64,000 nt of DNA. Source: Phorcysia thermohydrogeniphila. Its GTDB lineage: Bacteria > Aquificota > Aquificia > Desulfurobacteriales > Desulfurobacteriaceae. This document shows positions 1 to 64,000 of the stretch, one piece after another. Under the pieces are notes generated by a model. The model was not told where the DNA came from. It saw nothing but the letters and a program-made list of their open reading frames with translations, and did no database searches. The stretch covers positions 124,001-188,000 of the forward strand of contig NZ_SMFV01000003.1 of the NCBI RefSeq assembly GCF_004339575.1, written 5' to 3'. The translations under genes were made by a program, and so were the position numbers. Within the stretch, counting starts at the first letter, position 1. Each line of letters opens with the position of its first letter.

Positions 1-567
1 AACACTTACCCTTTCTATGTACTCACCCGTTTCAGGGTTAACTTTGATGTAATCTCCGGGGTTTATAAACATCGGAACTTGAACAACCGCTCCCGTTTCC
101 AAAGTAGCAGGCTTAGTAACGTTAGAAACTGTGTCGCCCTTAAATCCGGGCTCAGTATCAACAACCTGAAGAACAATACTCTTTGGCAACTTCACAGAAA
201 TTGCTTCTCCTTTATAGAACTGAACGATAGTGGTTGTATTTTCCTTTAGGAACTTAGCTTTCTCGCCGAGGGCAGCGGCGGAAACGCCAACCTGCTCGTA
301 AGTCTTGGAGTCCATAAAGTAGTAGTACTCTCCGTCGTTGTAAATGTACTCCATTTCCCTCTCTTCAAAGTCGGCAAGTTCTAACTTTTCTCCAACTTTG
401 TAGGTTTTCTCAACAACGTTTCCAGTTTTAAGGTTCTTGAGCTTAATTCTTGCAAAGGCCTGTCCTTTACCGGGCTTAACGTGCTGGTAGTCTATTATCT
501 CGTAAGGCTGTCCGTCAATTTCAAGTTTCATTCCCTTGGCTATCTGGTTAACATCTATGGAAGCCAA
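1..567 (-). CDS. efp: Elongation factor P, 3' end cut by window edge
   Basis: Translation factor that relieves ribosome stalling at proline runs. All three EF-P domains read through: an N-terminal KOW-like domain with the PGKG loop (K34, the lysine usually modified), then two OB-like domains ending in GEYIERV at base 1, so only a residue or two lie outside the window. The start is a TTG codon at 567-565 preceded by AGGAGGTAAAAG; the methionine most callers would choose lies further in and would remove the first strand. It is divergent from the lipoprotein gene at 662. The last codon in the window is intact, so this is an edge partial and not a broken gene. Confidence 0.95.
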   Translation of the reverse strand, partial: MASIDVNQIAKGMKLEIDGQPYEIIDYQHVKPGKGQAFARIKLKNLKTGNVVEKTYKVGEKLELADFEEREMEYIYNDGEYYYFMDSKTYEQVGVSAAALGEKAKFLKENTTTIVQFYKGEAISVKLPKSIVLQVVDTEPGFKGDTVSNVTKPATLETGAVVQVPMFINPGDYIKVNPETGEYIERVSV

Positions 568-599
568 CTTTTACCTCCTAACCGTGTGTTTTGCGCAAA

Positions 600-628
600 A
601 TTATATCAGCAAAAGCTACCTGTGCTAA
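600..628 (-). promoter_or_regulatory. Probable sigma70-type promoter of efp
   Basis: Read on the minus strand there is a TTAGCA hexamer (628-623), a 17-nt spacer and a perfect TATAAT (605-600), about 30 nt upstream of the efp ribosome binding site. Four of six bases match the -35 consensus. No transcription data are available; this is a consensus match only. Confidence 0.5.
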
Positions 629-661
629 AATCCTTTCCACCCGAAAGCTACAGGAGGCAGT

Positions 662-1594
662 GTGAAAAAACTGCTTCTATTTTTCCCTTTACTTTCACTC
701 TTTTCCTTTACAACGTGCGGAAGTAAGGGAGACCCAAAACCTCCCTTCAGCAAGTTGCCTTCTCCACCCCGTATTTCTATTATACAGCAATCCTTTAAAA
801 ATCCAGTAGTTGTCTGGCAAAAAGTAACCACATTCGCCGACGGTAGAAAACTGCCAATACCGGATAGAGTCTCCTACGTAGTCAGCGTTAACTTCGGAAA
901 ACGAAAAGTCAAGGTTGATAAGACCTTCTTTTCTGACCCTATACCTATCTCAGACGGTGAAAGGCGTTGCTACGCTATAATCGCCATTTACGACAGTTAC
1001 GAGAGTGAGCCTTCAGAGCCGGTCTGTATAATCGGCAAGGAACCGATAGAGGACAAACCCCGTATTAAAGAGGTCAAGTCAGGTGATGGATTCGTTGCTT
1101 TTACTTTTGAGCCTTATCACGATTATTCAGTTGAAATTTTCAAGAACGCCCACCCTCCTTTTGTAAAACCCTTTAAGACTCTACCACCGGGAACTCTTAA
1201 CTTCAAGGATGAGGCGGTAAAGAACGGCTCTACCTATACTTACCGCTTTAGGTTTTCTAAGGACAGCGTTAAGGGAGCTCTCTCTAAAGCTATAACGGTG
1301 ACCCCCCTTGACACGACTCCCCCGCTTCCTCCGAGAGCTCCAATCGTGCTTAAATCTTTAAAGGGTTGCTTAGTTATTTGGGAGCCCTCACCCTCAGCAG
1401 ACGTTAGCGAGTACAGAGTTCTCGTTAAAGGAAAACGGTTTTCAACTAACGGAAAGGGAATATACTTCTACTTTCCAGAGTGTCCAAGAGGAAATGTTTT
1501 TGTTGTAGCGGTTGATAAGGCAGGAAATCTTTCAAAACCAGTGAAAGCAAAGGAGGTGGTAGATGAAAAAAGTTGCAGTAATAATGGGAAGTAA
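662..1594 (+). CDS. Lipoprotein with fibronectin type III-like domains
   Basis: Probable exported lipoprotein of 310 residues. The start is GTG with AGGAGG six bases upstream. The N-terminus is a short Lys-Lys, hydrophobic leader ending in a lipobox-like FTTC (Cys19), followed by a Pro/Lys-rich linker. Two beta-rich segments follow (about residues 30-115 and 205-300); the second has the FnIII-style Trp-Glu-Pro-Ser start, SEYRV strand and AVDKAGNLS end. The last 32 bases overlap purE, so the two are probably co-transcribed, but no functional link is evident. Such proteins usually act as envelope adhesion or scaffold modules; the exact role cannot be read from sequence. Confidence 0.75.
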   Translation: MKKLLLFFPLLSLFSFTTCGSKGDPKPPFSKLPSPPRISIIQQSFKNPVVVWQKVTTFADGRKLPIPDRVSYVVSVNFGKRKVKVDKTFFSDPIPISDGERRCYAIIAIYDSYESEPSEPVCIIGKEPIEDKPRIKEVKSGDGFVAFTFEPYHDYSVEIFKNAHPPFVKPFKTLPPGTLNFKDEAVKNGSTYTYRFRFSKDSVKGALSKAITVTPLDTTPPLPPRAPIVLKSLKGCLVIWEPSPSADVSEYRVLVKGKRFSTNGKGIYFYFPECPRGNVFVVAVDKAGNLSKPVKAKEVVDEKSCSNNGK

Positions 1595-2030
1595 ATCGGA
1601 CATGCCTATCATGGAAAGCTGTACTGAAACTCTTGAGAAGTTCGGCATTCCCTACGATGTAAAAGTTCTCTCTGCCCACAGAACTATTGATGAGGTTATC
1701 GCTTTCTGTGAGAAGGCAGAGGAGGAGTACGACGTTATCATTGCAGCTGCCGGTTACGCTGCCCACCTTGGAGGAGTAATCGCCGCAAAGACGGTTCTAC
1801 CCGTTATAGGAGTTCCTCTTGATGCCTCCCCTCTTAAAGGAATTGACTCTCTCCTCTCCATCGTTCAGATGCCGGGAGGTATCCCGGTTGCAACAGTAAC
1901 GATAGGTAAAGCTGGAGCTAAGAACGCAGCAGTCTTGGCAGCAGAAATTATGGCGATAAAGTACCCAGAACTAAAAGAGAAACTGAAAGCTTACAGGGAA
2001 GAGATGAAGAAGAAGGTATTAGAGGGTTAA
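1563..2030 (+). CDS. purE: N5-carboxyaminoimidazole ribonucleotide mutase (PurE class I)
   Basis: Converts N5-CAIR to CAIR in purine synthesis. At 155 residues it has normal class I length. Visible motifs are GSKSD (9-13) for phosphate binding, SAHR (37-40) with the catalytic histidine, the GYAAHLGG loop and SLLSIVQMPGGIPVAT near residues 97-112. The ATG sits seven bases after GGAGGTGGT. No purK lies beside it, so the N5-CAIR synthetase must be encoded elsewhere. The gene leads a tight plus-strand run (DUF89, tsaC, fmt). Confidence 0.95.
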   Translation: MKKVAVIMGSKSDMPIMESCTETLEKFGIPYDVKVLSAHRTIDEVIAFCEKAEEEYDVIIAAAGYAAHLGGVIAAKTVLPVIGVPLDASPLKGIDSLLSIVQMPGGIPVATVTIGKAGAKNAAVLAAEIMAIKYPELKEKLKAYREEMKKKVLEG

Positions 2031-2031
2031 G

Positions 2032-2928
2032 ATGAAAGTCTACCCTGAATGCATACCCTGCTTTATGAAACAGGTGCTTAACGTTGCAAGGGTTGCGGAG
2101 ATTCCCGACTCCGCGACCCTTGATATACTCCGGGAAACAGCCAAGTTCATCTCAAAAGAGCTCCGACCAGACAAATCTCCCGGCCACAACGCAACTTTCA
2201 TCCACAGGATTTTTAAGGAAAAAACGCAAGTAAAAGACCCCTACAAGACCCTCAAAGACAGGTATAACGATATTGCCTTAAAGCTTGAACCTATCTTAGA
2301 AAGGGACATCTACGAAAAGGCTGAAGACAAGCTCTCCATAGCCATAAGGCTAGCAGCCTTAGGAAACGTTATAGACTTCGGAATACCGAAACCCTTTAGT
2401 CTTGAAGAGGAAATAAAAAATGTCCTGAGCGCACCCTTTGCCTACTTTGATATTGCTCTCTTAGAGCGCTTTTTAGTCCCCGGAAAGCAGGTTCTCTACG
2501 TGGCCGATAACGCCGGAGAGATAGTCTTTGACAAGTTCCTGATACGGGAGCTTAAAAAGTACGGACTGAAGGTTGTCCTCGCCGTAAGGGGAGGCCCTAT
2601 CCTCAACGACGCAACAGTTGAAGACGCCTTCAAGACAGGAGTCGTAGATTACGTAGACGAGCTCATAACAACGGGAAGGGACTTTATAGGCATTGACTTT
2701 GACTTCGTATCTCAGGAATTTTTAGACCACTGGAACAGGTCGTTCTTTGTTATCTCAAAAGGACAGGCTAACTTTGAAACGCTGGACGGCATTGATTCAA
2801 AAGATATATTCTTCATCCTCAAGGCTAAGTGCCGGCCTGTAGCGAAAGAGCTCAACTGTAACGTGAACGACCTCATATTCCTCTATAACAAGCGCCTTTT
2901 TGAGATAAGAGAGAATGAAGGTTGTTAA
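2032..2928 (+). CDS. DUF89/ARMT1-like metal-dependent phosphatase-fold protein
   Basis: Member of the DUF89 family, whose characterised eukaryotic relatives are Mn/Ni-dependent sugar-phosphate or damage-control phosphatases. The 298 residues show the N-terminal CIPC (7-10), the DNAGE motif (159-163) that supplies acidic metal and substrate ligands, and RGGPILNDAT (186-195). The CIPC start matches the prokaryotic stand-alone subgroup. It begins one base after purE ends and overlaps tsaC by 14 nt. The natural substrate cannot be read from sequence. Confidence 0.85.
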   Translation: MKVYPECIPCFMKQVLNVARVAEIPDSATLDILRETAKFISKELRPDKSPGHNATFIHRIFKEKTQVKDPYKTLKDRYNDIALKLEPILERDIYEKAEDKLSIAIRLAALGNVIDFGIPKPFSLEEEIKNVLSAPFAYFDIALLERFLVPGKQVLYVADNAGEIVFDKFLIRELKKYGLKVVLAVRGGPILNDATVEDAFKTGVVDYVDELITTGRDFIGIDFDFVSQEFLDHWNRSFFVISKGQANFETLDGIDSKDIFFILKAKCRPVAKELNCNVNDLIFLYNKRLFEIRENEGC

Positions 2929-3532
2929 AAAGGATGTTACTAACGTTAAAGAAATTGCAAGAGCTCTAAGAGAGGGAAAACTCATCTGTGCTCCAACGGA
3001 TACGCTTTACGGGATACTGGGAAACGCCTTAGACAAAAAAGCAGTCGAAGAGGTCTACAGAATAAAGGGTAGAGACCCTCAAAAACCCCTCATAGTTCTC
3101 TTTGAATCTGTGGAGCAGCTTACAGAGCATGGAGTTGTAATACCGGAAAGGTTTAAAGACAAACTAAAAAAGCTTATTCCGGCTCCTATCACCTTTGTTC
3201 TCCCTTTAGACTCTGAAAGTCCCTTTAGAGCTCTCTTTTGTAGGGACAACTTGGCCGTTCGGATTCCAGACGATAATTTTTTAAGAGCTCTCATAAAGGA
3301 GACTTTTCCCCTCTTTGCGCCCAGCGCTAACCCTCAAGGAGAAAAGCCGGCAACTAACTGCAAGGAGTGTTATCGTTACTTTAGAGATAAACTCGCCTAC
3401 TGCGTTGAAGGGAAGCCGGGGAACGTTCCCTCAACGATTGTCTCTCTCCTTGGGAATACTCCAGAGCTTATAAGGGAAGGAGCTATCAAATTCTCTAAGG
3501 TAATGGAGGTCTTAGTTGGAGAGGAAGCTTAA
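2915..3532 (+). CDS. tsaC: L-threonylcarbamoyladenylate synthase (TsaC/YrdC type)
   Basis: Makes threonylcarbamoyl-AMP from Thr, bicarbonate and ATP for t6A37 modification of ANN-decoding tRNAs. The 205 residues cover the YrdC domain only, without the Sua5 C-terminal domain. Motifs include PTDTLYGI (27-34), the KGRDPQKPL substrate loop (51-59), RIPDD and the SAN nucleotide-binding segment (137-139). It overlaps DUF89 upstream and fmt downstream (17 nt), so it is one unit of a translation-related operon. Confidence 0.9.
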   Translation: MKVVKKDVTNVKEIARALREGKLICAPTDTLYGILGNALDKKAVEEVYRIKGRDPQKPLIVLFESVEQLTEHGVVIPERFKDKLKKLIPAPITFVLPLDSESPFRALFCRDNLAVRIPDDNFLRALIKETFPLFAPSANPQGEKPATNCKECYRYFRDKLAYCVEGKPGNVPSTIVSLLGNTPELIREGAIKFSKVMEVLVGEEA

Positions 3533-4451
3533 AGTTGTCTTTATGGGAACTCCAGACTTTGCCGTTCCCTCCTTAAATGCCTTAAAGGAAGCTGGCTACG
3601 AAGTGCCTTTAGTGATAACCCAGCCAGATAGGCCTGCTGGAAGGGGAAAAAAGTTAACGCCACCACCTGTAAAAGTACTTGCAGAAGAGCTTGGCATCCC
3701 AGTTTACCAGCCAGAAAAGGTAAAGGGGAACAGGGAACTCCTTGAAACCTTAAGGAAGATAAATCCTGACCTCATCGTCGTAGCAGCCTACGGGAAAATC
3801 TTACCCGACGAGATACTCAACCTACCAAAGTTTGGCTGCATAAACGTCCACGCCTCTCTCCTACCGGAGTACAGGGGAGCTTCCCCCATTCAGTCTGTCC
3901 TACTTGACGGTAAAGAAGAAACCGGCGTAACGATAATGAAAATCTCTCCAGAGCTTGACGCCGGCGACATCATCTCTCAACGAAAAGTAAAAATAGAAAA
4001 ATCAGACAACGCTCAAACTCTCCACGATAAACTCGCCAAAGTAGGGGCAGAGCTCCTTGTAGAAACGATTCCAGACTACGTCTCAGGAAAAATTACCCCA
4101 GTTCCTCAGGACCACTCTAAGGCTACCTACTGTAAACCGATAAAGAAAGAAATGGGAAGGATAGACTGGACACTGCCGGCAGAAAGGATATTCAACATGG
4201 TAAGGGCCTTTACCCCTTGGCCTTCTGCCTACGCAGAGTTTAAAGGAAGAAGGGTAAAAATAACAGAAGCAGAACCGGTAAACCTTCAAGGGAAGCCGGG
4301 AGAGGTTGTAAAAGCAGATAAAGAGCTCGTTGTAGCTACTGGGGAGGGAGCTCTCAGGATAAAGAGAATTCGCCCCGAAGGCAGGAAAGAGATAACTGGC
4401 GAAGAGTTTATCAGGGGTTACCGAGTAAAGGTTGGCGATATGTTCTCATAG
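3516..4451 (+). CDS. fmt: Methionyl-tRNA formyltransferase
   Basis: Formylates initiator Met-tRNA using 10-formyl-THF. The 311-residue product has MGTPDFAVPSL at the N-terminus, the catalytic Asn110/His112 in INVHASLLPEYRG, Asp148 in ELDAGD, and a C-terminal OB-like tRNA-binding domain. TTG at 3516, after GGAGGTCTTAG, is preferred over the internal ATG at 3543 because it keeps the full first beta strand. The gene overlaps tsaC by 17 nt. Confidence 0.95.
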   Translation: MERKLKVVFMGTPDFAVPSLNALKEAGYEVPLVITQPDRPAGRGKKLTPPPVKVLAEELGIPVYQPEKVKGNRELLETLRKINPDLIVVAAYGKILPDEILNLPKFGCINVHASLLPEYRGASPIQSVLLDGKEETGVTIMKISPELDAGDIISQRKVKIEKSDNAQTLHDKLAKVGAELLVETIPDYVSGKITPVPQDHSKATYCKPIKKEMGRIDWTLPAERIFNMVRAFTPWPSAYAEFKGRRVKITEAEPVNLQGKPGEVVKADKELVVATGEGALRIKRIRPEGRKEITGEEFIRGYRVKVGDMFS

Positions 4452-4488
4452 AGAATATATTCCACCTTACAATTTTACGGGGAAAAGG

Positions 4489-4920
4489 ATGGAACTTGAA
4501 AGGAAGCTGGAGCTCTTTAGGGAAAAGGCGAGAGAGGCAGGGTTAAAGGTTACTCCCCAGAGGATAGCAATTTACAGGGAACTGGCCTCCCGTAACGACC
4601 ACCCATCGGCGGAAGAGCTCTTTGAGAGCTTAAAGAACAAGATAGAAGGGATTTCCCTTACCACTGTCTACAGGACGCTTGCAAGCCTTGAGAAGGCCGG
4701 ACTTGTAGTGAGAGTTCCAACCCTTAAAGACAAGGTTCACTACGACGCAAGGGTAGAACCCCACAGCCACTTCGTCTGTGTAGAGTGCGGAGCTATTTAC
4801 GATATTGACATCCCCTCAGAACAGCCCTTCAACAAGCTCAAGGAAGAGGGATTTGAAATCGTAAACTGCACAGTTCTGTGCTACGGCATATGTAAAAAAT
4901 GTAAAAAAGAAGTTAAATAA
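4489..4920 (+). CDS. Fur-family metalloregulator, PerR-like
   Basis: DNA-binding metal-dependent repressor of 143 residues. It has an N-terminal winged helix with the recognition helix SLTTVYRTLASLEKAGL (56-72) and a C-terminal dimerisation domain with a structural Zn site of CVEC (97-100) and CKKC (135-138). The regulatory ligands fit the PerR pattern (His38, Asp86, His92, His94, Asp105), which suggests peroxide sensing; this subtype is inferred. The ATG at 4489 follows GGGGAAAAGG. An upstream in-frame start would add 19 residues unlike the family. A hairpin terminator overlaps the stop codon. Confidence 0.85.
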   Translation: MELERKLELFREKAREAGLKVTPQRIAIYRELASRNDHPSAEELFESLKNKIEGISLTTVYRTLASLEKAGLVVRVPTLKDKVHYDARVEPHSHFVCVECGAIYDIDIPSEQPFNKLKEEGFEIVNCTVLCYGICKKCKKEVK

Positions 4921-4941
4921 GGGGGAGGGAAACTCCCCCTT
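4919..4941 (+). terminator. Hairpin terminator after the PerR-like gene
   Basis: A perfect 9-bp inverted repeat, AAGGGGGAG and CTCCCCCTT with a 5-base loop, begins inside the stop codon of the regulator. There is no long T-run after it, so strength as an intrinsic terminator is uncertain. The same hairpin could also serve the minus-strand lipoprotein gene that ends at 4986. Confidence 0.55.
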
Positions 4942-4985
4942 ACAATGTTTACTCCATAGTTTCATTATTCTCTGGTTGATTAACC

Positions 4986-6080
4986 TCATTCTATCACCGT
5001 TGAAGAAGTTTCGTGAGACTCCTCAAGTTCACTTTCGTTATTTGCCTCAGTAGTTCCTGTTAATTCCTCGTGTTCTCCTTCCATCTCACTTTCGGTAGTT
5101 GCCTCTGACGTTTCAGCGTGCTCCTCGTGTTCTCCCTCCATCTCATTTTCAGCAGTTACCTCTGACGCTTCAGCATGCTCCTCGTGTTCTTCCTCATAGG
5201 GTTCCATACAAATGACACCAGAATCTGGAGTCATGATGCAGAATTCTTCATGCTCAAGCTCTATAATCATATCCTTAGTTCCGTCACCTTCGTAAAGGTA
5301 GGGAATCCCCTCTTCCACTTTAAAAGTAACAGCATCATCTTCTACACCACTTCCAGAGCAGTTCGTTATTTCTCCAGTTATCGTTTTAGCGTTCTCGTCA
5401 GAACTGGTAATAGTAAAAGTGCAAGTTCCGTTTATTGAACCATCCTTAGACTTTAACAAAACTGTCTTTCCATCAAGATACTGCAATGTCTCTCCTAAAC
5501 GTTGATAAACCGACTTTTCTATGTGATTTTCAGCAACAGTAATCTTATCCTTGACTTCCTCTCTCAAGTCTTCAGGGATGGGTAAATTGTCCACCAAGGA
5601 CACGACATCAACGTCAGCAGAATGCTCCTCTTTTTCAAGGTCTACCTCTTCCTCAAGCTCATCCTTCAGCTTCTCAATAGCTTCTTCTTTTATCTTTATA
5701 CCGTTGTCAGGATTTCCATCCTCATCAAGGGAGATAAGAAAGGCAGAAATAAGTTCCATTTTCTTCTGAAGTTCTGCTGGATCGGTTGTATCATCAGAGA
5801 GAAGGTCAACGAGAGTCACGAGGTCTTGACCCTTTGTTTCACCTATAACAACCTTACCTACTTTGAAAACCACAGTATCTCCCGGTCTATACTTGAAGTA
5901 GCCGTTTTCGTCCGTTCTTCCTGTTATACCTGAGGAAGTTTCATACTCAACGTTTGCTACTTCACTGTCAACAAATTGACCAGTTAAAGTTGTAGACACT
6001 GAGCTACTTCCTCCACCTCCGCAACTTGCAAGTCCCAAAGAAACTAACACTGCGGTTGCTAAAAAAAGCTTTTTCCTCAT
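4986..6080 (-). CDS. Acidic lipoprotein with C-terminal His/Glu-rich tandem repeats
   Basis: Exported lipoprotein of 364 residues. The start at 6080 follows GGGAGGAGTTGGAG and gives a clear signal peptide with lipobox LASC (Cys20), then a Gly/Ser linker. The N-terminal domain resembles widespread repeat-lipoprotein starts (VDSEVANVEY, GITGRTDENGYFKY). The middle is acidic and rich in Leu-Glu helices. The C-terminus is a 19-residue repeat (EHEEHAE plus SEMEG-type units) in about four copies. The His/Glu composition suggests metal-ion or surface binding, but nothing proves it. It has no operon partner; function unknown. Confidence 0.8.
   Translation of the reverse strand: MRKKLFLATAVLVSLGLASCGGGGSSSVSTTLTGQFVDSEVANVEYETSSGITGRTDENGYFKYRPGDTVVFKVGKVVIGETKGQDLVTLVDLLSDDTTDPAELQKKMELISAFLISLDEDGNPDNGIKIKEEAIEKLKDELEEEVDLEKEEHSADVDVVSLVDNLPIPEDLREEVKDKITVAENHIEKSVYQRLGETLQYLDGKTVLLKSKDGSINGTCTFTITSSDENAKTITGEITNCSGSGVEDDAVTFKVEEGIPYLYEGDGTKDMIIELEHEEFCIMTPDSGVICMEPYEEEHEEHAEASEVTAENEMEGEHEEHAETSEATTESEMEGEHEELTGTTEANNESELEESHETSSTVIE
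5009..5212 (-). repeat. 57-bp tandem repeat inside the lipoprotein gene
   Basis: The pattern CCTCGTGTTCT (plus strand) recurs at 5066, 5123 and 5180, an exact 57-base period. A more diverged copy precedes it at 5009-5065 and the last copy is partial. The period is a multiple of three and encodes a 19-residue unit, so copy-number change keeps the frame. Confidence 0.85.
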
Positions 6081-6154
6081 CTCCAACTCCTCCCGTTTTA
6101 ACTTAACTTTGGTATTGATGTTAGCATTCAAAAGTGAAAATTTCGTGAAAAACC

Positions 6155-7423
6155 TTACTTTAAAAACTCATTTAGACGACCGTAAAACACGTAAGTATTA
6201 TGAAAGCCCCTGCGCTTATTCCGGTTGCTTCCGCGAAATATAACAACGTCTATTCCAAGTTTACGGCAAACAGGACAGCTGCACTCTCTCCAAACCTTAC
6301 TTTCTAGGAGCTCCCTGTATAGTTTCTCATACTTTCCTTCTTTAAACTCTTCCCTGAAAAAGAGTCTATCGTAGGTCATAACGTCCTCAATCAAAGCGTC
6401 AAGTTCTTTTACTTTTCCACTATCGTACTCCCTTAAAGCCCTTAAAATTTTTTGCTCCTGTTCATAAATATCAGAAGGACTAAGGTTAGACCTCATTATC
6501 TTTTTCTTAAGTCTTGGATTCCTGCTGTCTGGAACTCTTATAGAGGCGTACCATTTGTAGTCAATTCCTAAATAGTTTTCCTTAGCTTTAAGCCAAGCTT
6601 TTCTTAGGTAAGAGGCGCTGTCAAAACTAAAAATCCCCCACTTAACCATTTCTGGAAGGAGCTCCTCCCTTAAGACCCCAAGGAGGTGAACCCTCACTCC
6701 TTCAAGATCTACTTCCTCAGCAAGTTTTTTTAAGAGCTCTTTTATAAAGTCCGTCCTTCGGGGGACAAGTCCTCCAATGGCTATAAACGTGTAGCCGTAA
6801 CGAACAAGCTCTTTTACGCTGTCTATGTAGGTTTCAACCGAATACCCTTGCGCTGCCCCAACGGGGATAAAGGAGGCGTTCTTTGAAAGTTTTAAGAATT
6901 CTCTTGCGTTTTGCAGGCTAAGCTGTCTTCTTTCTTCAAGCTCATCAGTAGAGAGTGTAAGCTTTAGTTTTCCTTTTCCGGTCTCTTTTAAGTCAACGAA
7001 CTTAAATTCCTTTTCCTTTCCCCTCTCTACAGTTACGGTTTCACAGCAAATATGGTCAACGGATATCCCGTAGTCAAATCCAAGCAGGTGGTAGTGGGAA
7101 GCCGCCTTTTCAACAGAAAGGGGAGGACGTTTTTCATTTACGTAAGTAAAAGCTCCACAGTCGCCAAGAACTGGAAGTTTACCCTTTGTCCTTAAGTAAT
7201 CCTTTATGTTTGAAAAGCCCCTTATTTTCGGTTTTCCGTTTTCTTTTATGAGCTTTAGTTTCAGCTCAAACATTCCAAGGCTAACCAAGACTCCATCGTA
7301 GGGAGGAGGGGAGTATATTTCGTGGGCAAAGATGGAGTTTTCGTATCCCCCGCTGTAGCTGTCTGTTAAGGGGTCAAAGTCCTTATGAACCCAGTCTTCC
7401 CAGTAAGGCAGAAAGAATTTCAT
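6155..7423 (-). CDS. DpdA-type guanine transglycosylase (TGT-like)
   Basis: Member of the TGT superfamily that exchanges guanine for a 7-deazaguanine base. Its start (MKFFLPYWEDW) resembles the DpdA branch, which acts on DNA, more than tRNA-guanine transglycosylase. In the 422 residues I see GDCGAF (87-92; Asp88), IGGLVPRR (216-223), FDSASY with candidate nucleophile Asp268, and the zinc site Cys381, Cys383, Cys386 and His408. ATG 7423 lies 7 nt after the nuclease stop; a TTG at 7453 would add ten residues and overlap it. It is the last gene of a four-gene operon. DNA rather than tRNA as substrate is inferred from subtype and neighbours. Confidence 0.8.
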   Translation of the reverse strand: MKFFLPYWEDWVHKDFDPLTDSYSGGYENSIFAHEIYSPPPYDGVLVSLGMFELKLKLIKENGKPKIRGFSNIKDYLRTKGKLPVLGDCGAFTYVNEKRPPLSVEKAASHYHLLGFDYGISVDHICCETVTVERGKEKEFKFVDLKETGKGKLKLTLSTDELEERRQLSLQNAREFLKLSKNASFIPVGAAQGYSVETYIDSVKELVRYGYTFIAIGGLVPRRTDFIKELLKKLAEEVDLEGVRVHLLGVLREELLPEMVKWGIFSFDSASYLRKAWLKAKENYLGIDYKWYASIRVPDSRNPRLKKKIMRSNLSPSDIYEQEQKILRALREYDSGKVKELDALIEDVMTYDRLFFREEFKEGKYEKLYRELLESKVWRECSCPVCRKLGIDVVIFRGSNRNKRRGFHNTYVFYGRLNEFLK

Positions 7424-7430
7424 CGGCCAA

Positions 7431-8321
7431 TTATAGCACCTTGGGACAGTCAAACCTGAAGTCGCACTGCTTGCAGGTTTCCTCGTCTATTTCGGCAGGG
7501 AGCTCCCAGCTGTTCGTCTCCCGAGATTTTTCTATCCTCTCTACTATTCGTTTAAACTCAGAGATAAACTCCTTAACTTCCCTCACAGTCTCTTCTTTCT
7601 CAAAGTCAACAACGTAAATGGCGCTCTCTGGCCTTTTTTCACAGTTAAGGAGCTCATTCATAAAGTAGAGAACCGCCCTCTTTGGAAACTCCCCACTCCT
7701 TTCTTTAAAGAGGTAACCGTAGACGAACATCTGCTTTCTGTACCTTTCAAGCTTTTCCCTTCCAAAAGGTTTCCTCTCGTCCGGCCTTCTCATTCCCTTG
7801 TAGTCCCATATCTCAAGCGCCTCTCCATCCCTCTTTAAGACGTCAACTATCCCGTAGAGGATGAAGTTATCAAGCTCCTTTATTAGTTGGAGCTCTGCCT
7901 CAAGAACCGAACTAAAGAAATTCTTTCCCTCAATCCTGCAGAACTTTTTTAAAACAGAAAGGGCACTTTCTCTTGCCTTCTCACTTGAAGCCCTTACACC
8001 TTCAGCTTCCATTGCACTTTCTATTCTGTGAAAAATCTCCTCTATTACCTTTTCATCGGGAACTTCCCCGTTTTTTAGAAAGTAAAGGTGAGCTCTCTTT
8101 AAAAATCTGTGAATGATGCTACCGTACCACTCTTGAGTAGGGTTTGAGGGTGCGTAACCCAAGAACTTGTAAAAGCCGTACTGCCTCGGACAAATTGAGT
8201 AGGAAATGATGTCTCCAGTAATGCTGTAACGCCTCTTTAACTTCTTCCTTGAGGAGGTTAGGGGACTTCCAAGGTGTAAGGAAAACCTCTCTAAACCCTC
8301 TACCAGCTTCTCAATGTCCAC
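7431..8321 (-). CDS. Cas4/RecB-like PD-(D/E)XK nuclease with Fe-S cluster
   Basis: Predicted DNA exonuclease, 296 residues. The RecB-like core is visible as GSIIHRFL (His71), GIVDVL (Asp160), the ExxDYK-type motif E170/IWDYKG (Asp173, Lys175) and Q197xxxY201. Four cysteines placed as in AddB/Cas4 clamp an iron-sulfur cluster: Cys44 near the N-terminus and Cys283, Cys286, Cys292 at the end. It overlaps the helicase by 11 nt, so the two probably act together like AddAB on separate polypeptides. No cas1/cas2 is nearby, so Cas4 proper is unlikely. Confidence 0.85.
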   Translation of the reverse strand: MDIEKLVEGLERFSLHLGSPLTSSRKKLKRRYSITGDIISYSICPRQYGFYKFLGYAPSNPTQEWYGSIIHRFLKRAHLYFLKNGEVPDEKVIEEIFHRIESAMEAEGVRASSEKARESALSVLKKFCRIEGKNFFSSVLEAELQLIKELDNFILYGIVDVLKRDGEALEIWDYKGMRRPDERKPFGREKLERYRKQMFVYGYLFKERSGEFPKRAVLYFMNELLNCEKRPESAIYVVDFEKEETVREVKEFISEFKRIVERIEKSRETNSWELPAEIDEETCKQCDFRFDCPKVL

Positions 8322-10488
8322 CTCTTTCCCTCTCCCTTAGCTTTTCTCTAAACTTCCTTGAAAACTCCTCATGCCATTCTCTCTCAAAACCGGGTAGAGC
8401 GGCAAGCTTCCAAGGTTTACCCTCCTCAGGCGTTTCCTCTTCTGGCTTCCTAAGTATCAGGAGGCAGTACTTTGCCCTTGAGTATGCCACGTAGAACTTC
8501 CTGACGGCGTCTATCGTGTTCCTCTCCCAGCTTAAGTCCCTTCCAAAGAGCCTTTCAAGGCGACCGAGCTTAAAGTCTCCCCTGTGTTCCGTTAGGTCTC
8601 CAACTATTACAATGGGAAACTCAAGCCCTTTTGACTGGTGGAAGGTCATTATGGGAAACATATCCTCAGGAACGGACTCAACCTCTTTAAGGTCTGCGTC
8701 TTTCACGGAAAGGAGGTAGAGGAAAGTTCCGTAAAACTCACTAAGCCATTCCTTTTTAACTTTACCGTTTTCAACTGGAATCTCCCCTACCCTCTGAGAA
8801 AAGAGCGAAAGAAGCTGGCTGAACTTTGCCAAGTTTAAGGAAGTAAGGAGCTCCTCCTTAAAGCTCTTTAAAGGCTCAAACTGTAAGAGAGAGTAGAAAA
8901 TTTCCATAACATTAAAACTTTCTTCCTTTGACGATTCTACCTTTTCCTTCCAGTTTCTCACGTGCTCTTTCAGTTTCGGGGAGGCCTCAGAGTTAAAAGT
9001 TCCCTTCCAAAACTTTACCTTCTCGTCTATAACTTCCTGAAATTCTTCAGACGGGAAGATTTCGCAGAGAGCTCCAATAACCGTTGCCACTTCTTTTTGC
9101 ATTACAAGGGCTTTTGAGCGCGGGTTGTAAACGGGGATTCCTTCCCTCGTGAAAACCTCTTTTATGTAGCCTGCAAGCTTTTCCCCAGCCTTTGAGAATT
9201 CCCTCGTGCTCGGGAGTAAGAGAACAACGTCAGAGTAGTTTTTTATAACCCCTTTTCTTTTTAGCTCCTTTACGAAAAAGCAGCACTTTCTTGCAAGCTC
9301 CTCATTGCTACCTGCCTTTATCTCTACAACAGAATCGCCGAGAAACTCGTGACTTTTTATGCCGGATGCAAACTTTATTTTCTCCTTGTTCTTTACCGAG
9401 AGCCTTTCCCAACCTCTCCTAATCTCATTGTTAACTTTAAGGTGCTTTGTTATAAAGTAGTTTATGAAAGCCACTATTTCCCTGTCAGACCTGTAGTTCT
9501 TGCTAAGGTTTACTACCTTTACTTCTGTGCCAAACCTCTCTTTACATTTCTTTTCAAAGTCTATAAAACAGTCAACTACAGCTCCCCTGAACCTGTAGAG
9601 GGCTTGGTTATCGTCTCCAACAACCGTTATGTTTTTACTCCTTGAAGCAAGGGCAAAGTAAATTTCCTCGTCAAGGGGGTTCGTATCCTGATACTCGTCA
9701 ACCATAACCCAGTCTATTCCGGGGAAGAACTCACTCCCGTCCCCGTTAAGAAACCTTTTCCCCTCTTCAGACTCAAGAAACCGTAAAAAGAGTTCTTCAG
9801 CGTGAACGTAGTCAAGACGCTTTTCGTTCTTAAGTAGTTTCCTGTAGCGGACGTAGAGCTCTACAGCTTCCCCAAGTGTCCCCTTCTTCCCTCTGAGCCT
9901 CCTCCAGTCAACAAGGTTCTGAGGAATGAACTCAAATAGACGGCTCAAAACGTCAAGCTTTTGAAGGTAGAGCTCTTCTTGTGTAATCCCTTCCCTCTCA
10001 AGCTGGAAGAAGTCAAAGAAGTATCTGTACTTACTCCCCTCTTTTAAGTCCTGAAATTCCTTAAAAAGGATGATGTCTCTTTCAAAATCTTCCAAGAGCC
10101 TGTAACGTTCAAAACGGCTAAATTGAAATTCTTCCATCACCTTCAGGGCTAAGGAGTGAAGGGTTCCGGCGTAAATGTCGTAGGGTTCAAAGGAAAGTTC
10201 CTTTACTTTTTCTTTCAGAGCTCCGGCGTAGGTTACAAATCGGGAAAAGAACTCCTCAGAGGCCTTCTTTGTAAAGGTAACCAAGAAAATTGAACGGGGA
10301 TTCACCCCCTTAACGGCAATTAGGTAGAGAGCTCTGAGAACGATAACCTCCGTCTTCCCTGAGCCGGGACCTGCAACTACCTTTAAAGGCCCATCTGTAT
10401 AGGTTATGGCCTCTTTTTGCTCGTTGTTTAGCCTTTTTCCTCCAATTTCCTCTACGAGCTCAAAGAACCTTTCATCACCTAAAAGCAT
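8311..10488 (-). CDS. UvrD/Rep/AddA-like superfamily 1 DNA helicase
   Basis: ATP-dependent 3'-5' DNA helicase-like protein of 725 residues. Motifs in order are Q-motif NNEQKEAI (21-28), Walker A GPGSGKT (40-46), TFTKKAS (71-77), DEYQD (264-268), GDDNQALYRF (291-300), NYRSD (motif IV), FHQSKGLEFP (motif V) and YVAYSRAKYCLL (motif VI). It lacks a fused C-terminal nuclease; that domain is the next gene. It overlaps DUF6884 by 14 nt and the nuclease by 11 nt, which implies a complex or pathway. It is shorter than AddA and does not pair with an AddB homologue, so it is unlikely to be the housekeeping repair enzyme. Confidence 0.85.
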   Translation of the reverse strand: MLLGDERFFELVEEIGGKRLNNEQKEAITYTDGPLKVVAGPGSGKTEVIVLRALYLIAVKGVNPRSIFLVTFTKKASEEFFSRFVTYAGALKEKVKELSFEPYDIYAGTLHSLALKVMEEFQFSRFERYRLLEDFERDIILFKEFQDLKEGSKYRYFFDFFQLEREGITQEELYLQKLDVLSRLFEFIPQNLVDWRRLRGKKGTLGEAVELYVRYRKLLKNEKRLDYVHAEELFLRFLESEEGKRFLNGDGSEFFPGIDWVMVDEYQDTNPLDEEIYFALASRSKNITVVGDDNQALYRFRGAVVDCFIDFEKKCKERFGTEVKVVNLSKNYRSDREIVAFINYFITKHLKVNNEIRRGWERLSVKNKEKIKFASGIKSHEFLGDSVVEIKAGSNEELARKCCFFVKELKRKGVIKNYSDVVLLLPSTREFSKAGEKLAGYIKEVFTREGIPVYNPRSKALVMQKEVATVIGALCEIFPSEEFQEVIDEKVKFWKGTFNSEASPKLKEHVRNWKEKVESSKEESFNVMEIFYSLLQFEPLKSFKEELLTSLNLAKFSQLLSLFSQRVGEIPVENGKVKKEWLSEFYGTFLYLLSVKDADLKEVESVPEDMFPIMTFHQSKGLEFPIVIVGDLTEHRGDFKLGRLERLFGRDLSWERNTIDAVRKFYVAYSRAKYCLLILRKPEEETPEEGKPWKLAALPGFEREWHEEFSRKFREKLRERERGGH

Positions 10489-10903
10489 AGCCCAAGCTCT
10501 TTAGAACCTCCCCTAACTTTCCAATGTCACCCATATTACCGTAACCAAAAACTATGAACTCCTTTCCTAACTTCTCTGCAACCTTCTTTATACAGTCAAG
10601 GTAGTCCTTTCTTGCTCCACCCCTGTAGTAGACGATAACATCATAAGCCTTTAACCTTTCGGCGATTTCTCCTTCAAGCTCCCTACACCTTTCTTCTGAC
10701 ATAACTGCGTTGTAAGGAGAAATCATCTCATCCCCAGAAACAAGGCCGTAGCCTGCACTCAAGATAAAGAAAGGAACGCCGAGCTCCTTTGACTTCCGGT
10801 AAAGGTGCCTTATCCTTGCAGACTTGTAGAGCTCCCCAGCAGGTCTTGGTTTTTCTTCTTTTTTATTTCCGCAGGCCGTAACGAGGACAACCTTCTTTTT
10901 CAA
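10475..10903 (-). CDS. DUF6884-like protein (ArcS/YaaA-related Rossmann-like domain)
   Basis: A 142-residue single-domain protein. It opens with a strand followed by TACGNKK and then ELYKSARIRHLYRK, continues with ILSAGYGLV and SPYNAVM, and ends with a second alpha/beta half. The strand-Cys-Lys-Lys...Lys-Ser...His pattern recalls the PCSxxKPYxxSxxH core of archaeosine synthase ArcS, and DUF6884 proteins accompany DpdA in phages and bacteria. A role in tailoring the 7-deazaguanine base is therefore plausible but inferred. The start is TTG at 10903 after GAGGAAGGGAA. It is the first gene of the operon. Confidence 0.65.
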   Translation of the reverse strand: MKKKVVLVTACGNKKEEKPRPAGELYKSARIRHLYRKSKELGVPFFILSAGYGLVSGDEMISPYNAVMSEERCRELEGEIAERLKAYDVIVYYRGGARKDYLDCIKKVAEKLGKEFIVFGYGNMGDIGKLGEVLKSLGYAFR

Positions 10904-10974
10904 TTCCCTTCCTCTTAAGGAAAAGTTTCGTATTATTATTTTACAAATCTCCTTAAAAACTTTGGAGGGATAAG

Positions 10975-11844
10975 ATGAAAATCCTTAGCACAGTCTTGGC
11001 TCTTTCACTCGCACTATCACCACTCGCCTTTGGTAACGAGGTAAAAAACGAGGTAAAAAAGGACGAGGAGCTTATTAGGACAGTCCTGAAACCTTTAGAG
11101 AAAAGGGGAATAAAGATAGGCAGTATCCAACCCCTTACAGACTTAAAAGTTCCCGGCTTTGACGGTTTCATCGTAGAGGTGATAGATGAAGGAAACGCAA
11201 GAAAAATAAAAAGGTACATATGGGTATCAAAGGACGGAAAATACATAGCTCTAAACCTCCTTGAAGTTACAGAGGTAAAGGGCGACAAAATCCTGAAACC
11301 TCTACAACCAAAGAACGCCGTCTCACCACTAAAGATGGACCTCTCTTGGCTGAAAAGTGTTGACGAGAAGTTAAATAAAGCAGGAATTCCCCACGTCATA
11401 GGAAAGGGAGATAAGAAGCTCTACATCGTATGGGACGTCTTTTGCCCCTTCTGCTACAGACACTTTAACCAGTTCAACGAGGAAACGGCTAAGAAACTGG
11501 ACGTAGAGCTCCACCTGATTCCCTTTGCCGTTCACGGTGAAAGGTCTATTAAAGGCTTTGTCCACTTTGCAAAACTTGCAAAGGAAAAAGGCATAGAGGA
11601 AACCTTCAAGCACCTATACTCCTTAGGAAACGGAAACTTCAGGAAGTACTCATCTGAAATCCAGAAGGAGATGAAGAAAGAGGGAGAAGATAAAGAGCTT
11701 GCTAAAGTCTTTAAGGAACTTAAGGACACCCTTGCAAAGAACAAAGTTAGAGCGACGCCAACCATCATATTCATCCCCTCAGGAAATGAAGGTTACATCT
11801 TCGTTGGATTTAGACCTCTTGAGGAAGTGGTAAAGCTTAAATGA
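10975..11844 (+). CDS. DsbC/DsbG-like periplasmic thiol-disulfide isomerase
   Basis: Exported 289-residue thioredoxin-fold protein. A 20-residue signal peptide is followed by an N-terminal DsbC-like dimerisation domain (about 28-110) and a thioredoxin domain with CPFC (157-160) and cis-Pro in RATPTIIF. It probably isomerises or reduces disulfides in the periplasm, where c-type cytochromes such as those at 34 and 50 kb are matured. ATG follows TTTGGAGGGATAAG. The stop overlaps the ABC ATPase start by 4 nt. The gene is divergent from the DpdA locus. Confidence 0.85.
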   Translation: MKILSTVLALSLALSPLAFGNEVKNEVKKDEELIRTVLKPLEKRGIKIGSIQPLTDLKVPGFDGFIVEVIDEGNARKIKRYIWVSKDGKYIALNLLEVTEVKGDKILKPLQPKNAVSPLKMDLSWLKSVDEKLNKAGIPHVIGKGDKKLYIVWDVFCPFCYRHFNQFNEETAKKLDVELHLIPFAVHGERSIKGFVHFAKLAKEKGIEETFKHLYSLGNGNFRKYSSEIQKEMKKEGEDKELAKVFKELKDTLAKNKVRATPTIIFIPSGNEGYIFVGFRPLEEVVKLK

Positions 11845-12617
11845 AGGATGGAATTACACTTAAGAACCTTTCCATAGGGTATAAAACTCCCCTTCTGGAG
11901 GGACTCTCCCTTCACATGGCAGAAGGGGAGTTCTGGGTAATCGTCGGTCCAAACGGCGTTGGCAAGAGCACCTTAGTTAAGACTATCTTAGGAATAGTGC
12001 CTCCCCTCTCGGGGAGGATTCTCATACACGGTAAAGACTGCACCCACGGGTGCGAGGAAAAAAGATTCTTAAGTTACGTTCCACAGATGGAAGACTACTC
12101 CCACCACTTTCCAGCAACAGCCCTTGATGTTGTCCTTTCAGGTTTCTTCCCAAGGTTAGGAAGGTTTGAAAGGATTACAGAGAAAGAGGTTGAAAGAGCT
12201 CTCTACTGGATGGAGCGTTTCGGAATTGCAGACGTAAAAGAAAAACCGTTCAACGAGCTCTCAGGGGGACAGCAGAGGAAGGTTTTAATAGCGAGAGCTC
12301 TCGTTGGAAATCCCCACTACATCTTCCTTGACGAGCCAACTACGGGCGTTGATCTCAAAAGTTCAAAACGGATACTTGAGATAATAGACACCCTCCACAA
12401 GGAAAAGGGATTTGGCATCTGCATGGTAACCCACGAGCTAAACTTTGTCTGGGACTACATTGAAAAAGTAGTTCTCATCGGCTACAGAGAGTTCTTCGTT
12501 GGTAGGAAAGAGGAAATTCTCAACGAGGAGCTCCTTTCACGCATTTACCAAGTAGATGTGAAAATAGCCAAGACAGACTTTGGCCCCGTTTTCCTCATAG
12601 GTGATAAACACGTTTAA
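11841..12617 (+). CDS. ABC transporter ATP-binding protein, ZnuC/metal-type
   Basis: Cytoplasmic ATPase subunit, 258 residues. It has Walker A GPNGVGKST (36-44), Q-loop PQMEDY (81-86), signature LSGGQ (140-144), Walker B FLDEP (162-166) and the switch histidine in MVTHEL. The DVVLSGF segment after the Q-loop and overall length match Zn/Mn ABC importers. No permease or binding protein lies beside it, so its partners are encoded elsewhere or have been lost. It sits between dsbC-like (4-nt overlap) and the PfpI gene. Confidence 0.85.
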   Translation: MKDGITLKNLSIGYKTPLLEGLSLHMAEGEFWVIVGPNGVGKSTLVKTILGIVPPLSGRILIHGKDCTHGCEEKRFLSYVPQMEDYSHHFPATALDVVLSGFFPRLGRFERITEKEVERALYWMERFGIADVKEKPFNELSGGQQRKVLIARALVGNPHYIFLDEPTTGVDLKSSKRILEIIDTLHKEKGFGICMVTHELNFVWDYIEKVVLIGYREFFVGRKEEILNEELLSRIYQVDVKIAKTDFGPVFLIGDKHV

Positions 12618-12627
12618 GAGGTGTGCT

Positions 12628-13143
12628 GTGGCAAGGGTAGCCATTCTTCTTGAAGATTTCGTTGAAGAAGTAGAGTTCATCTATCCCTTTTACCGCTTTA
12701 AGGAAGAGGGCTTTCAGGTAGACGTTCTGGCGCCTCGTTCTGGTAGCTTTAGGGGCAAAAAGGGGCTCTCATTTGAAGCAAACGGGAAAGTTAACCCTGA
12801 GAGAGCTCCAGACTACGACTGCGTCTTTATCCCCGGCGGTTACGCTCCGGACAGGCTCAGGAGGAGCGTTAAGGTTTTAGAGTTTGTCAGAAACGCCTTT
12901 AATAACGGGAAGTTGGTGGCGGCAATCTGTCACGGCCCTTGGGTTCTCATATCGGCCGGCATTGTCAAAGGAAAGAAAGTAACGGGCTTCTTCTCAATAA
13001 GGGACGACTTAGAAAACGCTGGCGCCGTATATACGGGAAGTCCCGTTGAGGTGGACGGCAATCTCGTAACAGCTACAGACCCTTCTGCAATGCCGGCAAT
13101 GCTGAAGTTAATCGTGGAAAGGCTTAAGGGAAGCGGGAACTAA
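12628..13143 (+). CDS. DJ-1/PfpI family protein
   Basis: Flavodoxin-like DJ-1/PfpI superfamily protein of 171 residues, seen as VAILLEDFVEEVEF at the start, FIPGGYAPD and the nucleophile elbow AAICHGP (Cys101, His102), with a conserved Glu near residue 14. The archetype PfpI was reported as a protease and related proteins as glyoxalase or deglycase enzymes; which applies here is unclear. GTG 12628 follows AAGAGGTGTGCT and is preferred to the GTG at 12601, which would run into the ABC gene. Its stop overlaps that of the convergent MidA gene. Confidence 0.85.
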   Translation: MARVAILLEDFVEEVEFIYPFYRFKEEGFQVDVLAPRSGSFRGKKGLSFEANGKVNPERAPDYDCVFIPGGYAPDRLRRSVKVLEFVRNAFNNGKLVAAICHGPWVLISAGIVKGKKVTGFFSIRDDLENAGAVYTGSPVEVDGNLVTATDPSAMPAMLKLIVERLKGSGN

Positions 13144-14093
13144 TTCCCTTCTTTGTAACCGGATACTGCCCAAAACTTCCTTCCCATATCAACGAGGAGC
13201 GTTAGAGCAATAGCAGTATCCTCTGGCGACAGGAAACGTTCTACTCCTTCTGAGAGCAGGAAGCTTGATAAAGGCTTCACAGAAACGTTAAGTAAATGTT
13301 TTTCAAGAATTTTCCTGAGGTAGCCAAAGTCAACTGAAGACGTAAGGTCAGCCCTTCCCGGAAACTCTAAGTAGTTGTCTATCAAGGTGTGTTTACTGAA
13401 GGCCCTAAAAGTTCCCACCTTGCGGTTTCTAAGGTCTTCGCAGGAGCTCCCATAGTCAAAGGTTAAAAAGTAACCTCGCCTGACCCTCTTAAAAAGTCTT
13501 TCAAGAAAGTCTTCCCATCCGGTAAAAAAGCTGTACTCACAGCCCTCCTCAAGCTCACAGGGAAGACTTCCAGAGTAGGGGATAAGATCCTCCATAAGCT
13601 TTTCTCCCTCCAATTTTACAACCACCTCCCACAGTTTCTCCTCCCTTTTTACGACCCTCTTAAAGGGAAAAGCGTCAAAGAACTCGTTTGAGATAACGAA
13701 TCCCGAAAACTCTTCTATCTCCTCTACGCAGTTAACAACTCTGACATCTGGTACAAGCTCCTTTGCAACTTCTGACTTTTCAAGAATTACGTAACTCTCA
13801 ACAGGAAAGCTTTCCATCAAATCCTTAGCAAGAAAACCCTTTCCTCCACCAAGTTCCAAGATGTTTAAAGGGATATCCTTTTCCCGCGAAATCCTCTCTA
13901 TGTGGTGGGCAATCGTCCTTCCAAAGACCGGTGAGAGCTCCGGCGCTGTAAAGAAATCCTCGCCGGGAAGAGCTCTAACTCTTTTTGTCGTGTAGTAACC
14001 AAACTCTGGATGGTAGAGACAGAGCTCTACAAACCTGTCAAAGGTTATAAATCCTTCCTTTTCAATCTCTCTCCTGATAATCTCCTTCAGCAT
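13140..14093 (-). CDS. MidA/NDUFAF7 family SAM-dependent methyltransferase
   Basis: Class I methyltransferase of the MidA (DUF185) family, 317 residues. Motifs are HPEFGYYTTKR near the N-terminus, GEDFFTAPELSPVFG (44-58), the SAM loop LELGGGKGF (79-87), SNEFFDAFP and FDYG. Human NDUFAF7 methylates an arginine of complex I; bacterial substrates are not established. It overlaps dprA by 7 nt and converges on the PfpI gene. Confidence 0.85.
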   Translation of the reverse strand: MLKEIIRREIEKEGFITFDRFVELCLYHPEFGYYTTKRVRALPGEDFFTAPELSPVFGRTIAHHIERISREKDIPLNILELGGGKGFLAKDLMESFPVESYVILEKSEVAKELVPDVRVVNCVEEIEEFSGFVISNEFFDAFPFKRVVKREEKLWEVVVKLEGEKLMEDLIPYSGSLPCELEEGCEYSFFTGWEDFLERLFKRVRRGYFLTFDYGSSCEDLRNRKVGTFRAFSKHTLIDNYLEFPGRADLTSSVDFGYLRKILEKHLLNVSVKPLSSFLLSEGVERFLSPEDTAIALTLLVDMGRKFWAVSGYKEGN

Positions 14094-15109
14094 ACCGTGT
14101 AGACGCTCCCATCTCTGCGGATTATTCCTTCCATCTCCATTTCAACGAGAAGCATAGAGAGCTCCGTAATCTCCATCCCAGAGAGCTCAGCTAATTTGTC
14201 AAAGGTCATAGGCTCTGAAAGTAAAAGCTGGTAGAGTTCTTTAAACTTTCCGGGGATTTCTCTTCTTGTCCTTCTTTTTAAAAAGGGGAGCTCTTCAAAA
14301 ATATCCTCTGGCGAAAGGAGAGGGATAGCCCCTTCCTTTAAAAGTCTGTTAGTTCCCCTACTAAATGGTGAGTCCACGTTTCCCGGAACAGCAAAGACCG
14401 TTCTTCCCTGCTCTAAGGCGTAACTAACTGTGATGTTTGCTCCACTCCTTTCCCTCGCCTCAACGACAACGACAGCGTGGGATAAACCGCTTACTATCCT
14501 GTTTCTCCTTGGAAAAGTCTCCTTAGAAGGAAGCGTCCCTAAGGGGAACTCTGAAACGAGAGCTCCACCCTCTTCCACTATTCTTTTAGCCAGCTCCCTG
14601 TTACCCCTTGGATGAATAACGTCAACGCCACTACCAAGCACCGCAACGGTTTTTCCTTTCCCAGCTAAAGCTCCCTTATGGGCAGAAGAGTCTATCCCGT
14701 AGGCAAGACCACTTACCACGCAGATTCCACTTTCTGACAGGAATTTGGCAACTCTAAAGGCTGTTCGCCTGCCGTAGTCAGAGCACCTCCTTGAGCCAAC
14801 AACGGCAACGCAAGAGTTTTGGGGAAGTTTCCCCGCTACGTAGAGAACTATTGGAGGTTGCTGGATTTCCTTAAGCAGAGAAGGATACCTATCAGAACAC
14901 AGGGGAACTATCTCCACTCCGAGTTTTTCTGCTTTTAGGAGTTCTTTTTCCGCTTCTTTAAGTTCTTCATCAAGCTCAATAGCTTCCTCTTTTACGCCTT
15001 CTGAAATAGAGCCGAACTTTTCAAGGAGCTTCAGGTAGCTTCTTCCCCCAAACCCCTTTTTGAAAGAGAGAGCTAAAGAGAGTAGGAGCTCTTCCATCAA
15101 AGTCATCAA
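14087..15109 (-). CDS. dprA: DNA processing protein DprA
   Basis: Binds incoming single-stranded DNA and loads RecA during natural transformation. The 340-residue protein has an N-terminal SAM/HhH-like part, the Rossmann core with VVGSRRCSDYGR, GLAYGIDSSAHKGAL, VLGSGVDVIHPRGN, FPRRNRIVSGLS and SGANITVSYALEQGR, and a C-terminal winged helix (DMP-like). All conserved segments are intact. It overlaps pgeF by 4 nt. Competence cannot be concluded from dprA alone. Confidence 0.95.
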   Translation of the reverse strand: MMTLMEELLLSLALSFKKGFGGRSYLKLLEKFGSISEGVKEEAIELDEELKEAEKELLKAEKLGVEIVPLCSDRYPSLLKEIQQPPIVLYVAGKLPQNSCVAVVGSRRCSDYGRRTAFRVAKFLSESGICVVSGLAYGIDSSAHKGALAGKGKTVAVLGSGVDVIHPRGNRELAKRIVEEGGALVSEFPLGTLPSKETFPRRNRIVSGLSHAVVVVEARERSGANITVSYALEQGRTVFAVPGNVDSPFSRGTNRLLKEGAIPLLSPEDIFEELPFLKRRTRREIPGKFKELYQLLLSEPMTFDKLAELSGMEITELSMLLVEMEMEGIIRRDGSVYTVC

Positions 15110-15711
15110 ATTATCCTTATTGCAGAGAGTATCCTTTTCTCCGTTTTCTCTTTCCTGTAGGAGTAGTAAAGATCATTGTTGCAAACCGTACAGCCTTCTA
15201 TCTCTCTGATAACTGGAACACCTGCAGCTTTTAGCTGTATCCTGTTGGCTTTCCTAAGGTCAAAGAGGTACTTGCCGTTACCGAGAGGCTCAAAGCAGCT
15301 CTCATACTCGGAGCTGAAAAGCTTTCTAACGTCTTCTCCTACCTCGTAACAGTTTTTACATATACAAACTCCGAGTATAGCCTCCCTAACGGGGGAAAAT
15401 CTACTTATGTATTTAACCGCGTTGTAAGTAATGCCTTTCAGCGTTCCCCTCCAGCCGGCGTGGACAATACCAACCGTTCCGTCCCCAACTAAGAACACGG
15501 GCAGACAGTCTGCGCTCAAAACTCCTATCCAGATTTTTTTACTGTCCGTCACCAAGGCATCAGCCTTAGGAGGAAGTGATGATTTCTTACCTACAAAAGC
15601 AATCCCAGCACCGTGAACCTGAAAAGGCTTGATAACCGGTAAACCTTTGAGCTCCTCTATTTCCCTTCCGTCAACTGGCTTTCTTGATACAAAAATTTCG
15701 TATTTCACCAT
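15106..15711 (-). CDS. pgeF: YfiH/LACC1-family purine nucleoside phosphorylase
   Basis: Member of the YfiH/multicopper-oxidase-like family, now assigned purine nucleoside phosphorylase/adenosine deaminase activity (LACC1) and peptidoglycan editing in E. coli. The 201 residues show VTDSKK, SADCLPVFL (Cys), HAGWRGTLKG with the catalytic His, and CICKNCYEVGED; these supply the Zn-binding His/Cys/Cys set. It is slightly shorter than usual. Its ATG lies only 17 nt from the divergent gene at 15729, so each promoter must reach into the other gene. Confidence 0.85.
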   Translation of the reverse strand: MVKYEIFVSRKPVDGREIEELKGLPVIKPFQVHGAGIAFVGKKSSLPPKADALVTDSKKIWIGVLSADCLPVFLVGDGTVGIVHAGWRGTLKGITYNAVKYISRFSPVREAILGVCICKNCYEVGEDVRKLFSSEYESCFEPLGNGKYLFDLRKANRIQLKAAGVPVIREIEGCTVCNNDLYYSYRKEKTEKRILSAIRII

Positions 15712-15728
15712 AGTGGTAGAATTGTAAC

Positions 15729-16127
15729 ATGCTGAAGGTTAAAGTTACCGTGAGGGTAAAGGACAGACAGTTCCCTGCTCTCTACGGCCTTTTGCCATCT
15801 GAAGCTTTTGAGCTTTTTAAAAAGCAGGTTGAGGTCGTCCTAAGAGAGCTCCCGTCTGAAAGGCTAACCAACAGGGCCTTAAAGGAGCTTATGAAAAAAG
15901 AGGGGAAGAAGAAACTTCAAAAACTGGAAAAGAGCTTCAGGAGACTGGACTCAGCTTCTCCCCTTTCAAAGAAGATTGTTTACAGCTCCTTTTACAGGGT
16001 TTTCCAGAGGCTCCACTGGGCAGAGAGGGCAGGAAGCGAAAGGGAGATAGAACTCCGAAACTGGATTACCTCCTCTATTGACTTCCTAACAGAAGTCCTT
16101 AGAGTGCTGGAGAAGAGGGATGGTTGA
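15729..16127 (+). CDS. Unrecognised small basic protein, gene 1 of a three-gene cassette
   Basis: 132 residues, not recognised. It is strongly basic and predicted mostly helical: LPSEAFELFKKQVEVVLREL, KELMKKEGKKKLQKLEKSFRRL and a final WITSSIDFLTEVLRVLEKRDG. There is no signal peptide or membrane segment. No clear ribosome binding site precedes the ATG, which is 17 nt from the divergent pgeF start, so it may be leaderless. It overlaps the next gene by 8 nt. A nucleic-acid-binding role is only a guess from charge and the downstream nuclease-like gene. Confidence 0.6.
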   Translation: MLKVKVTVRVKDRQFPALYGLLPSEAFELFKKQVEVVLRELPSERLTNRALKELMKKEGKKKLQKLEKSFRRLDSASPLSKKIVYSSFYRVFQRLHWAERAGSEREIELRNWITSSIDFLTEVLRVLEKRDG

Positions 16128-16473
16128 AGAGAGTAGTTACTGGGTCCTACAGGAAGTTTTCGTAGATTCTGGAGTGGCTGGAGATTTGGTGGAATGCGAG
16201 CTTAACCTCAAGACGGCTTCAAGTTTAAAGAAGGATGGGGAAAAAAGGCTAAAGGTTACCGTTGAGATTTCTGGCTCTCTTATCTGCGGGCATGAGCAAA
16301 TTGCAAACATTCGGTTTGTAAACGTAACGAAACTCTCCTTAAACAGAAAAGTAACAAGGGAAACTATTCTTAAGAGGGTTACTAAGAAAAAAGTAGAAGA
16401 GCTAGTTTCTTTTCTTCCTCTCTACTTAATGAAAGCAGGAGTTGTTGTGAAGGAGCTTTCCTATGAGCTGTAG
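16120..16473 (+). CDS. Unrecognised protein, gene 2 of a three-gene cassette
   Basis: 117 residues, no recognisable domain. Alternating hydrophobic patterns suggest beta strands (YWVLQEVFVDSG, RLKVTVEISGSLIC, IRFVNVTKLSL) followed by helices. It overlaps both flanking genes (8 nt upstream, 11 nt downstream), so translational coupling is likely. It is probably a subunit or adaptor of whatever the third gene does; no function is claimed. Confidence 0.55.
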   Translation: MVEESSYWVLQEVFVDSGVAGDLVECELNLKTASSLKKDGEKRLKVTVEISGSLICGHEQIANIRFVNVTKLSLNRKVTRETILKRVTKKKVEELVSFLPLYLMKAGVVVKELSYEL

Positions 16474-17185
16474 TTGCCGAAAAGGGAAAAGTATCAAGAA
16501 GCTTGAAAGCGAAGAGATAAAAGAGCTTTTAAAGTTCCTTGAAAAAGAACCTGCAATTTTTACGTTCATCCTTGACCTTATAAACAGCTTTAGGCCGACA
16601 GATTCAAAAGATATTAGAGCAGAAAGGGTCTTTTTGACGGTTAGAGAAATTCAGGAACTTGGCCTTTTGGACTTTTTACAGGCTGAAGAGCTCCTTAGGA
16701 TTCTTAAGAAATTCTTTGTGCAGAGCTCCGACGCTCAAAGGGGAAATTTCTTAGAGGTGCTCGTCTCCCGCCTTGGACCTTTTACATTTGAAGGAAGGGT
16801 GAAAAGGGTTAATCAGTGCAAGGTCTTTTTGAAAAGCAGGAAACTTTCCGAAAAAGAGATAGACGTTGCCTTCTCTGGAAATGGATACCTTGAAGTCCAC
16901 GAGTGCAAGTCAAACATGGCAAGGCAGTGGAGAGACCCCCTTTCAAAGAGAAGCCGCCGCGGAGCAAAGCTTTACTTTCTCAACAACCTTCCCGATGTAT
17001 GTAAAGGCGATAGGCAGGTAATTCCCTGCTGTAGCGGCCCTGACGGAGAGCTTACAACTAAGTACGTAAAGAAAGTTTTCAGGTTTTACGGCTTTAAGAG
17101 GATAAAAGTTTTTGGAAGGAAGGAACTAAAGGAAAAGTTTCTTAAAAAACTCCAGAAATCTAAAAGCCATCGCAATAAATGCTAA
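16463..17185 (+). CDS. Putative PD-(D/E)XK-fold nuclease, gene 3 of a three-gene cassette
   Basis: 240 residues. The N-terminus is Cys-rich (MSCSCRKGK), followed by helices. The region about 95-150 carries a possible restriction-nuclease core: a Glu in GNFLEVLVSRLG, then EIDVAF and LEVHECKS, giving the E...D...ExK arrangement. Further cysteines (CKGDRQVIPCC) could bind metal. The C-terminus is very basic (KKLQKSKSHRNKC). There is no match to a known restriction or Cas family by eye. The nuclease call is moderate; the target, if any, is unknown. Confidence 0.55.
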   Translation: MSCSCRKGKSIKKLESEEIKELLKFLEKEPAIFTFILDLINSFRPTDSKDIRAERVFLTVREIQELGLLDFLQAEELLRILKKFFVQSSDAQRGNFLEVLVSRLGPFTFEGRVKRVNQCKVFLKSRKLSEKEIDVAFSGNGYLEVHECKSNMARQWRDPLSKRSRRGAKLYFLNNLPDVCKGDRQVIPCCSGPDGELTTKYVKKVFRFYGFKRIKVFGRKELKEKFLKKLQKSKSHRNKC

Positions 17186-17191
17186 TGTATT

Positions 17192-17213
17192 CCCTCCCCG
17201 CAAAAGGGGAGGG
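17192..17213. terminator. Bidirectional hairpin between convergent genes
   Basis: CCCTCCCC and GGGGAGGG form a perfect 8-bp stem with a six-base GCAAAA loop, located between the stop of the nuclease-like gene (plus) and mtnP (minus). No T-run is adjacent, so it may act as a pause or RNA-end stabiliser. Confidence 0.55.
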
Positions 17214-17221
17214 GAAACGGT

Positions 17222-18076
17222 TTATATCCTGTCTTTTATTAGGAGCTCCAGCCTCTTCCTAACTTCCTCTGTAATGTACTCCGGCTTTGTCTGGATTGCT
17301 CCGACGAGGGCTGTCCTTGCAGGAGAGTTTTCAAGGTCCTCAGGCTTTATGTTCTTGATAACCCTCTTAAGCATTCTCTTGGCGTTCTCTATGTTCTTGG
17401 CCATCGTTTCTAAAACCTTCTCAACGTTGACTTCTTCACCCTCTTTCCAGACATCGTAGTCAGTTGCAAGAGCTACAGAGGAGTAGGGAATCTCTGCTTC
17501 CCTTGCAAGTTTAGCCTCAGGGATGTTTGTCATTCCTATAACGTCAACCCCCCAGCTCCTATAAATCTTAGACTCGGCCTTTGTTGAGAACTGAGGCCCC
17601 TCTATACAGATGTAAGTTCCCTCCTTGTGAACCGGAATTCCCTCCTCAACACATGCGTTGTAGATGATTTCGTTGAGGAGCGGACAGGTAGGAGTGTCAA
17701 AGGGAATGTGAGCAACGATTCCGTTTCCAAAGAATGTGGATGGTCTGTTTTTGGTTCTATCAAAGAACTGGGTAACGATAACAAAGTCTCCGGGCTTTAT
17801 CTCCTCCTTCATAGAGCCGACTGCACTTACAGAGATAATGCAGTCAACGCCGAGCATCTTAAAGCCGTAAATGTTTGCCCTGTAGGGAACTTCTGAAGGA
17901 AGGTAAACGTGTCCTCTGCCGTGTCTTGGAAGGAAGTAAACATCTTTTCCTTCAAGCTTTCCGTGGATGTAGGCGTCGGATGGCTTTCCAAAAGGCGTTT
18001 CAAGATAAATCTCCTCAACGTCAGTAAGGCCTTCTATGTTGTAAAGACCGCTTCCGCCGATAATTCCTATTTTCAT
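17222..18076 (-). CDS. mtnP: S-methyl-5'-thioadenosine phosphorylase
   Basis: Phosphorolyses MTA to adenine and methylthioribose-1-phosphate. The 284 residues include the phosphate loop GGSGLYN (7-13), PRHGRGH, SVSAVGSM, CIEGPQFST and the MTAP-diagnostic end MTNIPEAKLAREAEI...TDYD. The TDYD aspartates recognise the adenine, distinguishing MTAP from guanosine-type PNP. The next salvage enzyme, mtnA, lies at 58.9 kb; no other mtn gene is in the window. Confidence 0.93.
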   Translation of the reverse strand: MKIGIIGGSGLYNIEGLTDVEEIYLETPFGKPSDAYIHGKLEGKDVYFLPRHGRGHVYLPSEVPYRANIYGFKMLGVDCIISVSAVGSMKEEIKPGDFVIVTQFFDRTKNRPSTFFGNGIVAHIPFDTPTCPLLNEIIYNACVEEGIPVHKEGTYICIEGPQFSTKAESKIYRSWGVDVIGMTNIPEAKLAREAEIPYSSVALATDYDVWKEGEEVNVEKVLETMAKNIENAKRMLKRVIKNIKPEDLENSPARTALVGAIQTKPEYITEEVRKRLELLIKDRI

Positions 18077-18086
18077 CAGAACCTCC

Positions 18087-18356
18087 CTACTTGAGCTTTA
18101 TTATTGTTCCCATTCCCCAGACGTTGATAACCTTGTCTCCATCGTTATCTACACCTTCTAAGATTTGGATGCTAATGTTCTTCACGCCGTCAGCTTTCAG
18201 CTGGACAGCTTGCTGTTCAAGCATGCCAACAACTCTCATTACGGGATCAATTGGGAGCTCCCCGTTAAACCACTTGCTCTGCTTTTGCTGTGCAAATGCG
18301 TAGGCAATGTTTACAATTTCGTGCTCCTGAGGAATTTCACCGAAGGATAGAATCAT
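18087..18356 (-). CDS. Small YbjQ-like domain protein
   Basis: 89 residues. The start at 18356 follows AAGGAGGGAAGTT, giving MILSFGEIPQEHEIV. The C-terminal part has the pattern of the YbjQ/UPF0145 fold: a long helix (LEQQAVQLKADGVKNI) followed by strands ISIQILEG and INVWGMGTIIKL. YbjQ proteins form pentamers once annotated as heavy-metal-binding; the function is unknown. It lies 11 nt upstream of mtnP and is probably co-transcribed. Confidence 0.55.
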   Translation of the reverse strand: MILSFGEIPQEHEIVNIAYAFAQQKQSKWFNGELPIDPVMRVVGMLEQQAVQLKADGVKNISIQILEGVDNDGDKVINVWGMGTIIKLK

Positions 18357-18457
18357 AACTTCCCTCCTTGTATGAGATTTAACCAGTGGATATTGTACCA
18401 ACTAAGCTATAATTCTATCTCCAAAAGACTTTTTCTACCGTAAAAACGGAGTAAACA

Positions 18458-19099
18458 ATGATAGAAGTCAAAGTAGGAGATGTAACGAACCTATACTGCT
18501 TTTACGAAGAGCTCCTTGTGATGGGAAAAGGAGTCGTAATTGAAGTAGATGAGTCCAAAAATCTCATTGCTTGGGAGGTGGACGACGTAGTCTCTAAGGC
18601 CTCTTTCTTGGAAAAGAGGCTTTTCTTAAAAAACGGCGATAGGTGGATAGGAGCAGACATTGTCTTTAGGGACAGAAACTTCCTCAGCGCTAAGCTTCTC
18701 AGAACCATTTACGAACCTAGGCTTAGAAGAAGTTACCTTAGAGTAACCACTTCTTTGTCTTCTCCTGTAGAGGTTGAAGTTTCCAAGCTTTTCTCTCCTA
18801 AAGCCCAGTCCAAGAAATATCCCGTATTTGACATTTCAGAAGGCGGGATAGGCATACTCGTTGAAAAGAAAAACAGGTTCTTCAAAATGGATGAAGGATT
18901 GGCCCTGTCCCTACACTTAACTCTTGATAACAAGGTTCACTACATCCCGGCCAAGGCTAAGGTCGTCCACATAAGTGAGTTTGCCGGAAGAAAGAAGGTA
19001 GGACTCTTTTTTGTAGACATTTCTTCCGACGACAGGGACAGGATACTAAGGTACATAACAAAGAGACAGAGGGAAATAATCCGGGGACTCAAACTATAA
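18458..19099 (+). CDS. PilZ-domain cyclic-di-GMP effector
   Basis: 213 residues. An N-terminal YcgR-like beta domain (about 1-85) precedes a PilZ domain that starts with the RxxxR-type motif RLRRSYLRV (near 87-95) and has DISEGGIG (about 124-131), the two c-di-GMP contact motifs. It is therefore likely to bind the nucleotide and control motility, secretion or surface behaviour. It is a single gene with no recognisable output partner; a TATAAT lies at 18408-18413. Confidence 0.85.
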   Translation: MIEVKVGDVTNLYCFYEELLVMGKGVVIEVDESKNLIAWEVDDVVSKASFLEKRLFLKNGDRWIGADIVFRDRNFLSAKLLRTIYEPRLRRSYLRVTTSLSSPVEVEVSKLFSPKAQSKKYPVFDISEGGIGILVEKKNRFFKMDEGLALSLHLTLDNKVHYIPAKAKVVHISEFAGRKKVGLFFVDISSDDRDRILRYITKRQREIIRGLKL

Positions 19100-19111
19100 A
19101 CTGTCCATTAA

Positions 19112-19867
19112 TCACAACCTAACAGGAACTCCTTTTTCTTTAAGGAAGGCTTTGAGTTCAGGTATAGAAATTTCTCTAAAGTGAAACACAGAAGCTGCTA
19201 AAACAGCATCAGCTTTTCCTTCTACAAGTCCCTCATAGAAGTGTTCTTTCGTTCCCGCTCCTCCAGAGGCTATAACCGGAACGGAAACGGCCTCAGCTAT
19301 CGCCCTTGTCAGTTCTATATCGTAGCCCATCTTTGTCCCGTCCCTGTCCATTGAGGTAAGGAGTATCTCTCCTGCACCCCTGTCAACTGCCTCTTTTGCC
19401 CACTCTACAGCATCCTTTCCCGTAGGTGTTCTTCCCCCGTGAATGAAGACCTCCCACCTGTTCCCTACCCTCTTTGCGTCTATAGCAACGACTATGCACT
19501 GAGAGCCAAAGAGTTTTGCTCCAAGGGTTATAAGTTCGGGATTCTTAACGGCGGCGGTATTGATAGAGACCTTATCAGCTCCGGCGTTAAGGAGCTCCCT
19601 TATGTCCTCAACCGTTCTTATACCACCTCCTACCGTAAGAGGCATAAAAACCTGTTCCGCCGTTCTCCTTACAACGTCTATCATTATCTTCCTTTTTTCA
19701 TAACTGGCGGTAATATCAAGGAAGACAAGCTCGTCAGCCCCCTGTTCGTCGTAAACCTTAGCGTTTTCAACGGGGTCTCCGGCATCAACGAGGTTAACAA
19801 AGTTAACGCCTTTGACCACCCTACCTTCCTTAACGTCAAGGCAAGGGATGATTCTCTTTGCAAGCAT
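19112..19867 (-). CDS. hisF: Imidazole glycerol phosphate synthase cyclase subunit
   Basis: TIM-barrel subunit that uses ammonia from HisH to make IGP and AICAR in histidine synthesis. The 251 residues hold [12 protein letters not shown] with catalytic Asp11, [15 protein letters not shown] with catalytic Asp130, and SGGAG. The ATG at 19867 follows GGAGAGGTAGAAAG; an upstream start would add nine atypical residues. It stands alone without hisH or other his genes. Confidence 0.95.
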
Positions 19868-19965
19868 CTTTCTACCTCTCCTTAAAGTCGGCAAGATTTT
19901 AACAAACTTGTAAATCTTTAATCTTTGCTTTAAATTTGGGAGAAACAGTAAGCTATGGAGGTAAC

Positions 19966-20325
19966 ATGTCAGCAGAAGTAATTAAGAAGGCCTCTGAACT
20001 CGCTCAGGCAATTGCAGAATCTGAGGAGCTTAAGAACTTAAGGGAAGCTGAGGCGAAACTCCAGAACGACCCAGAGGCTATGGAGCTCCTTCAGGAAGTT
20101 CAGAGACTCCAGCAGATGGCACAGATGTCCGGAACTCCTGAGGCAATGCAGCAGCTTGAAGAAGCCTTCAACAAGTTTGCCGAAAACCCAGTTGCAAAGG
20201 AGTACTTAGAGGCAAACCAAAAGTTCAGCCAGATGATTGAAACAGTAAACGCCCTCCTTCAGGAGGCCATAGAAGGTCCTAAGCACGGACACGGTTGCGC
20301 TGGCTGCTCCGGTTGCGGAATGTAA
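19966..20325 (+). CDS. YlbF/YmcA-family helical protein with C-terminal Cys motifs
   Basis: 119 residues, all helical, with the YlbF/YmcA pattern ([19 protein letters not shown], then [15 protein letters not shown] and [11 protein letters not shown]). In Bacillus such proteins form the Y-complex that controls RNase Y; that link is family knowledge and not shown here. The C-terminus adds His-Gly-His and CAGCSGCGM, possible metal or Fe-S ligands absent from classical members. ATG 19966 follows TATGGAGGTAAC. An intrinsic terminator follows. Confidence 0.75.
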
Positions 20326-20328
20326 ACC

Positions 20329-20351
20329 AAACCCCGCTCTCCGCGGGGTTT
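20329..20351 (+). terminator. Intrinsic terminator after the YlbF-like gene
   Basis: AAACCCCGC and GCGGGGTTT form a perfect 9-bp stem with a TCTCC loop, followed by T-rich sequence. It overlaps the last base of the convergent zinc-ribbon gene and could serve both directions. Confidence 0.75.
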
Positions 20352-21061
20352 TACTTCTTGTATATAAACCTTCCGCAGTAGGGGCACTTGGTCTTCCCCG
20401 GCTGTAATCGGTGTAAGAGCTCCCTAAACTCAGCACTTGAGTAGGTCATACCACAACCTTCGCAAGAGCCTGTTGAGATATCGGCAAAAACTAAGCCGTT
20501 GAACTTTTCTTTCATCTTTTCAAACTCTTCAAGCTCTCCATTGGGAATGGAGGACTTAATCTGCTCAATTTCTGAAATAACCTTCTCTATTTTCTTATCA
20601 ACAGCTGCCTTTTCTTCGTTTAAGTCGGAAATATTTTCCTGAAGCTCCTTTATCTTTGGCTGGAACTGCTCCTTCACCTTAACGTAAGCATCCTTCAAGG
20701 CTTCTATTTCTGTCTCAACTCCCGTTATCTGCTGGCTGGCTTTTATGATTTCATCCTCGCTCTTTGCTATCAGTCTAAGTATCCTCTTAAACTCCTCCCT
20801 ATCCTTTGCACTTTCTTTCTGTCTTTTAAGCTCTTCTATTCTTTCCTTTTTATAGGAGATAAAGTTTTTAAGCTCCCTAAGTTGCTTCCTTTTTTCTTCC
20901 AACTTAAGCTTGGCACTCTCTATCTTCTTCTCAAGGTCTTCCACTTTTGAAAGGAGCTCCTCTTTTTCCTCTTCAAGCTCCCTCTTTTTTGTCTTTAGCC
21001 TGATTAACTCTATCTCCTTCTGTTGGAGTTTGAGTAGCTCCTCTCTCAACACCATGGTCAT
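20351..21061 (-). CDS. Coiled-coil protein with C4 zinc ribbon
   Basis: 236 residues. About 170 residues of charged coiled coil (Lys/Glu/Leu heptads) lead to a C-terminal zinc ribbon with CEGCG and CPYCG. This is the CdsZ/DUF164 family architecture, linked to gene regulation or nucleic-acid contact in other bacteria. It overlaps the Nif3-like gene by 4 nt, a frequent pairing. Confidence 0.85.
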   Translation of the reverse strand: MTMVLREELLKLQQKEIELIRLKTKKRELEEEKEELLSKVEDLEKKIESAKLKLEEKRKQLRELKNFISYKKERIEELKRQKESAKDREEFKRILRLIAKSEDEIIKASQQITGVETEIEALKDAYVKVKEQFQPKIKELQENISDLNEEKAAVDKKIEKVISEIEQIKSSIPNGELEEFEKMKEKFNGLVFADISTGSCEGCGMTYSSAEFRELLHRLQPGKTKCPYCGRFIYKK

Positions 21062-21828
21062 ACCACCTCAAAGGGAGATTTTTCGCACAGGAGTTTAAAT
21101 TTCAGCGAAGGAAAAGCCTTGGCAAGTAGTTCCTTTAGTTTCCTGTAAAAGAGCCTCTCCGTCCCAAAGTGTCCCATGTCAAAAAGGGTAAGTCCTAAGT
21201 CTATACTCTTTAAAGCGTCGTGATACTTAACGTCCCCCGTAACGTAGACATCGGCTTTACCGGCAACAAGGTCTATAAAAGAAGCCCCACTTCCAGAGCA
21301 GATGGCCACTTTCTTGACAACATTTTCAGGTTTGAACCCAACTACCCTATAAACGTCCTTCTCCAGAATTTCAGAGAGTTTAAAGAAGAGCTCCCTCTGG
21401 GATAGTGGAGTGGGGAGAGTTCCTAAACTTCCGTAGGGAGGAGAAGTAACTATTGGAACTCTATCTAAAAGTCCAAGCTCATCGGCTATTATCGCCGTTG
21501 GACCTAAGGGGGAAACGTCAAGGTTGGTGTGGAGGGAATAAACGGCCACCCCTTTCTTAGCAAGTTCAAGGAACAGGTTGTTCGGATACTTAAATGGAAC
21601 GAGGGACTTAACGCCAGAAATGGTTACAGGATGGTGGGTTATTAAAAGGTCAACTTTTTCCCTTAAAGCCTCACTGAGAACGGTTCTTGACACAGAGAGG
21701 GCAAAGCCTACTACCTCAACCTCCTGCTCTTCCCAGCCAACCTGTAAACCGGAATTGTCCCAAGAGTCCTGCAGGTCAAGGGGAACTGCCGATTCAAGGA
21801 AAGCCGTTATTTCCTTTAGCTTAACCAT
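21058..21828 (-). CDS. Nif3-like dinuclear metal centre protein
   Basis: Member of the Nif3/YqfO-like family (NIF3, GTP cyclohydrolase I type 2-like), 256 residues, with DSWDNSGLQVG near residue 20, LLITHHPV with the metal-binding His pair, YSLHTNLD, and a C-terminal GDVKYHDA and DMGHFGTE set. The family forms hexamers with two-metal sites; the activity is unsettled. The start at 21828 follows GGGAGGAAGG. It is divergent from ubiD by 51 nt. Confidence 0.88.
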   Translation of the reverse strand: MVKLKEITAFLESAVPLDLQDSWDNSGLQVGWEEQEVEVVGFALSVSRTVLSEALREKVDLLITHHPVTISGVKSLVPFKYPNNLFLELAKKGVAVYSLHTNLDVSPLGPTAIIADELGLLDRVPIVTSPPYGSLGTLPTPLSQRELFFKLSEILEKDVYRVVGFKPENVVKKVAICSGSGASFIDLVAGKADVYVTGDVKYHDALKSIDLGLTLFDMGHFGTERLFYRKLKELLAKAFPSLKFKLLCEKSPFEVV

Positions 21829-21879
21829 CCTTCCTCCCGTGAAGTGGTAGAATTCTACAAAATCTCTCAAGGAGAAACC

Positions 21880-23367
21880 ATGGCCTATAAGGATTTAAGG
21901 GACTTCATAGAAAGACTAAAGCGTGAGGGAGAGTTAAAGGAGATTGATTACCCCGTAAGCTCCTACCTTGAGATAACAGAAATTGCCGACAGAGTCGTCA
22001 AAGCTGGTGGTCCTGCCCTTCTCTTTAAAAACGTTGACGGCGGAAACATCCCCGTTGCGATAAACCTCTTTGCAAGCTACAAAAGGATGACCCTTGCCCT
22101 TGAGGATGACCCGGACAGAATCGGAGAAAGAGCAGCCAAACTCCTAAAGCCGGAAAAGCCTTCTGGTTTCGTTGAAAAGTTAAAAAAGCTCATAGAGCTT
22201 AAAAAAATTGCAGACATTTTCCCAAAGCTCGTGGATAAAAGAAAAGCTCCCTGTAAAGAAGTAATAATGAAAGAGCCTGACCTTTCTAAGTTCCCAATAC
22301 TCTTCTGCTGGCCAAGGGACGGAGGTCGTTTTATCACACTGCCTTTAGTCTTCACGAAAGACCCGGAGACCGGAGAGAGAAACTGCGGAATGTACCGCCT
22401 CCACGTTTACGACAGGAAAACTACCGGGATGCACTGGCACTGGCACAAAGTTGGAGCTAAGCACTTTTTAAAGGCAAAAAGGATGGGAATAAAAAAGTTC
22501 CCTGTAGCCGTCGCAATTGGCTCTGACCCTGCCGTTATCTACTCGGCAACAGCCCCCCTGCCTGAGGACGTTGATGAAATGGTCTTTGCAGGCTTTATAA
22601 GGGGAAAAGCCGTTGAAATGGTAAAGTGTGAGACTGTTGACTTGGAAGTCCCAGCAAACGCTGAAATTGTCCTTGAAGGGTACGTTGACACGGATGAGCT
22701 CCGCTTTGAAGGGCCTTTTGGAGACCACACTGGCTACTACTCACTTCCGGACTTTTACCCCGTCTTCCACATAACCTGTATTACCCACAGGAGAAACCCC
22801 ATATACCCGGCAACCATTGTCGGTAAACCTCCGATGGAAGACTGCTACATAGGGAAAGCTACGGAAAGGATATTCTTACCCTTACTCAAAACGCAGCTTC
22901 CCGAAATCGTTGACATGTGCCTTCCAATAGAAGGTGTCTTTCACAACTTTGCCTTCATCTCCATAGACAAGCGCTACCCCGGACACGCCAAGAAGGTTAT
23001 CTCTGCCCTCTGGGGAATGGGACAGATGAGCTTTACAAAGAACATCGTGATTTTTGACAAAGACACCAACGTCCATGACATCGGAGAAGTGATATGGCGG
23101 TGGGGCAATAACGTTGACCCGAAAAGGGACATTATGTTCACGGAAGGTCCTGTTGACGCCCTTGACCACACCTCTCCCCTTCCCTTCTACGGGAGCAAAA
23201 TGGGCGTTGACGCAACAAGGAAGTGGAAGAGTGAAGGATTTGAAAGGGACTGGCCTCCAGATATAGAGATGGACGAGGAAGTAAAAAGAAAAATTGACAG
23301 TATATGGGATAAGCTCGGCCTTCCAAGTCCAAAAGAGAAGAAAAACCCTTGGAGCTGGGGAAAGTAA
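21880..23367 (+). CDS. UbiD-family prenylated-FMN decarboxylase
   Basis: 495 residues. Features are MAYKDLRDFIERL start, the DGGRFITLPLVFTKDPETG segment, TGMHWHWHKVG with prFMN/Mn-contacting residues, and EGPFGDHTGYY with the catalytic acids. It probably decarboxylates an aromatic precursor of a quinone (menaquinone), consistent with a ubiE homologue at 36 kb, but UbiD enzymes also act on other aromatic acids. No UbiX partner is in the window. ATG follows CAAGGAGAAACC. Confidence 0.88.
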   Translation: MAYKDLRDFIERLKREGELKEIDYPVSSYLEITEIADRVVKAGGPALLFKNVDGGNIPVAINLFASYKRMTLALEDDPDRIGERAAKLLKPEKPSGFVEKLKKLIELKKIADIFPKLVDKRKAPCKEVIMKEPDLSKFPILFCWPRDGGRFITLPLVFTKDPETGERNCGMYRLHVYDRKTTGMHWHWHKVGAKHFLKAKRMGIKKFPVAVAIGSDPAVIYSATAPLPEDVDEMVFAGFIRGKAVEMVKCETVDLEVPANAEIVLEGYVDTDELRFEGPFGDHTGYYSLPDFYPVFHITCITHRRNPIYPATIVGKPPMEDCYIGKATERIFLPLLKTQLPEIVDMCLPIEGVFHNFAFISIDKRYPGHAKKVISALWGMGQMSFTKNIVIFDKDTNVHDIGEVIWRWGNNVDPKRDIMFTEGPVDALDHTSPLPFYGSKMGVDATRKWKSEGFERDWPPDIEMDEEVKRKIDSIWDKLGLPSPKEKKNPWSWGK

Positions 23368-23369
23368 GG

Positions 23370-23606
23370 TTGGACATAGAATTTGAGTGGGACTCAAAAA
23401 AGGACGAGTTTCTCAGAAAGGAACGTGGTATATCCTTTGAAGAAATTATAGAGCTAATAACCCCTGAAAACCTTTTAGCCGTGAGAGAGCATCCCAACCC
23501 TCTAAAGTATCCCAACCAGAAAATTTTCATAATCAACATTAACGGATATGCATGGGTAGCTACTTACCCCAGTCGGAAATGGACTAAAGTTTATCTGCGG
23601 AGGTAG
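23370..23606 (+). CDS. BrnT-like (DUF497) type II toxin
   Basis: 78 residues from a TTG start preceded by GGGGAAAGTAAGG, three bases after ubiD. It has the BrnT/DUF497 pattern: FEWDSKKDEFLRKERGISFEEI, a central HPN segment, FIININGYAWVATY and the basic end SRKWTKVYLRR. BrnT toxins are RelE-fold ribonucleases. The partner gene follows 1 nt later. The variant with PNQKIF is the DUF497 side branch and not classical BrnT; toxin activity is inferred. Confidence 0.75.
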   Translation: MDIEFEWDSKKDEFLRKERGISFEEIIELITPENLLAVREHPNPLKYPNQKIFIININGYAWVATYPSRKWTKVYLRR

Positions 23607-23607
23607 A

Positions 23608-23862
23608 ATGACTCCCAAGAAGATTAAGTGGAAAGATATTAAATTGGACTCCTACGAACAGGAAATAGAGGACAACATTGAAAACGCTAAGCCTGTGAAA
23701 AATGAAGAATACTGGAAGGAAATAATTATCCAAGCCGCTAAGAATACTACAATAAAAAATGAAAGAAGGCTTATCTTAGAGTTCCGTAGCAAAGAGACAA
23801 AGAAAAAGGCTATTCAACTCCTAAAAGAAATGCTGGGGGAAGAGTTCCACGTAATCGGTTAA
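23608..23862 (+). CDS. Probable cognate antitoxin of the BrnT-like toxin
   Basis: 84 residues starting one base after the toxin stop, with GGAGGTAGA upstream. The N-terminus is acidic (DSYEQEIEDNIENAKPV), the part that normally wraps the toxin, and the C-terminus (ERRLILEFRSKETKKKAIQLLKEM) resembles a ribbon-helix-helix-like or helical DNA-binding end. Position and size fit an antitoxin better than any other role; there is no direct family match by eye. Confidence 0.65.
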   Translation: MTPKKIKWKDIKLDSYEQEIEDNIENAKPVKNEEYWKEIIIQAAKNTTIKNERRLILEFRSKETKKKAIQLLKEMLGEEFHVIG

Positions 23863-23936
23863 CCCTTTGCCAAATTTTATAACGTCAGCTATGTTTACAC
23901 CTGCAAGTTTTCCTACCTAAAAAAGGAGATGAAAGT

Positions 23937-24185
23937 TTGGAAAGGACGAGGTTTCAGAAAATCCTTGAAATAGTTGCTTCTATTACCGGGGTAGTAGCTC
24001 TATTCATAACGGCCATCGGCTACCCTCAGATAGGCTTTGTCGTTGCCCTCTTTGCATCCATCCTATACGCCACCTACGGTTACTTAACAAAGCAGTACGG
24101 AATAATGGTGAGCTCTCTCATCTACGGCGTAGTAGAGGTTGTAGGTATAATCAGATGGGTATTCTTAGGAGATAACCATGGATAA
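23937..24185 (+). CDS. Small membrane protein, possibly PnuC/SemiSWEET-like
   Basis: 82 residues with three predicted membrane segments (about 9-27, 31-48, 54-73). The segment YGYLTKQYG, then SLIYGVVEVVGIIRW, recalls the repeat of PnuC-type or SemiSWEET transporters, but it would be half-sized. The start is TTG at 23937 after AAAAAAGGAGATGAAAG. It overlaps surE by 8 nt. Function is not established. Confidence 0.6.
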   Translation: MERTRFQKILEIVASITGVVALFITAIGYPQIGFVVALFASILYATYGYLTKQYGIMVSSLIYGVVEVVGIIRWVFLGDNHG

Positions 24186-24933
24186 AAGATTAAGGATTCT
24201 CCTCTCCAATGACGACGGAATAAGGTCTGAAGGTCTTAAGGCCCTGTACGAGAAACTATCGGAGTTTGCTGACGTTATAGTAGTTGCTCCTGACAGGGAA
24301 AGAAGCGCCGTTGGGAGAGCTCTCACTCTCCACAGACCTCTAAGGTGCGAGCGCATTAGTGAAAACTGGTACGCCGTTGATGGAACTCCTACAAGCTGCG
24401 TTTATATCGGAGTTCACGCAATAATGAACGGCGAAAAGCCGGACATGATAGTTGGTGGAATAAACAGGGGACCTAACCTTGGAGAGGACATTACCTACTC
24501 CGGCACAGTCTCTGTAGCTATGGAAGGAGCTCTCCTCGGCATTCCCTCGGTGGCCTTCTCCCTCGTTACCTTTAAGGACTTTCAGTGGGAATCTGCTGCC
24601 GAGTGGGCAAAGAGAATAGTTCTTAAAACTTACCAGCAGGGTATCCCAAAAGGGTGCTGTCTAAACGTTAACATTCCTAACTTGCCTTTTGACGAGATAA
24701 AAGGCGTTATGGTTACCCGTCAGGGAAAGAAGGCCTACTCTGAGAAAGTAGAAGCGAGGAAAGACCCTTGGGGAAGGGTTTACTACTGGATTGGCGGAGA
24801 AGAACCCAACTGGAAAGCAGAGCCCGGAACCGACTACTGGGCCGTAAAAAACGGCTACATCTCCGTAACGCCAATTCACCTTGATTTGACAGACTACAGA
24901 GCTCTTGAAATACTCAAAAAGTACAAGTGGTAG
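24178..24933 (+). CDS. surE: 5'/3'-nucleotidase SurE
   Basis: Metal-dependent survival nucleotidase, 251 residues. NDDGIRSEGL (11-20) supplies the paired aspartates, then APDRERSAVG, the Asn-containing VGGINRGPN and YSGTVSVAMEG complete the site. Dephosphorylates nucleoside monophosphates and polyphosphate in characterised homologues. It overlaps the small membrane gene upstream and is followed at once by a VTT protein. Confidence 0.95.
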   Translation: MDKRLRILLSNDDGIRSEGLKALYEKLSEFADVIVVAPDRERSAVGRALTLHRPLRCERISENWYAVDGTPTSCVYIGVHAIMNGEKPDMIVGGINRGPNLGEDITYSGTVSVAMEGALLGIPSVAFSLVTFKDFQWESAAEWAKRIVLKTYQQGIPKGCCLNVNIPNLPFDEIKGVMVTRQGKKAYSEKVEARKDPWGRVYYWIGGEEPNWKAEPGTDYWAVKNGYISVTPIHLDLTDYRALEILKKYKW

Positions 24934-24935
24934 TT

Positions 24936-25517
24936 ATGGAGATAACGGCTCTTTCCTACTGGCAGGAATTTGCCCTTAAATACGGTATCTACGGACTTGC
25001 CTTCAACGCCTTCATTGAGGCAATCTTCTTTCCAATCCCTCCAGACGTCCTCCTCATCGCCCTGTGTGCGGCTAACCCGGAAAATGCCTTTCTCTACGCT
25101 CTCGTTGCAACTGTCTTTTCTACCTTAGGCGGAGTTCTTGGCTACTACATCGGCCTTTTTGGAGGGAAACCCTTAGCGGAGAGGTTCTTTGGCAGCGAAA
25201 AGGTTAATAGAGTCCATAGACTTTACGAGTCCTACGAGAGCCTAATTATCCTCCTTGCAGGTTTCACGCCTATTCCTTACAAGGTTTTTACCATCACTTC
25301 GGGAGTCCTCTTTGCAAGCCTCAGAAAGTTAATAGTCTACTCCCTCATCGGAAGAGGACTCAGATTTTTCTCTGAGGGAGCTCTCTTTTACTTTTACGGA
25401 GCACAGATTAAGAGCTTTGTCATGCACAATCTAAACGTTATTTTCACAGCCCTCGGTGCAGTAGTCTTAGTGCTGTTCCTTGCATACAGAAGATACAAAA
25501 AGGGTGTTCTACCATGA
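24936..25517 (+). CDS. VTT/DedA-like (YqaA-type) membrane protein
   Basis: 193 residues, about five membrane segments, with the VTT/SNARE-associated fold: FIEAIFFPIPPDVLL near the start (re-entrant loop Pro), GGVLGYYIG (Gly-rich), and LAGFTPIPYKVFTITSG. DedA-family proteins are implicated in lipid scrambling and undecaprenyl-phosphate flipping. The ATG at 24936 is two bases after the surE stop; its stop overlaps the ferredoxin start by 4 nt. Confidence 0.85.
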   Translation: MEITALSYWQEFALKYGIYGLAFNAFIEAIFFPIPPDVLLIALCAANPENAFLYALVATVFSTLGGVLGYYIGLFGGKPLAERFFGSEKVNRVHRLYESYESLIILLAGFTPIPYKVFTITSGVLFASLRKLIVYSLIGRGLRFFSEGALFYFYGAQIKSFVMHNLNVIFTALGAVVLVLFLAYRRYKKGVLP

Positions 25518-26068
25518 GCAGGAGAAGGTTCTTTAAGTTTCTCGCAGACTCCGTCGCCAAAGCTGCTGCGGAATTTGCCTATGAAGTAACAAAGCCCGAT
25601 AAGACCTTTATTAGACCCCCCGGAAGTGGCGATGAAGATACTTTCCTTGCCCTCTGTACAAAGTGCGGTAAGTGTATTTCAGCCTGCCAAACCGGCATTC
25701 TTGATAGAGTAAAAGAGATGAACCCCATTATCGTAGACACGCCGTTTATGAACTTTGACAACAACTACTGTGAAAGGTGTTACGCCTGTATTGAGGCGTG
25801 CGAGAGCGGAGCTCTCAGCAGGAAGAACTTAGAAAACTACAGGTACGTTGCCGTCTTAGACATCTCAAGGTGCGTTGCGTATCAGGATATCTTCTGTCAG
25901 ACCTGCTACTGGTCGTGTCCTAGAATGGATAAGGCTATAACCCTTAAGGACTTTACCTACCCTGAGTTCCACCAAGAGGCCTGTCTTGGCTGCGGAAGGT
26001 GCATTCACGCCTGTCCAACAATTCCAAAATCCATTAGCTTTAAGAAAGTAAAAAATGAAAACGGTTAA
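25514..26068 (+). CDS. Periplasmic 4Fe-4S ferredoxin, NapG/NapF-like
   Basis: 184 residues with a short twin-arginine-like start (MSRRRFFKFLADSV). Four Fe-S clusters are suggested by CTKCGKCISAC, CERCYACIEAC, CVAYQDIFCQTCYWSC and CLGCGRCIHAC. The order resembles NapG/NapF electron-transfer ferredoxins of nitrate reduction and related MauM/NapG proteins. No nap structural gene is beside it, so its redox partner is not visible here. The last bases overlap holA. Confidence 0.85.
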   Translation: MSRRRFFKFLADSVAKAAAEFAYEVTKPDKTFIRPPGSGDEDTFLALCTKCGKCISACQTGILDRVKEMNPIIVDTPFMNFDNNYCERCYACIEACESGALSRKNLENYRYVAVLDISRCVAYQDIFCQTCYWSCPRMDKAITLKDFTYPEFHQEACLGCGRCIHACPTIPKSISFKKVKNENG

Positions 26069-26996
26069 GGCTTACGAAGTTTTAAAGAAGGTAAAGGACA
26101 AACTCCCTTGGAATAAGGTTCTCATCTACGGCGAGGAGAGCTACCTAACTCAGCAGTTCCTGAAGAAGATTGGAGCTATACGCCAGCTTGAAAAGTTCCA
26201 CGCCGACGAAGAGCTCGGGAGTTTCCTTAACTTTACTGGAACTTCACTTTTTGGAGATTCCCCTATTCCCGTTCTACTTGGAGTGGAGAAACTAACGGAG
26301 CTCCTTAGGAAAAAGGCCGATAAGGAGAGGTTCATTAAGTTTCTTAAATCCTTGGACAGCTTCATACTCGTTTCATACGAGGAGCTTGATTACAGGAAAC
26401 TAAAAAGCGAGGTTTTCTCAGCCATAGGGCAAATAGTAGACATCGTTATACACTCTGAAAACTACCCAGAAGAGAAGATTTACGCTCTCCTTGCCAAAAA
26501 GTTCCGCTTAGAAGGACGGGAAGTTTCAAGGGAGCTCCTTAAACTCATAGTGGAAATCGTCGGAACGGACCTAAGGGAGCTCCGAAACGAAACCGAAAAG
26601 CTCCTTCTCTACCCGGGAGAGTTAACTCCAGAGGTCGTTAAACTCCTTCTCTTTTCAAGCGGGAAAGCAAACGTCTTTGAGCTCATATTTCCCCTTGTTG
26701 AGGGAAGCAGAAGGGAATATCTTAACCAGCTTGAGGAGCTCCTTCAGAAAGGAGCAGACCCTCTATCGCTAATAGCTCTCCTTCAAACACAGCTGAGACA
26801 ACTGATAAGTATGGCTACAGGCGATAAGGTAAGGCTACCTCCTGACACAATCAAAAAGCTCCGAGCTCTCCTAAAACAGAGGAGCTACATAGAGCTCCTT
26901 TTACTCCTTAAGAAACTCCACGAAAAGGAGTTTGCCGTTAAAAGGGGAATCATCAGCGGAGAAGAGGCACTTAAATCCTTAGCCTTTGAACTTTAA
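26055..26996 (+). CDS. holA: DNA polymerase III delta subunit
   Basis: Clamp-loader subunit that opens the beta clamp, 313 residues. The family pattern is diverged but visible: LIYGEESYLTQQF, a Walker-less AAA+ core with FILVSYEELDYRKLK, LLKLIVEIVGTDLRELRNETEKL and the C-terminal helical collar with LQTQLRQL. It overlaps the ferredoxin gene by 14 nt and is followed by rseP. Confidence 0.85.
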   Translation: MKTVKAYEVLKKVKDKLPWNKVLIYGEESYLTQQFLKKIGAIRQLEKFHADEELGSFLNFTGTSLFGDSPIPVLLGVEKLTELLRKKADKERFIKFLKSLDSFILVSYEELDYRKLKSEVFSAIGQIVDIVIHSENYPEEKIYALLAKKFRLEGREVSRELLKLIVEIVGTDLRELRNETEKLLLYPGELTPEVVKLLLFSSGKANVFELIFPLVEGSRREYLNQLEELLQKGADPLSLIALLQTQLRQLISMATGDKVRLPPDTIKKLRALLKQRSYIELLLLLKKLHEKEFAVKRGIISGEEALKSLAFEL

Positions 26997-27007
26997 GCGG
27001 AGGTCCT

Positions 27008-28288
27008 ATGACGCTTATCTACTTCATTATAGCCCTCGGCGTGCTGATATTTATCCACGAGCTTGGACACTTTATAGCTGCAAGGCTCTTTGGAGTGAAG
27101 GTTGAAACCTTCTCCATAGGCTTTGGTCCAAAGCTCTTTAAGTTTAACTGCTGCGATACGGAGTTTGCCGTTAGCCTTATCCCCTTAGGTGGTTACGTGA
27201 AAATGTCCGGGGAGAACCCGGATGAGCCAGCCCAAAACCCCTACGACTTCTACGCTAAACCGCCGTGGCAAAGGATTGTTATCGCCCTTGCCGGTCCTCT
27301 GATGAACCTTATACTGGCCCTTCTCTTCTTTGCCCTCTCCTTCTCAATCGGCAGGTACGTTCCAGCTTACCAGTTTGAGACCGCAAAAGTAGGAGCAATC
27401 GCATCCCCTGAAATCTCCCTTAAGCCCGGGGACGTAATACTCTCTGTTGACGGACAGCAGGTCAAGAACTGGAAGGACTTTTCAAGCTACGTTGCCCTAA
27501 ACCCGGATAAGGAGCTCACCCTCAAAGTAAAAAGGAACGACGAAATCGTTACTGTAAAAGTGCACACCGGAGTTGATGATAAAAACGGCATAGGAACCCT
27601 TGACGTTATTCCGGCTATAAAGCCCATCATAGGAAAAGTCGTTAAAGGCTCTCCCGCGCAAAAAGCTGGTCTTCAGCCCGGCGACGTAATTCTCTCTATA
27701 AATGGCAAGGAGATAACCTCTTGGAAGCAGGTTGTAGACCTCATAGGAAACAGTCAGGGGAAACCCATAGAGCTCCTCATCCTCAGAAAGAACAAAAAGC
27801 TGAGGATAACCGTTACTCCCCAGTTTAACGAGAAGTTTGGCCGCTACACCATAGGCATAATCCCTAAGATGGATATGGTTTTTGTTAAGTTCTCCGGCCT
27901 TGAGGCGCTTAAGAAAGGTCTGGATGAGTTTAAATCCCACACTGTAATCTTCTTCTCCTACCTTTCAAAGCTCATTACCGGCGAAGCCTCCGTCAAGAGC
28001 CTTGGCGGTCCAATAATGATTGCAGAGGTCGCCGAAAAGGCCGCTGAAACGGGAATCTCAAACTTCATATACTTCATGGGATTTATTAGTCTCCAGCTTG
28101 GATACTTTAACCTCATGCCCCTTCCAGTCCTTGATGGAGGACTAATACTACTCTTCTTAATAGAAATGCTGAGGAGAAGACCTCTCTCCTTAGAGTTCAG
28201 GGAAAAGTTTCAGCAGGTCGGCTTTGCAATACTCGCCCTCTTAATGATTATCGTTTTCTACAACGATATAATGAGATTGATACGGTAG
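27008..28288 (+). CDS. rseP: RIP/site-2 metalloprotease with two PDZ domains
   Basis: Inner-membrane protease that cleaves anti-sigma factors or signal remnants. At 426 residues it has HELGH at 17-21 in the first membrane helix, FSIGFGPKLF, two PDZ-like modules (KPGDVILSVDGQ and QPGDVILSINGK) and the third ligand in NLMPLPVLDGG. C-terminal helices complete the channel. Downstream substrates cannot be named. Confidence 0.93.
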   Translation: MTLIYFIIALGVLIFIHELGHFIAARLFGVKVETFSIGFGPKLFKFNCCDTEFAVSLIPLGGYVKMSGENPDEPAQNPYDFYAKPPWQRIVIALAGPLMNLILALLFFALSFSIGRYVPAYQFETAKVGAIASPEISLKPGDVILSVDGQQVKNWKDFSSYVALNPDKELTLKVKRNDEIVTVKVHTGVDDKNGIGTLDVIPAIKPIIGKVVKGSPAQKAGLQPGDVILSINGKEITSWKQVVDLIGNSQGKPIELLILRKNKKLRITVTPQFNEKFGRYTIGIIPKMDMVFVKFSGLEALKKGLDEFKSHTVIFFSYLSKLITGEASVKSLGGPIMIAEVAEKAAETGISNFIYFMGFISLQLGYFNLMPLPVLDGGLILLFLIEMLRRRPLSLEFREKFQQVGFAILALLMIIVFYNDIMRLIR

Positions 28289-28304
28289 AGGCAAGAGCCT
28301 TAAG

Positions 28305-28685
28305 ATGGACTGGTATAAAAGTTGGATTCTGAAAGCTAGAGAACATAGGGCCTCTGCAGACATACTTTTCTCACAAGGTAAGCTAAGAGATGCTATAAGT
28401 CGCTACTACTATTCAGCTTTTTCTATCATGGTTGCTGTTTGTGGACAAGCTCCCAAAGGAAGGTGGGAACACAAAGGAATACTTAAATACTTTTTCAAGT
28501 GGTGTAAGGAAAATGGAATAAACCTTCCAAAGGAAGATAGAGAACTGTTAAGCGTCTTTTATGACAAAAGGAGAACTGCAGACTACACTACGGAAGTCAT
28601 ACTTTTAGAGGAAGTAAAGGCCTACACCAAACTTGTAGAACGGCTCTTTGAGGTGGTTGATGGTTGGAGAAAAAACAACACTTGA
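28305..28685 (+). CDS. HEPN-domain protein (module 1)
   Basis: 126 residues, all helical, matching the HEPN fold: a start with WILKAREHRASADILFSQGKLRDAISRYYYSAF (helices 1-2) and the later KRRTADY (helix 3-4), typical of PF05168-like members. The canonical Rx4-6H RNase motif is not obvious. It overlaps a small gene by 26 nt, forming a two-gene module like that at 61.3-62.0 kb. It is a potential toxin or nucleotide-binding partner; activity is unproven. Confidence 0.7.
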   Translation: MDWYKSWILKAREHRASADILFSQGKLRDAISRYYYSAFSIMVAVCGQAPKGRWEHKGILKYFFKWCKENGINLPKEDRELLSVFYDKRRTADYTTEVILLEEVKAYTKLVERLFEVVDGWRKNNT

Positions 28686-28908
28686 AATCTTGTGGGAAAT
28701 TCAACAGAGGCTAAACAAGAAGGGTTATCCCGTAAAGATAGACCTTTCAGAACCTATAGAGGGAGCAGACATAGGATTAAAGATTATAGTCAACGCTAAG
28801 AAAAACTGGAATCTGGAAAGAAGCATTGTTCATGAGATTTTTGAAGTTCTTGATAAATATGAGCTAATACCGTCTGTTAACTGGGAATGGAATCATACTT
28901 CAAAGTGA
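28660..28908 (+). CDS. Small partner of HEPN module 1
   Basis: 82 residues starting at the ATG after GAGGTGGTTG, embedded in the 3' end of the HEPN gene. The sequence has a beta-alpha-beta look: GADIGLKIIVNAKK, a long helix RSIVHEIFEVLDKYEL, then PSVNWEWN. It resembles a stripped-down nucleotidyltransferase (MNT) fold without the GSx10DxD catalytic motif. Its final bases overlap the convergent epimerase. Antitoxin role is inferred from position. Confidence 0.6.
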   Translation: MVGEKTTLEILWEIQQRLNKKGYPVKIDLSEPIEGADIGLKIIVNAKKNWNLERSIVHEIFEVLDKYELIPSVNWEWNHTSK

Positions 28909-29871
28909 AATCTCTCTAACGAGCTCCCTGTTCTCTACGTGCCACTCAACCGTTCTCTTTATTCCCTCCTCCAAAGAGACTTTGGGTTCCCACCCAAGGA
29001 GCTCCTTTGCCTTCTCTATATTAGCCCACGTAGCCTTCATATCGGCCTTGTGGAAAGGTTTATAGACCACGCTTGCCCTCTTCCCAAGGTACTTCTCAAT
29101 GAGCTCTATAAGGTACCTCAATTCGTGGGGTTTGTTCCCTCCAAGGTTTATTATTTCGTAACCGGTTTCTACTTCAAGGGCTCTAACAGTTCCTTCTGCT
29201 ATGTCGTCAACGTAGGTAAAGTCCCTCTTCTGAGTTCCATCACCGTAAACGGTAACCGGAATTCCCTCATCTATCATTTTTATAAACCTAAAAACTGCCA
29301 TGTCAGGCCTGCTTGCAGGGCCATAGACGGTAAAGTAGCGAAGAACCGTTACGTCTATGCCGTAAAGGTAGTGATAGGTATAGGCCATAACTTCTGCACC
29401 TTTCTTGCTTGCAGCGTAGGGAGAAATTGGAGTGTTAACGGGGAGGTCTTCTTTAAAGGGCATAGGTTGACCGGCGTAAAGGGAAGAAGTTGAGGCCAAG
29501 ACGAACTTCTTAACTCCAAAGTCTTTACAGAGCTCCAGCAAGTTTAAAGTTCCGAGGGTATTCGTTGTAACGTAAACAAATGGATTAACGATGCTGTAGC
29601 GAACGCCTGCCCTTGCAGCTAAGTTTATGACACCGTCTATTTCGTTGTCCTCAAATATGACTTTTAGAGCTTCAAAGTTCTCTATGTCTACCCTGTAAAA
29701 GCGAAAGTTCGGATTTCCCTTTAAAGTGTTGAGGCGGTACTCCTTAAGCTTTACATCGTAGTAGTCGTTCATATTGTCAACGCCAACGACTCTATAGCCC
29801 TTTCTTAAAAGAAGCTCCGCCGTTTTATGACCTATGAGGCCTGCCACTCCTGTAACGAGAATGGTCTTCAT
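28900..29871 (-). CDS. NAD-dependent sugar-nucleotide epimerase, UDP-glucuronate 4-epimerase-like
   Basis: Extended SDR enzyme of 323 residues. NAD-binding TGVAGLIGHK (Gly-x-x-Gly-x-x-Gly), GVDNMNDYYDVKLKEYRL typical of UDP-glucuronate 4-epimerases, the catalytic YxxxK in SPYAASKKG, and RYFTVYGPASRPDMA are present. It probably supplies a sugar nucleotide for surface polysaccharide. The start at 29871 follows TTGGAGAGCTCC. It stands alone. Confidence 0.88.
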   Translation of the reverse strand: MKTILVTGVAGLIGHKTAELLLRKGYRVVGVDNMNDYYDVKLKEYRLNTLKGNPNFRFYRVDIENFEALKVIFEDNEIDGVINLAARAGVRYSIVNPFVYVTTNTLGTLNLLELCKDFGVKKFVLASTSSLYAGQPMPFKEDLPVNTPISPYAASKKGAEVMAYTYHYLYGIDVTVLRYFTVYGPASRPDMAVFRFIKMIDEGIPVTVYGDGTQKRDFTYVDDIAEGTVRALEVETGYEIINLGGNKPHELRYLIELIEKYLGKRASVVYKPFHKADMKATWANIEKAKELLGWEPKVSLEEGIKRTVEWHVENRELVREISL

Positions 29872-29921
29872 GGAGCTCTCCAAAAACTTTAAAAGTTCCC
29901 TGTGATTCTACCACTTATGAG

Positions 29922-29945
29922 TGAGGGGGATTTCATCCCCCCTCA
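29922..29945 (-). terminator. Hairpin downstream of the CRISPR array
   Basis: TGAGGGGGAT and ATCCCCCCTCA pair with one bulged C and a short loop. It lies between the array and the epimerase start. If the array is transcribed leftwards, this hairpin is at its 3' end. No T-run follows, so a terminator function is tentative. Confidence 0.4.
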
Positions 29946-29966
29946 GATTCCCCCCTTTGGCAACTA

Positions 29967-30153
29967 CAAGAACTCCCTTTCGTTTTTCAGGGCATTTCAA
30001 CCTTTTACTAAGTTGGTAAGGAGGAGTTTTGGAGAATTAGTTGCAATCCCTTCCAATTTTTAGGGCATTTCAACTGGATTTTGGCACATAACAGAAAAGC
30101 AAGTGTAGGGGGAATAAAGTTGCAATCCCTTCCACTTTTTAAGGCATTTCAAC
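29967..30153 (-). CRISPR. Orphan CRISPR mini-array, three repeats and two spacers
   Basis: Two near-identical 35-nt repeats lie at 30040-30074 and 30119-30153. On the plus strand both begin GTTGCAATCCCTTCC and end GGCATTTCAAC, differing at only two or three positions. A third copy at 29967-30001 shares the 3' half but is degenerate at its left end. Spacers are 38 nt (30002-30039) and 44 nt (30075-30118). Read on the minus strand, the repeat runs GTTGAAATGCC...GGGATTGCAAC, a form common in thermophiles, and the degenerate copy is then the distal one. No cas gene is within the window; the array is probably a remnant or is served in trans. Confidence 0.8.
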
Positions 30154-30422
30154 AGGTCAAAAATTAGGACATTGAAAATCAAGGGCTTTCGGTTCTAAAA
30201 GAGTTTCATGAACAACTACGAGTCGTTGAAACACAATAAATAAACACCAAAGAAGGTTACACAATACTGAACTTTGTTAGGTAGTTGAAATGTCCTCCCT
30301 TATTCGGCTGTCAATGAGCTGGATTATTCTTGATTATATCAAAGGTGTTCTCCAATACGAGAATTCTACAAGTTTGATATAATGAAGGTGCTAAATTTCT
30401 TCAAGAGCGGGGGAGAGCCAAA
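30154..30422. other. AT-rich non-coding stretch right of the CRISPR array
   Basis: No gene here. The segment is AT-rich and holds fragments that echo the repeat ends: GAGTCGTTGAAAC (around 30218) and GGTAGTTGAAATG (around 30279). On the array's inferred orientation it occupies the leader position. A TATAAT (minus strand, 30338-30333) and another on the plus strand (30378-30383) could be promoters for the array and the downstream membrane gene, but neither has a convincing -35. Confidence 0.45.
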
Positions 30423-30713
30423 ATGGAAGAAAAGAAAGAAGGTTTTCTCGGCGAATTTGAAGAGCTATTTAACGTCTTCTGCTTGATTCTATCAATCATA
30501 ACAATGGCTGGAAGCTTGATAGTATTCCTATCAAAAGCCCCTTGGATTCCCCCGAAGTGGAGCGCAGTGATTATCATCGGACTTGGAACTTCGGCAGCTT
30601 ACCTTTGGTCCTTCACAAAGAAAAAAGTTGCCCTTTCCCTAATCGTCGGTCTTCTGCTCTTTGCTGAGTGGGGAGCTCTCTTTGCCCTCTTTAAGATGGG
30701 GCTCCTAAAGTAG
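30423..30713 (+). CDS. Small three-helix membrane protein
   Basis: 96 residues, not recognised. A charged N-terminus (MEEKKEGFLGEFEEL) precedes three hydrophobic helices near residues 18-37, 46-62 and 68-88. GGGGGAGAGCC lies just before the ATG. It sits alone between the CRISPR region and smc. There is no family match; a local membrane role is all that can be said. Confidence 0.6.
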   Translation: MEEKKEGFLGEFEELFNVFCLILSIITMAGSLIVFLSKAPWIPPKWSAVIIIGLGTSAAYLWSFTKKKVALSLIVGLLLFAEWGALFALFKMGLLK

Positions 30714-30758
30714 CTCCTCCTCTCCCCCCTCCTTTTTTCCTCCTTCCACCTTAAGGGG

Positions 30759-30764
30759 TATAAT
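30759..30764 (+). promoter_or_regulatory. Candidate -10 element for smc
   Basis: A perfect TATAAT 28 nt upstream of the smc start and 17 nt before its AGAAGGAGG ribosome binding site. The -35 position holds TTTCCT, a poor match, so this is a weak, sequence-only call. Confidence 0.35.
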
Positions 30765-30792
30765 TTCCCCGTCCACTCAGAAGGAGGTTTTT

Positions 30793-33700
30793 ATGTTCAT
30801 TAAAACCTTAAAGCTCAAAGGTTTTAAGTCTTTTGCCGATGAGACGGAAATCAGGTTTTCAGAAGGTATCAACTGCATCGTTGGACCTAACGGCTGCGGA
30901 AAGAGCAACATCGTTGACGCTCTAAAGTGGGTCGTCGGTGATACATCCCCTAAGGGGATGAGGGCAAGCAACTTAAAAGACGTCATCTTTAAAGGTTCTG
31001 AAGGTAGGCGAGCCTCTAAAAGCGCTGAAGTATCGGTAACTCTCCTCAAGGACGACCTTTTTTCACTTTCTGAACCAGAAGTAGAAATAACAAGGAGGGT
31101 TAAATCAAACGGAGACAGCGAGTTCTTGATAAACGGCAGGAAGGTGAGGCTTAAGGACATTCAAGGATTTTTCACGTCCATCGGCCTCGGAAACAGGGAG
31201 TACGCCTTCTTTGAACAGGGACAGGTTGACAGAGTTCTCAGAATGAGACCTCAGGAGAGGAGAGCTCTCATAGACGAGGCCGCAGAGATAACCCTCTTTA
31301 AAGAGAAAAAGGCAGAAACCCTGAAAGAGCTTGAAGAGGCCGAGCAGAACCTTGAAAGCGTTAGGGGAGTTATTGAGGAGGTCGCTAAAAATTTAAAAAC
31401 GCTAAAGAGCCAAGCAGAAAAGGCAAAGAAGTTTCAGGAGCTCCGCAAAAAAGAGAGGGAGCTTGAGCTAAAGCTCTTAGGATTTCAGCTAAAAAAGGTC
31501 AGGACAGAAAAGGAACTTTCTGAGAGCTCCATTAAGGTCCTTCAAGAAGACAGGATTTCCTTAGAGAGGGAAATATCTACTCTTCAGGTAGAGATAGAGG
31601 AGCTCCGAAAGGAGCTTGAGGAGGTAGGAGCCGAAATAGAGGCAACATCAAAGGAGCTCTACGAGGTTGAAAAGAGCAGGAAGGAAGCCTCTGTGAGAAA
31701 GGAGTTCTTCCAGAAAGAGGTTAAGCGTCTTGAAGGAGAAATAGAGGAAAAGAAGTTAGAGAAAGAGCACAAACTAAGGAAAATAGAACAGGTCAAGAAG
31801 GAACTTGAACTCCTTTTAAAGGAGGAAGAAGAGCTCCTAAAAAAACTAAAAGAAACTGAAAAAGCCGAAAAGGAAAAGAGAGGAAGGCTCAAAGCCTTAG
31901 AGTCAGAAAAGAAAAGCTTAGAGGAAAAGAGAAAAGAGTTACAGTCCCGACTCAATACCATCTCTGCCCACATAACAAAGCTCCAGCTTGACATAGCGAG
32001 GGAGGAAGAACGTTTTAAGTCCCATAAGAACGCAGTAGAGAGGATACCTGTTGAACTCTCAGAGCTCCAGAAAGAAAAAACCTACTACGAGGAGCAGTTA
32101 AAGAAGGCCTCTACTGAGGAAGAAAAGCTTAAAGAGGAAAAGCAGGCTCTACTAGAGAAAATAGAGGCAAAGAAAAGAGAGAAGAGGAAAAAAGTAGAGA
32201 AACTAGAGTCTCTTGAGACAGAACTCTCAGAAAAGAGAAATGCCGTTACTGCCCTGCGCGCTAAGATAGAGAACACAGAGAGGATACTTAACTCTATAAA
32301 CCTTGGAAAGCTTGAAGAGAAAATCGTTGAAAGCGGAAAACAGGGCAAAGTTAAAGGTTACATAGGACTGCTTAGAAGCCTCCTTGACGTTGACTCCGGC
32401 TGGGAAAGGATAGTTGAAAGTTACATTTCAAGGTTTGGAGCTGGAATCATCCTTAAGACCTTTGAAGATATTCTCTGGGTCAGGGACAGAATAAAGGGCA
32501 ACGGAAGAGTTCTACTCCTTTCTGCAGATGTAGAGGAGGTCAAGGGAGAAAAGATTCAGGAGGCAACTCCGCTATTAGACCACGTTAAGGCAAGGGATAC
32601 GAGGGTAGAAAAGCTCGTTAAAGTCCTCTTTTCTAACGTTTTCTTTGCAGAAAAAAACGCTCAGGACTTAGCGAAAAAGTATCCCCACTGCACCTTCATA
32701 GACAAAGACGGTAACATTTTCTCCGGAAAAGGCTCTTACGTTGGAAAGTTTCAAAAGAGCTCCCTTTTAGAGCTTGAAAAAGAACTTACGAAGATGAAGG
32801 AGGAGCTCCTTAAGGAGGAGGAAGAACTCTCAGAGCTTAAAGAAAAACTTCCTCCTATCAGGGAAGAAATAGAGGAAGTAGAGGCAGAGATAGAAGACCT
32901 TAAACAGCGTGGTCAGGAAGTAGATATGGAGCTCTTCACCTTACAGTCTAAGAAGAAGGAGCTCCGCCAGAAACTAACTGACATTTCAAGGAGAGAAGAA
33001 GAACTAAAGGAGAGGTTAAAGACGGCACAAAATGCCCTCTCTTCCCACTCGTCCAGAGTAGAAATGTTTAAAAAGAAAATGGAAGAGCTGAACGCGGAGA
33101 AGGATAAAACCTTACAGGAAATCAAAAAACTGGACGAGGAAATTTCTAAGATTGACTCCATCCTTAACCGTGAGAGGGAAGAATCATCAAGACTTTCCTC
33201 TGAAACTCTACTTCTCAAGGAAAAGGCGAGAACCCTCAAAGAGAAGAGAGAAGGAAAGGAGAGATTTTTAAAAATCCTCCAAAAAGAAGTTGAGGAAACA
33301 GAGAAAAGGATACAGAAAAGCGAGAGTGAGCTTGAGAGAGCTCTCTCCGGAATAAAAAAGGCAGAAGAGATTCTCTCTGGCGTTGATGAAACAATAGACG
33401 ACATAAAAGAGGAGCTAAAGGCTTTAGAGGAAAGGAGAGGAGAGCTTACGAGCATAGTAAAGAACAAGGAGGAAGCCTTAAAGAGTAGACAGAAAGATCT
33501 TTCAGAAGTTCAGAAGAAGTTAAAGGACTTAGAAATAAAAGCTGCCCGTCTTAACGTGAAAGAAGAGGAACTGATAAAGAAAATCCTTGAGCTTGATGGA
33601 AGCGTTTCAGAAGCCCTTGAGCTTGGAGAGCTTGTCTCTGATGAAGAGGAAGCTAAGAAAGAGCTCATAAACCTTAAAGAGAAAATTTCTCGGATTGGCT

Positions 33701-34296
33701 CTGTAAACCTTCTTGCCATAGAAGAGTACGAAAAGATAAAAGAACGCTACGGGTTTATTCTTGAACAGGAAAAGGATTTAATAGAGTCAATAAAGAACCT
33801 AAAAGCGGCCATTAAGAAACTTGACGAAGAGATAGAGAAAAGGTTTACGGAGACCTTCAAGGCCGTAAACAGGCACTTTAAGAGAACCTTTAGACAGGTC
33901 TTTGGAGGAGGAAACGCAAGGCTTATTCTCACAAGTGACAACTTGGCTGAAGCCGGAATAGAGATTGAGGCCAAACCACCCGGAAAGAAACACAGCAACA
34001 TAAACCTCCTCTCTGGAGGAGAGAGAACCTTAGTTGCCCTCTCTTTCCTCTACGCCTTGTACTCCGTTCGTCCAGCTCCTTTTGTTGTTCTTGACGAGGT
34101 GGACGCAGCCCTTGACGAGGCCAACACATTAAGGTTTGTGGAGCTCCTAAAGCAGATGGCGACAGAAACACAGGTGATAGTCGTTACACACAACAAGCTA
34201 ACAATGGAGGCTGCGGACGTCCTATACGGAATAACGATGGAGGTTCCGGGAGTTTCAAAGGTAATTGGCGTTTCCTTTGAGTCCCTCGCTATTTAA
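30793..34296 (+). CDS. smc: Chromosome segregation ATPase SMC
   Basis: Condenses and segregates chromosomes with ScpA/ScpB, which are not in the window. At 1167 residues it has normal length. Walker A GPNGCGKSN (32-40), the arginine finger segment, about 330 residues of coiled coil, a hinge near 505-660 (GYIGLLRSLLD, EDILWVRDRI), the return coil and the C-terminal signature LLSGGERTL with Walker B VVLDEVDAALD. ATG follows AGAAGGAGGTTTTT. Confidence 0.97.
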   Translation: MFIKTLKLKGFKSFADETEIRFSEGINCIVGPNGCGKSNIVDALKWVVGDTSPKGMRASNLKDVIFKGSEGRRASKSAEVSVTLLKDDLFSLSEPEVEITRRVKSNGDSEFLINGRKVRLKDIQGFFTSIGLGNREYAFFEQGQVDRVLRMRPQERRALIDEAAEITLFKEKKAETLKELEEAEQNLESVRGVIEEVAKNLKTLKSQAEKAKKFQELRKKERELELKLLGFQLKKVRTEKELSESSIKVLQEDRISLEREISTLQVEIEELRKELEEVGAEIEATSKELYEVEKSRKEASVRKEFFQKEVKRLEGEIEEKKLEKEHKLRKIEQVKKELELLLKEEEELLKKLKETEKAEKEKRGRLKALESEKKSLEEKRKELQSRLNTISAHITKLQLDIAREEERFKSHKNAVERIPVELSELQKEKTYYEEQLKKASTEEEKLKEEKQALLEKIEAKKREKRKKVEKLESLETELSEKRNAVTALRAKIENTERILNSINLGKLEEKIVESGKQGKVKGYIGLLRSLLDVDSGWERIVESYISRFGAGIILKTFEDILWVRDRIKGNGRVLLLSADVEEVKGEKIQEATPLLDHVKARDTRVEKLVKVLFSNVFFAEKNAQDLAKKYPHCTFIDKDGNIFSGKGSYVGKFQKSSLLELEKELTKMKEELLKEEEELSELKEKLPPIREEIEEVEAEIEDLKQRGQEVDMELFTLQSKKKELRQKLTDISRREEELKERLKTAQNALSSHSSRVEMFKKKMEELNAEKDKTLQEIKKLDEEISKIDSILNREREESSRLSSETLLLKEKARTLKEKREGKERFLKILQKEVEETEKRIQKSESELERALSGIKKAEEILSGVDETIDDIKEELKALEERRGELTSIVKNKEEALKSRQKDLSEVQKKLKDLEIKAARLNVKEEELIKKILELDGSVSEALELGELVSDEEEAKKELINLKEKISRIGSVNLLAIEEYEKIKERYGFILEQEKDLIESIKNLKAAIKKLDEEIEKRFTETFKAVNRHFKRTFRQVFGGGNARLILTSDNLAEAGIEIEAKPPGKKHSNINLLSGGERTLVALSFLYALYSVRPAPFVVLDEVDAALDEANTLRFVELLKQMATETQVIVVTHNKLTMEAADVLYGITMEVPGVSKVIGVSFESLAI

Positions 34297-34299
34297 AAG

Positions 34300-34320
34300 A
34301 AAGGGGGGAACTCCCCCTTT
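34300..34320. terminator. Bidirectional hairpin between smc and the octaheme cytochrome
   Basis: AAAGGGGG and CCCCCTTT form an 8-bp stem with a GAACT loop just beyond the smc stop; its last bases overlap the convergent cytochrome stop. With an A-run on one side and T-run on the other it could act in both directions. Confidence 0.6.
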
Positions 34321-35551
34321 AGAACGTTCCGCCGTGAATATGGCAGGTAGTACACTCTGAACCCGGCTTGTGGGTTTCTAGATTCACAGGCAACCCAAGT
34401 CCGTTAACGGGAGAGTAGTCGCTACTTCCTTCATGACAGGCGGCACAGAGGGAAGAAATTTCCTTTCTCTTCGTTACAATATCATCACTTTCACTACCGC
34501 TTTCTATCGGAAGGTTTAGATAGTCTTCAAGTTCTTCCTCAACGGACAAGTCGTAAACTTTATCCTTACCTACTATAGTTCCCTCAAACTTTAGTCCCTC
34601 AAAGTAGGCTGTCGTTTGCGGGTCAACAACAGCGTACTTCATCTCCGAAGTATTATCGCTCTGCACAATCGGCCTTTCTACAAGTAGGGTCTCTCCCACC
34701 TTCTCCACAATCAGCTCTTCGTTATTTGAGGCATGGGGATTGTGGCACTGGCTACAGGCCAGAGACTCATGTTCAGTGTGAAAGAGGAATGAACCGTCAA
34801 AGGAAATGTCCTTAAAAGATTTATCCCCAGAAGTGTAGTCCCTGCCGCCGTGGTAGTCAGAACCCCAAGCCACGTCAACGACCGGAGGTTGAGAAGGAGG
34901 AGTTATGCTCCTGTCGGCTGTTCCGTCACCGTCGGTATCGGCAAGGGGCTCACTTTTTAGGACGAGCCATCCGTTTGTGTGACAAGTAAGGCAGAGCTCC
35001 TCTACCCTGTATTTGTAAGTCCCGCCGAGCTTTCCAAAGTCGGTGTCTGGCTCAACGATTCCGTCCATGTCCGGCTGCCAGTGGCAAACAACGCAGTCAA
35101 AGTCGTCTATACGGCCGTTTCCGTTAAAGTCGTGCTTTGAAACCGTTCTGCTACTCGTTCCAGCGTAAAAGTGGAGTCTCTCCATACCGTCGTGACACAC
35201 AAGGCAGTTCCTCTCTGCCCCTTCAGAGACTCCGTTTAGACCGTGACAGGCAGAGCAAACGTTTATTGCGTTCTTTCTTCCAACCTTTTCCACAGCCCTA
35301 TCTATGACTTTCTGGTAATCCTCAACCGATAGGTCGGCCGTTGCCATGGTGTGTTTAAACTCTTGGTGACATCCCAAGCAGTCCTTCTGTCCCCAAGCTT
35401 CCCTGTGGTTTTCCTCTGTAAGATAGGGGGCGCTCCTAACGGCAACGTTTACTCCGAGGTCGGTGTAGTGAATGTCCTGCTCACTAATCTCTCCACATCC
35501 AGCAGCTGTTAGAACTCCGGCCAACAAAGCGAAAGAGAAGAAACGTTTCAC
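34319..35551 (-). CDS. Octaheme c-type cytochrome lipoprotein
   Basis: 410 residues with eight CXXCH heme sites (CLGCH at 58-62, then CSACH, CLVCH, CVVCH, CLTCH, CSQCH, CAACH and CTTCH near the C-terminus). The leader ends in a lipobox AAGC (Cys19), so it is a lipid-anchored periplasmic or outer-membrane cytochrome. Two EF-hand-like loops (DFNGNGRIDDFD and DTDGDGTAD) suggest calcium binding. It shares overall character with the larger cytochrome at 50-54 kb and may hand electrons to or from it; the direct partner is not visible. Confidence 0.9.
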   Translation of the reverse strand: MKRFFSFALLAGVLTAAGCGEISEQDIHYTDLGVNVAVRSAPYLTEENHREAWGQKDCLGCHQEFKHTMATADLSVEDYQKVIDRAVEKVGRKNAINVCSACHGLNGVSEGAERNCLVCHDGMERLHFYAGTSSRTVSKHDFNGNGRIDDFDCVVCHWQPDMDGIVEPDTDFGKLGGTYKYRVEELCLTCHTNGWLVLKSEPLADTDGDGTADRSITPPSQPPVVDVAWGSDYHGGRDYTSGDKSFKDISFDGSFLFHTEHESLACSQCHNPHASNNEELIVEKVGETLLVERPIVQSDNTSEMKYAVVDPQTTAYFEGLKFEGTIVGKDKVYDLSVEEELEDYLNLPIESGSESDDIVTKRKEISSLCAACHEGSSDYSPVNGLGLPVNLETHKPGSECTTCHIHGGTF

Positions 35552-35634
35552 CCCTTGCCTCCTGAAAAGGCTTTTGGGTTAATTGTAATACACATAATTC
35601 TACATTGCAAACATAAAAAAAAACTAATTAAAGG

Positions 35635-36300
35635 TCAACCTAAGAGCTCGTAAACCGTCGCCATACCGAAAAAGAGCGGCTTGAAATGGCCTTCCCTGAA
35701 TCCCTTCTTCAGTGCAAGCTTAATAAGCTCCTCGTAGTGAGGAAAGTTCACTATAGTTTCAAATAAGTGGTGGGTTACATCCTCCTTAGAGCGAATCTTC
35801 CCCATGGGCAGAAGAACGTACTTGAGGAAACCTACAAATGTTTTCCTCAGGACGGGATTTTGCGGTATGGAAACTTCAAGTATCCTGACCGTTCCCCCTC
35901 GTTTCAGTACCCGCCTTATTTCAGCCAAAGCCTTTTCGGTATTCCCAAAGTGTCTCAGGCTTAGTGAAACGAGAACTGTATCAAAGGAAGAATCTTTAAA
36001 GGGAAGGTTTAGAGCATCCCCCCTAACGAAGGGGAGTTCCGGAAGCTTTCTCCTCGCAACCTTCAGCATAGAGAGGGAATAGTCAAGGCCAATAACTGTC
36101 TTTGCTTTCTCTTTTACAAGAGCTGCTATTTCCCCCGTTCCACAGGCAAGGTCAAGGGTAACGCCTAAATTTTCAAGGCCTTTAATGAGTTCCCTCTGCC
36201 ACCTTGAGATTATTCCAAGAGAAAGGGTCTTTGAGATGGAATCGTACCTATCGGCTATCTTGTCAAATATCTCAACTCCTACAGGCTGTTTTTTCCCCAT
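35635..36300 (-). CDS. ubiE: Demethylmenaquinone methyltransferase (UbiE/MenG)
   Basis: Class I SAM methyltransferase of 221 residues for the last step of (mena)quinone synthesis. The family start VEIFDKIADRYDSISKTLSLGI, SAM motif LDLACGTGEIA, RGDALNLPF and the UbiE tail motif DVTHHLFETI are present. One base separates it from the upstream PfkB gene. Confidence 0.9.
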   Translation of the reverse strand: MGKKQPVGVEIFDKIADRYDSISKTLSLGIISRWQRELIKGLENLGVTLDLACGTGEIAALVKEKAKTVIGLDYSLSMLKVARRKLPELPFVRGDALNLPFKDSSFDTVLVSLSLRHFGNTEKALAEIRRVLKRGGTVRILEVSIPQNPVLRKTFVGFLKYVLLPMGKIRSKEDVTHHLFETIVNFPHYEELIKLALKKGFREGHFKPLFFGMATVYELLG

Positions 36301-36301
36301 C

Positions 36302-37285
36302 TCACTTCCCAGAGCTTAACAGTAACTTTTTCGTCTCCTCCCAAGAGCCCTGCGGTTCAGGGAACTCCTCCTTAAAGAAGCGCTCATACCTTCTAATAAC
36401 TTTTTCCCAAGTCGGAAGGCTCGTTTGGGCTCCCTCAGCCTCTATTGTAAAAGAGGCAACAACAGATGCTATCTTACCAGCAGTAGGAACATCGTAACCT
36501 TTAAGGAGTGCAACTAAAAAGGCCGCCCTGTGGGAATCGCCTGCTCCTGTCGGATCAACAAGCTTTGCAGGCTTTACCGCCGGTACCCTGTAAACTCTAT
36601 CATTAAAGATGATAACTGAACCGCGAGCCCCCATTGAAACGCATACAAGGCGAGGACCTTTTATCTCCTTAAGGCTCCTTATCTTCAGGAGCTCCTTTAT
36701 CCTCTTTGCCTCGTGATTATTCATAAAGAGCATGTGAACGTAGGGAAGAATCCTAACGACTCTATAGGGGTAAGAGAAAGTCTCCTGACCGGGATCAAAA
36801 CTTACAACCGCTGGAACTTTCTTGGATCTTAGAAACCTGTAGTAAAACTCAAAGTGGCCCGTAGAGAAGTGGAGAACCTTGTACTCCTTAGAGAGCTCCT
36901 CAGCAAACTTCTGATTTTTAAAGAGCAGTTTAGAAGTTTCCCGTCTGTTCTCGTAGTAGTAGAGTATCTGGTCGTCGCTACCTTCTATACTTATGATGAA
37001 GCTTCTCGGCATAGGAGAATTACTGTTCTCTATCACTCCCCTTACGTCTACTCCCTGCTCTATAAGGGTTCTCTCATAGTTAAACCTCTTAAAGTCGTAG
37101 CCAGAGACCGCAAAAACCCCACTCTTAGCTCCGAGCCTTGCCGCAGCAACGGCAACGTTTGCCCCTGCTCCCCCGTAGGTGTACCTGTACTTTTCGGCTT
37201 GAACGGTCTCATTTACGCTGGCAAAGCGCTTTACCAGCAAAACGTTATCTATTACTATGCTCCCAAAGGCAAGTATATCCCTCAA
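36302..37285 (-). CDS. PfkB-family carbohydrate/nucleoside kinase
   Basis: Ribokinase-fold kinase of 327 residues. It shows the N-terminal GGAGANVAVAAARLGA, a lid region, and the C-terminal DPTGAGDSHRAAFLVAL with the anion hole and catalytic Asp. SFDPGQETF near residue 160 is reminiscent of adenosine-kinase-like members, but the substrate is not secure. It overlaps the YlxR gene by 4 nt. Confidence 0.85.
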   Translation of the reverse strand: MRDILAFGSIVIDNVLLVKRFASVNETVQAEKYRYTYGGAGANVAVAAARLGAKSGVFAVSGYDFKRFNYERTLIEQGVDVRGVIENSNSPMPRSFIISIEGSDDQILYYYENRRETSKLLFKNQKFAEELSKEYKVLHFSTGHFEFYYRFLRSKKVPAVVSFDPGQETFSYPYRVVRILPYVHMLFMNNHEAKRIKELLKIRSLKEIKGPRLVCVSMGARGSVIIFNDRVYRVPAVKPAKLVDPTGAGDSHRAAFLVALLKGYDVPTAGKIASVVASFTIEAEGAQTSLPTWEKVIRRYERFFKEEFPEPQGSWEETKKLLLSSGK

Positions 37286-37818
37286 AACTCCCCCGTCTCT
37301 AATAACTTCTTGAGCTTTTCCCCCACCGAGTAAAGCTTCCTGCCTATACCAACCTTCTCAACGAAAACAGCACCAGCCCTTCTTTCTTTCCTCAGGGCGT
37401 TCCCTATCTCCTCAGAGGAGAAAAGGTTATCAACGACTAAGTAAGAGTCCTTTATTAGCCTCTTTTTTGTCTTCTCACTCAAGTCCGAAGCCAAGATAAG
37501 CGTCCCTTCCCTACTTCTAACCCCCTTTATGTTGTCCTGTCCGATAACCGTTACTCCGGTTCTGTGGGAAAGAGAAAGGAGGTGGAGAAAGTACTCTTTT
37601 AAGGCCTTAAGTGTTGTTTCGTAAACCTCTTCCGGCGTTACTTTATTTTTAAACCTCTTTTTCACAAAGCTCTTTATACAGCTATAGGTGGGACATACGT
37701 TAAAGCCCCTACCCGGCAGTTTCCTCGCAAGGTCGGGCAGGGGCTTCCCTTCAAAGACGACAAACCTTATAAACTTATCGGTTTCATCCTTTACCTTACA
37801 GCCGGCACAGGCCCTCAT
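37282..37818 (-). CDS. YlxR domain fused to an L7Ae-like domain
   Basis: 178 residues. The N-terminal YlxR/DUF448 RNA-binding domain has RACAGCK, a basic strand and LPGRGFNVCP. The C-terminal half (from about residue 85) looks like L7Ae/L30e: TGVTVIGQDNIKGVRS, TLILASDLSEKTKK, GAVFVEKVGIG. In many bacteria ylxR and an L7Ae gene are adjacent in the nusA operon; here they are joined. It sits directly after nusA with a 4-nt overlap. Confidence 0.8.
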   Translation of the reverse strand: MRACAGCKVKDETDKFIRFVVFEGKPLPDLARKLPGRGFNVCPTYSCIKSFVKKRFKNKVTPEEVYETTLKALKEYFLHLLSLSHRTGVTVIGQDNIKGVRSREGTLILASDLSEKTKKRLIKDSYLVVDNLFSSEEIGNALRKERRAGAVFVEKVGIGRKLYSVGEKLKKLLETGEF

Positions 37819-38954
37819 TCCTCATCTTCCATTGCTTCAAGCTCTTCAAGCTTCCTGTAGTCACTCTCCTTGATTATATCTATGCCGACAATCTGACCGG
37901 TTTGACCAACAAGCTTAGAGGCAAGCCTTGCATTTACTCCGTGTTTACCGATAGCAAGGGAGAGCTGGTCGTCTGGAACAACTACCTCAACCCTCAGCTC
38001 CCCGTTCTCGTCCTCGTAGCTCTCTGCATGGAGAACCTTGGCAGGGGATAAAGCCCTTGCAACAAGCTCCGCTACGTCGTCAGACCACTCAATTATCTCA
38101 ACCTTTTCACCTGAGAGCTCCTTTGATATAGGGATAATCCTGCTCCCTTTAACGCCAATGCACGCACCAAGAGGGTCTATGTAGTCTGCGAGAGCTTTAA
38201 CGGCAACTTTTGCTCTAACTCCCGGTTCTCTTGCAACGGCCTTTATCTCAACAAGCCCATCTGCAACTTCTGGAATCTCTATCTCCATAAGTCTCTTTAA
38301 GAACTTTGGATGAGTCCTTGAAAGAATCACGTAAGGAGGAGGGTAGTCATCAATCCTTGAAGGCTTCCTGCGGTTGTAGTGCTTGTAGTCAAAGACGACG
38401 TCGTATATGTAAGCCCTAACCCTGTCGCCTATTTTGTACCTTTCTTTTGGAATTTTCTCCTCTTTTGGCAAGATACCAACTACTCTTCCAAGGTCAACTA
38501 CAATGTCACCGTTTCTCCTTATCTCCTTAACGGTTCCAGAGATAACATCCCCTATTTTCTGTTTAAAGTAATCGTAGAGAGCTCTCCTCTCTGCCTCTGT
38601 AATTTTGTCGTGTATAACCTGATAGGCGGTCTTTGCGGCAATCCTTCCGAGCTCTTCCGTCTTTATCTCAATGAGGACTTTATCTCCAAGCTTTACGTCC
38701 TCCCCAAAGAGCTCCTTAGCCTCCTCTAAGGATATCTCGTGGTCTGGATCCTTAACGGACTCAACTACGACCTTTTCCTGATATATGCCAAAATCCTTTC
38801 CATCCTCGTCAATTTTTACGACGAGCTTTCCCCTGTACCCTGCTTTCTTAGCGGCGTTGATAATTCCTACCTTTACAGCCTCAATAACGTCCTCTTTGGA
38901 TATGCCCTTTTCACGGCATAGGAGTTCTATACTTTTACCGAGAGTTTCCATCAA
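37815..38954 (-). CDS. nusA: Transcription termination/antitermination factor NusA
   Basis: 379 residues: an N-terminal RNAP-binding domain, an S1 domain (GDVISGTVKEIRRNGDIVVDLGRVVGILP) and two KH domains (ending with SLAIGKHGVNARLASKL). It lacks the acidic repeats of E. coli NusA, as in most non-gamma bacteria. The operon rimP-nusA-ylxR is conserved; infB does not follow here, being replaced by pfkB and ubiE. Confidence 0.95.
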   Translation of the reverse strand: MMETLGKSIELLCREKGISKEDVIEAVKVGIINAAKKAGYRGKLVVKIDEDGKDFGIYQEKVVVESVKDPDHEISLEEAKELFGEDVKLGDKVLIEIKTEELGRIAAKTAYQVIHDKITEAERRALYDYFKQKIGDVISGTVKEIRRNGDIVVDLGRVVGILPKEEKIPKERYKIGDRVRAYIYDVVFDYKHYNRRKPSRIDDYPPPYVILSRTHPKFLKRLMEIEIPEVADGLVEIKAVAREPGVRAKVAVKALADYIDPLGACIGVKGSRIIPISKELSGEKVEIIEWSDDVAELVARALSPAKVLHAESYEDENGELRVEVVVPDDQLSLAIGKHGVNARLASKLVGQTGQIVGIDIIKESDYRKLEELEAMEDEE

Positions 38955-38966
38955 AAGCCTCCTTAT

Positions 38967-39455
38967 TTACTTGTTGAAGAGGGAATCTATGTCCACTCTT
39001 GCGCTCTTGATATTTTCGTAGGGTATTTCTACTTCTGCGTTCCTTGATACATCGTGTACCGTAACGCCCCTTTCTGACGTTGCAACAACCTCACCTTTAA
39101 AGTTTCTCTGGTTGTCCATAGGCTCGTGGGTCTTTATCTTCACTACAACTCCCTTGTGCCTCTCAAAGTCCCTGCGGGTCTTTAAAGGCCTGTCAAGTCC
39201 GGGAGAGGAAACTTCCAAGTTGTAGGAGTGGGGAATAAGGTCCTCAACGTCAAGGAGAGTTCCTATCCTTTCGCTTATCCACTGACAGTCAGAGATAGTA
39301 ATACCGCCCTCAGGTCTATCGGCGTATATCCTCAGAACCCACCCTACCGGCTCTCTCACGAACTCAATGTCTACAAGCTCAAAACCGCCTTCCTCCAAAA
39401 TTGGCAAAAGAAGCTCCCTTACTCTATTTACAATTTCTTGAATTCTTTCCTCCAT
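38967..39455 (-). CDS. rimP: Ribosome maturation factor RimP
   Basis: 162 residues for 30S maturation. Typical signatures are GFELVDIEFVRE, LRIYADRPEGGITISDC and SYNLEVSSPGLDRPL. The ATG at 39455 follows CGGAGCTCGCT; an upstream start would add 20 residues that overlap the terminator region and are unlike the family. It leads the nusA operon with 12 nt to nusA. Confidence 0.93.
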   Translation of the reverse strand: MEERIQEIVNRVRELLLPILEEGGFELVDIEFVREPVGWVLRIYADRPEGGITISDCQWISERIGTLLDVEDLIPHSYNLEVSSPGLDRPLKTRRDFERHKGVVVKIKTHEPMDNQRNFKGEVVATSERGVTVHDVSRNAEVEIPYENIKSARVDIDSLFNK

Positions 39456-39481
39456 AGCGAGCTCCGGGATTGGAGTTAAAT

Positions 39482-39509
39482 AAAAAGGAGCGGTTCCGAA
39501 GAACCGCTC
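39482..39509 (-). terminator. Strong intrinsic terminator with UUCG tetraloop after smpB
   Basis: On the minus strand, GAGCGGTTC and GAACCGCTC form a 9-bp stem closed by a C(UUCG)G tetraloop, followed by CTTTTTA. It ends the S1-smpB transcript and separates it from rimP-nusA, which begins 27 nt further on. Confidence 0.85.
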
Positions 39510-39607
39510 ACACAAAAAAGGAGTATGAGTGCGATGAACACAGACAGCTTCTAACCGCCGATTCTAAATTTAGGGCGATTCGGTGCCGTTAGCAAACGAC
39601 AGCAAAG

Positions 39608-40066
39608 TTACCTGTAGAATTTCATAGCCTTCTGGGCTTCCCTCTCAAGCTCCCTTCTCTTTATGGCCTCTCTCTTATCGTACTTCTTCCTTCCTTTGGC
39701 CAAAGCTATTTCTACTTTTACTTTCCCCCGCTCGTTAAAGTACATCCTTAAGGGAATTATCGTTAGACCCTTTTCCTGACTCTTTCCAAAAAGTCTTTTT
39801 ATTTCCGACTTGTGGAGGAGAAGTTTTCTCTTCCTCGTTGGCTCGTGGTTGAAGAGGTTGCCGTGGCTGTAGGGAGCTATGTAGGCGTTAAAGAGGTAAG
39901 CCTCACCGTCCTCTATTCTGACAAAGGCATCCCTAAGGTTTGCCTTTCCTTCCCGTAGAGACTTTACTTCCGTTCCCTTTAGCGCTATACCAGCCTCGTA
40001 CTTCTCAAGTATCTCATAGTCGTGGTACGCCTTTTTGTTTTTTATTTCTGGAGCTCTTCCTGCCAT
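39608..40066 (-). CDS. smpB: SsrA-binding protein SmpB
   Basis: 152 residues; binds tmRNA and enters the A site during trans-translation. Motifs: NKKAYHDYEILEKYEAGIALKGTEVKSLREG, the EAYLFN strand and the basic tail RREAIKRRELEREAQKAMK. It overlaps the S1 gene by 25 nt. No tmRNA gene is visible next to it. Confidence 0.95.
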   Translation of the reverse strand: MAGRAPEIKNKKAYHDYEILEKYEAGIALKGTEVKSLREGKANLRDAFVRIEDGEAYLFNAYIAPYSHGNLFNHEPTRKRKLLLHKSEIKRLFGKSQEKGLTIIPLRMYFNERGKVKVEIALAKGRKKYDKREAIKRRELEREAQKAMKFYR

Positions 40067-41058
40067 TTCAGTATCACTCTCCTCTTTTCAGCGTCAACTC
40101 TGTCAACGGTAAATTTATACCTGTGCTTGTACTTTAGCTTTACTCCTTTCGGAAGGCTCACGGCAGGAACGTAGCCTGCGATGTCGCCGGGGAGCTCCAC
40201 CCAGTAACCTCTTTTATCTTCCTTTACAACTATTCCTTCTACTTCCATTCCCGGCCTGTACTTTTCTTCTACCTTTTTCCAAGGATCCTCCGTTACTTCC
40301 TTCAGGCTGAGAACAAGCCTTTCTTTATCTCTCTCTATCTTTCTTATCTTAACCCTTATCCTGTCGCCTATCTTTGCAACATCAAAGGGCGTTTTTAATC
40401 CAGACCACGATATGTCGCTCTTGTGAACAAGACCGTCAACCCCATCAACGTCAACAAATATCCCAAAGTCAACTATGTTCTTAACGGTTCCTTCTACTAT
40501 ATCCCCCTCCTTAAGCCTCTTGAGTGTTTCTTTCCGCTTCTCCGCCCTTTTCTCTTCAAGGAGCCTCCGACGGGAAATTACTATGCTTCTCCTTTTCCTA
40601 TCAACGGAAAGTACCTTGGCCTCTATTTCTCTATCAAGCCAGTCATCCGGCTTTGTAACCGGCATTATGTCAACTTGCGACATCGGCAGGAAAACGGTAA
40701 GCCCATCCTCCAGCTGAACCTTATACCCCCCACGAACTCTCTGCCTTATCCTTCCCCTTACAACACCTTTCTTCTCTATCTCCGTAGCAACCCTTTCCCA
40801 TTCCTTTATTGAACGGGCACAGTTAACAGAGAGGAGGGCGTAACCCTCTTCTGTTTCAGGCTCAACGATGCAAACGTCTATTTTGTCCCCTACCTTCGGT
40901 TTGTAGCCGAGCTCCTTTACAGAGACTACCCCTTCCGACTTCCAGCCAAAGTCAACAAAGACCTCGTGGTCAGTAACCTTAACAACTGTGCCCGTTATAA
41001 CCTCCTGATTGAGGCGCTTAAAACTATCTTCCAGCAGCTTGGCAAACTCCCCTTCCAC
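40042..41058 (-). CDS. Short ribosomal protein S1-like protein with four S1 motifs
   Basis: 338 residues in four OB-fold S1 repeats: GTVVKVTDHEVFVDFGWKSEG, GRIRQRVRGGYKVQLEDGL, GTVKNIVDFGIFVDVDGVDG (best match) and GIVVKEDKRGYWVELPG. It is shorter than E. coli S1 (six repeats) and resembles thermophile S1. GTG at 41058 follows AAGGGGGAAACTGGA and is preferred over the ATG at 41106, which has no ribosome binding site; either way it overlaps ispH, the classic ispH-rpsA linkage. Confidence 0.85.
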   Translation of the reverse strand: MEGEFAKLLEDSFKRLNQEVITGTVVKVTDHEVFVDFGWKSEGVVSVKELGYKPKVGDKIDVCIVEPETEEGYALLSVNCARSIKEWERVATEIEKKGVVRGRIRQRVRGGYKVQLEDGLTVFLPMSQVDIMPVTKPDDWLDREIEAKVLSVDRKRRSIVISRRRLLEEKRAEKRKETLKRLKEGDIVEGTVKNIVDFGIFVDVDGVDGLVHKSDISWSGLKTPFDVAKIGDRIRVKIRKIERDKERLVLSLKEVTEDPWKKVEEKYRPGMEVEGIVVKEDKRGYWVELPGDIAGYVPAVSLPKGVKLKYKHRYKFTVDRVDAEKRRVILKWQEELQK

Positions 41059-41908
41059 TCCAGTTTCCCCCTTCACCAAGAAGTCTAAGGTAGTCAACAA
41101 CTTCATCTATAACCCACTGAGGGGTAGAGGCCCCAGCAGTTACTCCTACAACTTCTGCTCCCTCAAACCAAGAAGGGTCTATCTCTTCCTTAGATTCTAT
41201 ATGATAGCTCCTCTCATTAACGCTCTTAGAAATCTGATAGAGCTTTGTTGTGTTTGAGCTGTTCTTTCCTCCAACGATGAGCATAACGTCCACCTGAGAG
41301 GCAAGCTCCCTCGTCTCCTTCTGTCTTACAGTTGTGGCTTTACATATTGTATTGTATACCTTTAACTCCTTTGCTTTAAGTGCAAGCAGGGAGACCGCCT
41401 TACGGAAAAAGTCCATATTTAGTGTCGTCTGGCAAACAACACCAAGCTTTGAAAACTGGGGAAGTTCTTCTAACTCCTCTAAGGAATTAACGATGATAGG
41501 GTCTTTTATATGTCCAGCTATTCCTCTTACTTCCGGATGCTTGGGATTCCCCAAGATTAGGACAGGATAACCCTCCTTCTCTAACTTCGTAACTTTGTCG
41601 TGAATCTCTTTTACGAAAGGACAAGTAGCATCAACTATTTCAAGCCCTTTTTCCTTCAGGTAGTTGAAAACTTGAGGAGCAACGCCGTGGGAACGAATTA
41701 TTACAGTATTCCCCGTCTCTAACGCCTCCATATCCTCAACAAAGTCCATTCCAAGGGCTTTAAGCCTTTCTATTTCTCTCTTGTTATGGATAAGTTCCCC
41801 AAGACAGTAGGCCTTTCCTTTCCCTTTTTTGGCGGCCTCAACTGCAATGTTTACAGCTCTCTTCACTCCCCAACAAAAGCCAGCGCTCTTTGCTACCCTA
41901 ATTTTCAC
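41024..41908 (-). CDS. ispH: 4-hydroxy-3-methylbut-2-enyl diphosphate reductase
   Basis: Last step of the MEP isoprenoid pathway. The three cluster cysteines are in AGFCWGVKRAV, DATCPFVKEIH and NTICKATTVRQ, and substrate contacts include RSHGVAP, VVCQTTLNMDFF and GKNSSNTTKL. 294 residues, full length, with a short extra C-terminal tail. It overlaps plsC by 4 nt upstream and the S1 gene downstream. Confidence 0.95.
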   Translation of the reverse strand: MKIRVAKSAGFCWGVKRAVNIAVEAAKKGKGKAYCLGELIHNKREIERLKALGMDFVEDMEALETGNTVIIRSHGVAPQVFNYLKEKGLEIVDATCPFVKEIHDKVTKLEKEGYPVLILGNPKHPEVRGIAGHIKDPIIVNSLEELEELPQFSKLGVVCQTTLNMDFFRKAVSLLALKAKELKVYNTICKATTVRQKETRELASQVDVMLIVGGKNSSNTTKLYQISKSVNERSYHIESKEEIDPSWFEGAEVVGVTAGASTPQWVIDEVVDYLRLLGEGGNWSGRGVCQAAGR

Positions 41909-42546
41909 GCCTTTAGCTCCTTTATCCTTTCCATAAGTATATCAGCCGCCTTCTGGTAGTTCTCCTTCTTGTCCTCTAAATCTATGCGGAAAGGCTTCCC
42001 AAACTTTATCGTAACATCCGGAAGACCTGAAAAAAGTTTCTCTTTTCCTATCACTTTCTCGCTTCCTTCTATAAGGCAGGGAACTACAGGAACCTTTGCC
42101 TTTAAAGCTACCATCCCTGCCCCCCACTTAGGCCTTAAAAATTTGCCCGCTGGAGCTCTCTGCCCTTCCGGAAAGATACATACGAGCTCCCCTTTTCCAA
42201 GCACTTCTAAGGCGGTTTTTAAAGCTTTTAGGTCAACTTTACCCCTCTTTACAGGAAAAGCGTTTCCCCAGTGCTTTATAAGAGTTGAAAGTAGTGGAGT
42301 CTCAAAGAGCTCCGCCTTTGCCATAAAGAAAACGGGCCTTTTTTTAACAGCAAAGGCCACAAGGGGAGGGTCAAGGTAGCTCCTGTGGTTAGCTACAAGA
42401 AGGACGCTTCCAGTAGCTGGTATATTTTCTCTTCCATAGACTTTCAGCCTACAGAAAGTTGCTATAAACCTTGCAACGCTATGAAGCCAGACCCAGTAAG
42501 CAACTTTTTTCTTAACCCAAGGATAGTTTGCGGTGAGAGCTTCCAT
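41905..42546 (-). CDS. plsC: 1-acyl-sn-glycerol-3-phosphate acyltransferase
   Basis: 213-residue membrane-associated acyltransferase for phosphatidic acid synthesis. The four blocks are NHRSYLDPP (catalytic NHxxxxD), the FPVKRGKVD region, FPEGQRAP and VPVVPCLIEGS. One N-terminal hydrophobic helix. It forms an operon with ispH (4-nt overlap). It is divergent from rsmH. Confidence 0.9.
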   Translation of the reverse strand: MEALTANYPWVKKKVAYWVWLHSVARFIATFCRLKVYGRENIPATGSVLLVANHRSYLDPPLVAFAVKKRPVFFMAKAELFETPLLSTLIKHWGNAFPVKRGKVDLKALKTALEVLGKGELVCIFPEGQRAPAGKFLRPKWGAGMVALKAKVPVVPCLIEGSEKVIGKEKLFSGLPDVTIKFGKPFRIDLEDKKENYQKAADILMERIKELKA

Positions 42547-42596
42547 AGGGCTATTTTATCAAATACAAAACCAGAACGTACTTTCAAGAGGTAAAG

Positions 42597-43481
42597 ATGG
42601 AGATTTACCACCCACCGGTAATGCTCAAAGAAGCTATTGAATACTTAAAGGCAGAAGAGGGCGGAATTTTCGTTGACGCCACCCTTGGCGGAGGAGGCCA
42701 CACAGAAGCTATCCTCAAAGCAAACCCAAAAAACAGAGTCATCGCCATAGATAGGGACGAAGAGGCCATAGAGAGAGCTCTTAAAAGACTTGAACCCTTC
42801 GGGAATAGGATTTCCATCTACCACGCCAACTTCTCACAGATAGGCGAGGTTCTTGAATCTGAGGGAGTTGAGAAAGTTAACGGAGTTCTCTTTGACCTTG
42901 GCGTTTCCCACTTCCACCTTAGAGGAGAAAGGGGCTTTACCGTCTGGAAGGAACAACCCCTTGATATGAGGATGGACAGGAGACAGAAGTTAACCGCTAA
43001 GGATGTTGTTAACGAACTGTCAGAAAAAGAGCTTGCAGAGATAATCTTTAAGTATGGAGAAGAACGTTTTGCAAGGAAAATTGCAAAAGAGATAGTTAGA
43101 AAGAGGAAGATAAAACCCATTGAGACAACGACGGAACTTGCAAAAATTGTAGAGGATGTAATCCCAAAGAAACTCTGGGCTGGAAAGAAAAAACACCCGG
43201 CGATAAAGACATTTCAGGCGATAAGAATCTACGTGAATAAAGAGTTTGAGGAAATAGAACAGGGAATACCCGCCGCAGCAGAGCACTTATCCTGCGGGGG
43301 CAGGATAGTCGTCATAACGTTTCATTCGCTTGAGGACAGGCTCGTTAAGAACATCTTAAGAAGCCTTGAGGGCTTTAAGGTAATAACCAAAAAACCCCTT
43401 GAACCGACAGAAGAAGAGCTAAAAGAAAACCCCGCAGCCCGGAGCGCAAAACTAAGAGCTGTTGAAAAGGGAACAGAATAA
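42597..43481 (+). CDS. rsmH: 16S rRNA (cytosine1402-N4)-methyltransferase
   Basis: 294 residues. Motifs: YHPPVMLKEAIEYL at the start, FVDATLGGGGHTEAIL (SAM loop), GVLFDLGVSHFHL, RGFTVWKEQPLDMRMD and FHSLEDRLVK. No mraZ or ftsL/ftsI genes follow, so the usual dcw-cluster setting is absent. The ATG follows AGAGGTAAAG. Confidence 0.95.
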   Translation: MEIYHPPVMLKEAIEYLKAEEGGIFVDATLGGGGHTEAILKANPKNRVIAIDRDEEAIERALKRLEPFGNRISIYHANFSQIGEVLESEGVEKVNGVLFDLGVSHFHLRGERGFTVWKEQPLDMRMDRRQKLTAKDVVNELSEKELAEIIFKYGEERFARKIAKEIVRKRKIKPIETTTELAKIVEDVIPKKLWAGKKKHPAIKTFQAIRIYVNKEFEEIEQGIPAAAEHLSCGGRIVVITFHSLEDRLVKNILRSLEGFKVITKKPLEPTEEELKENPAARSAKLRAVEKGTE

Positions 43482-43517
43482 GGGTTAAAGCTACTTTCAG
43501 GGTATCCTTCCAGAGCA

Positions 43518-43799
43518 TCAGAATTTCCAGAGCTCTTCAAGTTCCCTATTAACAGCGTAAGGCTTTATGCACTTTTCATAAAACTCCTTTAGTTCCCAAA
43601 GGTCTATCCCGTGGTTGACGCAAAAATCCCAAATTGTTTCCACACTATTGTCGGTAAAGAAGTCTATGAGCTGTAATAGCTTACTTTCCTCAATTTTGCG
43701 CGTTTTAACAGCCTCCACTACATCACAAGCACTTATCCAGTGTTCTTCTTTAAAGGAAGAGTTAGCCGTAGCTAAGGCAAGGTCTGTCAGCTTACCCAT
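43518..43799 (-). CDS. Unrecognised small protein after thrB
   Basis: 93 residues, not recognised. Predicted helical, with ISACDVVEAVKTRKIEESKLLQLIDFF and a Trp-rich segment (IWDFCVNHGIDLWELKEFY). No signal peptide or known motif. It overlaps the end of thrB by 8 nt, so it is likely translated from the same message. A separate role in homoserine metabolism is not supported by its sequence. Confidence 0.55.
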   Translation of the reverse strand: MGKLTDLALATANSSFKEEHWISACDVVEAVKTRKIEESKLLQLIDFFTDNSVETIWDFCVNHGIDLWELKEFYEKCIKPYAVNRELEELWKF

Positions 43800-44694
43800 C
43801 CAATTCCTCTTCTATTCTCGCACCCTCCCTGTCAACGTCAAGGATAAGGTAGCGGGACTCTATGCCGAGGGAGTCAAAGACGTTGCACATGGCCTTTCCG
43901 ATTTCGTCAAAGTTCTTGTCTGCTAAAGCTCCTATACAGCTTCCTGCACCTGAAAGGTAAACGGCGTAAGCTCCTGCCTTGTAACCTTCTGAAAGAATCT
44001 CCCAGAAGGAGGGAATGAGGTCACAGCGGTAGGGCTGGTGAACCCTGTCCTTAACGGCCTCTTTTAAGAGTCCAAAGTCTTTCTTCTGGAGAGCTCCAAG
44101 GAGAAGAGAAACCCTCTGGATGTTAAAGATAACGTCTTTTCTGTCGTACTTTTCTGGAAGGACGGAGCGGGATTCCTCAGTTGAGAGGAAGAGCTCTGGA
44201 ACTACAATGATAACTTTTAACTCTTCTGGCCAGTCAAGCTTTATGTAGGAAAGGTCTCCGTTTGTTGCAGCAACTACAAAGCCTCCGGTGTATGCCGGGA
44301 GAACGTTGTCCGGATGGGGCTCAAACTTAAAGGCAACGTCAATTACCTCTGGGAGAGAGAGCTCCTTCCCCGATATCTTCTCCGCAGCCAGTATCCCTCC
44401 AACGATTGCTGTTGCAGAGCTCCCAAGTCCCCTTCCTAAGGGAATCCTGTTGACGAGCTTAACTTTTATGGGCCGATTTAAACCTAAGTACTCCATAGTG
44501 CTCCTGTAGGCTCTTAAGAAGAGGTTGGTCTCGTCTTTTGGGAGCTCCTCAGCTCCTTCTCCCTCTATCTCAACCGAGTAAAAATCAGAAGGCTCAACGA
44601 TAAAGTCGTTATAGAGGGTAAGGGCAAGCCCTAAGGCATCAAACCCCGGACCGAGGTTACTTGTAGACGCAGGAACAGAAACTTTAAACTTCAT
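43792..44694 (-). CDS. thrB: Homoserine kinase
   Basis: GHMP-family kinase of 300 residues in threonine synthesis. PASTSNLGPGFDALGLAL at the start, PLGRGLGSSATAIVGGILAA (GHMP ATP loop) and the C-terminal LSGAGSCIGAL support it. It lies three bases after the DUF39 gene, which is also tied to aspartate-derived amino acids (homocysteine). Confidence 0.93.
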   Translation of the reverse strand: MKFKVSVPASTSNLGPGFDALGLALTLYNDFIVEPSDFYSVEIEGEGAEELPKDETNLFLRAYRSTMEYLGLNRPIKVKLVNRIPLGRGLGSSATAIVGGILAAEKISGKELSLPEVIDVAFKFEPHPDNVLPAYTGGFVVAATNGDLSYIKLDWPEELKVIIVVPELFLSTEESRSVLPEKYDRKDVIFNIQRVSLLLGALQKKDFGLLKEAVKDRVHQPYRCDLIPSFWEILSEGYKAGAYAVYLSGAGSCIGALADKNFDEIGKAMCNVFDSLGIESRYLILDVDREGARIEEELDG

Positions 44695-44697
44695 CTT

Positions 44698-45915
44698 TTA
44701 CTCCTTCCTATCGTCGTACTCAATCACAACGTCGGGTTCGGGAGCGGGTAGTTTTCCTACGGGCTTAGTTATCTCAAACTCTCCGCTCTTTATCCACTCT
44801 TTAAGGATGTTGGCTATCTCCCTCGCCTTATAGTAAGAAGAGAGAGGAGACGTAGGAACTTTCTTACCCTCAACCTCTATGAAGCCCCTGCGGAGCTCCC
44901 CGTAACTCACGTACTTTATCGGCTTGATGTTTCCTGAAGGATAGTCCACAGAGTAGTCTACAACCGGAGCAAAGATTTCATCGTCTCTCACAGACGTGTA
45001 GTAGGCAATCCTTTCGTTGAGAATAGGTATCGGAATTCCTATACCAACAAAGAGAGAAACGCCGTAGCCCAAGAAGGAAGCTGCCTTTATAAAGTCCGTT
45101 GACATCTGCTTCATATCACCAACTGTCATAATCGTTCCAGAACCTGACATAGGTTGACCTTTCTTACTTCTCTTTACCCCAAAGGGAGCGTGTTGCGTTC
45201 CGTGGAAAGCTATATAACCAATGCCGCCCCCTAAGAATATCTTCGTTCCAATTCCTATAGTCTCAAAGAATGGGTCGTTTAAGAGGGGGCTTAGCTGTCC
45301 CGCACTGGAGTAAGTGGCATTCCCGAGGTTGGGTTTTAAAGTTCCCATATAGGTGTAAATAGTGCGGGAGGACCTGTTAACTGCCACGTTGTAGTTCTGA
45401 TAGGCGTTTCTCGGATTACAAAGGATTGCCTCGTTTATGTTCTTTATGTTAATAAGCTTCTTTATCTCCCTCCTTGGATAACAGTCCGTCCCGTAAGCGT
45501 AGGCCTCAAGCTCTATGTCCTCACCGGCTATGAGTTCTTCAATAACGTGAGCTCCACCGTACTCAAACCTTCCGGGGTAAACCTCGTTCCTCGGGTCGTT
45601 CTCCGGTAGAGCTGTTGCACCGATGTAGAGGTCAACGGCGGCAAGTCCTCCGTATGCAGGAACTCCGTTAAGGTAAATTTCCTCCATCTTCATTCTTGGT
45701 TTCGTATGGCCGACGTTGAGGAAAGCTCCAGAAGAACACATTGCTCCAAAGGTTCCAGTCGTTACAATGTCAATCTCTTCAGCCGCCTTAACAACCCCGA
45801 GCTCTTCAACTATCTCTATCATCTCCTCGGCGGTAACAACTACCGCCTCACCTCTCCTTATCTTCTCGTTTATCTCCTCGTAGGTCTTTACTACCTTAAA
45901 CTGCTCTCTCTCCAT
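44698..45915 (-). CDS. DUF39-family homocysteine biosynthesis protein
   Basis: 405 residues of the DUF39 (MA1821-like) family, which with a NIL-domain ferredoxin makes homocysteine directly from aspartate semialdehyde in anaerobes. Visible: TGTFGAMCSSGAFLNVGH (Cys), GVPAYGGLAAVDLYIGA, ATYSSAGQLSPLLNDP and GIGTKIFLGGGIGYIAFHGTQH. The ferredoxin partner and C-terminal CBS part are not adjacent. It overlaps rimO by 20 nt and is followed by thrB. Confidence 0.85.
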   Translation of the reverse strand: MEREQFKVVKTYEEINEKIRRGEAVVVTAEEMIEIVEELGVVKAAEEIDIVTTGTFGAMCSSGAFLNVGHTKPRMKMEEIYLNGVPAYGGLAAVDLYIGATALPENDPRNEVYPGRFEYGGAHVIEELIAGEDIELEAYAYGTDCYPRREIKKLINIKNINEAILCNPRNAYQNYNVAVNRSSRTIYTYMGTLKPNLGNATYSSAGQLSPLLNDPFFETIGIGTKIFLGGGIGYIAFHGTQHAPFGVKRSKKGQPMSGSGTIMTVGDMKQMSTDFIKAASFLGYGVSLFVGIGIPIPILNERIAYYTSVRDDEIFAPVVDYSVDYPSGNIKPIKYVSYGELRRGFIEVEGKKVPTSPLSSYYKAREIANILKEWIKSGEFEITKPVGKLPAPEPDVVIEYDDRKE

Positions 45916-47275
45916 TTACTCTACCCCTGTCCTCTGGAGTTCCTCTTTTTCCTCTTCGCTCAGAGGCCTTATCTCTATCACCTATTGGCTCCGCGATGAG
46001 GTCAACGTTACTTGCAAGATCCGTTACAACTGCTTTTACTATTTCGCCGGGACGGAAATGTCCTTTTAAATATATGATTCCATCTATCTCATAGGCGTTC
46101 CTGTAGCTCCTTGCCTCTACAAATCCCGGCATCTCCTCACTCTTTCCGTCAACTATTAGTTCAAACCCTTTTCCCACAAGCTCTCTGTGCTTTTTCTCGT
46201 ATATCCAGAACTGAGTCTCCTCTAAGAGGTTAAGCCTTGACTCTTTCAGTTCTTCTGGAAGGTCTCCGAGCCTGTAAGCTGCAGTTCCTTCCTCACGGGA
46301 GTACTTGAAAAAGCCCGCCCAGTCAAATTCCACGTCTTTTATAAAGGAGTGGAGCTCTTCAAATTCTTTTTCACCTTCGGTAGGGAAACCGACTATGAAG
46401 GTGGTCCTGATAGCTATCCCCGGAATTCTCTTGCGGAGCTTCTCTATCAGTTCTTCAGCGTAACGCCTTGTGTATTTCCTGCCCATTGAGGCAAGAACTT
46501 TATCGTTTATGTGCTGGAGGGGAACGTCAATGTACTTAACGATTTTCTCTGAGTCTGCAATCAGGTCAATGAGAGAGTCAGTTATGTGAGAAGGGTAGGT
46601 GTACATAAGCCGTATCCACCTTATGCCTTCTACCTTTTCCAGTTTCTTTAGGAGTTTAACGAACCCTTCCCTCTCGTTTCTATCGTGGAGGTAGGCCGTA
46701 GTGTCCTGAGCTATGACGTAGAGCTCCTTTACCCCTTTATCTGCCAGAATCTTGGCTTCCTCCACAAGTTCTTCAATAGGCCTGCTCCTTAAAGGTCCTC
46801 TAATAAGAGGAATGGCACAGTAAGCACAGGCGTTTGAACACCCCTCAGAAATTTTGAGGTAGGCAAGGTGCTTAGGGGTAAGAACCTCCCTTAAGAGGTA
46901 AGGCTTCGCGGCAGCAAATTTCCTGTTGAGTATTTTTTCAACGCTTCTTTCTATCTCATCAATGCCTAAGAAAGCGTCAACCTCAGGGAGCTCTTTTTTT
47001 AGCTCCTCCTTGTACCTCTGGTAGAGACAGCCAGCGACTATAACCCTTTTTTCGGGGTCTTCTTTCTTCTCCTCAATCGCCGTAAGGATTTCGTCTATGG
47101 ACTCCTCTTTGGCTGGCTGGATAAAGCCGCACGTATTGATAATTATTATGTCGGCCTCCTTTAAGTCCCCAACGAAAACAACATCTCCCGTACTTTTAAG
47201 GAGACCTACAATGTTTTCAGTATCAACCCAGTTCTTGGGACATCCCAAGCTTATGACCGCAACCTTTTTCTTCAA
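45896..47275 (-). CDS. rimO: Ribosomal protein S12 methylthiotransferase
   Basis: Radical-SAM methylthiotransferase acting on an aspartate of S12. In order: UPF0004 domain with SLGCPKNWVDTE (Cys11), NTCGFI and VAGCLYQRY; radical SAM CSNACAYCAIP; TRAM domain ending near residue 430. A 20-30-residue charged extension (DKASERRGKRGTPEDRGR) follows the TRAM domain and overlaps the DUF39 gene. 459 residues. Confidence 0.93.
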   Translation of the reverse strand: MKKKVAVISLGCPKNWVDTENIVGLLKSTGDVVFVGDLKEADIIIINTCGFIQPAKEESIDEILTAIEEKKEDPEKRVIVAGCLYQRYKEELKKELPEVDAFLGIDEIERSVEKILNRKFAAAKPYLLREVLTPKHLAYLKISEGCSNACAYCAIPLIRGPLRSRPIEELVEEAKILADKGVKELYVIAQDTTAYLHDRNEREGFVKLLKKLEKVEGIRWIRLMYTYPSHITDSLIDLIADSEKIVKYIDVPLQHINDKVLASMGRKYTRRYAEELIEKLRKRIPGIAIRTTFIVGFPTEGEKEFEELHSFIKDVEFDWAGFFKYSREEGTAAYRLGDLPEELKESRLNLLEETQFWIYEKKHRELVGKGFELIVDGKSEEMPGFVEARSYRNAYEIDGIIYLKGHFRPGEIVKAVVTDLASNVDLIAEPIGDRDKASERRGKRGTPEDRGRVNGERAV

Positions 47276-47305
47276 GTGTCCTCTCCTTTGAGGAGTTCAA
47301 AAAAG

Positions 47306-48340
47306 TTAAACAACTTCAATCAAGTTCCCTTCCTTAATCTTACCAGCTTCCTGAATCCACTTCACACCTTTTTCTTTCAACCTCTCTATAAGGAGCTCTG
47401 TCCTTTCTTCCGGAACGGCAATGAGGAGCCCTCCTGAAGTTTGAGGGTCAAAGAGGAGCATTCTCGTATCCTCGTCAACGGAGTCAGAAAATCTAACGCT
47501 ATTTCCAACGTAGTCAACGTTATCATAAGTAGCAGCAGGGAGAAGACCCATCGCAGCGTATTCCTTTGCTCCTTCCAAAAAGCGTAGCTTTTCAGAGTAA
47601 ATCACTGCTCCAACTCCACTAAACTTCACCATCTCGTAAAGGTGTCCCAAGAACCCAAAGCCGGTTATATCCGTGCAAGCATTCACTCCAACTTCAACCA
47701 TTGCCTCTGAAGCGTACTTGTTCAGCGTTGTCATAACCTCTGAAACTTCTTCTATCTCTTCCTGAGAAGCCATCCCGGCCTTTATGGCTGTCGTCAGAAC
47801 GCCTATACCGAGGGGCTTTGTGTATATGAGGACATCGCCGGGCTTTGCCGTGGAGTTCCTAACAAATTTTTTTGGGTGGACAATCCCCGTAACGGAAAGA
47901 CCGTATTTCGTCTCAAGGTCGTCCACCGTGTGCCCACCAATCAGCGAAACTCCAGCCTCTTTTAGCTTAGAAATTCCTCCCCGCAGGATTTCCTTAAGGT
48001 ATTCCATAGGAACCCTGCAGGCGTCAAACATCACAAGGTTGATAGCCGTTAAAGGCCTTCCGCCCATAGCGTAAACGTCAGAGAGGGCATTCGCAACGGC
48101 TATCTGGCCGTAAACAAAAGGGTCATCAACCACAGGAGTTATAAAGTCTGCCGTTTGAACTAAGGCAACTTCATCTGAAAGTTTGTAAATACCAGCGTCC
48201 TCAGACGTCTCTATTCCGACAAGGACGTTATCATCCACTGGTATCTCAAGCTCTTTGAGAACCTTCTCAAGCCCGACCGGGCTTAACTTCGCCCCTCAGC
48301 CGGAAGCCCTAACCGTCTGGGTCAGCTTAAAGGGTTTCAA
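47306..48340 (-). CDS. selD: Selenide, water dikinase with selenocysteine
   Basis: Makes selenophosphate from selenide and ATP. The reading frame continues upstream of the first conventional start: from a TTG at 48340, with GGAGG six bases before it, it reads MKPFKLTQTVRASG, then UGA (48298-48296), then GAKLSPVGLEKVL, and joins VLVGIETSEDAGIY. The UGA takes the place of the catalytic Cys/Sec in the family's GxxGxK motif, giving Sec15 in a 344-residue protein. A SECIS-like hairpin lies 11 nt downstream. Later motifs include TADFITPVVDDPF and GGHTVDD. A gene call beginning at 48238 would lack the catalytic residue. Confidence 0.93.
48269..48298 (-). promoter_or_regulatory. SECIS-like element of selD
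   Basis: UGA at 48298-48296 is followed after exactly 11 nt by AAGCCC-GGTC-GGGCTT, a perfect 6-bp stem with a GGUC loop. A short stem with G-U in the apical loop at this spacing is how bacterial SECIS elements read by SelB are described for E. coli fdhF. Confidence 0.85.
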
Positions 48341-48405
48341 TACTTACCTCCAGAGCTCCGTTCTACAGCTTAACTGAGTATACACTAAACCCTTAAGGGA
48401 AAAGT

Positions 48406-49671
48406 TTAGCCCTTTAAACACTCAAAGTTTTCTCTAAAAAGTTTAACTCCATACTTTTCCCTCAAGCTTTTAAGGAGCTCCTTCTCTTTCTCCCTCAGCT
48501 TTTCCCCTTCAAGCCTTAAAGTTATGTAGTTACGGGCTTCCGTAAGGGTAATCTCCTTGGGGGGAATAAATTTGAGAACCTTAACTACGATGTACCTGTT
48601 ACTACCGAGGTCGGCGATTAAGACCTTACCAGCTTTTTTGTCCCCTCCCATAAATATCAGCGTTCCTACAGGATCCTTAGGGTCGTTGTAGTAGCTTTTT
48701 TCCTTAGCCGTAAACTGGGCAAAAGCCCTTGCCACCTGTTTCCAGTCTTTACCTTTCTCAAGTTCTTCTTTTGCCTTCTCTGCCCTCTCTTTACTGCGGA
48801 AGTAGAAAACAACCGCTTTTGCCCTCTCCGGCATTTTGAACTTTTCCCTGTTCTGCTCGTAGAACCTCTTTATCTCCTCTTCGGTTACGGTTATTTTCTT
48901 GCGGAGCTCCTTCCTGAAAACTTCTATAGCTTTACCGGCATAGTACTCGGTAAGCATCCTCTGAAACTCAGGGTTTTTATCGTAACCCTTCTCTACAGCT
49001 TTCCTGTAAAAGTACTCTGTTAGGAGCTCTTTTTTCAGCTTTTCTTTCAGCTTTGAGGTATCTTTTCCTTCTGCTGCGACTTCTATCCCGCAGCAGCTTG
49101 CAACCACTCTACCGTCTTTCTGGGTGAAGGCTATTTTCTTTTCAACACTGGCGTAAATGTCCCTCACAGCCTCGTCGTACTTCTTTACCTTTAGCTCGTT
49201 CCTTATAAACTTCCTGTCCCCTTCTGTCATCTTTGAAGGGTCTTTGTCTGGGAAGAGCTCCTTGAAACGCTTAACTATCTCCTCGTCCGTTACCTTTTCT
49301 GCCACTTCTTGAGCTTGTAGGGAAACGTAGTAACGAGAAAGGTACTCCTTCTTGAACCTTTCAATTTCCCTGTCCAAACCGTACTTTTTAGCAAGTCCTG
49401 AATCTTCAACGTACTTAATTACAAGCCTTCTATTTATCATTCTGTTAAGTAAATCTTCCGGGTGCTTTGAGAAGTAGTCCTTCGCCTTAGGCTTTAAGAG
49501 CTCCTCAACGTACCTGTAATCTCCCAAGGTAATTCTTATCCCCTTGCCAGAGGCAAGTAGCGTATCCTCAGTGCAGACAGTTTCCTTCTTGGTTTCCGCT
49601 TTTTGAACGCCACTTTCGCAGGAAGTTGAAATAAAAGCCACCAATAGAAGGGCTGGCAAAAAGCGTCTCAT
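48406..49671 (-). CDS. SurA/PrsA-like lipoprotein foldase (peptidyl-prolyl isomerase)
   Basis: 421 residues with lipobox STSC (Cys18). An N-terminal SurA-N-like helical domain (about 40-160), then a charged linker with CC, and a parvulin-like region (VTEEEIKRFYEQNREKFKMPERAKAVVFYF, about 265-370). Parvulin core residues such as the terminal IG-F-H motif are weak, so isomerase activity is uncertain while chaperone function is likely. It lies immediately downstream of the large cytochrome gene, behind a terminator hairpin, and may assist its folding or export. Confidence 0.75.
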   Translation of the reverse strand: MRRFLPALLLVAFISTSCESGVQKAETKKETVCTEDTLLASGKGIRITLGDYRYVEELLKPKAKDYFSKHPEDLLNRMINRRLVIKYVEDSGLAKKYGLDREIERFKKEYLSRYYVSLQAQEVAEKVTDEEIVKRFKELFPDKDPSKMTEGDRKFIRNELKVKKYDEAVRDIYASVEKKIAFTQKDGRVVASCCGIEVAAEGKDTSKLKEKLKKELLTEYFYRKAVEKGYDKNPEFQRMLTEYYAGKAIEVFRKELRKKITVTEEEIKRFYEQNREKFKMPERAKAVVFYFRSKERAEKAKEELEKGKDWKQVARAFAQFTAKEKSYYNDPKDPVGTLIFMGGDKKAGKVLIADLGSNRYIVVKVLKFIPPKEITLTEARNYITLRLEGEKLREKEKELLKSLREKYGVKLFRENFECLKG

Positions 49672-49683
49672 TTCTATCCTCCA

Positions 49684-49726
49684 TTAAAAAAGTGAAATCC
49701 CTCAGGCCCTACAAAGGGCCTGAGGG
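49684..49726 (-). terminator. Strong hairpin terminator after the selenocytochrome gene
   Basis: CCCTCAGGCCC and GGGCCTGAGGG form a perfect 11-bp stem (49699-49726) with a six-base loop. Read on the minus strand it is followed by ATTTCACTTTTTTAAT. It separates the cytochrome from the foldase gene and should reduce read-through between them. Confidence 0.8.
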
Positions 49727-49748
49727 CTAAGAAGTACCAAGGAACATT

Positions 49749-52700
49749 TTACTGCTTCTTCTTCCTTCTAAATCCAAACAGTCCGAGGAGACCAGAGAAG
49801 AGAACTCCAAGGTTGAATGCCCCAGAAGCAGGGCTTGCAGCTGGTGTTACTGAACAGCCTCCACCGCCACCACCGGTAGGCGTCTCGGCCTCGCTTCCAG
49901 CAGTTGGCGTAATGTTCCTCAGGATAGCTACAGCAAGCTCTCCTTCACCTGTAGCCCTTGAGTCTGCCCTAATGGCAGCAACGTTCAAGGTTAACGTCTT
50001 GGAGTAGGAGTCGTAGGAAGCCCATCCCCTGTTGATAGCTTCCCTCATAGTAATGGACTCAGGGTTGAAGCTATCTTTGTCAACTTCGTAAGAAACTTTC
50101 TCTCCCTCTGAATGTCTTACCTTGACTATTTCGGCGTAGTTGAGGTAAAGGTCGTCAATGCTGGCTACGCCAAGGTCAGAAAGCTTAAACTCCAGCTTCT
50201 CTATGTAGTGGGAGAGAATAACTGGCGTGAATACCGCTTCAACCCCTTCTCTTTCGCCTGCATCAACGATTTCATCGGCAAGGTGTTCAAAGCCAAGGAG
50301 CTCCGGTAGTTCATTCTTAAGCCTTACAACAATAGCCCTTCTTGGCATTTCTCCTTCTGGAAGAACCTCTGTCTCAACCTCAACGGGAACTCCTTCAAAC
50401 TTCATACTCCACTTCTTGTTCTTCCACTCTTCTGGTGCTGTAGCCGGAACAGCAAAGGCAATACCGTCAATGCCGCTACTTTCAACAGGTATCGGAACTA
50501 AGTGTCTGTCAATGTCAAGGCCGTTAGAGAGGGCGTTTACGAGAAAGTCTCCAGCGTGCCTAATCATAACCTCGTAGTTCTTTCCTCCCCAACTCATGGT
50601 TCCGTAGATAGGCTCTCCTTCCTCGTTCTCCGGGGAGTTAAAGAATACTAAGGTATGAGCTTCAACAGCTTCTCTGTAAGCCTTAGGAGGTATTTTTACA
50701 GGAACTGTAACGATTTCCCTTCCAAGTCCGAAGTACTTAATCGTTCCATCAGAGTTCTTAACAATAAGGGAAGATAGCGTTTCATCTCCTTCTATGTCCC
50801 CCATGTTAGCCTGAGGAAGTCTTCCATTCCTTGCATCGTGGCAAGCAGAACAGGAGAGCTCCTCTCCATTTATGCTCTTCTCGTTAGCACCAAGGGCATA
50901 CTCTTTTGGAAGAACGCCGTGGTCAATGCTAAATGGAGCCGTCCAGATGTAAAAGACAGGGTCTGGGTTTTTAACTCCTTCCGCCTTAAGAACCTCAGTG
51001 ATAGCTCTCTTCATAGCATCATACTCAGTATCCGTGTCAATCTCCGGCATGAAGTCTCCGTTGTCGTCGCAGATTGGGTCACCCAGTATCGTCTTAACAC
51101 AAACCTTGTTGTTCTCCCAGTAGTAAGCAGGAACTTTCTTGTCGCTCTGTCCAGCAGGTAGGATTCCCGAAGAGGCAGCCTCAGAGGTTACCTCACCGCT
51201 TAAGGCCGCGTTTATCTCCCTCGTGTAAAGAACCTTACCGGTTGACTTGTCGTACCAAGTAACGAGGGTAAGTGGGTCTGCAATTCTGTATATGAACCTC
51301 TGGCCACCCGGCTCATCTGGCCTAAAGCCGTTGTTGATTATGACGGTAGCCCATCCCCAAGGGAAAGATTCCTGAGGAACTTTCCAGATACCAAACTGGG
51401 TTCTCTCAAGCCTTAAAGCAGCTTGCCTTGGGTCAAAGTCAACCTTGTAGATTGGAACGACAACGTCCTTACCGTTAGCAGTTTTAGCTATCGGGAAGGG
51501 CTGTGGAGCACCATACCCAGCTATTGGCATGAATGGACCAAATCCGGGGGAGAACATATCAATGGGTAAAAACTGAACGCTGTTGTTCTCGTTTTCCTTG
51601 TAGTAGAGCATCCTGTTGTCAAAGTTGTAGGAGTATCCAAGAACATCGTAGAAGGCCCTGAAGGTCCAGTGGGTTCTGTAAGGAATGTGACACACTTCAC
51701 AGGCAATCTTTTCCATGTGAATCGCAGCGTTCCCTTCAGGTCCAAACTTCTCTTGGTGAACTTGAGCTGCAAGCTCCCTTGAGCCACCGAAGTGACAGTC
51801 TACACAGGTCTTCAAGGATGGGTTGTAGTCAAGGGACTGGTCCCAGTGACCTCCCCAGTCGTTACCTTTGAGGAAGTCGTGGTGGACGGGGTGGAGCTCC
51901 TTCTCCTCTTCCGTAAGCGTTCCCTCTCCATGGCAGGAGAGACAGGTCATACCACCTTTCTCGCTGTCAAAATGAACGTCGTAACCTATTGGGACATCGT
52001 CAAAGGAGATAACTGATTTTGCCTTCTGCATCTTGGAGAAGGCCTGCTGCTTCTGAACTGGGTCGGCAAGGTCGTAACCCTGAAGGTCTGTTGCCTGTAA
52101 GTTACCCTTATCCTCTCCTCCTCTGTGGATATCGTAAGAGAAGACGTCTCCCCTCTTAACTATCTCAGCAGCAAGACCGAGGGTTCCTTTTCTCGTTACC
52201 CAAGTGTAGTAGGTCGTGTCTTTTACGTTGTCCCCGTTTGTGTCAACCTCTGCAGACGGGTAAACGATTGCCATGTGGCAGTAGGAGCAAACAAATCCCC
52301 ATTCCCTATTCTTAGTACCGTTTGTCATCTGAGGATAAGGATTGTCTGCCGTTCCGCTGCTTGTCGGAACGGAGTAGGTGTAGGTTTCTTCCTCCCTGTT
52401 TTGAAGAATCGGTAGCTCAACTTCTCCCTTATCGTTAAATTCGTCAGCGTCGTAGTAAACTTCCGGCTTCCAAATATCACCGTCTTTTACGAACCTCACG
52501 TAGGCTAAGGGAACCCCGTCTTGGTCAGTGTCAACTCCCATTAAAGAGGCAGTGGAGATGTACTTAAAGAAGAATCCTGCAAAGGTTCTGTAAACTACGT
52601 TTCCATCCTTGTCCTTTAAAAGAGCCGCTCCGCCACCAACGTAGGGCTCTCCGCCGTCTTTGTCCTTAGTGGTCTCTGGGTGCTCAAAGTAAACAACCCT

Positions 52701-53894
52701 CGCTACCTCTCTGGTCGCTCCGTTTGCGTTGTTTGGATAGAGAATAAAGGGTTTTGCTTCTGTTCCGTTCCTTATTACGTCGTTTATGAATGTGTCGTCA
52801 ACGCCGTAGACGGCCTTTAGAACCTCTAATGGAACGGAGTTGTAGTAGGCAGACTCAACCTTTGCAACGGTCTTTCCGTTAATTGTTTCTCCAACTTTTG
52901 GAGGAACTCCAAGGGAAATGACTATCGTTTCTCCTTCGTCCGTAACTCCCTTAAACACCATAACTCTTGGGTTTGCAGGCATTATCGGGTAAACGTCGGC
53001 AACTCCAAGCTGGGTGTGAACAGTCTTATCCTTCTGGGAGGCGTCAGCGTGACACATGAAACAGTCGGTATCGTTGACTCCAGAACGCTTGAAGTTAAAG
53101 ACTCCCGGTTTTCCTATGTAACCGGCTCCGACCTCGTAGTCTGAGTAACCCAAGAGGTCTCCGTCAATTCCTACCTTCGCTATAAGGGTATCGTCGTGGA
53201 TGAACCAGTCCTTATTACTTGCCAGAGCTTCAAAGTCACTATCGCCGAGCCTCTCTTTTAGAACCTCATCAAGAGGCTTGTCCTCCCTTCCAAACTGAGC
53301 AGCTCCTCCACCTGCGTGGCAGGAGTTACAGGTTATGTTGTGGTTCATAGTTCCCATATCAAAGTTGAAACCTTTGTAAGCGTTGGCATCTGCAGGGTTT
53401 ATGCCTTCTACTGCTCCATCTGGAACTGCAGGGTCGTTTAGAGGATTCTTTGCCGCCAACTGGCGGTAGGAAGGTGGTCACCAGCCCCCGTAGTGGGACT
53501 TACTGCGGAAGTAGCGCATTTTCAACACTTGATTGGTCACAAAATCCTTAGTTCCAGTATCATCACCGTGGGTTTCTTCGTTGTCCATCCAGCCCATGTC
53601 GTGGATTCCAACAGCTCCGTGGTGGGACATGCGGAGGTCCTCAATTATCTCCTCGTGACACTGGCCACAGGTCTTTTCCCAGCTGACCGGTTTACCCTTT
53701 TTAAGGGAAACGACGTTCCCGTTTTTGTCCTTTACCTCTATGGTCTCAGAGGAAAGTCCGCTGATGATGCTGTTCCCTTCCGTGTCAAGGAGCTTTATGG
53801 CCTCGTGATCGGCATACCCTTGCGAGGCAAGAACCGCACTCAGTATAAAGGAAGTTGTAAGGGTCAGCTTACTCTTTCTCCACCTCGCCCTCAT
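49749..53894 (-). CDS. Candidate selenocysteine-containing octaheme cytochrome c, surface-sorted
   Basis: One continuous frame of 1382 codons interrupted only by an in-frame UGA at 53480-53478. From the ATG at 53894, after TTGGAGGACGAG, residues 1-28 form a signal peptide. The first heme site CGQCH is at 76-80 and UGA is residue 139 (HYGGW-U-PPSYRQL). Seven more CXXCH follow: CNSCH, CFMCH, CSYCH, CLSCH, CVDCH, CEVCH and CSACH. A SECIS-like hairpin lies 11 nt after the UGA. The C-terminus is a six-Gly run, Cys, a hydrophobic stretch and RRKKKQ, a CTERM-like sorting tail. Likely a large extracellular or outer-surface electron carrier; without Sec decoding it would be two separate pieces. It is not recognised as a named family. 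Confidence 0.8.
53453..53480 (-). promoter_or_regulatory. SECIS-like element in the multiheme cytochrome gene
   Basis: UGA at 53480-53478, then 11 nt, then CCGCC-AGTT-GGCGG, a 5-bp GC stem with G-U inside the four-base loop. The spacing to the stem and the loop G-U position are the same as in the selD element. The stem is short and no lower stem is obvious, so functionality rests on the comparison. Confidence 0.7.
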
Positions 53895-53940
53895 CTCGTC
53901 CTCCAATGCGTTTACAAAATTTTTACATTCCGGGATTCTA

Positions 53941-53969
53941 ATTCTAACAGAACATCCATAATCTTTCAA
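53941..53969 (-). promoter_or_regulatory. Promoter of the selenocytochrome gene
   Basis: On the minus strand, TTGAAA (53969-53964), a 17-nt spacer and TAGAAT (53946-53941) lie about 47 nt upstream of the cytochrome start, just inside the gap after ruvB. Both hexamers differ from sigma70 consensus at one or two positions. Confidence 0.6.
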
Positions 53970-53985
53970 CATTAATAATCTTTTA

Positions 53986-54936
53986 TTAAAGCAAACTCGG
54001 CGAAGGAAGGTAACCTATAGCACGAAGTCCCTCAGGGGTTATCTTTCTGCCCCTTGGAGTTCTAACTATGAACCCCATTTCAATGAGGTAGGGCTCGTGG
54101 ACGTTAGCGATGGTTTCAACGTCCTCCTTTAAAACCATAGCTAAGGTGTTTAGACCTACTGGCCCCCCTTTAAAGACTTCAGCTATAGTTTTTAGTATCT
54201 TCCTGTCCATCTGATCAAGGCCATAGGAGTCAATACCAAGCTCATCAAGGACCTTCTTGGCTCTATCCTCGCCGATTTTTTCCCAGCCATGAACTGTAGC
54301 GTAATCCCTAAAGCGTTTGAGGAGCTGGTTTAATATCCTCGGAGTTCCCCTACTTGAGCGGGCTAAAATTTTGAGAGCTCCCTCACTCAAAACAATTCCA
54401 AGTTTTTCAGCATTTTTCTTGGCTATCCTTGCAAGTTCTGAGGCAGTATAGAGCTCCAGCCTACAGATGAGTCCAAACCGGGAGCGAAAAGGAGGAGTTA
54501 AAAGGTTAAGCCGGGTTGTTGCGCCTATAAGGGTAAAACGGGGGAGCTCTATTGAGAGAGCTCTTTTACTCCCAGAACCCGTAACGATGTCTATCCTAAA
54601 GTCTTCCATAGCCGAGTAGATGCTCTCTTCCAAGCTTCTGTTGAGCCTGTGAATCTCATCTATGAATAGAACGTCCCCCTCGTTTAAGGAAGTAATGAGA
54701 GCTATTAAATCCCCTTTCCTTTCTATAGTTGGAGCAGAAACTATCTTGATTTCTTTTCCGAGTTCCTTAGCTATTATCATAGAGAGAGTCGTTTTCCCCG
54801 TTCCCGGAGGACCGTAAAAGAGGACGTGGTCAAGGGGCTCTCCCCTCTTCTTCGCCGACTCAATCGCCACCTTCAGTACTTTTTTTACTTTCTCCTGACC
54901 TATGAACTGGTCAAGACTTTCCGGCCTTTCTATCAA
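53986..54936 (-). CDS. ruvB: Holliday junction branch migration ATPase RuvB
   Basis: 316 residues. RPESLDQFIGQEKVK start, Walker A GPPGTGKTT, Walker B FIDEIHR, sensor 1 GATTR and arginine-finger region PFRSRFG, then the winged helix (VGLNTLAMVLKED). It overlaps ruvA by 4 nt; ruvC is not here. Confidence 0.97.
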   Translation of the reverse strand: MIERPESLDQFIGQEKVKKVLKVAIESAKKRGEPLDHVLFYGPPGTGKTTLSMIIAKELGKEIKIVSAPTIERKGDLIALITSLNEGDVLFIDEIHRLNRSLEESIYSAMEDFRIDIVTGSGSKRALSIELPRFTLIGATTRLNLLTPPFRSRFGLICRLELYTASELARIAKKNAEKLGIVLSEGALKILARSSRGTPRILNQLLKRFRDYATVHGWEKIGEDRAKKVLDELGIDSYGLDQMDRKILKTIAEVFKGGPVGLNTLAMVLKEDVETIANVHEPYLIEMGFIVRTPRGRKITPEGLRAIGYLPSPSLL

Positions 54937-55493
54937 GTTTCTCTCCCAGAGAGTTTCTGAACGGCCAGCTTAACAGCCTCTTCAAGGGTTAAGCCACTAA
55001 GGTTTACACCTTTTAGTTTAACTACAATCTCTTTCTTAGAATAACCCAATGAAAGGAGAACTTCCATTAGCTCTTCCGGTACTTCCACACTCCTTTCAAG
55101 TTTCCCTCTTAATTCAAGTATTATCCTCTCTGAGAGCTTTTTACCAAGTCCCGGAACAGAAGAGAGGGCTTTTACGTCACCGGCCGAAACTATCGCCTCA
55201 AGCTCTTCCTTTGAAAAGTGGGAGATTATGCTCATAGCCACCTTCGCACCCACTTTCGGGATTTTTAAGAGGGTCTCAAAAAGAGAACGCTCCCCTAAGG
55301 TCTTAAATCCGTAAAGGGTTGGTGTCCCTTCAGGAGGCAGGATGAGCTTTGTAAAGAGCTCTACAGTATCCCCCTCTTTTACCTCCGTAAGAACCCTAAG
55401 GGGGACAAAAACCCTTAGAGCGAAAGAGCCACACAGAACAGAGATACTATCGGGATACTTGTAGACAACCGTTCCTCTTACAAGGTCAACCAT
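54933..55493 (-). CDS. ruvA: Holliday junction protein RuvA
   Basis: 186 residues: OB-fold start MVDLVRGTVVYK, the helix-hairpin-helix pairs (IPKVGAKVAMSI and VPGLGKKLSERIILELRGKL) and a C-terminal RuvB-contacting domain (ALLSLGYSKKEI-type). It starts directly after gspN, so ruvAB is at the end of the secretion operon. Confidence 0.95.
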   Translation of the reverse strand: MVDLVRGTVVYKYPDSISVLCGSFALRVFVPLRVLTEVKEGDTVELFTKLILPPEGTPTLYGFKTLGERSLFETLLKIPKVGAKVAMSIISHFSKEELEAIVSAGDVKALSSVPGLGKKLSERIILELRGKLERSVEVPEELMEVLLSLGYSKKEIVVKLKGVNLSGLTLEEAVKLAVQKLSGRET

Positions 55494-55494
55494 T

Positions 55495-56256
55495 TTACCT
55501 TGCTACCGTTACGTTTTCGGCAAAGCCTTTAATCCTGAAGGAGAAGGTTCTACCCTTTAAAGGAGCCACCTTAGGTTTAACCTTTACTTTCAAGTTGAGG
55601 TAAGACCTTTTAGGAATTCTAAGGTCAACGTTAATATAACCCTTCACGCTTATTTCAGCATCTCTACCGGCTCCTTTTGCCTCAAGGCTTACAACGTTCT
55701 CCCTTTTTACAGTAAAAGTTCCCTCTACCTTACCAAGGTTTAAACCCGGAATGGAGAAAAGACCAAAGGAGAGCTCTCCAACCTTTACGTTCTGAAGGGA
55801 AAAACTTCCTCTTCCACCCTTAAGGAGTTTCTTTTCAGCATCTAAACGGAACTTTCCGCTTAAAGACAAAAGCCCCTCTACCTTTACAGGCAACTCTTTA
55901 ACGCACTTTGCTACGTTAAGAGATTCAAGAAAAAACTCTAAACTTGATACAGGGTAATCAAGTTCTATTTCTCCCTCACCACTACACGCTTTTAAGGAAA
56001 TCTTTAAGCGTTTACTACCGGAAAAGATACTGCTTATCTCTGGAAAAATTTCAACCTCTTCAATAGAAAAAGGTAGAGATAAAAGGCTCAGCTTTTTAAC
56101 TTCTACCTTGGGAGGAAATCGCTCAACCTCTACTTTCCCGTAGCTTATCCCCCTTTTGCAGAGCTCCCCCTCAACAAACCTTTCAATCGGTAGCGATAGG
56201 TAGAGAAATACCGGAAAGGAGAGAAGGAATATTAAAAAAGGGTAGAACTTCTTCAT
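55495..56256 (-). CDS. Type II secretion GspN-like protein
   Basis: 253 residues with one N-terminal membrane anchor and a long beta-rich periplasmic part (AsmA-like alternating strands), as in GspN. Similarity is weak by eye; the assignment leans on its place after GspK, GspL and GspM. It overlaps gspM by 4 nt. Confidence 0.7.
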   Translation of the reverse strand: MKKFYPFLIFLLSFPVFLYLSLPIERFVEGELCKRGISYGKVEVERFPPKVEVKKLSLLSLPFSIEEVEIFPEISSIFSGSKRLKISLKACSGEGEIELDYPVSSLEFFLESLNVAKCVKELPVKVEGLLSLSGKFRLDAEKKLLKGGRGSFSLQNVKVGELSFGLFSIPGLNLGKVEGTFTVKRENVVSLEAKGAGRDAEISVKGYINVDLRIPKRSYLNLKVKVKPKVAPLKGRTFSFRIKGFAENVTVAR

Positions 56257-56807
56257 CCTTCCTCGCTCCTCATAAAGTTGAAGGTAACCTTTCCAGAAAC
56301 GAGACCGTTCTCATCCATATCAGAGATTTCAAGGGAAGTTGACTTGAAGTAGTAGGGAGAGCTCTCCAAGCTCCTTATGAACCTACCGAGCTTGTTAAGG
56401 GAAACTTCTGAGAAACTCACGGTTACAGTTTTAACCTCAATTCCTTCCTGAACCCTGCCTACAGAAACCTTTACGTTCTTAACCTCAATAGAGTACGTTT
56501 GAGCCCTCTTTTTCACGTAGTCAGCCACGTTCAAGTTCTTCCCTCTCCTAACTCTCCGCAGGGCAGGTTCAACCTCCGATTTAAGGGAGACAAACTCCAG
56601 AGCCTTAGGCCTTAGCTTTTCTACCCTCTCTTTTAACTTCTGAGACCTTTTTAAGTACTCTCTTTCAAGTGAACTAATTGGGGAAAAGACAAAAGTTACA
56701 AATGCAAGGAAGATAGCAACAGGAGTTCCAATAAGGACGATTAACCTATCTCTTTCATTAAGTCCGGAAAGGTAATCTACAAAGGTTTCTTTCAACCTTT
56801 CAAGCAC
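56253..56807 (-). CDS. gspM: Type II secretion GspM-like protein
   Basis: 184 residues: a short cytoplasmic start, one membrane helix (LIVLIGTPVAIFLAFVTFVF, about 22-43), a coiled coil (YLKRSQKLKERVEKL) and a ferredoxin-like periplasmic domain. It pairs with GspL to form the inner-membrane platform. GTG start; it overlaps gspL by 8 nt. Confidence 0.75.
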   Translation of the reverse strand: MLERLKETFVDYLSGLNERDRLIVLIGTPVAIFLAFVTFVFSPISSLEREYLKRSQKLKERVEKLRPKALEFVSLKSEVEPALRRVRRGKNLNVADYVKKRAQTYSIEVKNVKVSVGRVQEGIEVKTVTVSFSEVSLNKLGRFIRSLESSPYYFKSTSLEISDMDENGLVSGKVTFNFMRSEEG

Positions 56808-58041
56808 CGCCCTTTACCCCAGATACCGTAATCGTGAACTTAATACCCTTATCGGTTTCCTTAGTAACATCTGTATTTACCTTACTGAAACTACTCTTTA
56901 GCCTGTCCGTAAAGTTCTTCAGAGCTCCTGAGCTTTTTGCCAGTCCCGTGAGTTTAAAGCTATCGGCCGCAGAGCTCCCCTCCACTTTCAAAATTTTTAC
57001 GTCGTTAACCACAGCCTTAGAGACGCCGGAAACGTAAAGGAGAACAGAAGGTTTATCAAGGAGCAGAAGTTCTCTTAACCTTTCAAGCCGAGATAAGGCT
57101 TGAGAGAGCTGCTCTTCTGGTGCAACAACTCTTTCGCCGAGTATCCTTTCTACCGCTTTTTTGTATTCCTTTTTTAGCTCCAGATAGTTCCTTTTAGCCT
57201 GAAGGTAAGAAAGGTACTCTGCAGCTGAAAGGAAGAGAAGTCCTGAAAGAACCATAAAGGCAGAGGCGATTAACTTCCCTTTATTTTTTGTAAAAAATTC
57301 TGAGCTAAAAAGGGAAAGCTCTTTAAAAGATGCCCTGCAGGAGGATTTCCTAAAGTGAAAAAGGCCGAAAGCCCCAAAGTAGAGGGGAGTTTCTCCGCCA
57401 AAGGGTTCAATATTTGGAATCTCTACGGTTAGCCGCTCTTTCAAGAGTCTAACAAAATCGTCATCAAGAGCTCCTCCACCTACAAGGATAGCTCTCTTTG
57501 ACTTAACAAGGGGAAAGATTCTGTCTTCAAGGAAAGAAAGGTCGCTTTTAAGAGCTTCAAAGCCAGCTCTTACAATTTCAACAGACTTTAACTTCCCGCC
57601 AACAATTTCTACAACAGCCGTCTTTGAAGCACCAGCGTCAATAACGGTTAGCTCATCCTCCCCATAAACTAACCTTGCAGCCGTAGCTACCCCGATGATA
57701 TCAACAGTAATAGCAGTAAGGTCCTTAAACGACTCCTCTAAGGGCTGTAATGTCTCTCTTTTCTCTACGAAGACTAAGAGCTCACACCCCTCCTTTTCCC
57801 TCTTTACAGGACAGAAAGAGACCGCTATTTCCTCTGGTAAAACCCCAATGTCAGAGGAAACGTCGTTAAGGATTACTTTTTTTAGCTGGTGTCCCCTACA
57901 TAAAGGGTAAAAGGACCTTTTTATAAAAACGGTCCTCGCAGAAATGCCGGCTACGATTCCCCTCCCCTCCGGAAGGCCTGTCCCAAAGAACCTACCGTCA
58001 AACCACTTTGTAACCTTAGAGCCTACATCAACGCCTATCAT
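56800..58041 (-). CDS. gspL: Type II secretion GspL-like protein
   Basis: 413 residues: a PilM/actin-like cytoplasmic domain (MIGVDVGSKVTKWF, VIDAGASKTAVVEIVGG, AILVGGGAL), a membrane helix near 250-275 and a PilN-like periplasmic domain. The ATG at 58041 overlaps the gspK stop as ATGA and follows GGAAGGTAG. It links the secretion ATPase to the pseudopilus. Confidence 0.8.
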   Translation of the reverse strand: MIGVDVGSKVTKWFDGRFFGTGLPEGRGIVAGISARTVFIKRSFYPLCRGHQLKKVILNDVSSDIGVLPEEIAVSFCPVKREKEGCELLVFVEKRETLQPLEESFKDLTAITVDIIGVATAARLVYGEDELTVIDAGASKTAVVEIVGGKLKSVEIVRAGFEALKSDLSFLEDRIFPLVKSKRAILVGGGALDDDFVRLLKERLTVEIPNIEPFGGETPLYFGAFGLFHFRKSSCRASFKELSLFSSEFFTKNKGKLIASAFMVLSGLLFLSAAEYLSYLQAKRNYLELKKEYKKAVERILGERVVAPEEQLSQALSRLERLRELLLLDKPSVLLYVSGVSKAVVNDVKILKVEGSSAADSFKLTGLAKSSGALKNFTDRLKSSFSKVNTDVTKETDKGIKFTITVSGVKGGA

Positions 58042-58907
58042 TGAACTACCTTCCACTCAAGGACTTTATACCTATTCGCGTAGGCCTCAACTGTAGCCGT
58101 GGTATCGCCGCTATGTGCTGTAGCCTCTATCCGGAAGTAATTGCACCTCACCGTTATTAGAGGCTTTATTTCAAAGTAGAGCTCCTCATCAAAACCGGGG
58201 AGCTCCTTTAGTTTTGTTAAATCTTTTATAGGACGGTTCTCAATTATACTATCCACAGCGTCCTCGCCCATTTGAGGAGAAAGGGCTAAGAGAACCTCTT
58301 TTGGAGCGGAGTTCACGTTAACTTTCCCGCCATAGACCGTAAGGTAGTTCCTCAGCTTCTTAAAAACCCTGTCATCAACCCCCTTTACGTAAAATAGCTC
58401 ATAGATACTCTTCATAGGAACATTTGAAGGCCGGTACCCAAGCCCCTCGTAGTAGAAACTTTCTGCACCGTTCCCAAAGACTTCATCATCGCCATCAATC
58501 CAGTCCCTAAGAGCATCAGCCAAGTCTACATTAAGCTCCAGTTTTTCAAAGAGCCTTTGAGCTATACCGTACCAGCGGTTATCCTTCAGATTGTTAACGT
58601 TAATCTTGCCACACTCGTCCTCTATTCTAATGGAAACAGAAATTCCCCGGTAGTTGTAGTAAAAAGGGGAAGCCCAATCGTCACCGATACCGTCAAAGCC
58701 GTTGTTGTCGTTTCTCAAGAAGTAGAGGGCAAGCTTCACAGCAGAAACGGCGGCGTGGTAAGCAACGGTATAGTCCCTGAAACTTTCAGCCTTTTTAAAG
58801 TTTAGCGTTGAAACGTAGTAAAGGGAAAAGAGAAAAGAGGCGGTAACAGAAACCATAACAAGGACAAGGAAGAGGACAAACCCCTTCCTACTCCCTGAAG
58901 AACTCAA
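58038..58907 (-). CDS. gspK: Type II secretion minor pseudopilin GspK
   Basis: 289 residues. Prepilin-type N-terminus SRKG-FVLFLVLVMVSV (cleavage after Gly), a long periplasmic domain with DECGKINVNNL and CALSPQ-like GspK features such as LADALRDWIDGDDE. TTG 58907 with GAGGAAAAGA is preferred; an ATG at 58922 lacks a ribosome binding site. It overlaps mtnA. GspK caps the pseudopilus tip. The other gsp genes are elsewhere. Confidence 0.85.
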   Translation of the reverse strand: MSSSGSRKGFVLFLVLVMVSVTASFLFSLYYVSTLNFKKAESFRDYTVAYHAAVSAVKLALYFLRNDNNGFDGIGDDWASPFYYNYRGISVSIRIEDECGKINVNNLKDNRWYGIAQRLFEKLELNVDLADALRDWIDGDDEVFGNGAESFYYEGLGYRPSNVPMKSIYELFYVKGVDDRVFKKLRNYLTVYGGKVNVNSAPKEVLLALSPQMGEDAVDSIIENRPIKDLTKLKELPGFDEELYFEIKPLITVRCNYFRIEATAHSGDTTATVEAYANRYKVLEWKVVQ

Positions 58908-59946
58908 GAATCTTTTCCTCATTAGGCGAATTTATAACACCCTTTTCGGTAATTATCGCCGTTATGTTCTCGTGTGGCGTAACGTCAAAGGCGGGATTTT
59001 TAACCTTAGCCCCGTAAGGAGCTATGCGGCAGTCACGACAGTGGCAGAAGAGAACCTCCTCTGGAGCTCTCTCCTCTATGGGAATCTCCTTACCGCTCCT
59101 TATTGAGAGGTCAAAGGTTGAGGTGGGAGCAGCAACGTAGAAAGGAATGCCGTGCTCCTTTGCAAGGACTGAAAGGGCATAAGTTCCTATCTTGTTGGCC
59201 GTGTCGCCGTTTAGGGCAATCCTGTCCGCTCCGACTATTACACAGGTAATCTCTCCAGAGGCCATGAGCCAGCCTGCCATGTTGTCGGTTATGAGGTAGT
59301 AGGGAATTCCTTCCTGCTGTAATTCCCAAGCTGTAAGCCTTGCCCCCTGAAGGTAAGGACGGGTCTCATCAACGTAAACTGTTATCTCTTTACCCGCCTC
59401 AACGGCGGCCCTGATAACGCCGAGAGCCGTTCCGTAGCCGGCAGTTGCGAGAGCTCCCGTGTTACAGTGGGTAAGGATGACTTCGCGGGAAGAAAGGAGC
59501 TCCGCTCCGTACTGGCCTATTTTCTTGTTTGTTTCAACGTCCTGCTGTTCAATGTTCACAGCTTCTGTTTCAAGGGCCGCAACGATGTCCTCAATAGTCC
59601 TTCCCGCCTCAACTATCCTCTTCATTTTCTTTAAAGCCCAGAAGAGGTTAACTGCCGTTGGACGGGTTGCAGCGAGCCTGTTGATTATCAGTTCAAGCTT
59701 AGCTTTAAAGTCCAAAAAGTTCTTGGTTTCTCCCGCTACCTCCTTTGCGCCAAGAACAACTCCGTAAGCAGCAACAACGCCTATAGCGGGAGCTCCCCTA
59801 ACGACCATCTCCTCTATTGCCCGTGCAACACACTCGTAGTCCTTACACTCAATCCACTCTTCCTTTAGAGGAAGCTTCCTCTGGTCAAGGAGTAGGAGGG
59901 AATCTCCTGTCCACTTTAGAGGACGTATATCCTTTATTCTCGCCAT
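58888..59946 (-). CDS. mtnA: S-methyl-5-thioribose-1-phosphate isomerase
   Basis: 352 residues of the eIF2B-like fold. RGAPAIGVVAAYG, LTHCNTGALATAGYGTALG, DETRPYLQGARLTAWEL, VGADRIALNGDTANKIGTY (catalytic Cys/Asp region) and YVAAPTSTFD. It isomerises the product formed by MtnP after phosphorolysis (gene at 17.2 kb). It is followed by gspK with overlap. Confidence 0.95.
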   Translation of the reverse strand: MARIKDIRPLKWTGDSLLLLDQRKLPLKEEWIECKDYECVARAIEEMVVRGAPAIGVVAAYGVVLGAKEVAGETKNFLDFKAKLELIINRLAATRPTAVNLFWALKKMKRIVEAGRTIEDIVAALETEAVNIEQQDVETNKKIGQYGAELLSSREVILTHCNTGALATAGYGTALGVIRAAVEAGKEITVYVDETRPYLQGARLTAWELQQEGIPYYLITDNMAGWLMASGEITCVIVGADRIALNGDTANKIGTYALSVLAKEHGIPFYVAAPTSTFDLSIRSGKEIPIEERAPEEVLFCHCRDCRIAPYGAKVKNPAFDVTPHENITAIITEKGVINSPNEEKILEFFRE

Positions 59947-59949
59947 TTC

Positions 59950-60423
59950 CTACCTCCTCTTAACGACTAAGACAGGACACTCGGCCTTTTTTATGACTGC
60001 CTTGGCCGTGCTTCCAATCTCAAGGATTCTCTCCATAAGTCCTTTACCGTGGTAACCGATAACTATAACGTTAACCCCTTCCTCCTCTGCCACCCTGACT
60101 ATCTCGTCTGAGGGAGTTCCTACGGTGAGAACCTTCTTTACATTAAAACCTGCCTTCTCAAAGTCCCCTGCAAGGATGTCAAGCATCTCTTGGTGGCGCT
60201 TTAGAACTTCCCTTTCAACTTCGGGCAGGTGGGAGTAGAGAAGAGCAACGTCAAGGGCAAAGGGGTCGTCAAACTGGGGAAGGCTAAACTCAAGTGGAGA
60301 TATAACGTGGAGGAGAACAACCTCCTCTGCTCCGGCCTCCCTTAGCTTTAAGGCGTAATCCTTTGCAGTTTCTGCAAGTTCAGAAAAATCGGTCGGGTAG
60401 AGGACTTTCTTAAAAAGTGGCAT
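59950..60423 (-). CDS. Universal stress protein UspA family
   Basis: 157 residues: KKVLYPTDFSELAETAKDYAL start and the nucleotide-binding GxxGxG-like end VIGYHGKGLMERILEIGSTA, consistent with an ATP-binding Usp. It sits three bases upstream of mtnA. Role unspecified. Confidence 0.88.
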   Translation of the reverse strand: MPLFKKVLYPTDFSELAETAKDYALKLREAGAEEVVLLHVISPLEFSLPQFDDPFALDVALLYSHLPEVEREVLKRHQEMLDILAGDFEKAGFNVKKVLTVGTPSDEIVRVAEEEGVNVIVIGYHGKGLMERILEIGSTAKAVIKKAECPVLVVKRR

Positions 60424-60455
60424 TAAACACCTCTTTTATTTGGCTTTGTGAAAAA

Positions 60456-61235
60456 TCATAGCATTTTTTCTTTTGCCTCCTGCCAAAGGAGCTCCATCTC
60501 GTCAACAGACATATCCTCAAGCTTCTTTCCCATCTCCTTAGCCCTTTTCTCCATATACCTAAACCTCTTCTCAAACTTCTCGTTCGCCTTAGAAAGGGCT
60601 AACTCTGGATTGATACCCAAGAACCTAACCAAGTTAATGGCCATAAAGAGGAGGTCTCCGGCCTCTTCCTCCAATTTTTCCCTATCCCCTTCTTTTAGTG
60701 CCTCTGAGAGCTCCTCAATCTCCTCCTTCATCTTCTCCTTTATTCCATCAAAGCTATTCCAGTCAAAACCTACCTTTGCCGCCCTCTTCTGTAACTTGTA
60801 GGCCCTCTCCCAAGAGGGTAAAGACTCTGGAATCCCGTCAAGGAGAGACTCCTTCTTCTTCCCTTCCTTCTCCTTAAACTTGTCCCACTCCTTTAAAACA
60901 TCATCGGCAGTTTTTATGTCCTCCCTGTCTCCAAAAACGTGGGGATGACGGAAGACAAGTTTTTTAGCAATGGCGTCAACAACATCGCTTACATCAAACT
61001 TTCCCTCTTCCTTTGCTATCTGGGAGTGAAAGACTATCTGAAGCAGAAGGTCTCCAAGCTCTTCTTTCAGACCCTCAAAGTCCTTCTTCCTTATGGCGTC
61101 AACGACTTCATAGGTTTCCTCTATAAGGTAAGGAACAAGGGACTCGTGGGTCTGTTTTCTGTCCCAAGGACACCCTTGGGGAGACCTTAACTTTTCCATT
61201 ATTTTCACCAAATCATCAAAAGAGTACTTTTTCAT
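60456..61235 (-). CDS. mazG: Nucleoside triphosphate pyrophosphohydrolase MazG
   Basis: 259 residues with two MazG-type helical repeats: LRSPQGCPWDRKQTHESL then EETYEVVDAIRKKDFEGLKEELGDLLLQ (EExxE-x-D metal site), and a second EEIEELSEALKEG...EEEAGDLLFMAIN. It hydrolyses noncanonical or excess NTPs. Standard length. Confidence 0.93.
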   Translation of the reverse strand: MKKYSFDDLVKIMEKLRSPQGCPWDRKQTHESLVPYLIEETYEVVDAIRKKDFEGLKEELGDLLLQIVFHSQIAKEEGKFDVSDVVDAIAKKLVFRHPHVFGDREDIKTADDVLKEWDKFKEKEGKKKESLLDGIPESLPSWERAYKLQKRAAKVGFDWNSFDGIKEKMKEEIEELSEALKEGDREKLEEEAGDLLFMAINLVRFLGINPELALSKANEKFEKRFRYMEKRAKEMGKKLEDMSVDEMELLWQEAKEKML

Positions 61236-61301
61236 CCCTTCCTCCTTGAGACGGGAAAAAGCAGGGTCGTGCAGGAAAAAAGATAAGCCTGAAGGGAATG
61301 G

Positions 61302-61604
61302 TTAGAACCTTTCTATGACGGGAACGGGATTGATTTCCTTAATAGACCTGACCTGTGGCCTGTAGATGAGCTCCCAGTCAACAACGGGGAGCTCCCCCGT
61401 TTTTTTAAAGATTTTCCACTTGGCTTCAGAAATAGCCTTTGATACCTCCTTAAAGAGCTCGTAGCTAAAGGGCTCCGTAACAACAATCTTAAGCCTTACT
61501 CCCTTTTCTCCATCCTTAAGTGGCAGAAGGTCAACATCCCTAACAAAGGGAAGATCTTTTAAAGAGTCCTCAACTGTTACAGCAACCTTTAAGAGGTTCA
61601 CCAC
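61302..61604 (-). CDS. Small partner of HEPN module 2
   Basis: 100 residues, not recognised by family name. Strand-rich start, DVDLLPLKDGEKGVRLKIVV, a helix (ELFKEVSKAISEAKWKIF) and an end GELPVVDWELIYR. It follows the HEPN gene by 8 nt. The layout of an LKIVV strand, then a helix, then PVVDWE parallels the partner at 28660 (LKIIV, helix, PSVNWE). A reduced nucleotidyltransferase-like fold is suspected, lacking the GS motif. Confidence 0.55.
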   Translation of the reverse strand: MVNLLKVAVTVEDSLKDLPFVRDVDLLPLKDGEKGVRLKIVVTEPFSYELFKEVSKAISEAKWKIFKKTGELPVVDWELIYRPQVRSIKEINPVPVIERF

Positions 61605-61612
61605 CCCTCCCT

Positions 61613-61996
61613 TTAGATTCGCTTTGACTCGTAGCTGAGTATTAGGCTCTTCACCCTTGAAACGTACTCCTCCACCTTTGAGGCGTGGCTTTTTGAAAAG
61701 GCTATCCCGTAGTACTCAAGTCCCTTAACAACCGCGTAGAGCTCTTCTGCAAAAACTGTCAGTTTTTGAAGCTGTTCAGGTCTAAAAATTCCCCTTCTGT
61801 AGAGCTTCTTTATAAAGAGAGAAAGGAGCTCCGGGTAGCTCTTCACACCAATTGCGTCTGTGCCAACTACTCCCTGCATAAAGTAGAAAAAGGCCTGATA
61901 ACAGTTTGAGAGGGCAGAGTTCAAGTAGTCGTTTTCCAAGGCCATCCAAGCTACTTTTAACCTTTCTTCAGCCTTTTTTAGACTTTCCCTTTCCAT
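61613..61996 (-). CDS. HEPN-domain-like protein (module 2)
   Basis: 127 residues, all helical, with a HEPN-like first half (AEERLKVAWMALENDYLNSALSNCYQAFFYFMQGV) and a later EYYGIAFSKSHASKVEEYV segment. The RNase-type Rx4-6H motif is not clear. It is the first gene of a two-gene module like that at 28.3 kb. Upstream ATG context TAAGGTTAAAAT is a weak ribosome site. Toxin or nucleotide-binding function is not shown. Confidence 0.65.
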   Translation of the reverse strand: MERESLKKAEERLKVAWMALENDYLNSALSNCYQAFFYFMQGVVGTDAIGVKSYPELLSLFIKKLYRRGIFRPEQLQKLTVFAEELYAVVKGLEYYGIAFSKSHASKVEEYVSRVKSLILSYESKRI

Positions 61997-62114
61997 ATTT
62001 TAACCTTAACAAACTTTTAGAACATTTATTATTGTATCATAAATTCAGTATTGCAAAGGTCGGAAAGAAACATTTTGTATAAATTCCTGTGAAAAACTTT
62101 GCGGAGAGAAGAGG

Positions 62115-63533
62115 ATGGGAATAAAGGTCTTCAATACGCTAACCGAGAAGAAAGAGGAGTTCGTTCCCCTTGAGGGTAAAACCGTCAGGATGTACGTCTG
62201 TGGCCCAACAGTTTACGACCACGCCCACATAGGTCACGCAAGGAGTGCAGTCGTCTTTGACGTTATTAGAAGGTGGCTTGAGTACAGGGGTTACGAGGTC
62301 ATATACGTTCGCAACTACACAGACATAGACGACAAAATCATAAAGAGGTCAAGGGAAGAGGGAATACCTTGGTACGAGGTAGCCCAGAAGTACATAGACT
62401 CCTACGAAGAGGATATGAGGGCTCTCAACGTCAAAGAGCCAACCTACAAGCCGAGGGTTACAGAGCACATACCGGAGATAATAGAGGTAATAAAAGGGCT
62501 CATTGAGAAAGGTTACGCCTACGAAGCAAACGGAGACGTCTACTTCTCCGTAGAAAAGTTCCCCGGTTACGGAAAGCTCTCTAAGAGGAAGTTAGAAGAG
62601 CTCATAGCCGGAGCTCGGATAGAGCCGGGAGAGGGTAAAAAGAACCCCCTTGACTTTGCCCTCTGGAAAAAATCAAAGGAAGGCGAACCGGGATGGGAAT
62701 CCCCTTGGGGAATCGGCAGGCCCGGCTGGCATATAGAGTGTTCTGCAATGTCAATGAAGTATCTCGGCGAAACGATGGACATTCACGGTGGAGGACTTGA
62801 CCTAATCTTTCCACATCACGAAAATGAAATAGCCCAATCTGAGAGCTACACCGGAAAACCTTTCGTCCGTTACTGGATTCACAACGGCTTCGTAATGGTC
62901 AACAAGGAGAAGATGAGCAAGTCCCTCGGAAACTTCTTTACAGTAAAGGAAATCCTTGAAAAGTTCTCCCCGGACGTCCTAAGGCTCTTTTTACTTTCAA
63001 CCCACTATAGAAGCCCGATAGACTTCTCAACAGAAAGGCTTGAAGAGGCAGAAAGGAGCTTAAAGAGGCTACTAAACTTCCTTGACTCCAAGGAGGTAAT
63101 ACGTTCCTTACCCGAAAAGGGCGAAGAAGAAGACGTTATTGACGTTGAAAGCTACAGGAAAAAGTTTGAAGAGGCTATGGACGACGACTTTAACACTGCA
63201 AAGGCTTTCGGTGTTCTCTTTGAACTTGTAAAAGAGGCAAATCAGCTTAAGGACAGATACCTTAGGGAAGGCAGGATACCAAAAGCGACAAAAACCTCCC
63301 TCGTTGAAGCAGTAGAGCTTGTTGAAAACATGCTTAAGCTCTTGGGACTAAAGCTTGAAAGGGAGAAGGAAGAGGGAATTGAAGATGAGCTGATAAAGCT
63401 TTTAATAGAGGTAAGGGGAGAGCTCCGAAAGCGCAAAATCTTTGACCTTGCAGACAGGATAAGGGACAGATTGAAAGAGCTGGGAATAACCTTAGAGGAC
63501 CTCCCAACGGGAACTGTTTACAAGAAAGGCTAA
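62115..63533 (+). CDS. cysS: Cysteinyl-tRNA synthetase
   Basis: Class Ia synthetase of 472 residues. It has MYVCGPTVYDHAHIGHARSAV (HIGH and Cys28 zinc ligand), WHIECSAMSM, GGGLDLIFPHHENE (zinc His), and KMSKS in KEKMSKSLGNFF. Full length and intact. ATG 62115 is preceded by AGAGAAGAGG. A small membrane gene follows 1 nt later. Confidence 0.97.
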   Translation: MGIKVFNTLTEKKEEFVPLEGKTVRMYVCGPTVYDHAHIGHARSAVVFDVIRRWLEYRGYEVIYVRNYTDIDDKIIKRSREEGIPWYEVAQKYIDSYEEDMRALNVKEPTYKPRVTEHIPEIIEVIKGLIEKGYAYEANGDVYFSVEKFPGYGKLSKRKLEELIAGARIEPGEGKKNPLDFALWKKSKEGEPGWESPWGIGRPGWHIECSAMSMKYLGETMDIHGGGLDLIFPHHENEIAQSESYTGKPFVRYWIHNGFVMVNKEKMSKSLGNFFTVKEILEKFSPDVLRLFLLSTHYRSPIDFSTERLEEAERSLKRLLNFLDSKEVIRSLPEKGEEEDVIDVESYRKKFEEAMDDDFNTAKAFGVLFELVKEANQLKDRYLREGRIPKATKTSLVEAVELVENMLKLLGLKLEREKEEGIEDELIKLLIEVRGELRKRKIFDLADRIRDRLKELGITLEDLPTGTVYKKG

Positions 63534-63534
63534 G

Positions 63535-63753
63535 ATGGGTAAGTTAGAAAAGGAGATTGAATTTTACAGAGACTTGTTTAGCAAAGTGTTTACCCTGTTT
63601 CTCGTAGTAAGTGGGGGAACTGTTGCCCACTTCTCACAGAAGGGAGTGGATTTACTTACCGCAGTAGGCATCCCTGTTTCGTTAATTCTACTTTGTTCTG
63701 TCTTAGTAACCGGATATCTTTATAAAAGTAAGGTAAATCAACTGGAGGACTAA
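63535..63753 (+). CDS. Small two-helix membrane protein
   Basis: 72 residues, not recognised. A charged start (MGKLEKEIEFYRDLF), one hydrophobic helix (about 17-31) and a second (44-62). It lies one base after cysS and is followed by two more short membrane genes, so these appear to form a small run of membrane peptides. Confidence 0.55.
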   Translation: MGKLEKEIEFYRDLFSKVFTLFLVVSGGTVAHFSQKGVDLLTAVGIPVSLILLCSVLVTGYLYKSKVNQLED

Positions 63754-63757
63754 GCTA

Positions 63758-63853
63758 ATGGAAACTTTAGTCGTAGCTATATTTGCCCTTATGTTCATCA
63801 CCTTAGGACTATTTTTCATCTACCTTGCTGTTCCGAGTAAAAAACACAGTTAA
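63758..63853 (+). CDS. 31-residue membrane peptide
   Basis: METLVVAIFALMFITLGLFF, then IYLAVPSKKHS and TAA. It is a single hydrophobic helix with a basic tail. CTGGAGGAC, a good ribosome binding site, is seven bases upstream within the previous gene. Short but well started; no family match. Confidence 0.5.
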   Translation: METLVVAIFALMFITLGLFFIYLAVPSKKHS

Positions 63854-63870
63854 CGCTAAAGGCAAAAAAG

Positions 63871-64000
63871 ATGGGTATCTACGACAGGGACTACTACAGG
63901 GAAAGAAAGGAGACCTCTAAAAGGTCGTTGTTTAAAGTTGCCTACTGGGTTATGGTTGGACTTTTTGTTCTGGCCTTTGTTGTTTACGTTCTGGCAGTCT
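63871..64000 (+). CDS. Membrane protein, 3' end beyond window
   Basis: Only the first 43 residues are present: MGIYDRDYYRERKETSKRSL, then a hydrophobic helix that runs off the window. The MGIYDRDYYR start occurs in several families (some rhomboid-like or aspartyl-protease-like membrane proteins), so the family cannot be chosen here. Confidence 0.5.
   Translation, partial: MGIYDRDYYRERKETSKRSLFKVAYWVMVGLFVLAFVVYVLAV

What the first reader, a model, noticed from the sequence alone, without database searches (positions are those of the whole stretch)
6155..10903. Four-gene DUF6884-helicase-nuclease-DpdA operon: candidate 7-deazaguanine DNA modification and defence system
Four minus-strand genes overlap or abut by 14, 11 and 7 nt. 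The last encodes a DpdA-type transglycosylase (Asp88, Asp268, zinc C-C-C-H), the family that inserts 7-deazaguanine bases into DNA. A separate SF1 helicase and an Fe-S RecB/Cas4-like nuclease look like a two-subunit AddAB-type machine, and a DUF6884-like protein could modify the base. This differs in content from the multi-gene dpdABCD-K island: no dpdB-like gene is here. A modifying enzyme joined to a degrading machine resembles restriction-modification, or a self/non-self check on DNA ends. No preQ0 synthesis gene (folE, queD, queE, queC) is in the window.
Basis: partly seen in the sequence, partly recalled or inferred. Interest (0 to 1): 0.88.

Follow-up and report, generated by a model that had tools for sequence, protein, structure and literature searches.

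The report
Compact DNA-base-swap defence operon
Four overlapping genes in a heat-loving bacterium look like a small, mobile restriction-modification system that marks the cell's own DNA by swapping guanine for a 7-deazaguanine base and probably destroys unmarked DNA with a helicase-nuclease; the base-swapping enzyme is of a known kind, but this gene set and its exchangeable nuclease parts appear not to have been described.

Summary
In detail: four minus-strand genes (DUF6884, SF1 helicase, Fe-S RecB/Cas4-type nuclease, DpdA), junctions of 14 nt overlap, 11 nt overlap and 7 nt gap. The last gene is a true DpdA (NCBIfam equivalog 373 bits, cut-off 200; PDB 7ui4, E 1.5e-67) and groups with bacterial DpdAs, not with the genome's own tRNA Tgt. 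The DUF6884 protein is a short relative of DpdC (same CxxxK, LY, SAGxG motifs) and is fused to TGT domains, in both orders, elsewhere. In 136 Aquificota genomes DUF6884 and DpdA bracket an exchangeable nuclease arm: helicase + nuclease (7 genomes), the same two fused (6; three also with NurA-HerA), or NurA-HerA alone (4). The nuclease never occurs without DpdA. The cassette sits at different sites, and related genomes show the empty site. The same helicase-nuclease pair adjoins dpd genes on Rhizobium, cyanobacterial and haloarchaeal plasmids. preQ0 genes are elsewhere in the genome. DpdB and dpdD-K are missing. Best reading: a compact Dpd-like restriction-modification system. No DNA modification or anti-phage activity has been shown. 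New variant of a known kind.

The parts
10475..10903 (-). DUF6884 protein (142 aa, TTG start), short DpdC-like enzyme; predicted to convert dPreQ0 in DNA to dADG or a related base, or to assist DpdA
   Evidence: PF21818 5.6e-13; PADLOC DpdC profile 7.2e-8; model pLDDT 92.9, fold like AF0587 C-terminal domain Z 11.4 and YaaA Z 8.4; C11, K15, Y26, S49, G53 etc. invariant
8311..10488 (-). SF1 UvrD-like helicase (725 aa), motor of the nuclease arm
   Evidence: PF00580 4.2e-48, PF13361 5e-17; Walker A GPGSGKT at 40, DEYQDT at 264, key residues invariant across split and fused homologues
7431..8321 (-). PD-(D/E)XK nuclease with a four-Cys (Fe-S type) cluster (296 aa)
   Evidence: PF12705 2.4e-20; H71, D160, D173, K175, Q197 and C44/C283/C286/C292 invariant in 14 homologues; model pLDDT 88.4 matches ACE1 Z 17.8, AdnA Z 17.3, AddB Z 16.3
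6155..7423 (-). DpdA, DNA-guanine transglycosylase (422 aa from the conserved ATG; the mechanical ORF runs to 7453)
   Evidence: NF041059 372.8 bits, cut-off 200; PDB 7ui4 E 1.5e-67; tree with bacterial DpdA

Best explanation
This is a compact, mobile Dpd-like restriction-modification cassette. DpdA swaps guanine for preQ0 in host DNA, using preQ0 from the cell's queuosine pathway (inferred from homology). The DUF6884 protein, a short DpdC-like enzyme, probably acts on the nitrile of dPreQ0, giving dADG or a related base (inferred). The SF1 helicase and Fe-S PD-(D/E)XK nuclease form one helicase-nuclease that unwinds and degrades DNA lacking the mark (inferred from obligate linkage, fusions and fold). 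In relatives this arm is replaced or joined by NurA-HerA, so the modification pair is constant and the nuclease arm is modular. The window's genome has a NurA-HerA pair at another locus that may serve the same system.
For: DpdA identity. DUF6884 as a DpdC relative: PADLOC DpdC hit, canonical Enterobacter DpdC hits PF21818, shared CxxxK/LY/SAGxG motifs, literature link (PMC11888242). DUF6884-TGT fusions in both orders. Obligate linkage: DUF6884 in 20 of 136 Aquificota genomes, beside the TGT wherever the contig spans the locus; nuclease in 13 of 136, always beside DpdA. Exchangeable or fused nuclease arm. Same helicase-nuclease beside dpdC-B-A-B and que genes in Rhizobium, and near DpdA in Scytonema and Halobaculum; 6 plasmids carry both where 0.01 are expected. 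Mobile unit with empty sites; one copy lies beside cas genes. preQ0 genes present. Purifying selection. Published UvrD-Cas4-like defence role: PMC5704561.
Against: No measurement of modified DNA or of restriction exists. DpdB, needed with DpdA in Salmonella (recalled literature; the held BREX paper says it is dispensable in some clusters), is missing. The DUF6884 protein matches only the N-terminal part of DpdC, so its product is unknown. How the nuclease would sense the mark is unknown: no separate reader protein is present. Co-occurrence p-values ignore shared ancestry and plasmid size.
Confidence: 0.72

Rival explanations
1. DNA-end repair machine: the helicase-nuclease and NurA-HerA resect breaks, and DpdA/DUF6884 act on damaged or abnormal bases (DUF6884 is linked to lesion binding in B. 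subtilis YfjM) rather than marking self.
For: NurA-HerA and AddAB/AdnAB-type nucleases are known resection enzymes; DUF6884 member YfjM was found among interactors of abasic and RNA-base lesions (PMC11701544).
Against: Patchy presence: 7 near-complete genomes of the same family lack DpdA (G002, G005, G007, G008, G009, G012, G016). Insertion at different sites, exchangeable nuclease arms and the link to dpd islands on plasmids fit defence better.
Confidence: 0.12
2. Modification-dependent (type IV-like) system: the nuclease arm attacks DNA that carries 7-deazaguanines, such as phage DNA, and DpdA has another role.
For: Phages carry 7-deazaguanine DNA (PMC6884629), so such DNA is a plausible target.
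Against: Coupling an active DpdA to a nuclease that cuts its product would be self-destructive; DpdA active-site residues are fully conserved.
Confidence: 0.07
3. DpdA here modifies an RNA (tRNA or phage RNA), and the operon is an RNA-level stress or defence response.
For: TGT superfamily enzymes usually act on tRNA (established knowledge; weak PF01702 match).
Against: It matches the DNA-guanine transglycosylase 7ui4 at 1.5e-67 and tRNA Tgt structures only at about 0.3; the genome has a separate tRNA Tgt at 519.8 bits; partners are DNA helicases and nucleases.
Confidence: 0.05

Closest known systems
Dpd (7-deazapurine in DNA) islands, dpdA-dpdK
   Same: DpdA; a DpdC-type DUF6884 domain; dependence on preQ0; mobile modification-plus-nuclease logic
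   Different: No DpdB (20 of 21 carrier genomes have no DGQHR protein above cut-off; the one in this genome is DndB), none of dpdD-K in the operon, short DpdC-like protein, and a different nuclease arm (UvrD-type helicase + Fe-S nuclease and/or NurA-HerA)
UvrD-Cas4-like helicase-nuclease proteins of defence loci (PMC5704561)
   Same: SF1 UvrD helicase plus PF12705 Cas4-like nuclease, fused in six relatives, beside DNA-modification enzymes
   Different: Published contexts are type III R-M and Dcm/Vsr loci; in the passages read, no link to DpdA is reported. In this window the two are separate genes.
BREX-related capture (BRC) and BRIGADE systems
   Same: TGT/DpdA-like enzyme with HerA (BRC) or 7-deazaguanine synthesis genes with helicases and nucleases (BRIGADE)
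   Different: BRC has PglZ, a BrxC-like protein and a STAND NTPase and was found without DpdB or DpdC; BRIGADE has YprA helicases and was seen only in haloarchaea. None of these parts is here.
NurA-HerA resection and defence pairs
   Same: NurA (PF09376) and HerA (PF01935) are alternative arms in relatives
   Different: Here inserted between DUF6884 and DpdA; no held paper contains HerA, NurA and transglycosylase together
AddAB / AdnAB
   Same: Nuclease fold (AdnA Z 17.3, AddB Z 16.3) with the Fe-S cysteine pattern
   Different: One 725 aa helicase and one 296 aa nuclease, not two ~1,100-1,200 aa subunits

Membership tests
Dpd system | DpdA DNA-guanine transglycosylase | tested here: met
   NF041059 372.8 bits over cut-off 200; 7ui4 1.5e-67; tree
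Dpd system | DpdB (DGQHR ATPase) | tested here: not met
   TIGR03187 over cut-off in 1 of 21 carrier genomes, and that one is DndB of a dndBCDE operon
Dpd system | DpdC | tested here: inconclusive
   DUF6884 protein is homologous to the N-terminal part of DpdC but is half the length
Dpd system | Restriction genes dpdD-dpdK | tested here: not met
   None of the four proteins matches a DpdD-K profile (for the helicase only the best 25 of 50 PADLOC rows were shown); the nuclease arm is a helicase-nuclease instead. Not searched genome-wide.
Dpd system | dPreQ0 or dADG in genomic DNA | not testable with these tools
   needs LC-MS
tRNA-guanine transglycosylase (Tgt) | Score over the Tgt family cut-off | tested here: not met
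   TIGR00449 19 bits, cut-off 47.6; own tRNA Tgt is a separate gene
UvrD-Cas4-like helicase-nuclease | UvrD SF1 helicase joined to a PF12705 Cas4-like nuclease | tested here: met
   Pfam; fused ~920-950 aa form in six relatives
UvrD-Cas4-like helicase-nuclease | Membership of the published monophyletic fusion clade | not tested
   no tree with the published set was built
AddAB | Two large subunits, each with helicase-like and nuclease parts | tested here: not met
   one 725 aa helicase and one 296 aa nuclease
BREX-related capture | PglZ, BrxC-like and STAND NTPase genes with HerA and TGT | tested here: not met
   none among the four proteins of the operon; the flanking genes tested by Pfam are a lipoprotein ORF without a match and a thioredoxin-like protein

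The most novel reading that the evidence does not exclude
A previously undescribed family of DpdB-independent 7-deazaguanine restriction-modification systems in which a constant DpdC-like + DpdA pair is combined with interchangeable DNA-end-processing machines (helicase-nuclease and/or NurA-HerA), so that self is recognised by base modification during DNA resection rather than by a sequence-specific endonuclease.
Probability: 0.45. Interest if true: 0.8.

Novelty: new variant of a known kind. Interest (0 to 1): 0.66.

Why it matters
If true, the smallest known 7-deazaguanine DNA-modification system would be four genes, need no DpdB, and work at high temperature, which makes the chemistry and the self/non-self step directly testable with few proteins. 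A published dpd survey required dpdA plus dpdB (PMC11888242) and would have missed it. It also ties the uncharacterised DUF6884 family to DpdA chemistry and adds a DNA modification to the known partners of UvrD-Cas4-like nucleases.

Tried and rejected
Scans of viral contigs with DpdA and DUF6884 alignments found no relative, so no viral carrier was found this way; one unverified phage record carries a dpdC-B-A-B-que set. Genome-contig scan reached only the congener. DUF6884 by sequence finds no solved relative; the model has no Foldseek hit at E under 0.001, so the YaaA/AF0587 fold link rests on VIA-align Z 8.4-11.4. A guess that this domain equals the archaeosine synthase (ArcS) catalytic core was not confirmed: the ArcS paper read gives no motif. 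Gedara 2023, Yuan 2018 and Thiaville 2016 are not held. The downstream lipoprotein ORF (4986-6131) is not part of the system: in the congener DpdA directly follows fur. The promoter scan gave 7 sites against 3.8 +/- 2.4 by chance and none at the start of the operon; the terminator scan was below chance.
Full report
Observation. Junctions are 14 and 11 nt overlaps and a 7 nt gap. Against the congener G001 all four show dN/dS of 0.07-0.11, like the neighbouring housekeeping genes fmt and fur, so they are maintained genes.

DpdA. It passes the NCBIfam DpdA equivalog cut-off (372.8 against 200 bits), matches PADLOC DpdA at 8e-109, and its only strong solved relative is the DNA-guanine transglycosylase 7ui4 (1.5e-67). 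D88, D268 and the CxCxxC...H zinc ligands are invariant. In a 38-row tree it groups with DpdA of dpd islands and away from tRNA Tgt; support along that part is moderate and some rows are long. The genome has its own tRNA Tgt (519.8 bits).

DUF6884. This 142 aa protein belongs to PF21818 and hits PADLOC DpdC profiles (7e-8). Canonical DpdC from an Enterobacter plasmid hits PF21818 in turn. DpdCs from Agrobacterium, Rhizobium, Enterobacter and a phage record share CxxxK, LY and SAGxG with it. A published survey also notes DUF6884 in DpdC (PMC11888242). In cyanobacteria and Paenibacillus a DUF6884-type domain is the N-terminal part of DpdA itself (Pfam match tested for Scytonema only; the others by weak blast similarity and motifs), and in Tolypothrix a TGT domain is followed by DUF6884. 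Fusion in both orders argues for a joint function. The model (pLDDT 92.9) resembles AF0587 and YaaA, as Pfam's curators proposed for DUF6884 and YaaA (PMC11701544). By inference from DpdC it hydrolyses the dPreQ0 nitrile, but it covers only the N-terminal part of DpdC and its product is unproven.

Helicase and nuclease. The helicase has intact SF1 motifs. The nuclease keeps H71, D160, D173, K175, Q197 and four cysteines in 14 homologues; its model matches ACE1, AdnA and AddB nucleases at Z 16-18. In six relatives the two are one protein of about 920-950 aa, which shows they act together. The closest published group is the UvrD-Cas4-like proteins of defence loci (PMC5704561), not AddAB.

Recurrence and modularity. 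Among 136 Aquificota genomes, 17 carry this DpdA. Between DUF6884 and DpdA lie: split helicase + nuclease in seven (G000, G001, G003, G004, G013, G014, G017; in G013 a HerA fragment adjoins it), fused helicase-nuclease in six (G006, G011, G015, G018, G020, G021; three also with NurA-HerA), NurA-HerA alone in four (G052, G059, G103, and contig-cut G102). DUF6884 occurs in 20 genomes and adjoins a TGT gene wherever the contig spans the locus; the exceptions lie at contig ends. The nuclease is found in 13 genomes, always beside DpdA. HerA of this subfamily is found in nine, all with DpdA. A second set, DUF6884-NurA-HerA with a shorter TGT-like protein lacking the zinc cysteines, occurs in G010, G068 and G106. 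Chance co-occurrence is negligible, though shared ancestry inflates these p-values.

Other phyla. On public plasmids 25 records hold a nuclease homologue and 32 a DpdA; six hold both, where 0.01 is expected. In Rhizobium sp. WYJ-E13 the order is helicase-nuclease-DpdC-DpdB-DpdA-DpdB-QueE-QueC. In Scytonema the pair follows DUF6884-DpdA and DpdB. In Halobaculum it lies beside que genes and a DpdA-like gene. In a Nostoc plasmid it follows DISARM drmA-drmC, so the pair is a general defence arm with a strong dpd link.

Mobility. In G003 the cassette lies between a 244 aa gene and tlyA. Both G008 (same genus) and the window's own genome have those two genes adjacent, without it. In the window it lies between fur and a thioredoxin-like gene; elsewhere in the family that second flank gene is at another place. 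In G052 it lies beside cas4 and cas1. It therefore moves as a unit.

Substrate and missing parts. QueC, QueD and a QueE-like protein are encoded elsewhere in the genome; QueC is in all 61 relatives searched. FolE was not searched. A DGQHR protein over cut-off occurs in only one of 21 carriers, the window's own genome, where it is DndB of a complete dndBCDE operon. DpdB is thus not needed by this group, if the system works as proposed; a review notes it is dispensable in some clusters (PMC12839542).

Mechanism. Shown: gene content, homology, obligate linkage, fusion, modular arms, mobility, preQ0 genes. Inferred: DpdA inserts preQ0 into DNA, DUF6884 finishes the base, and the helicase-nuclease destroys DNA lacking it. 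How the nuclease senses the base is unknown; a block to unwinding or cutting by the base itself is the simplest idea. The genome's separate NurA-HerA pair, nearest to those of DpdA operons, may be a second arm acting in trans.

Verdict. It works like a Dpd restriction-modification system but fails two of the features that define that system (DpdB, dpdD-K), so it is filed as a Dpd-like variant. I found no paper describing it: no paper held contains HerA, NurA and transglycosylase together, and the dpd papers searched do not mention this set. Key dpd papers were not available, so novelty is provisional.

Noticed in passing
G000:C2:191428-195073 (L129:5429-9074), outside the window: A stand-alone NurA-HerA pair, 49% and 60% identical to the pair inside DpdA operons of relatives; possibly a second nuclease arm acting in trans.
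   Followed up: partly
G000:C6:57751-62542 (L139:7752-12543), outside the window: Complete dndBCDE phosphorothioation operon with a neighbouring DUF262-like protein; the same genome would carry two exotic DNA modifications.
   Followed up: partly
L035, L067, L105: DUF6884-NurA-HerA followed by a shorter TGT-like protein (318-338 aa) without the zinc cysteines: a second, more distant system of the same plan.
   Followed up: partly
L030:1-16314: DUF6884-NurA-HerA-DpdA next to cas4 and cas1, with cas3- and cas5-like genes (by eye) on the other side.
   Followed up: partly
L133:1-8987: The same helicase + nuclease pair directly after DISARM drmA, DUF1998 and drmC on a Nostoc plasmid.
   Followed up: no
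L099:3832-9403, L102:10933-16594: Cyanobacterial plasmids with a second short TGT between two DEAD/DEAH helicases, near a DUF6884-DpdA-type gene.
   Followed up: no
L107:7851-9269: TGT domain followed by a DUF6884 domain in one Tolypothrix protein, the reverse order of the Scytonema fusion.
   Followed up: partly
L068:6122-7831, L069:10662-11525, L070:6203-7063: Phage-like regions in Aquificaceae genomes with a short TGT-like gene (L068, L070) and PAPS-reductase/QueC-like genes (L068, L069).
   Followed up: no
window 4986-6131 (-): Lipoprotein ORF downstream of dpdA with acidic repeats at its C-terminus; absent at this place in the congener, no Pfam match.
   Followed up: no

Follow-up and report, generated by a model that had tools for sequence, protein, structure and literature searches.

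Selenocysteine (Sec) has so far been described in one family of c-type cytochromes, ExtKL of Geobacter (NF040886; PMC1914089; PMC5877670), a predicted selenoprotein with multiple hemes whose gene has an in-frame UGA and lies near that of an outer-membrane porin-like protein. The authors of that work found no bSECIS (bacterial SECIS) and linked ExtKL to the reduction of selenite and not of metal oxides (PMC5877670). A further candidate, WP_331457571.1, is annotated in GenBank as a "Tetrathionate reductase family octaheme c-type cytochrome" selenoprotein according to a 2026 review (PMC13188914).

The locus considered here lies in a window of 64,000 nucleotides (the whole stretch of Phorcysia thermohydrogeniphila DNA that was analysed) and encodes a multiheme c-type cytochrome that also has an in-frame UGA, which is almost certainly read as Sec, without proof at the protein level. 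The best overall explanation, which we consider likely, is an exported Sec octaheme cytochrome that functions in electron transfer at the cell surface and carries its Sec at a heme. In ExtKL, Sec follows all five hemes, whereas in the window protein it falls between the first and second of eight. The window protein (P0001) has no match to NF040886 at E<=1, and its paralogue P0002 reaches only 10.8 of the 250 bits required. The initial annotation had suggested that Sec is a heme axial ligand or a catalytic residue, a role it called uncommon in c-type cytochromes; the role is still an inference, and with ExtKL already forming one Sec multiheme family a cytochrome of this kind is not without precedent.

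The split gene and its conserved UGA codon

Two open frames on the minus strand, 53972-53478 (164 aa) and 53459-49749 (1236 aa), share one reading frame, and the sole stop between them is the TGA at 53480-53478. Read through from the preferred start, an ATG at 53894 with a ribosome-binding GGAGG at 53904-53900, they form a single gene (49749..53894; this and all features below are on the minus strand) of 1381 residues with Sec at position 139 in the context SHYGGW-U-PPSYRQLAAK. One of the eight CXXCH motifs precedes the UGA and seven follow it. An N-terminal signal sequence of ~28 residues (53811..53894) is recognizable by eye from its basic start and hydrophobic core, and with it the eight motifs meet the criteria for a c-type multiheme cytochrome. 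No curated family covers the protein in full. The frame relationship, the length of the fused product, the position of Sec, the distribution of hemes, the signal peptide and a standard code in which TGA is a stop had all been proposed in the initial annotation, and each was recovered in the present analysis. TGA is an ordinary stop here: of the 54 stop-to-stop frames in the window that reach 180 codons, 20 end in it, and a reassignment of UGA was rejected because of this common use. The cytochrome TGA is the only one in the window with at least 100 open codons on each side.

Orthologues, and also paralogues with ~40% identity, preserve both the TGA and the open frame, and this conservation is far beyond chance. 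A GTDB-wide scan for relatives left the codon before a fixed motif free and was thus blind to TGA, which nevertheless occupies the site in 61/61 motif-matched relatives, found in Aquificota, Desulfobacterota-type lineages, Methylomirabilota, Calditrichota and Firmicutes. Three paralogue groups in the window's family retain it at about 30-40% identity. Other residues are rare at the site: Cys occurs in the true homologues L177, L180 and L199-L202 (the L199/L200 clade being nested within Sec forms), Ser in group D and Leu in a giant paralogue. Judged from these codons, Sec is the usual residue at this site across a family of mostly anaerobic bacteria in several phyla. Cys or Sec at residue 139 of homologues is what had been named beforehand as support for the selenoprotein claim.

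Hemes, residue 139 and the proposed electron acceptor

The codon for Sec139 (53478..53480) falls between those for heme 1 (CGQCH, Cys76; 53655..53669) and heme 2 (CNSCH, Cys189; 53316..53330). Hemes 3 to 8 follow at CFMCH (Cys278; 53049..53063), CSYCH (Cys536; 52275..52289), CLSCH (Cys651; 51930..51944), CVDCH (Cys697; 51792..51806), CEVCH (Cys732; 51687..51701) and CSACH (Cys1015; 50838..50852). Conserved residues that could serve as distal ligands are His92 (53619..53621), Lys580 in a KRG motif (52155..52157), His713 (51756..51758), His726 (51717..51719) and His992 (50919..50921), each present in 72/72 sequences, together with His641 (51972..51974; 71/72) and His672 (51879..51881; 70/72, with Cys in the other two). 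With Sec/Cys added to these six His and one Lys, the conserved candidate distal ligands number eight, as many as the hemes, which makes ligation by Sec a concrete hypothesis. Sec139 would most likely be located at a heme, either ligating it axially from the distal side (His/Sec) or lying next to it as a redox-active residue.

That Sec139 is itself a heme ligand is proposed only tentatively, as an inference. The AlphaFold2 model of the protein core has pLDDT below 50 around Sec and lends it no structural support; the predicted structure of a 725-residue paralogue core (pLDDT 41) is unusable. Sec is a catalytic residue and not a heme ligand in most known selenoproteins, and a catalytic or redox-active Sec139, forming a selenosulfide or a substrate adduct near a heme with an open sixth site or shuttling electrons between hemes 1 and 2, is a possibility that we keep open without favouring it. 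The Ser or Leu found in some paralogues means that a heme ligand at this site is dispensable there, and such replacements are easier to reconcile with a catalytic residue that can be lost than with a ligand that cannot. However, if Sec is left out, only seven conserved candidate ligands remain for the eight hemes. Ligation by Sec139 would suggest a natural heme-selenolate site that can be tested, and we know of no other natural c-type heme with His/Sec ligation. The broadest form of the proposal, a widespread family of surface octaheme cytochromes with such a heme at the reducing end of an extracellular respiratory chain and a SECIS hairpin whose sequence is frozen across phyla, is speculative and is offered with reserve.

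The protein ends in GGGGGGC, a hydrophobic stretch and RRKKK (49752..49874), resembling the MYXO-CTERM/JDVT-CTERM sorting signals; paralogues match the models for these signals, but below cut-off. It is probably a surface electron-transfer protein, with both location and function inferred. It would be the outermost member of an electron-transfer chain at the cell surface, serving either as a relay or as a terminal reductase, with electrons passing from the quinone pool to periplasmic or barrel-associated cytochromes and out via the heme chain. In Desulfobacterota, the Sec octaheme gene usually comes after genes for a probable outer-membrane barrel and for a lipoprotein with 12 hemes, and outside Aquificota most of the loci examined (L114, L091, L104, L098, L111, L096 and L089, with L078 similar) encode a probable barrel together with a multiheme partner. 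The barrel candidate, of ~468 aa, has no match among Pfam and NCBIfam models. A search in Aquificota for the Desulfobacterota barrel, made without a positive control, found none in the window's family, and the barrel and multiheme partner were not found near the window gene itself. The gene downstream in the window (48406..49671) encodes a PpiC/SurA-like peptidyl-prolyl isomerase lipoprotein, a conserved downstream neighbour of the window paralogue. In Ammonifex, the octaheme protein is fused to a formate-dehydrogenase-gamma-type cytochrome b.

The acceptor is the least secure part of the proposal. An acceptor of the sulfur type (polysulfide, tetrathionate or elemental sulfur) is preferred, doubtfully and with the substrate untested, because of an analogy with TsdA thiosulfate dehydrogenase/tetrathionate reductase, in which a His/Cys axial heme takes part in sulfur-compound chemistry (PMC5146829). 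The analogy is one of working principle; TsdA is a diheme protein and its homology to the window protein is untested. The protein may instead be a general relay like MtrC or OmcB that delivers electrons to an extracellular metal oxide, an electrode or a partner cell, with Sec tuning the potential of one heme. This possibility, which we rate as less than even, draws on the porin-cytochrome conduit architecture of the Desulfobacterota operons and is weakened by the resemblance of the core to the OTR-type octaheme cytochromes, a class that acts on small inorganic substrates, and by the selenite reduction to which ExtKL has been tied by its authors (PMC5877670). The protein is a candidate surface reductase for hydrothermal-vent bacteria, among which the sulfur-reduction pathway of Thermovibrio ammonificans has been described as unclear (PMC5441870).

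Decoding of the UGA codon

Codon 139 would be decoded by SelB and tRNA-Sec together with a downstream hairpin, yielding the exported octaheme of 1381 residues. The genome carries selA, selB, selD and the gene for tRNA-Sec (84 bits, anticodon UCA), with scores of 643 bits for SelA and 430 bits for SelB, and selD (47306..48340), as part of this machinery, has an in-frame UGA of its own (48298-48296). Among genomes with Cys forms, tRNA-Sec is present in two of four and absent from the other two, which gives no clean separation by residue type; it was not found in two UGA-form genomes, G043 and G076, which are drafts of unknown completeness.

The hairpin CCGCC-AGUU-GGCGG (53466-53453) starts 12 nt past the UGA. 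Published rules for bSECIS elements (PMC13188914) call for an apical loop of 3-9 nt, a stem of 4-16 bp, a G in the first two loop positions and 16-37 nt from UGA to loop, with an MFE limit of <= -7.5. All of these are met by the loop AGUU with G second, a stem of 5 bp, 16 intervening nucleotides and an MFE of -9.4 kcal/mol. The hairpin and a spacing and loop feature like those in selD had been pointed out in the initial annotation and hold, the loop starting at nt 17 in the cytochrome gene and at nt 18 in selD (loop GGUC), within 1 nt of each other. The codons UAC CGC CAG UUG GCG (+4 to +8 after the UGA; 53454..53468) are invariant in 74 distinct genes, and these 15 nt are frozen including their wobble bases while adjacent codons vary. 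In more distant relatives the outer pairs of the stem covary, and the 12-mer CGCCAGTTGGCG occurs 23 times in 22 genomes, at the sites of these genes. Conservation and covariation are the evidence used here; the MFE z-score of -1.4 is weak alone and was left out. A scan of the whole window against Rfam gave no match.

Persistence of the hairpin in the nested Cys clade could suggest that the conserved 15 nt act as RNA in some other way, regulatory or structural, with no part in Sec insertion. This is very improbable, as the hairpin agrees with a bSECIS in position, loop (G in second place, then U or G), stem, spacing and energy, the two Cys forms L177 and L180 no longer have it, the Leu form L173 retains only an eroded version, and the Sec machinery is present in the genome. 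That the UGA is a true stop, between two adjacent genes or in a frameshifted, decayed or wrongly sequenced one, can be dismissed with still greater assurance: standard gene calling does split the gene, a TTG at 53459 could start the downstream frame and UGA is a common stop in the window, but 61 relatives and three paralogue groups, single-contig genomes included, share the TGA at this codon, which rejects both separate genes and a sequencing error, both sides of the UGA are conserved as protein, the downstream part lacks a signal peptide and true homologues have Cys sense codons. Decoding as Sec adds a large family of selenoproteins, split by gene callers and undescribed in curated libraries, and the SECIS hairpin, frozen as it is, prompts one to ask why its sequence is conserved in addition to its shape.

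Comparison with other multiheme cytochromes

The Desulfobacterota operons follow the plan of the MtrCAB, Omb-Oma-Omc and Ext conduits, with a probable barrel, a periplasmic-type multiheme lipoprotein and a large multiheme cytochrome; in Aquificota, unlike these conduits, the Sec gene stands without an identified barrel gene. WP_331457571.1 resembles the window protein in being an octaheme protein with one Sec, although the sequences were not compared and their kinship is unknown. In contrast to its "Tetrathionate reductase family" label, the present family is far under the TIGR04315 cut-off of 375, with members at 23-45 bits. The window protein itself reaches 29 bits in a local match only, and the criterion for the OTR subfamily is not met. 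A search of PDB sequences with the family profile returned nothing significant, and short forms of the family show a weak match to NrfA over hemes 4-6. The best Foldseek match is 1sp3, the octaheme cytochrome OTR of Shewanella (E 1.5e-3, probability 0.98, TM 0.15/0.31), which also has eight c-type hemes and matches locally around hemes 5-7. The heme core appears distantly similar to that of octaheme tetrathionate reductase. Compared with OTR, the window protein is about three times longer, with large insertions, and has two features that OTR lacks, a Sec domain between hemes 1 and 2 and a C-terminal signal of the sorting type.

A cytochrome frame interrupted by UGA

Two minus-strand frames of 164 and 1236 codons are in register and are separated only by a TGA at 53480-53478. 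As the initial annotation had proposed, they form one gene (53894-49749) whose fused product, from the preferred start at ATG 53894, is 1381 residues long and has the UGA at codon position 139; GGAGG lies 5 bases upstream of this ATG. The fused cytochrome has an N-terminal signal sequence and eight CXXCH motifs, one N-terminal and seven C-terminal to the UGA. Its C-terminus (Gly6-Cys, a hydrophobic stretch and an RRKKK tail) resembles MYXO-CTERM/JDVT-CTERM sorting signals, and these models are matched by two paralogues with scores below the cut-off. The code is standard, as had been claimed, with TGA terminating 20 of the 54 long frames in the window. A window-wide check found no second TGA with 100 open codons on each side.

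Conservation of the UGA and its hairpin

Relatives in the window's family include 13 orthologue loci of the fused protein in other genomes (group A), a paralogue of approximately 40% identity in 13 copies (group B) and a shorter paralogue of approximately 810 residues in nine genomes including the window's own (group C). All copies in these groups have TGA at the selenocysteine (Sec) site followed by PP[S/A]YRQLA (AP in one case). A GTDB-wide scan with the pattern PP[SA]YRQLA[AP], the preceding codon left unspecified, found TGA before it in 60 of 60 readable relatives and also in one more, truncated at a contig end. Their record titles place them in the Desulfurobacteriaceae, many Deltaproteobacteria and Thermodesulfobacteriota (Desulfobulbaceae among them), Deferrisomatales, Methylomirabilis, Calditrichota and the Firmicute Ammonifex thiophilus, and each complete copy contains eight CXXCH. 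Homologues carry the anticipated Sec codon at residue 139, or Cys (TGT) at loci L177, L180 and L199-L202.

In each of the 74 distinct genes compared, the five codons at +4 to +8 from the UGA are UAC CGC CAG UUG GCG, wobble positions included. Codons +1 to +3, +9 and +10, by contrast, occur as many synonyms; these freely varying neighbours served as the internal control. With codon usage taken gene by gene, the five invariant codons have log10 probabilities of -16, -79, -10, -87 and -80, values overstated through shared ancestry. In the window gene the stretch folds as CCGCC-AGUU-GGCGG (53466-53453). The predicted hairpin satisfies all four bacterial SECIS constraints, namely a loop of 3-9 nt with a stem of 4-16 bp, G in the first two loop positions, spacing of 16-37 nt and MFE <= -7.5 (PMC13188914). 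In divergent relatives the outer pairs are altered on both strands of the stem (C-G to U-A, G-C or A-U), and the covariation score is 0.210 vs 0.052 in shuffles, with 0 of 500 shuffles as high (some cells are related sequences). The loop variants, AGUU and AGGU, are both inside the SECIS rule. A 12-mer of the hairpin occurs 23 times in 22 genomes of the class, located at these cytochrome genes, and is thus a signature of the family and not of host selenoprotein genes generally. The selD gene (47306-48340, minus strand) has its own in-frame UGA (48298-48296) and a SECIS-like hairpin, UUAAGCCC-GGUC-GGGCUUGA, unlike that of the cytochrome. The reading of the UGA as Sec is as secure as comparative genomics allows, in the absence of protein-level proof.

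A profile search of further genomes gave shorter Sec forms with altered flanks (TGA followed by TPAPLFPQLAEK, PPATASSQLAAK, SAAPNYRQLAKK and others) as well as forms with sense codons at the Sec site. In L199-L202, CGCCAGTTGGCG is retained behind the Cys codon as an apparent SECIS fossil. Because L199 and L200 are nested within Sec forms in the tree and retain the hairpin sequence, Sec would most simply be the ancestral state in their branch. Group D, sister to group C, has Ser at the site, and the giant paralogue L173 has Leu with most of the hairpin retained. Giant multiheme paralogues of at least 1900 codons without a stop at the Sec site are found at L173, G080:C88:18504-18875 and G080:C64:3559-3927.

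Sec machinery and gene neighborhood

The window genome encodes a tRNA-Sec with anticodon UCA (84 bits), SelB (430 bits) and SelA (643 bits), and SelD is encoded inside the window. A tRNA-Sec was found in 17 of 21 other genomes tested; the four without a match were the Cys genomes G089 and G092 and the UGA genomes G043 and G076, whose completeness is not given. The latter two are possibly incomplete drafts.

The usual arrangement in Desulfobacterota-type loci places the Sec gene downstream of genes for a protein of approximately 468 residues, whose last residue is aromatic as in outer-membrane barrels, and a 12-heme lipoprotein. This pair is conserved upstream of the Sec gene at L111:144-2465, L114:3431-5780 and L091:2255-4596, and the probable barrel belongs to no known family. 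In Ammonifex thiophilus (L077:1932-4496) a single protein joins the Sec octaheme and a formate-dehydrogenase-gamma-type cytochrome b. From this fusion and the barrel/12-heme context, the Sec octaheme is inferred to form the end of a quinone-linked chain. In the Desulfurobacteriaceae a search for barrel homologues gave none. A PpiC/SurA-like lipoprotein gene (48406-49671, minus strand, in the window) follows the group A gene in 8 of 8 Desulfurobacteriaceae loci with enough sequence, and its product is possibly a dedicated folding factor.

Possible role of Sec and relation to known cytochromes

A census of His, Lys, Met or Cys positions able to act as distal ligands in 72 aligned sequences gave, beyond the eight CXXCH, six His, Lys580 and the Sec/Cys position as conserved candidates. 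Eight candidates for eight hemes suggest, without showing it, that Sec is a distal heme ligand. Alternatively, Sec could be redox-active beside a heme with an open site. With pLDDT <50 around Sec, the AlphaFold2 model does not discriminate between the two. A second Lys, Lys676, lies four residues past His672; 69 of 72 sequences have it, and the others have Met or Arg. The Sec forms L175 and L204 have Cys at the otherwise conserved His672 position.

The function of the Sec octaheme remains a reasoned hypothesis. The preferred guess for its substrate, a sulfur-type acceptor (polysulfide, tetrathionate or elemental sulfur), is only weakly supported, by analogy with the His/Cys-ligated heme of the sulfur-compound enzyme TsdA (PMC5146829). 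In the related Thermovibrio ammonificans, the route of sulfur reduction has been called unclear (PMC5441870).

No account of this family turned up in a search of open-licence papers. One octaheme selenoprotein, uncharacterised but annotated in GenBank, has been listed (PMC13188914), its kinship to the family not established. The Geobacter cytochrome ExtKL is an earlier example of a Sec cytochrome (PMC1914089, PMC5877670) with no detectable homology to that of the window. No Pfam or NCBIfam model covers the whole protein; TIGR04315, the octaheme tetrathionate reductase (OTR) family, matches hemes 5-7 with 23-45 bits vs a cut-off of 375, and short relatives weakly match NrfA. The AlphaFold2 heme-core model (pLDDT 74, pTM 0.81) has as its best PDB match the octaheme cytochrome 1sp3 (E 1.5e-3, probability 0.98, TM-scores 0.15/0.31). 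On the basis of this fold match and the local sub-cut-off match to TIGR04315, the cytochrome is taken to be a distantly OTR-like octaheme that carries large insertions and lies outside the curated TIGR04315 subfamily.
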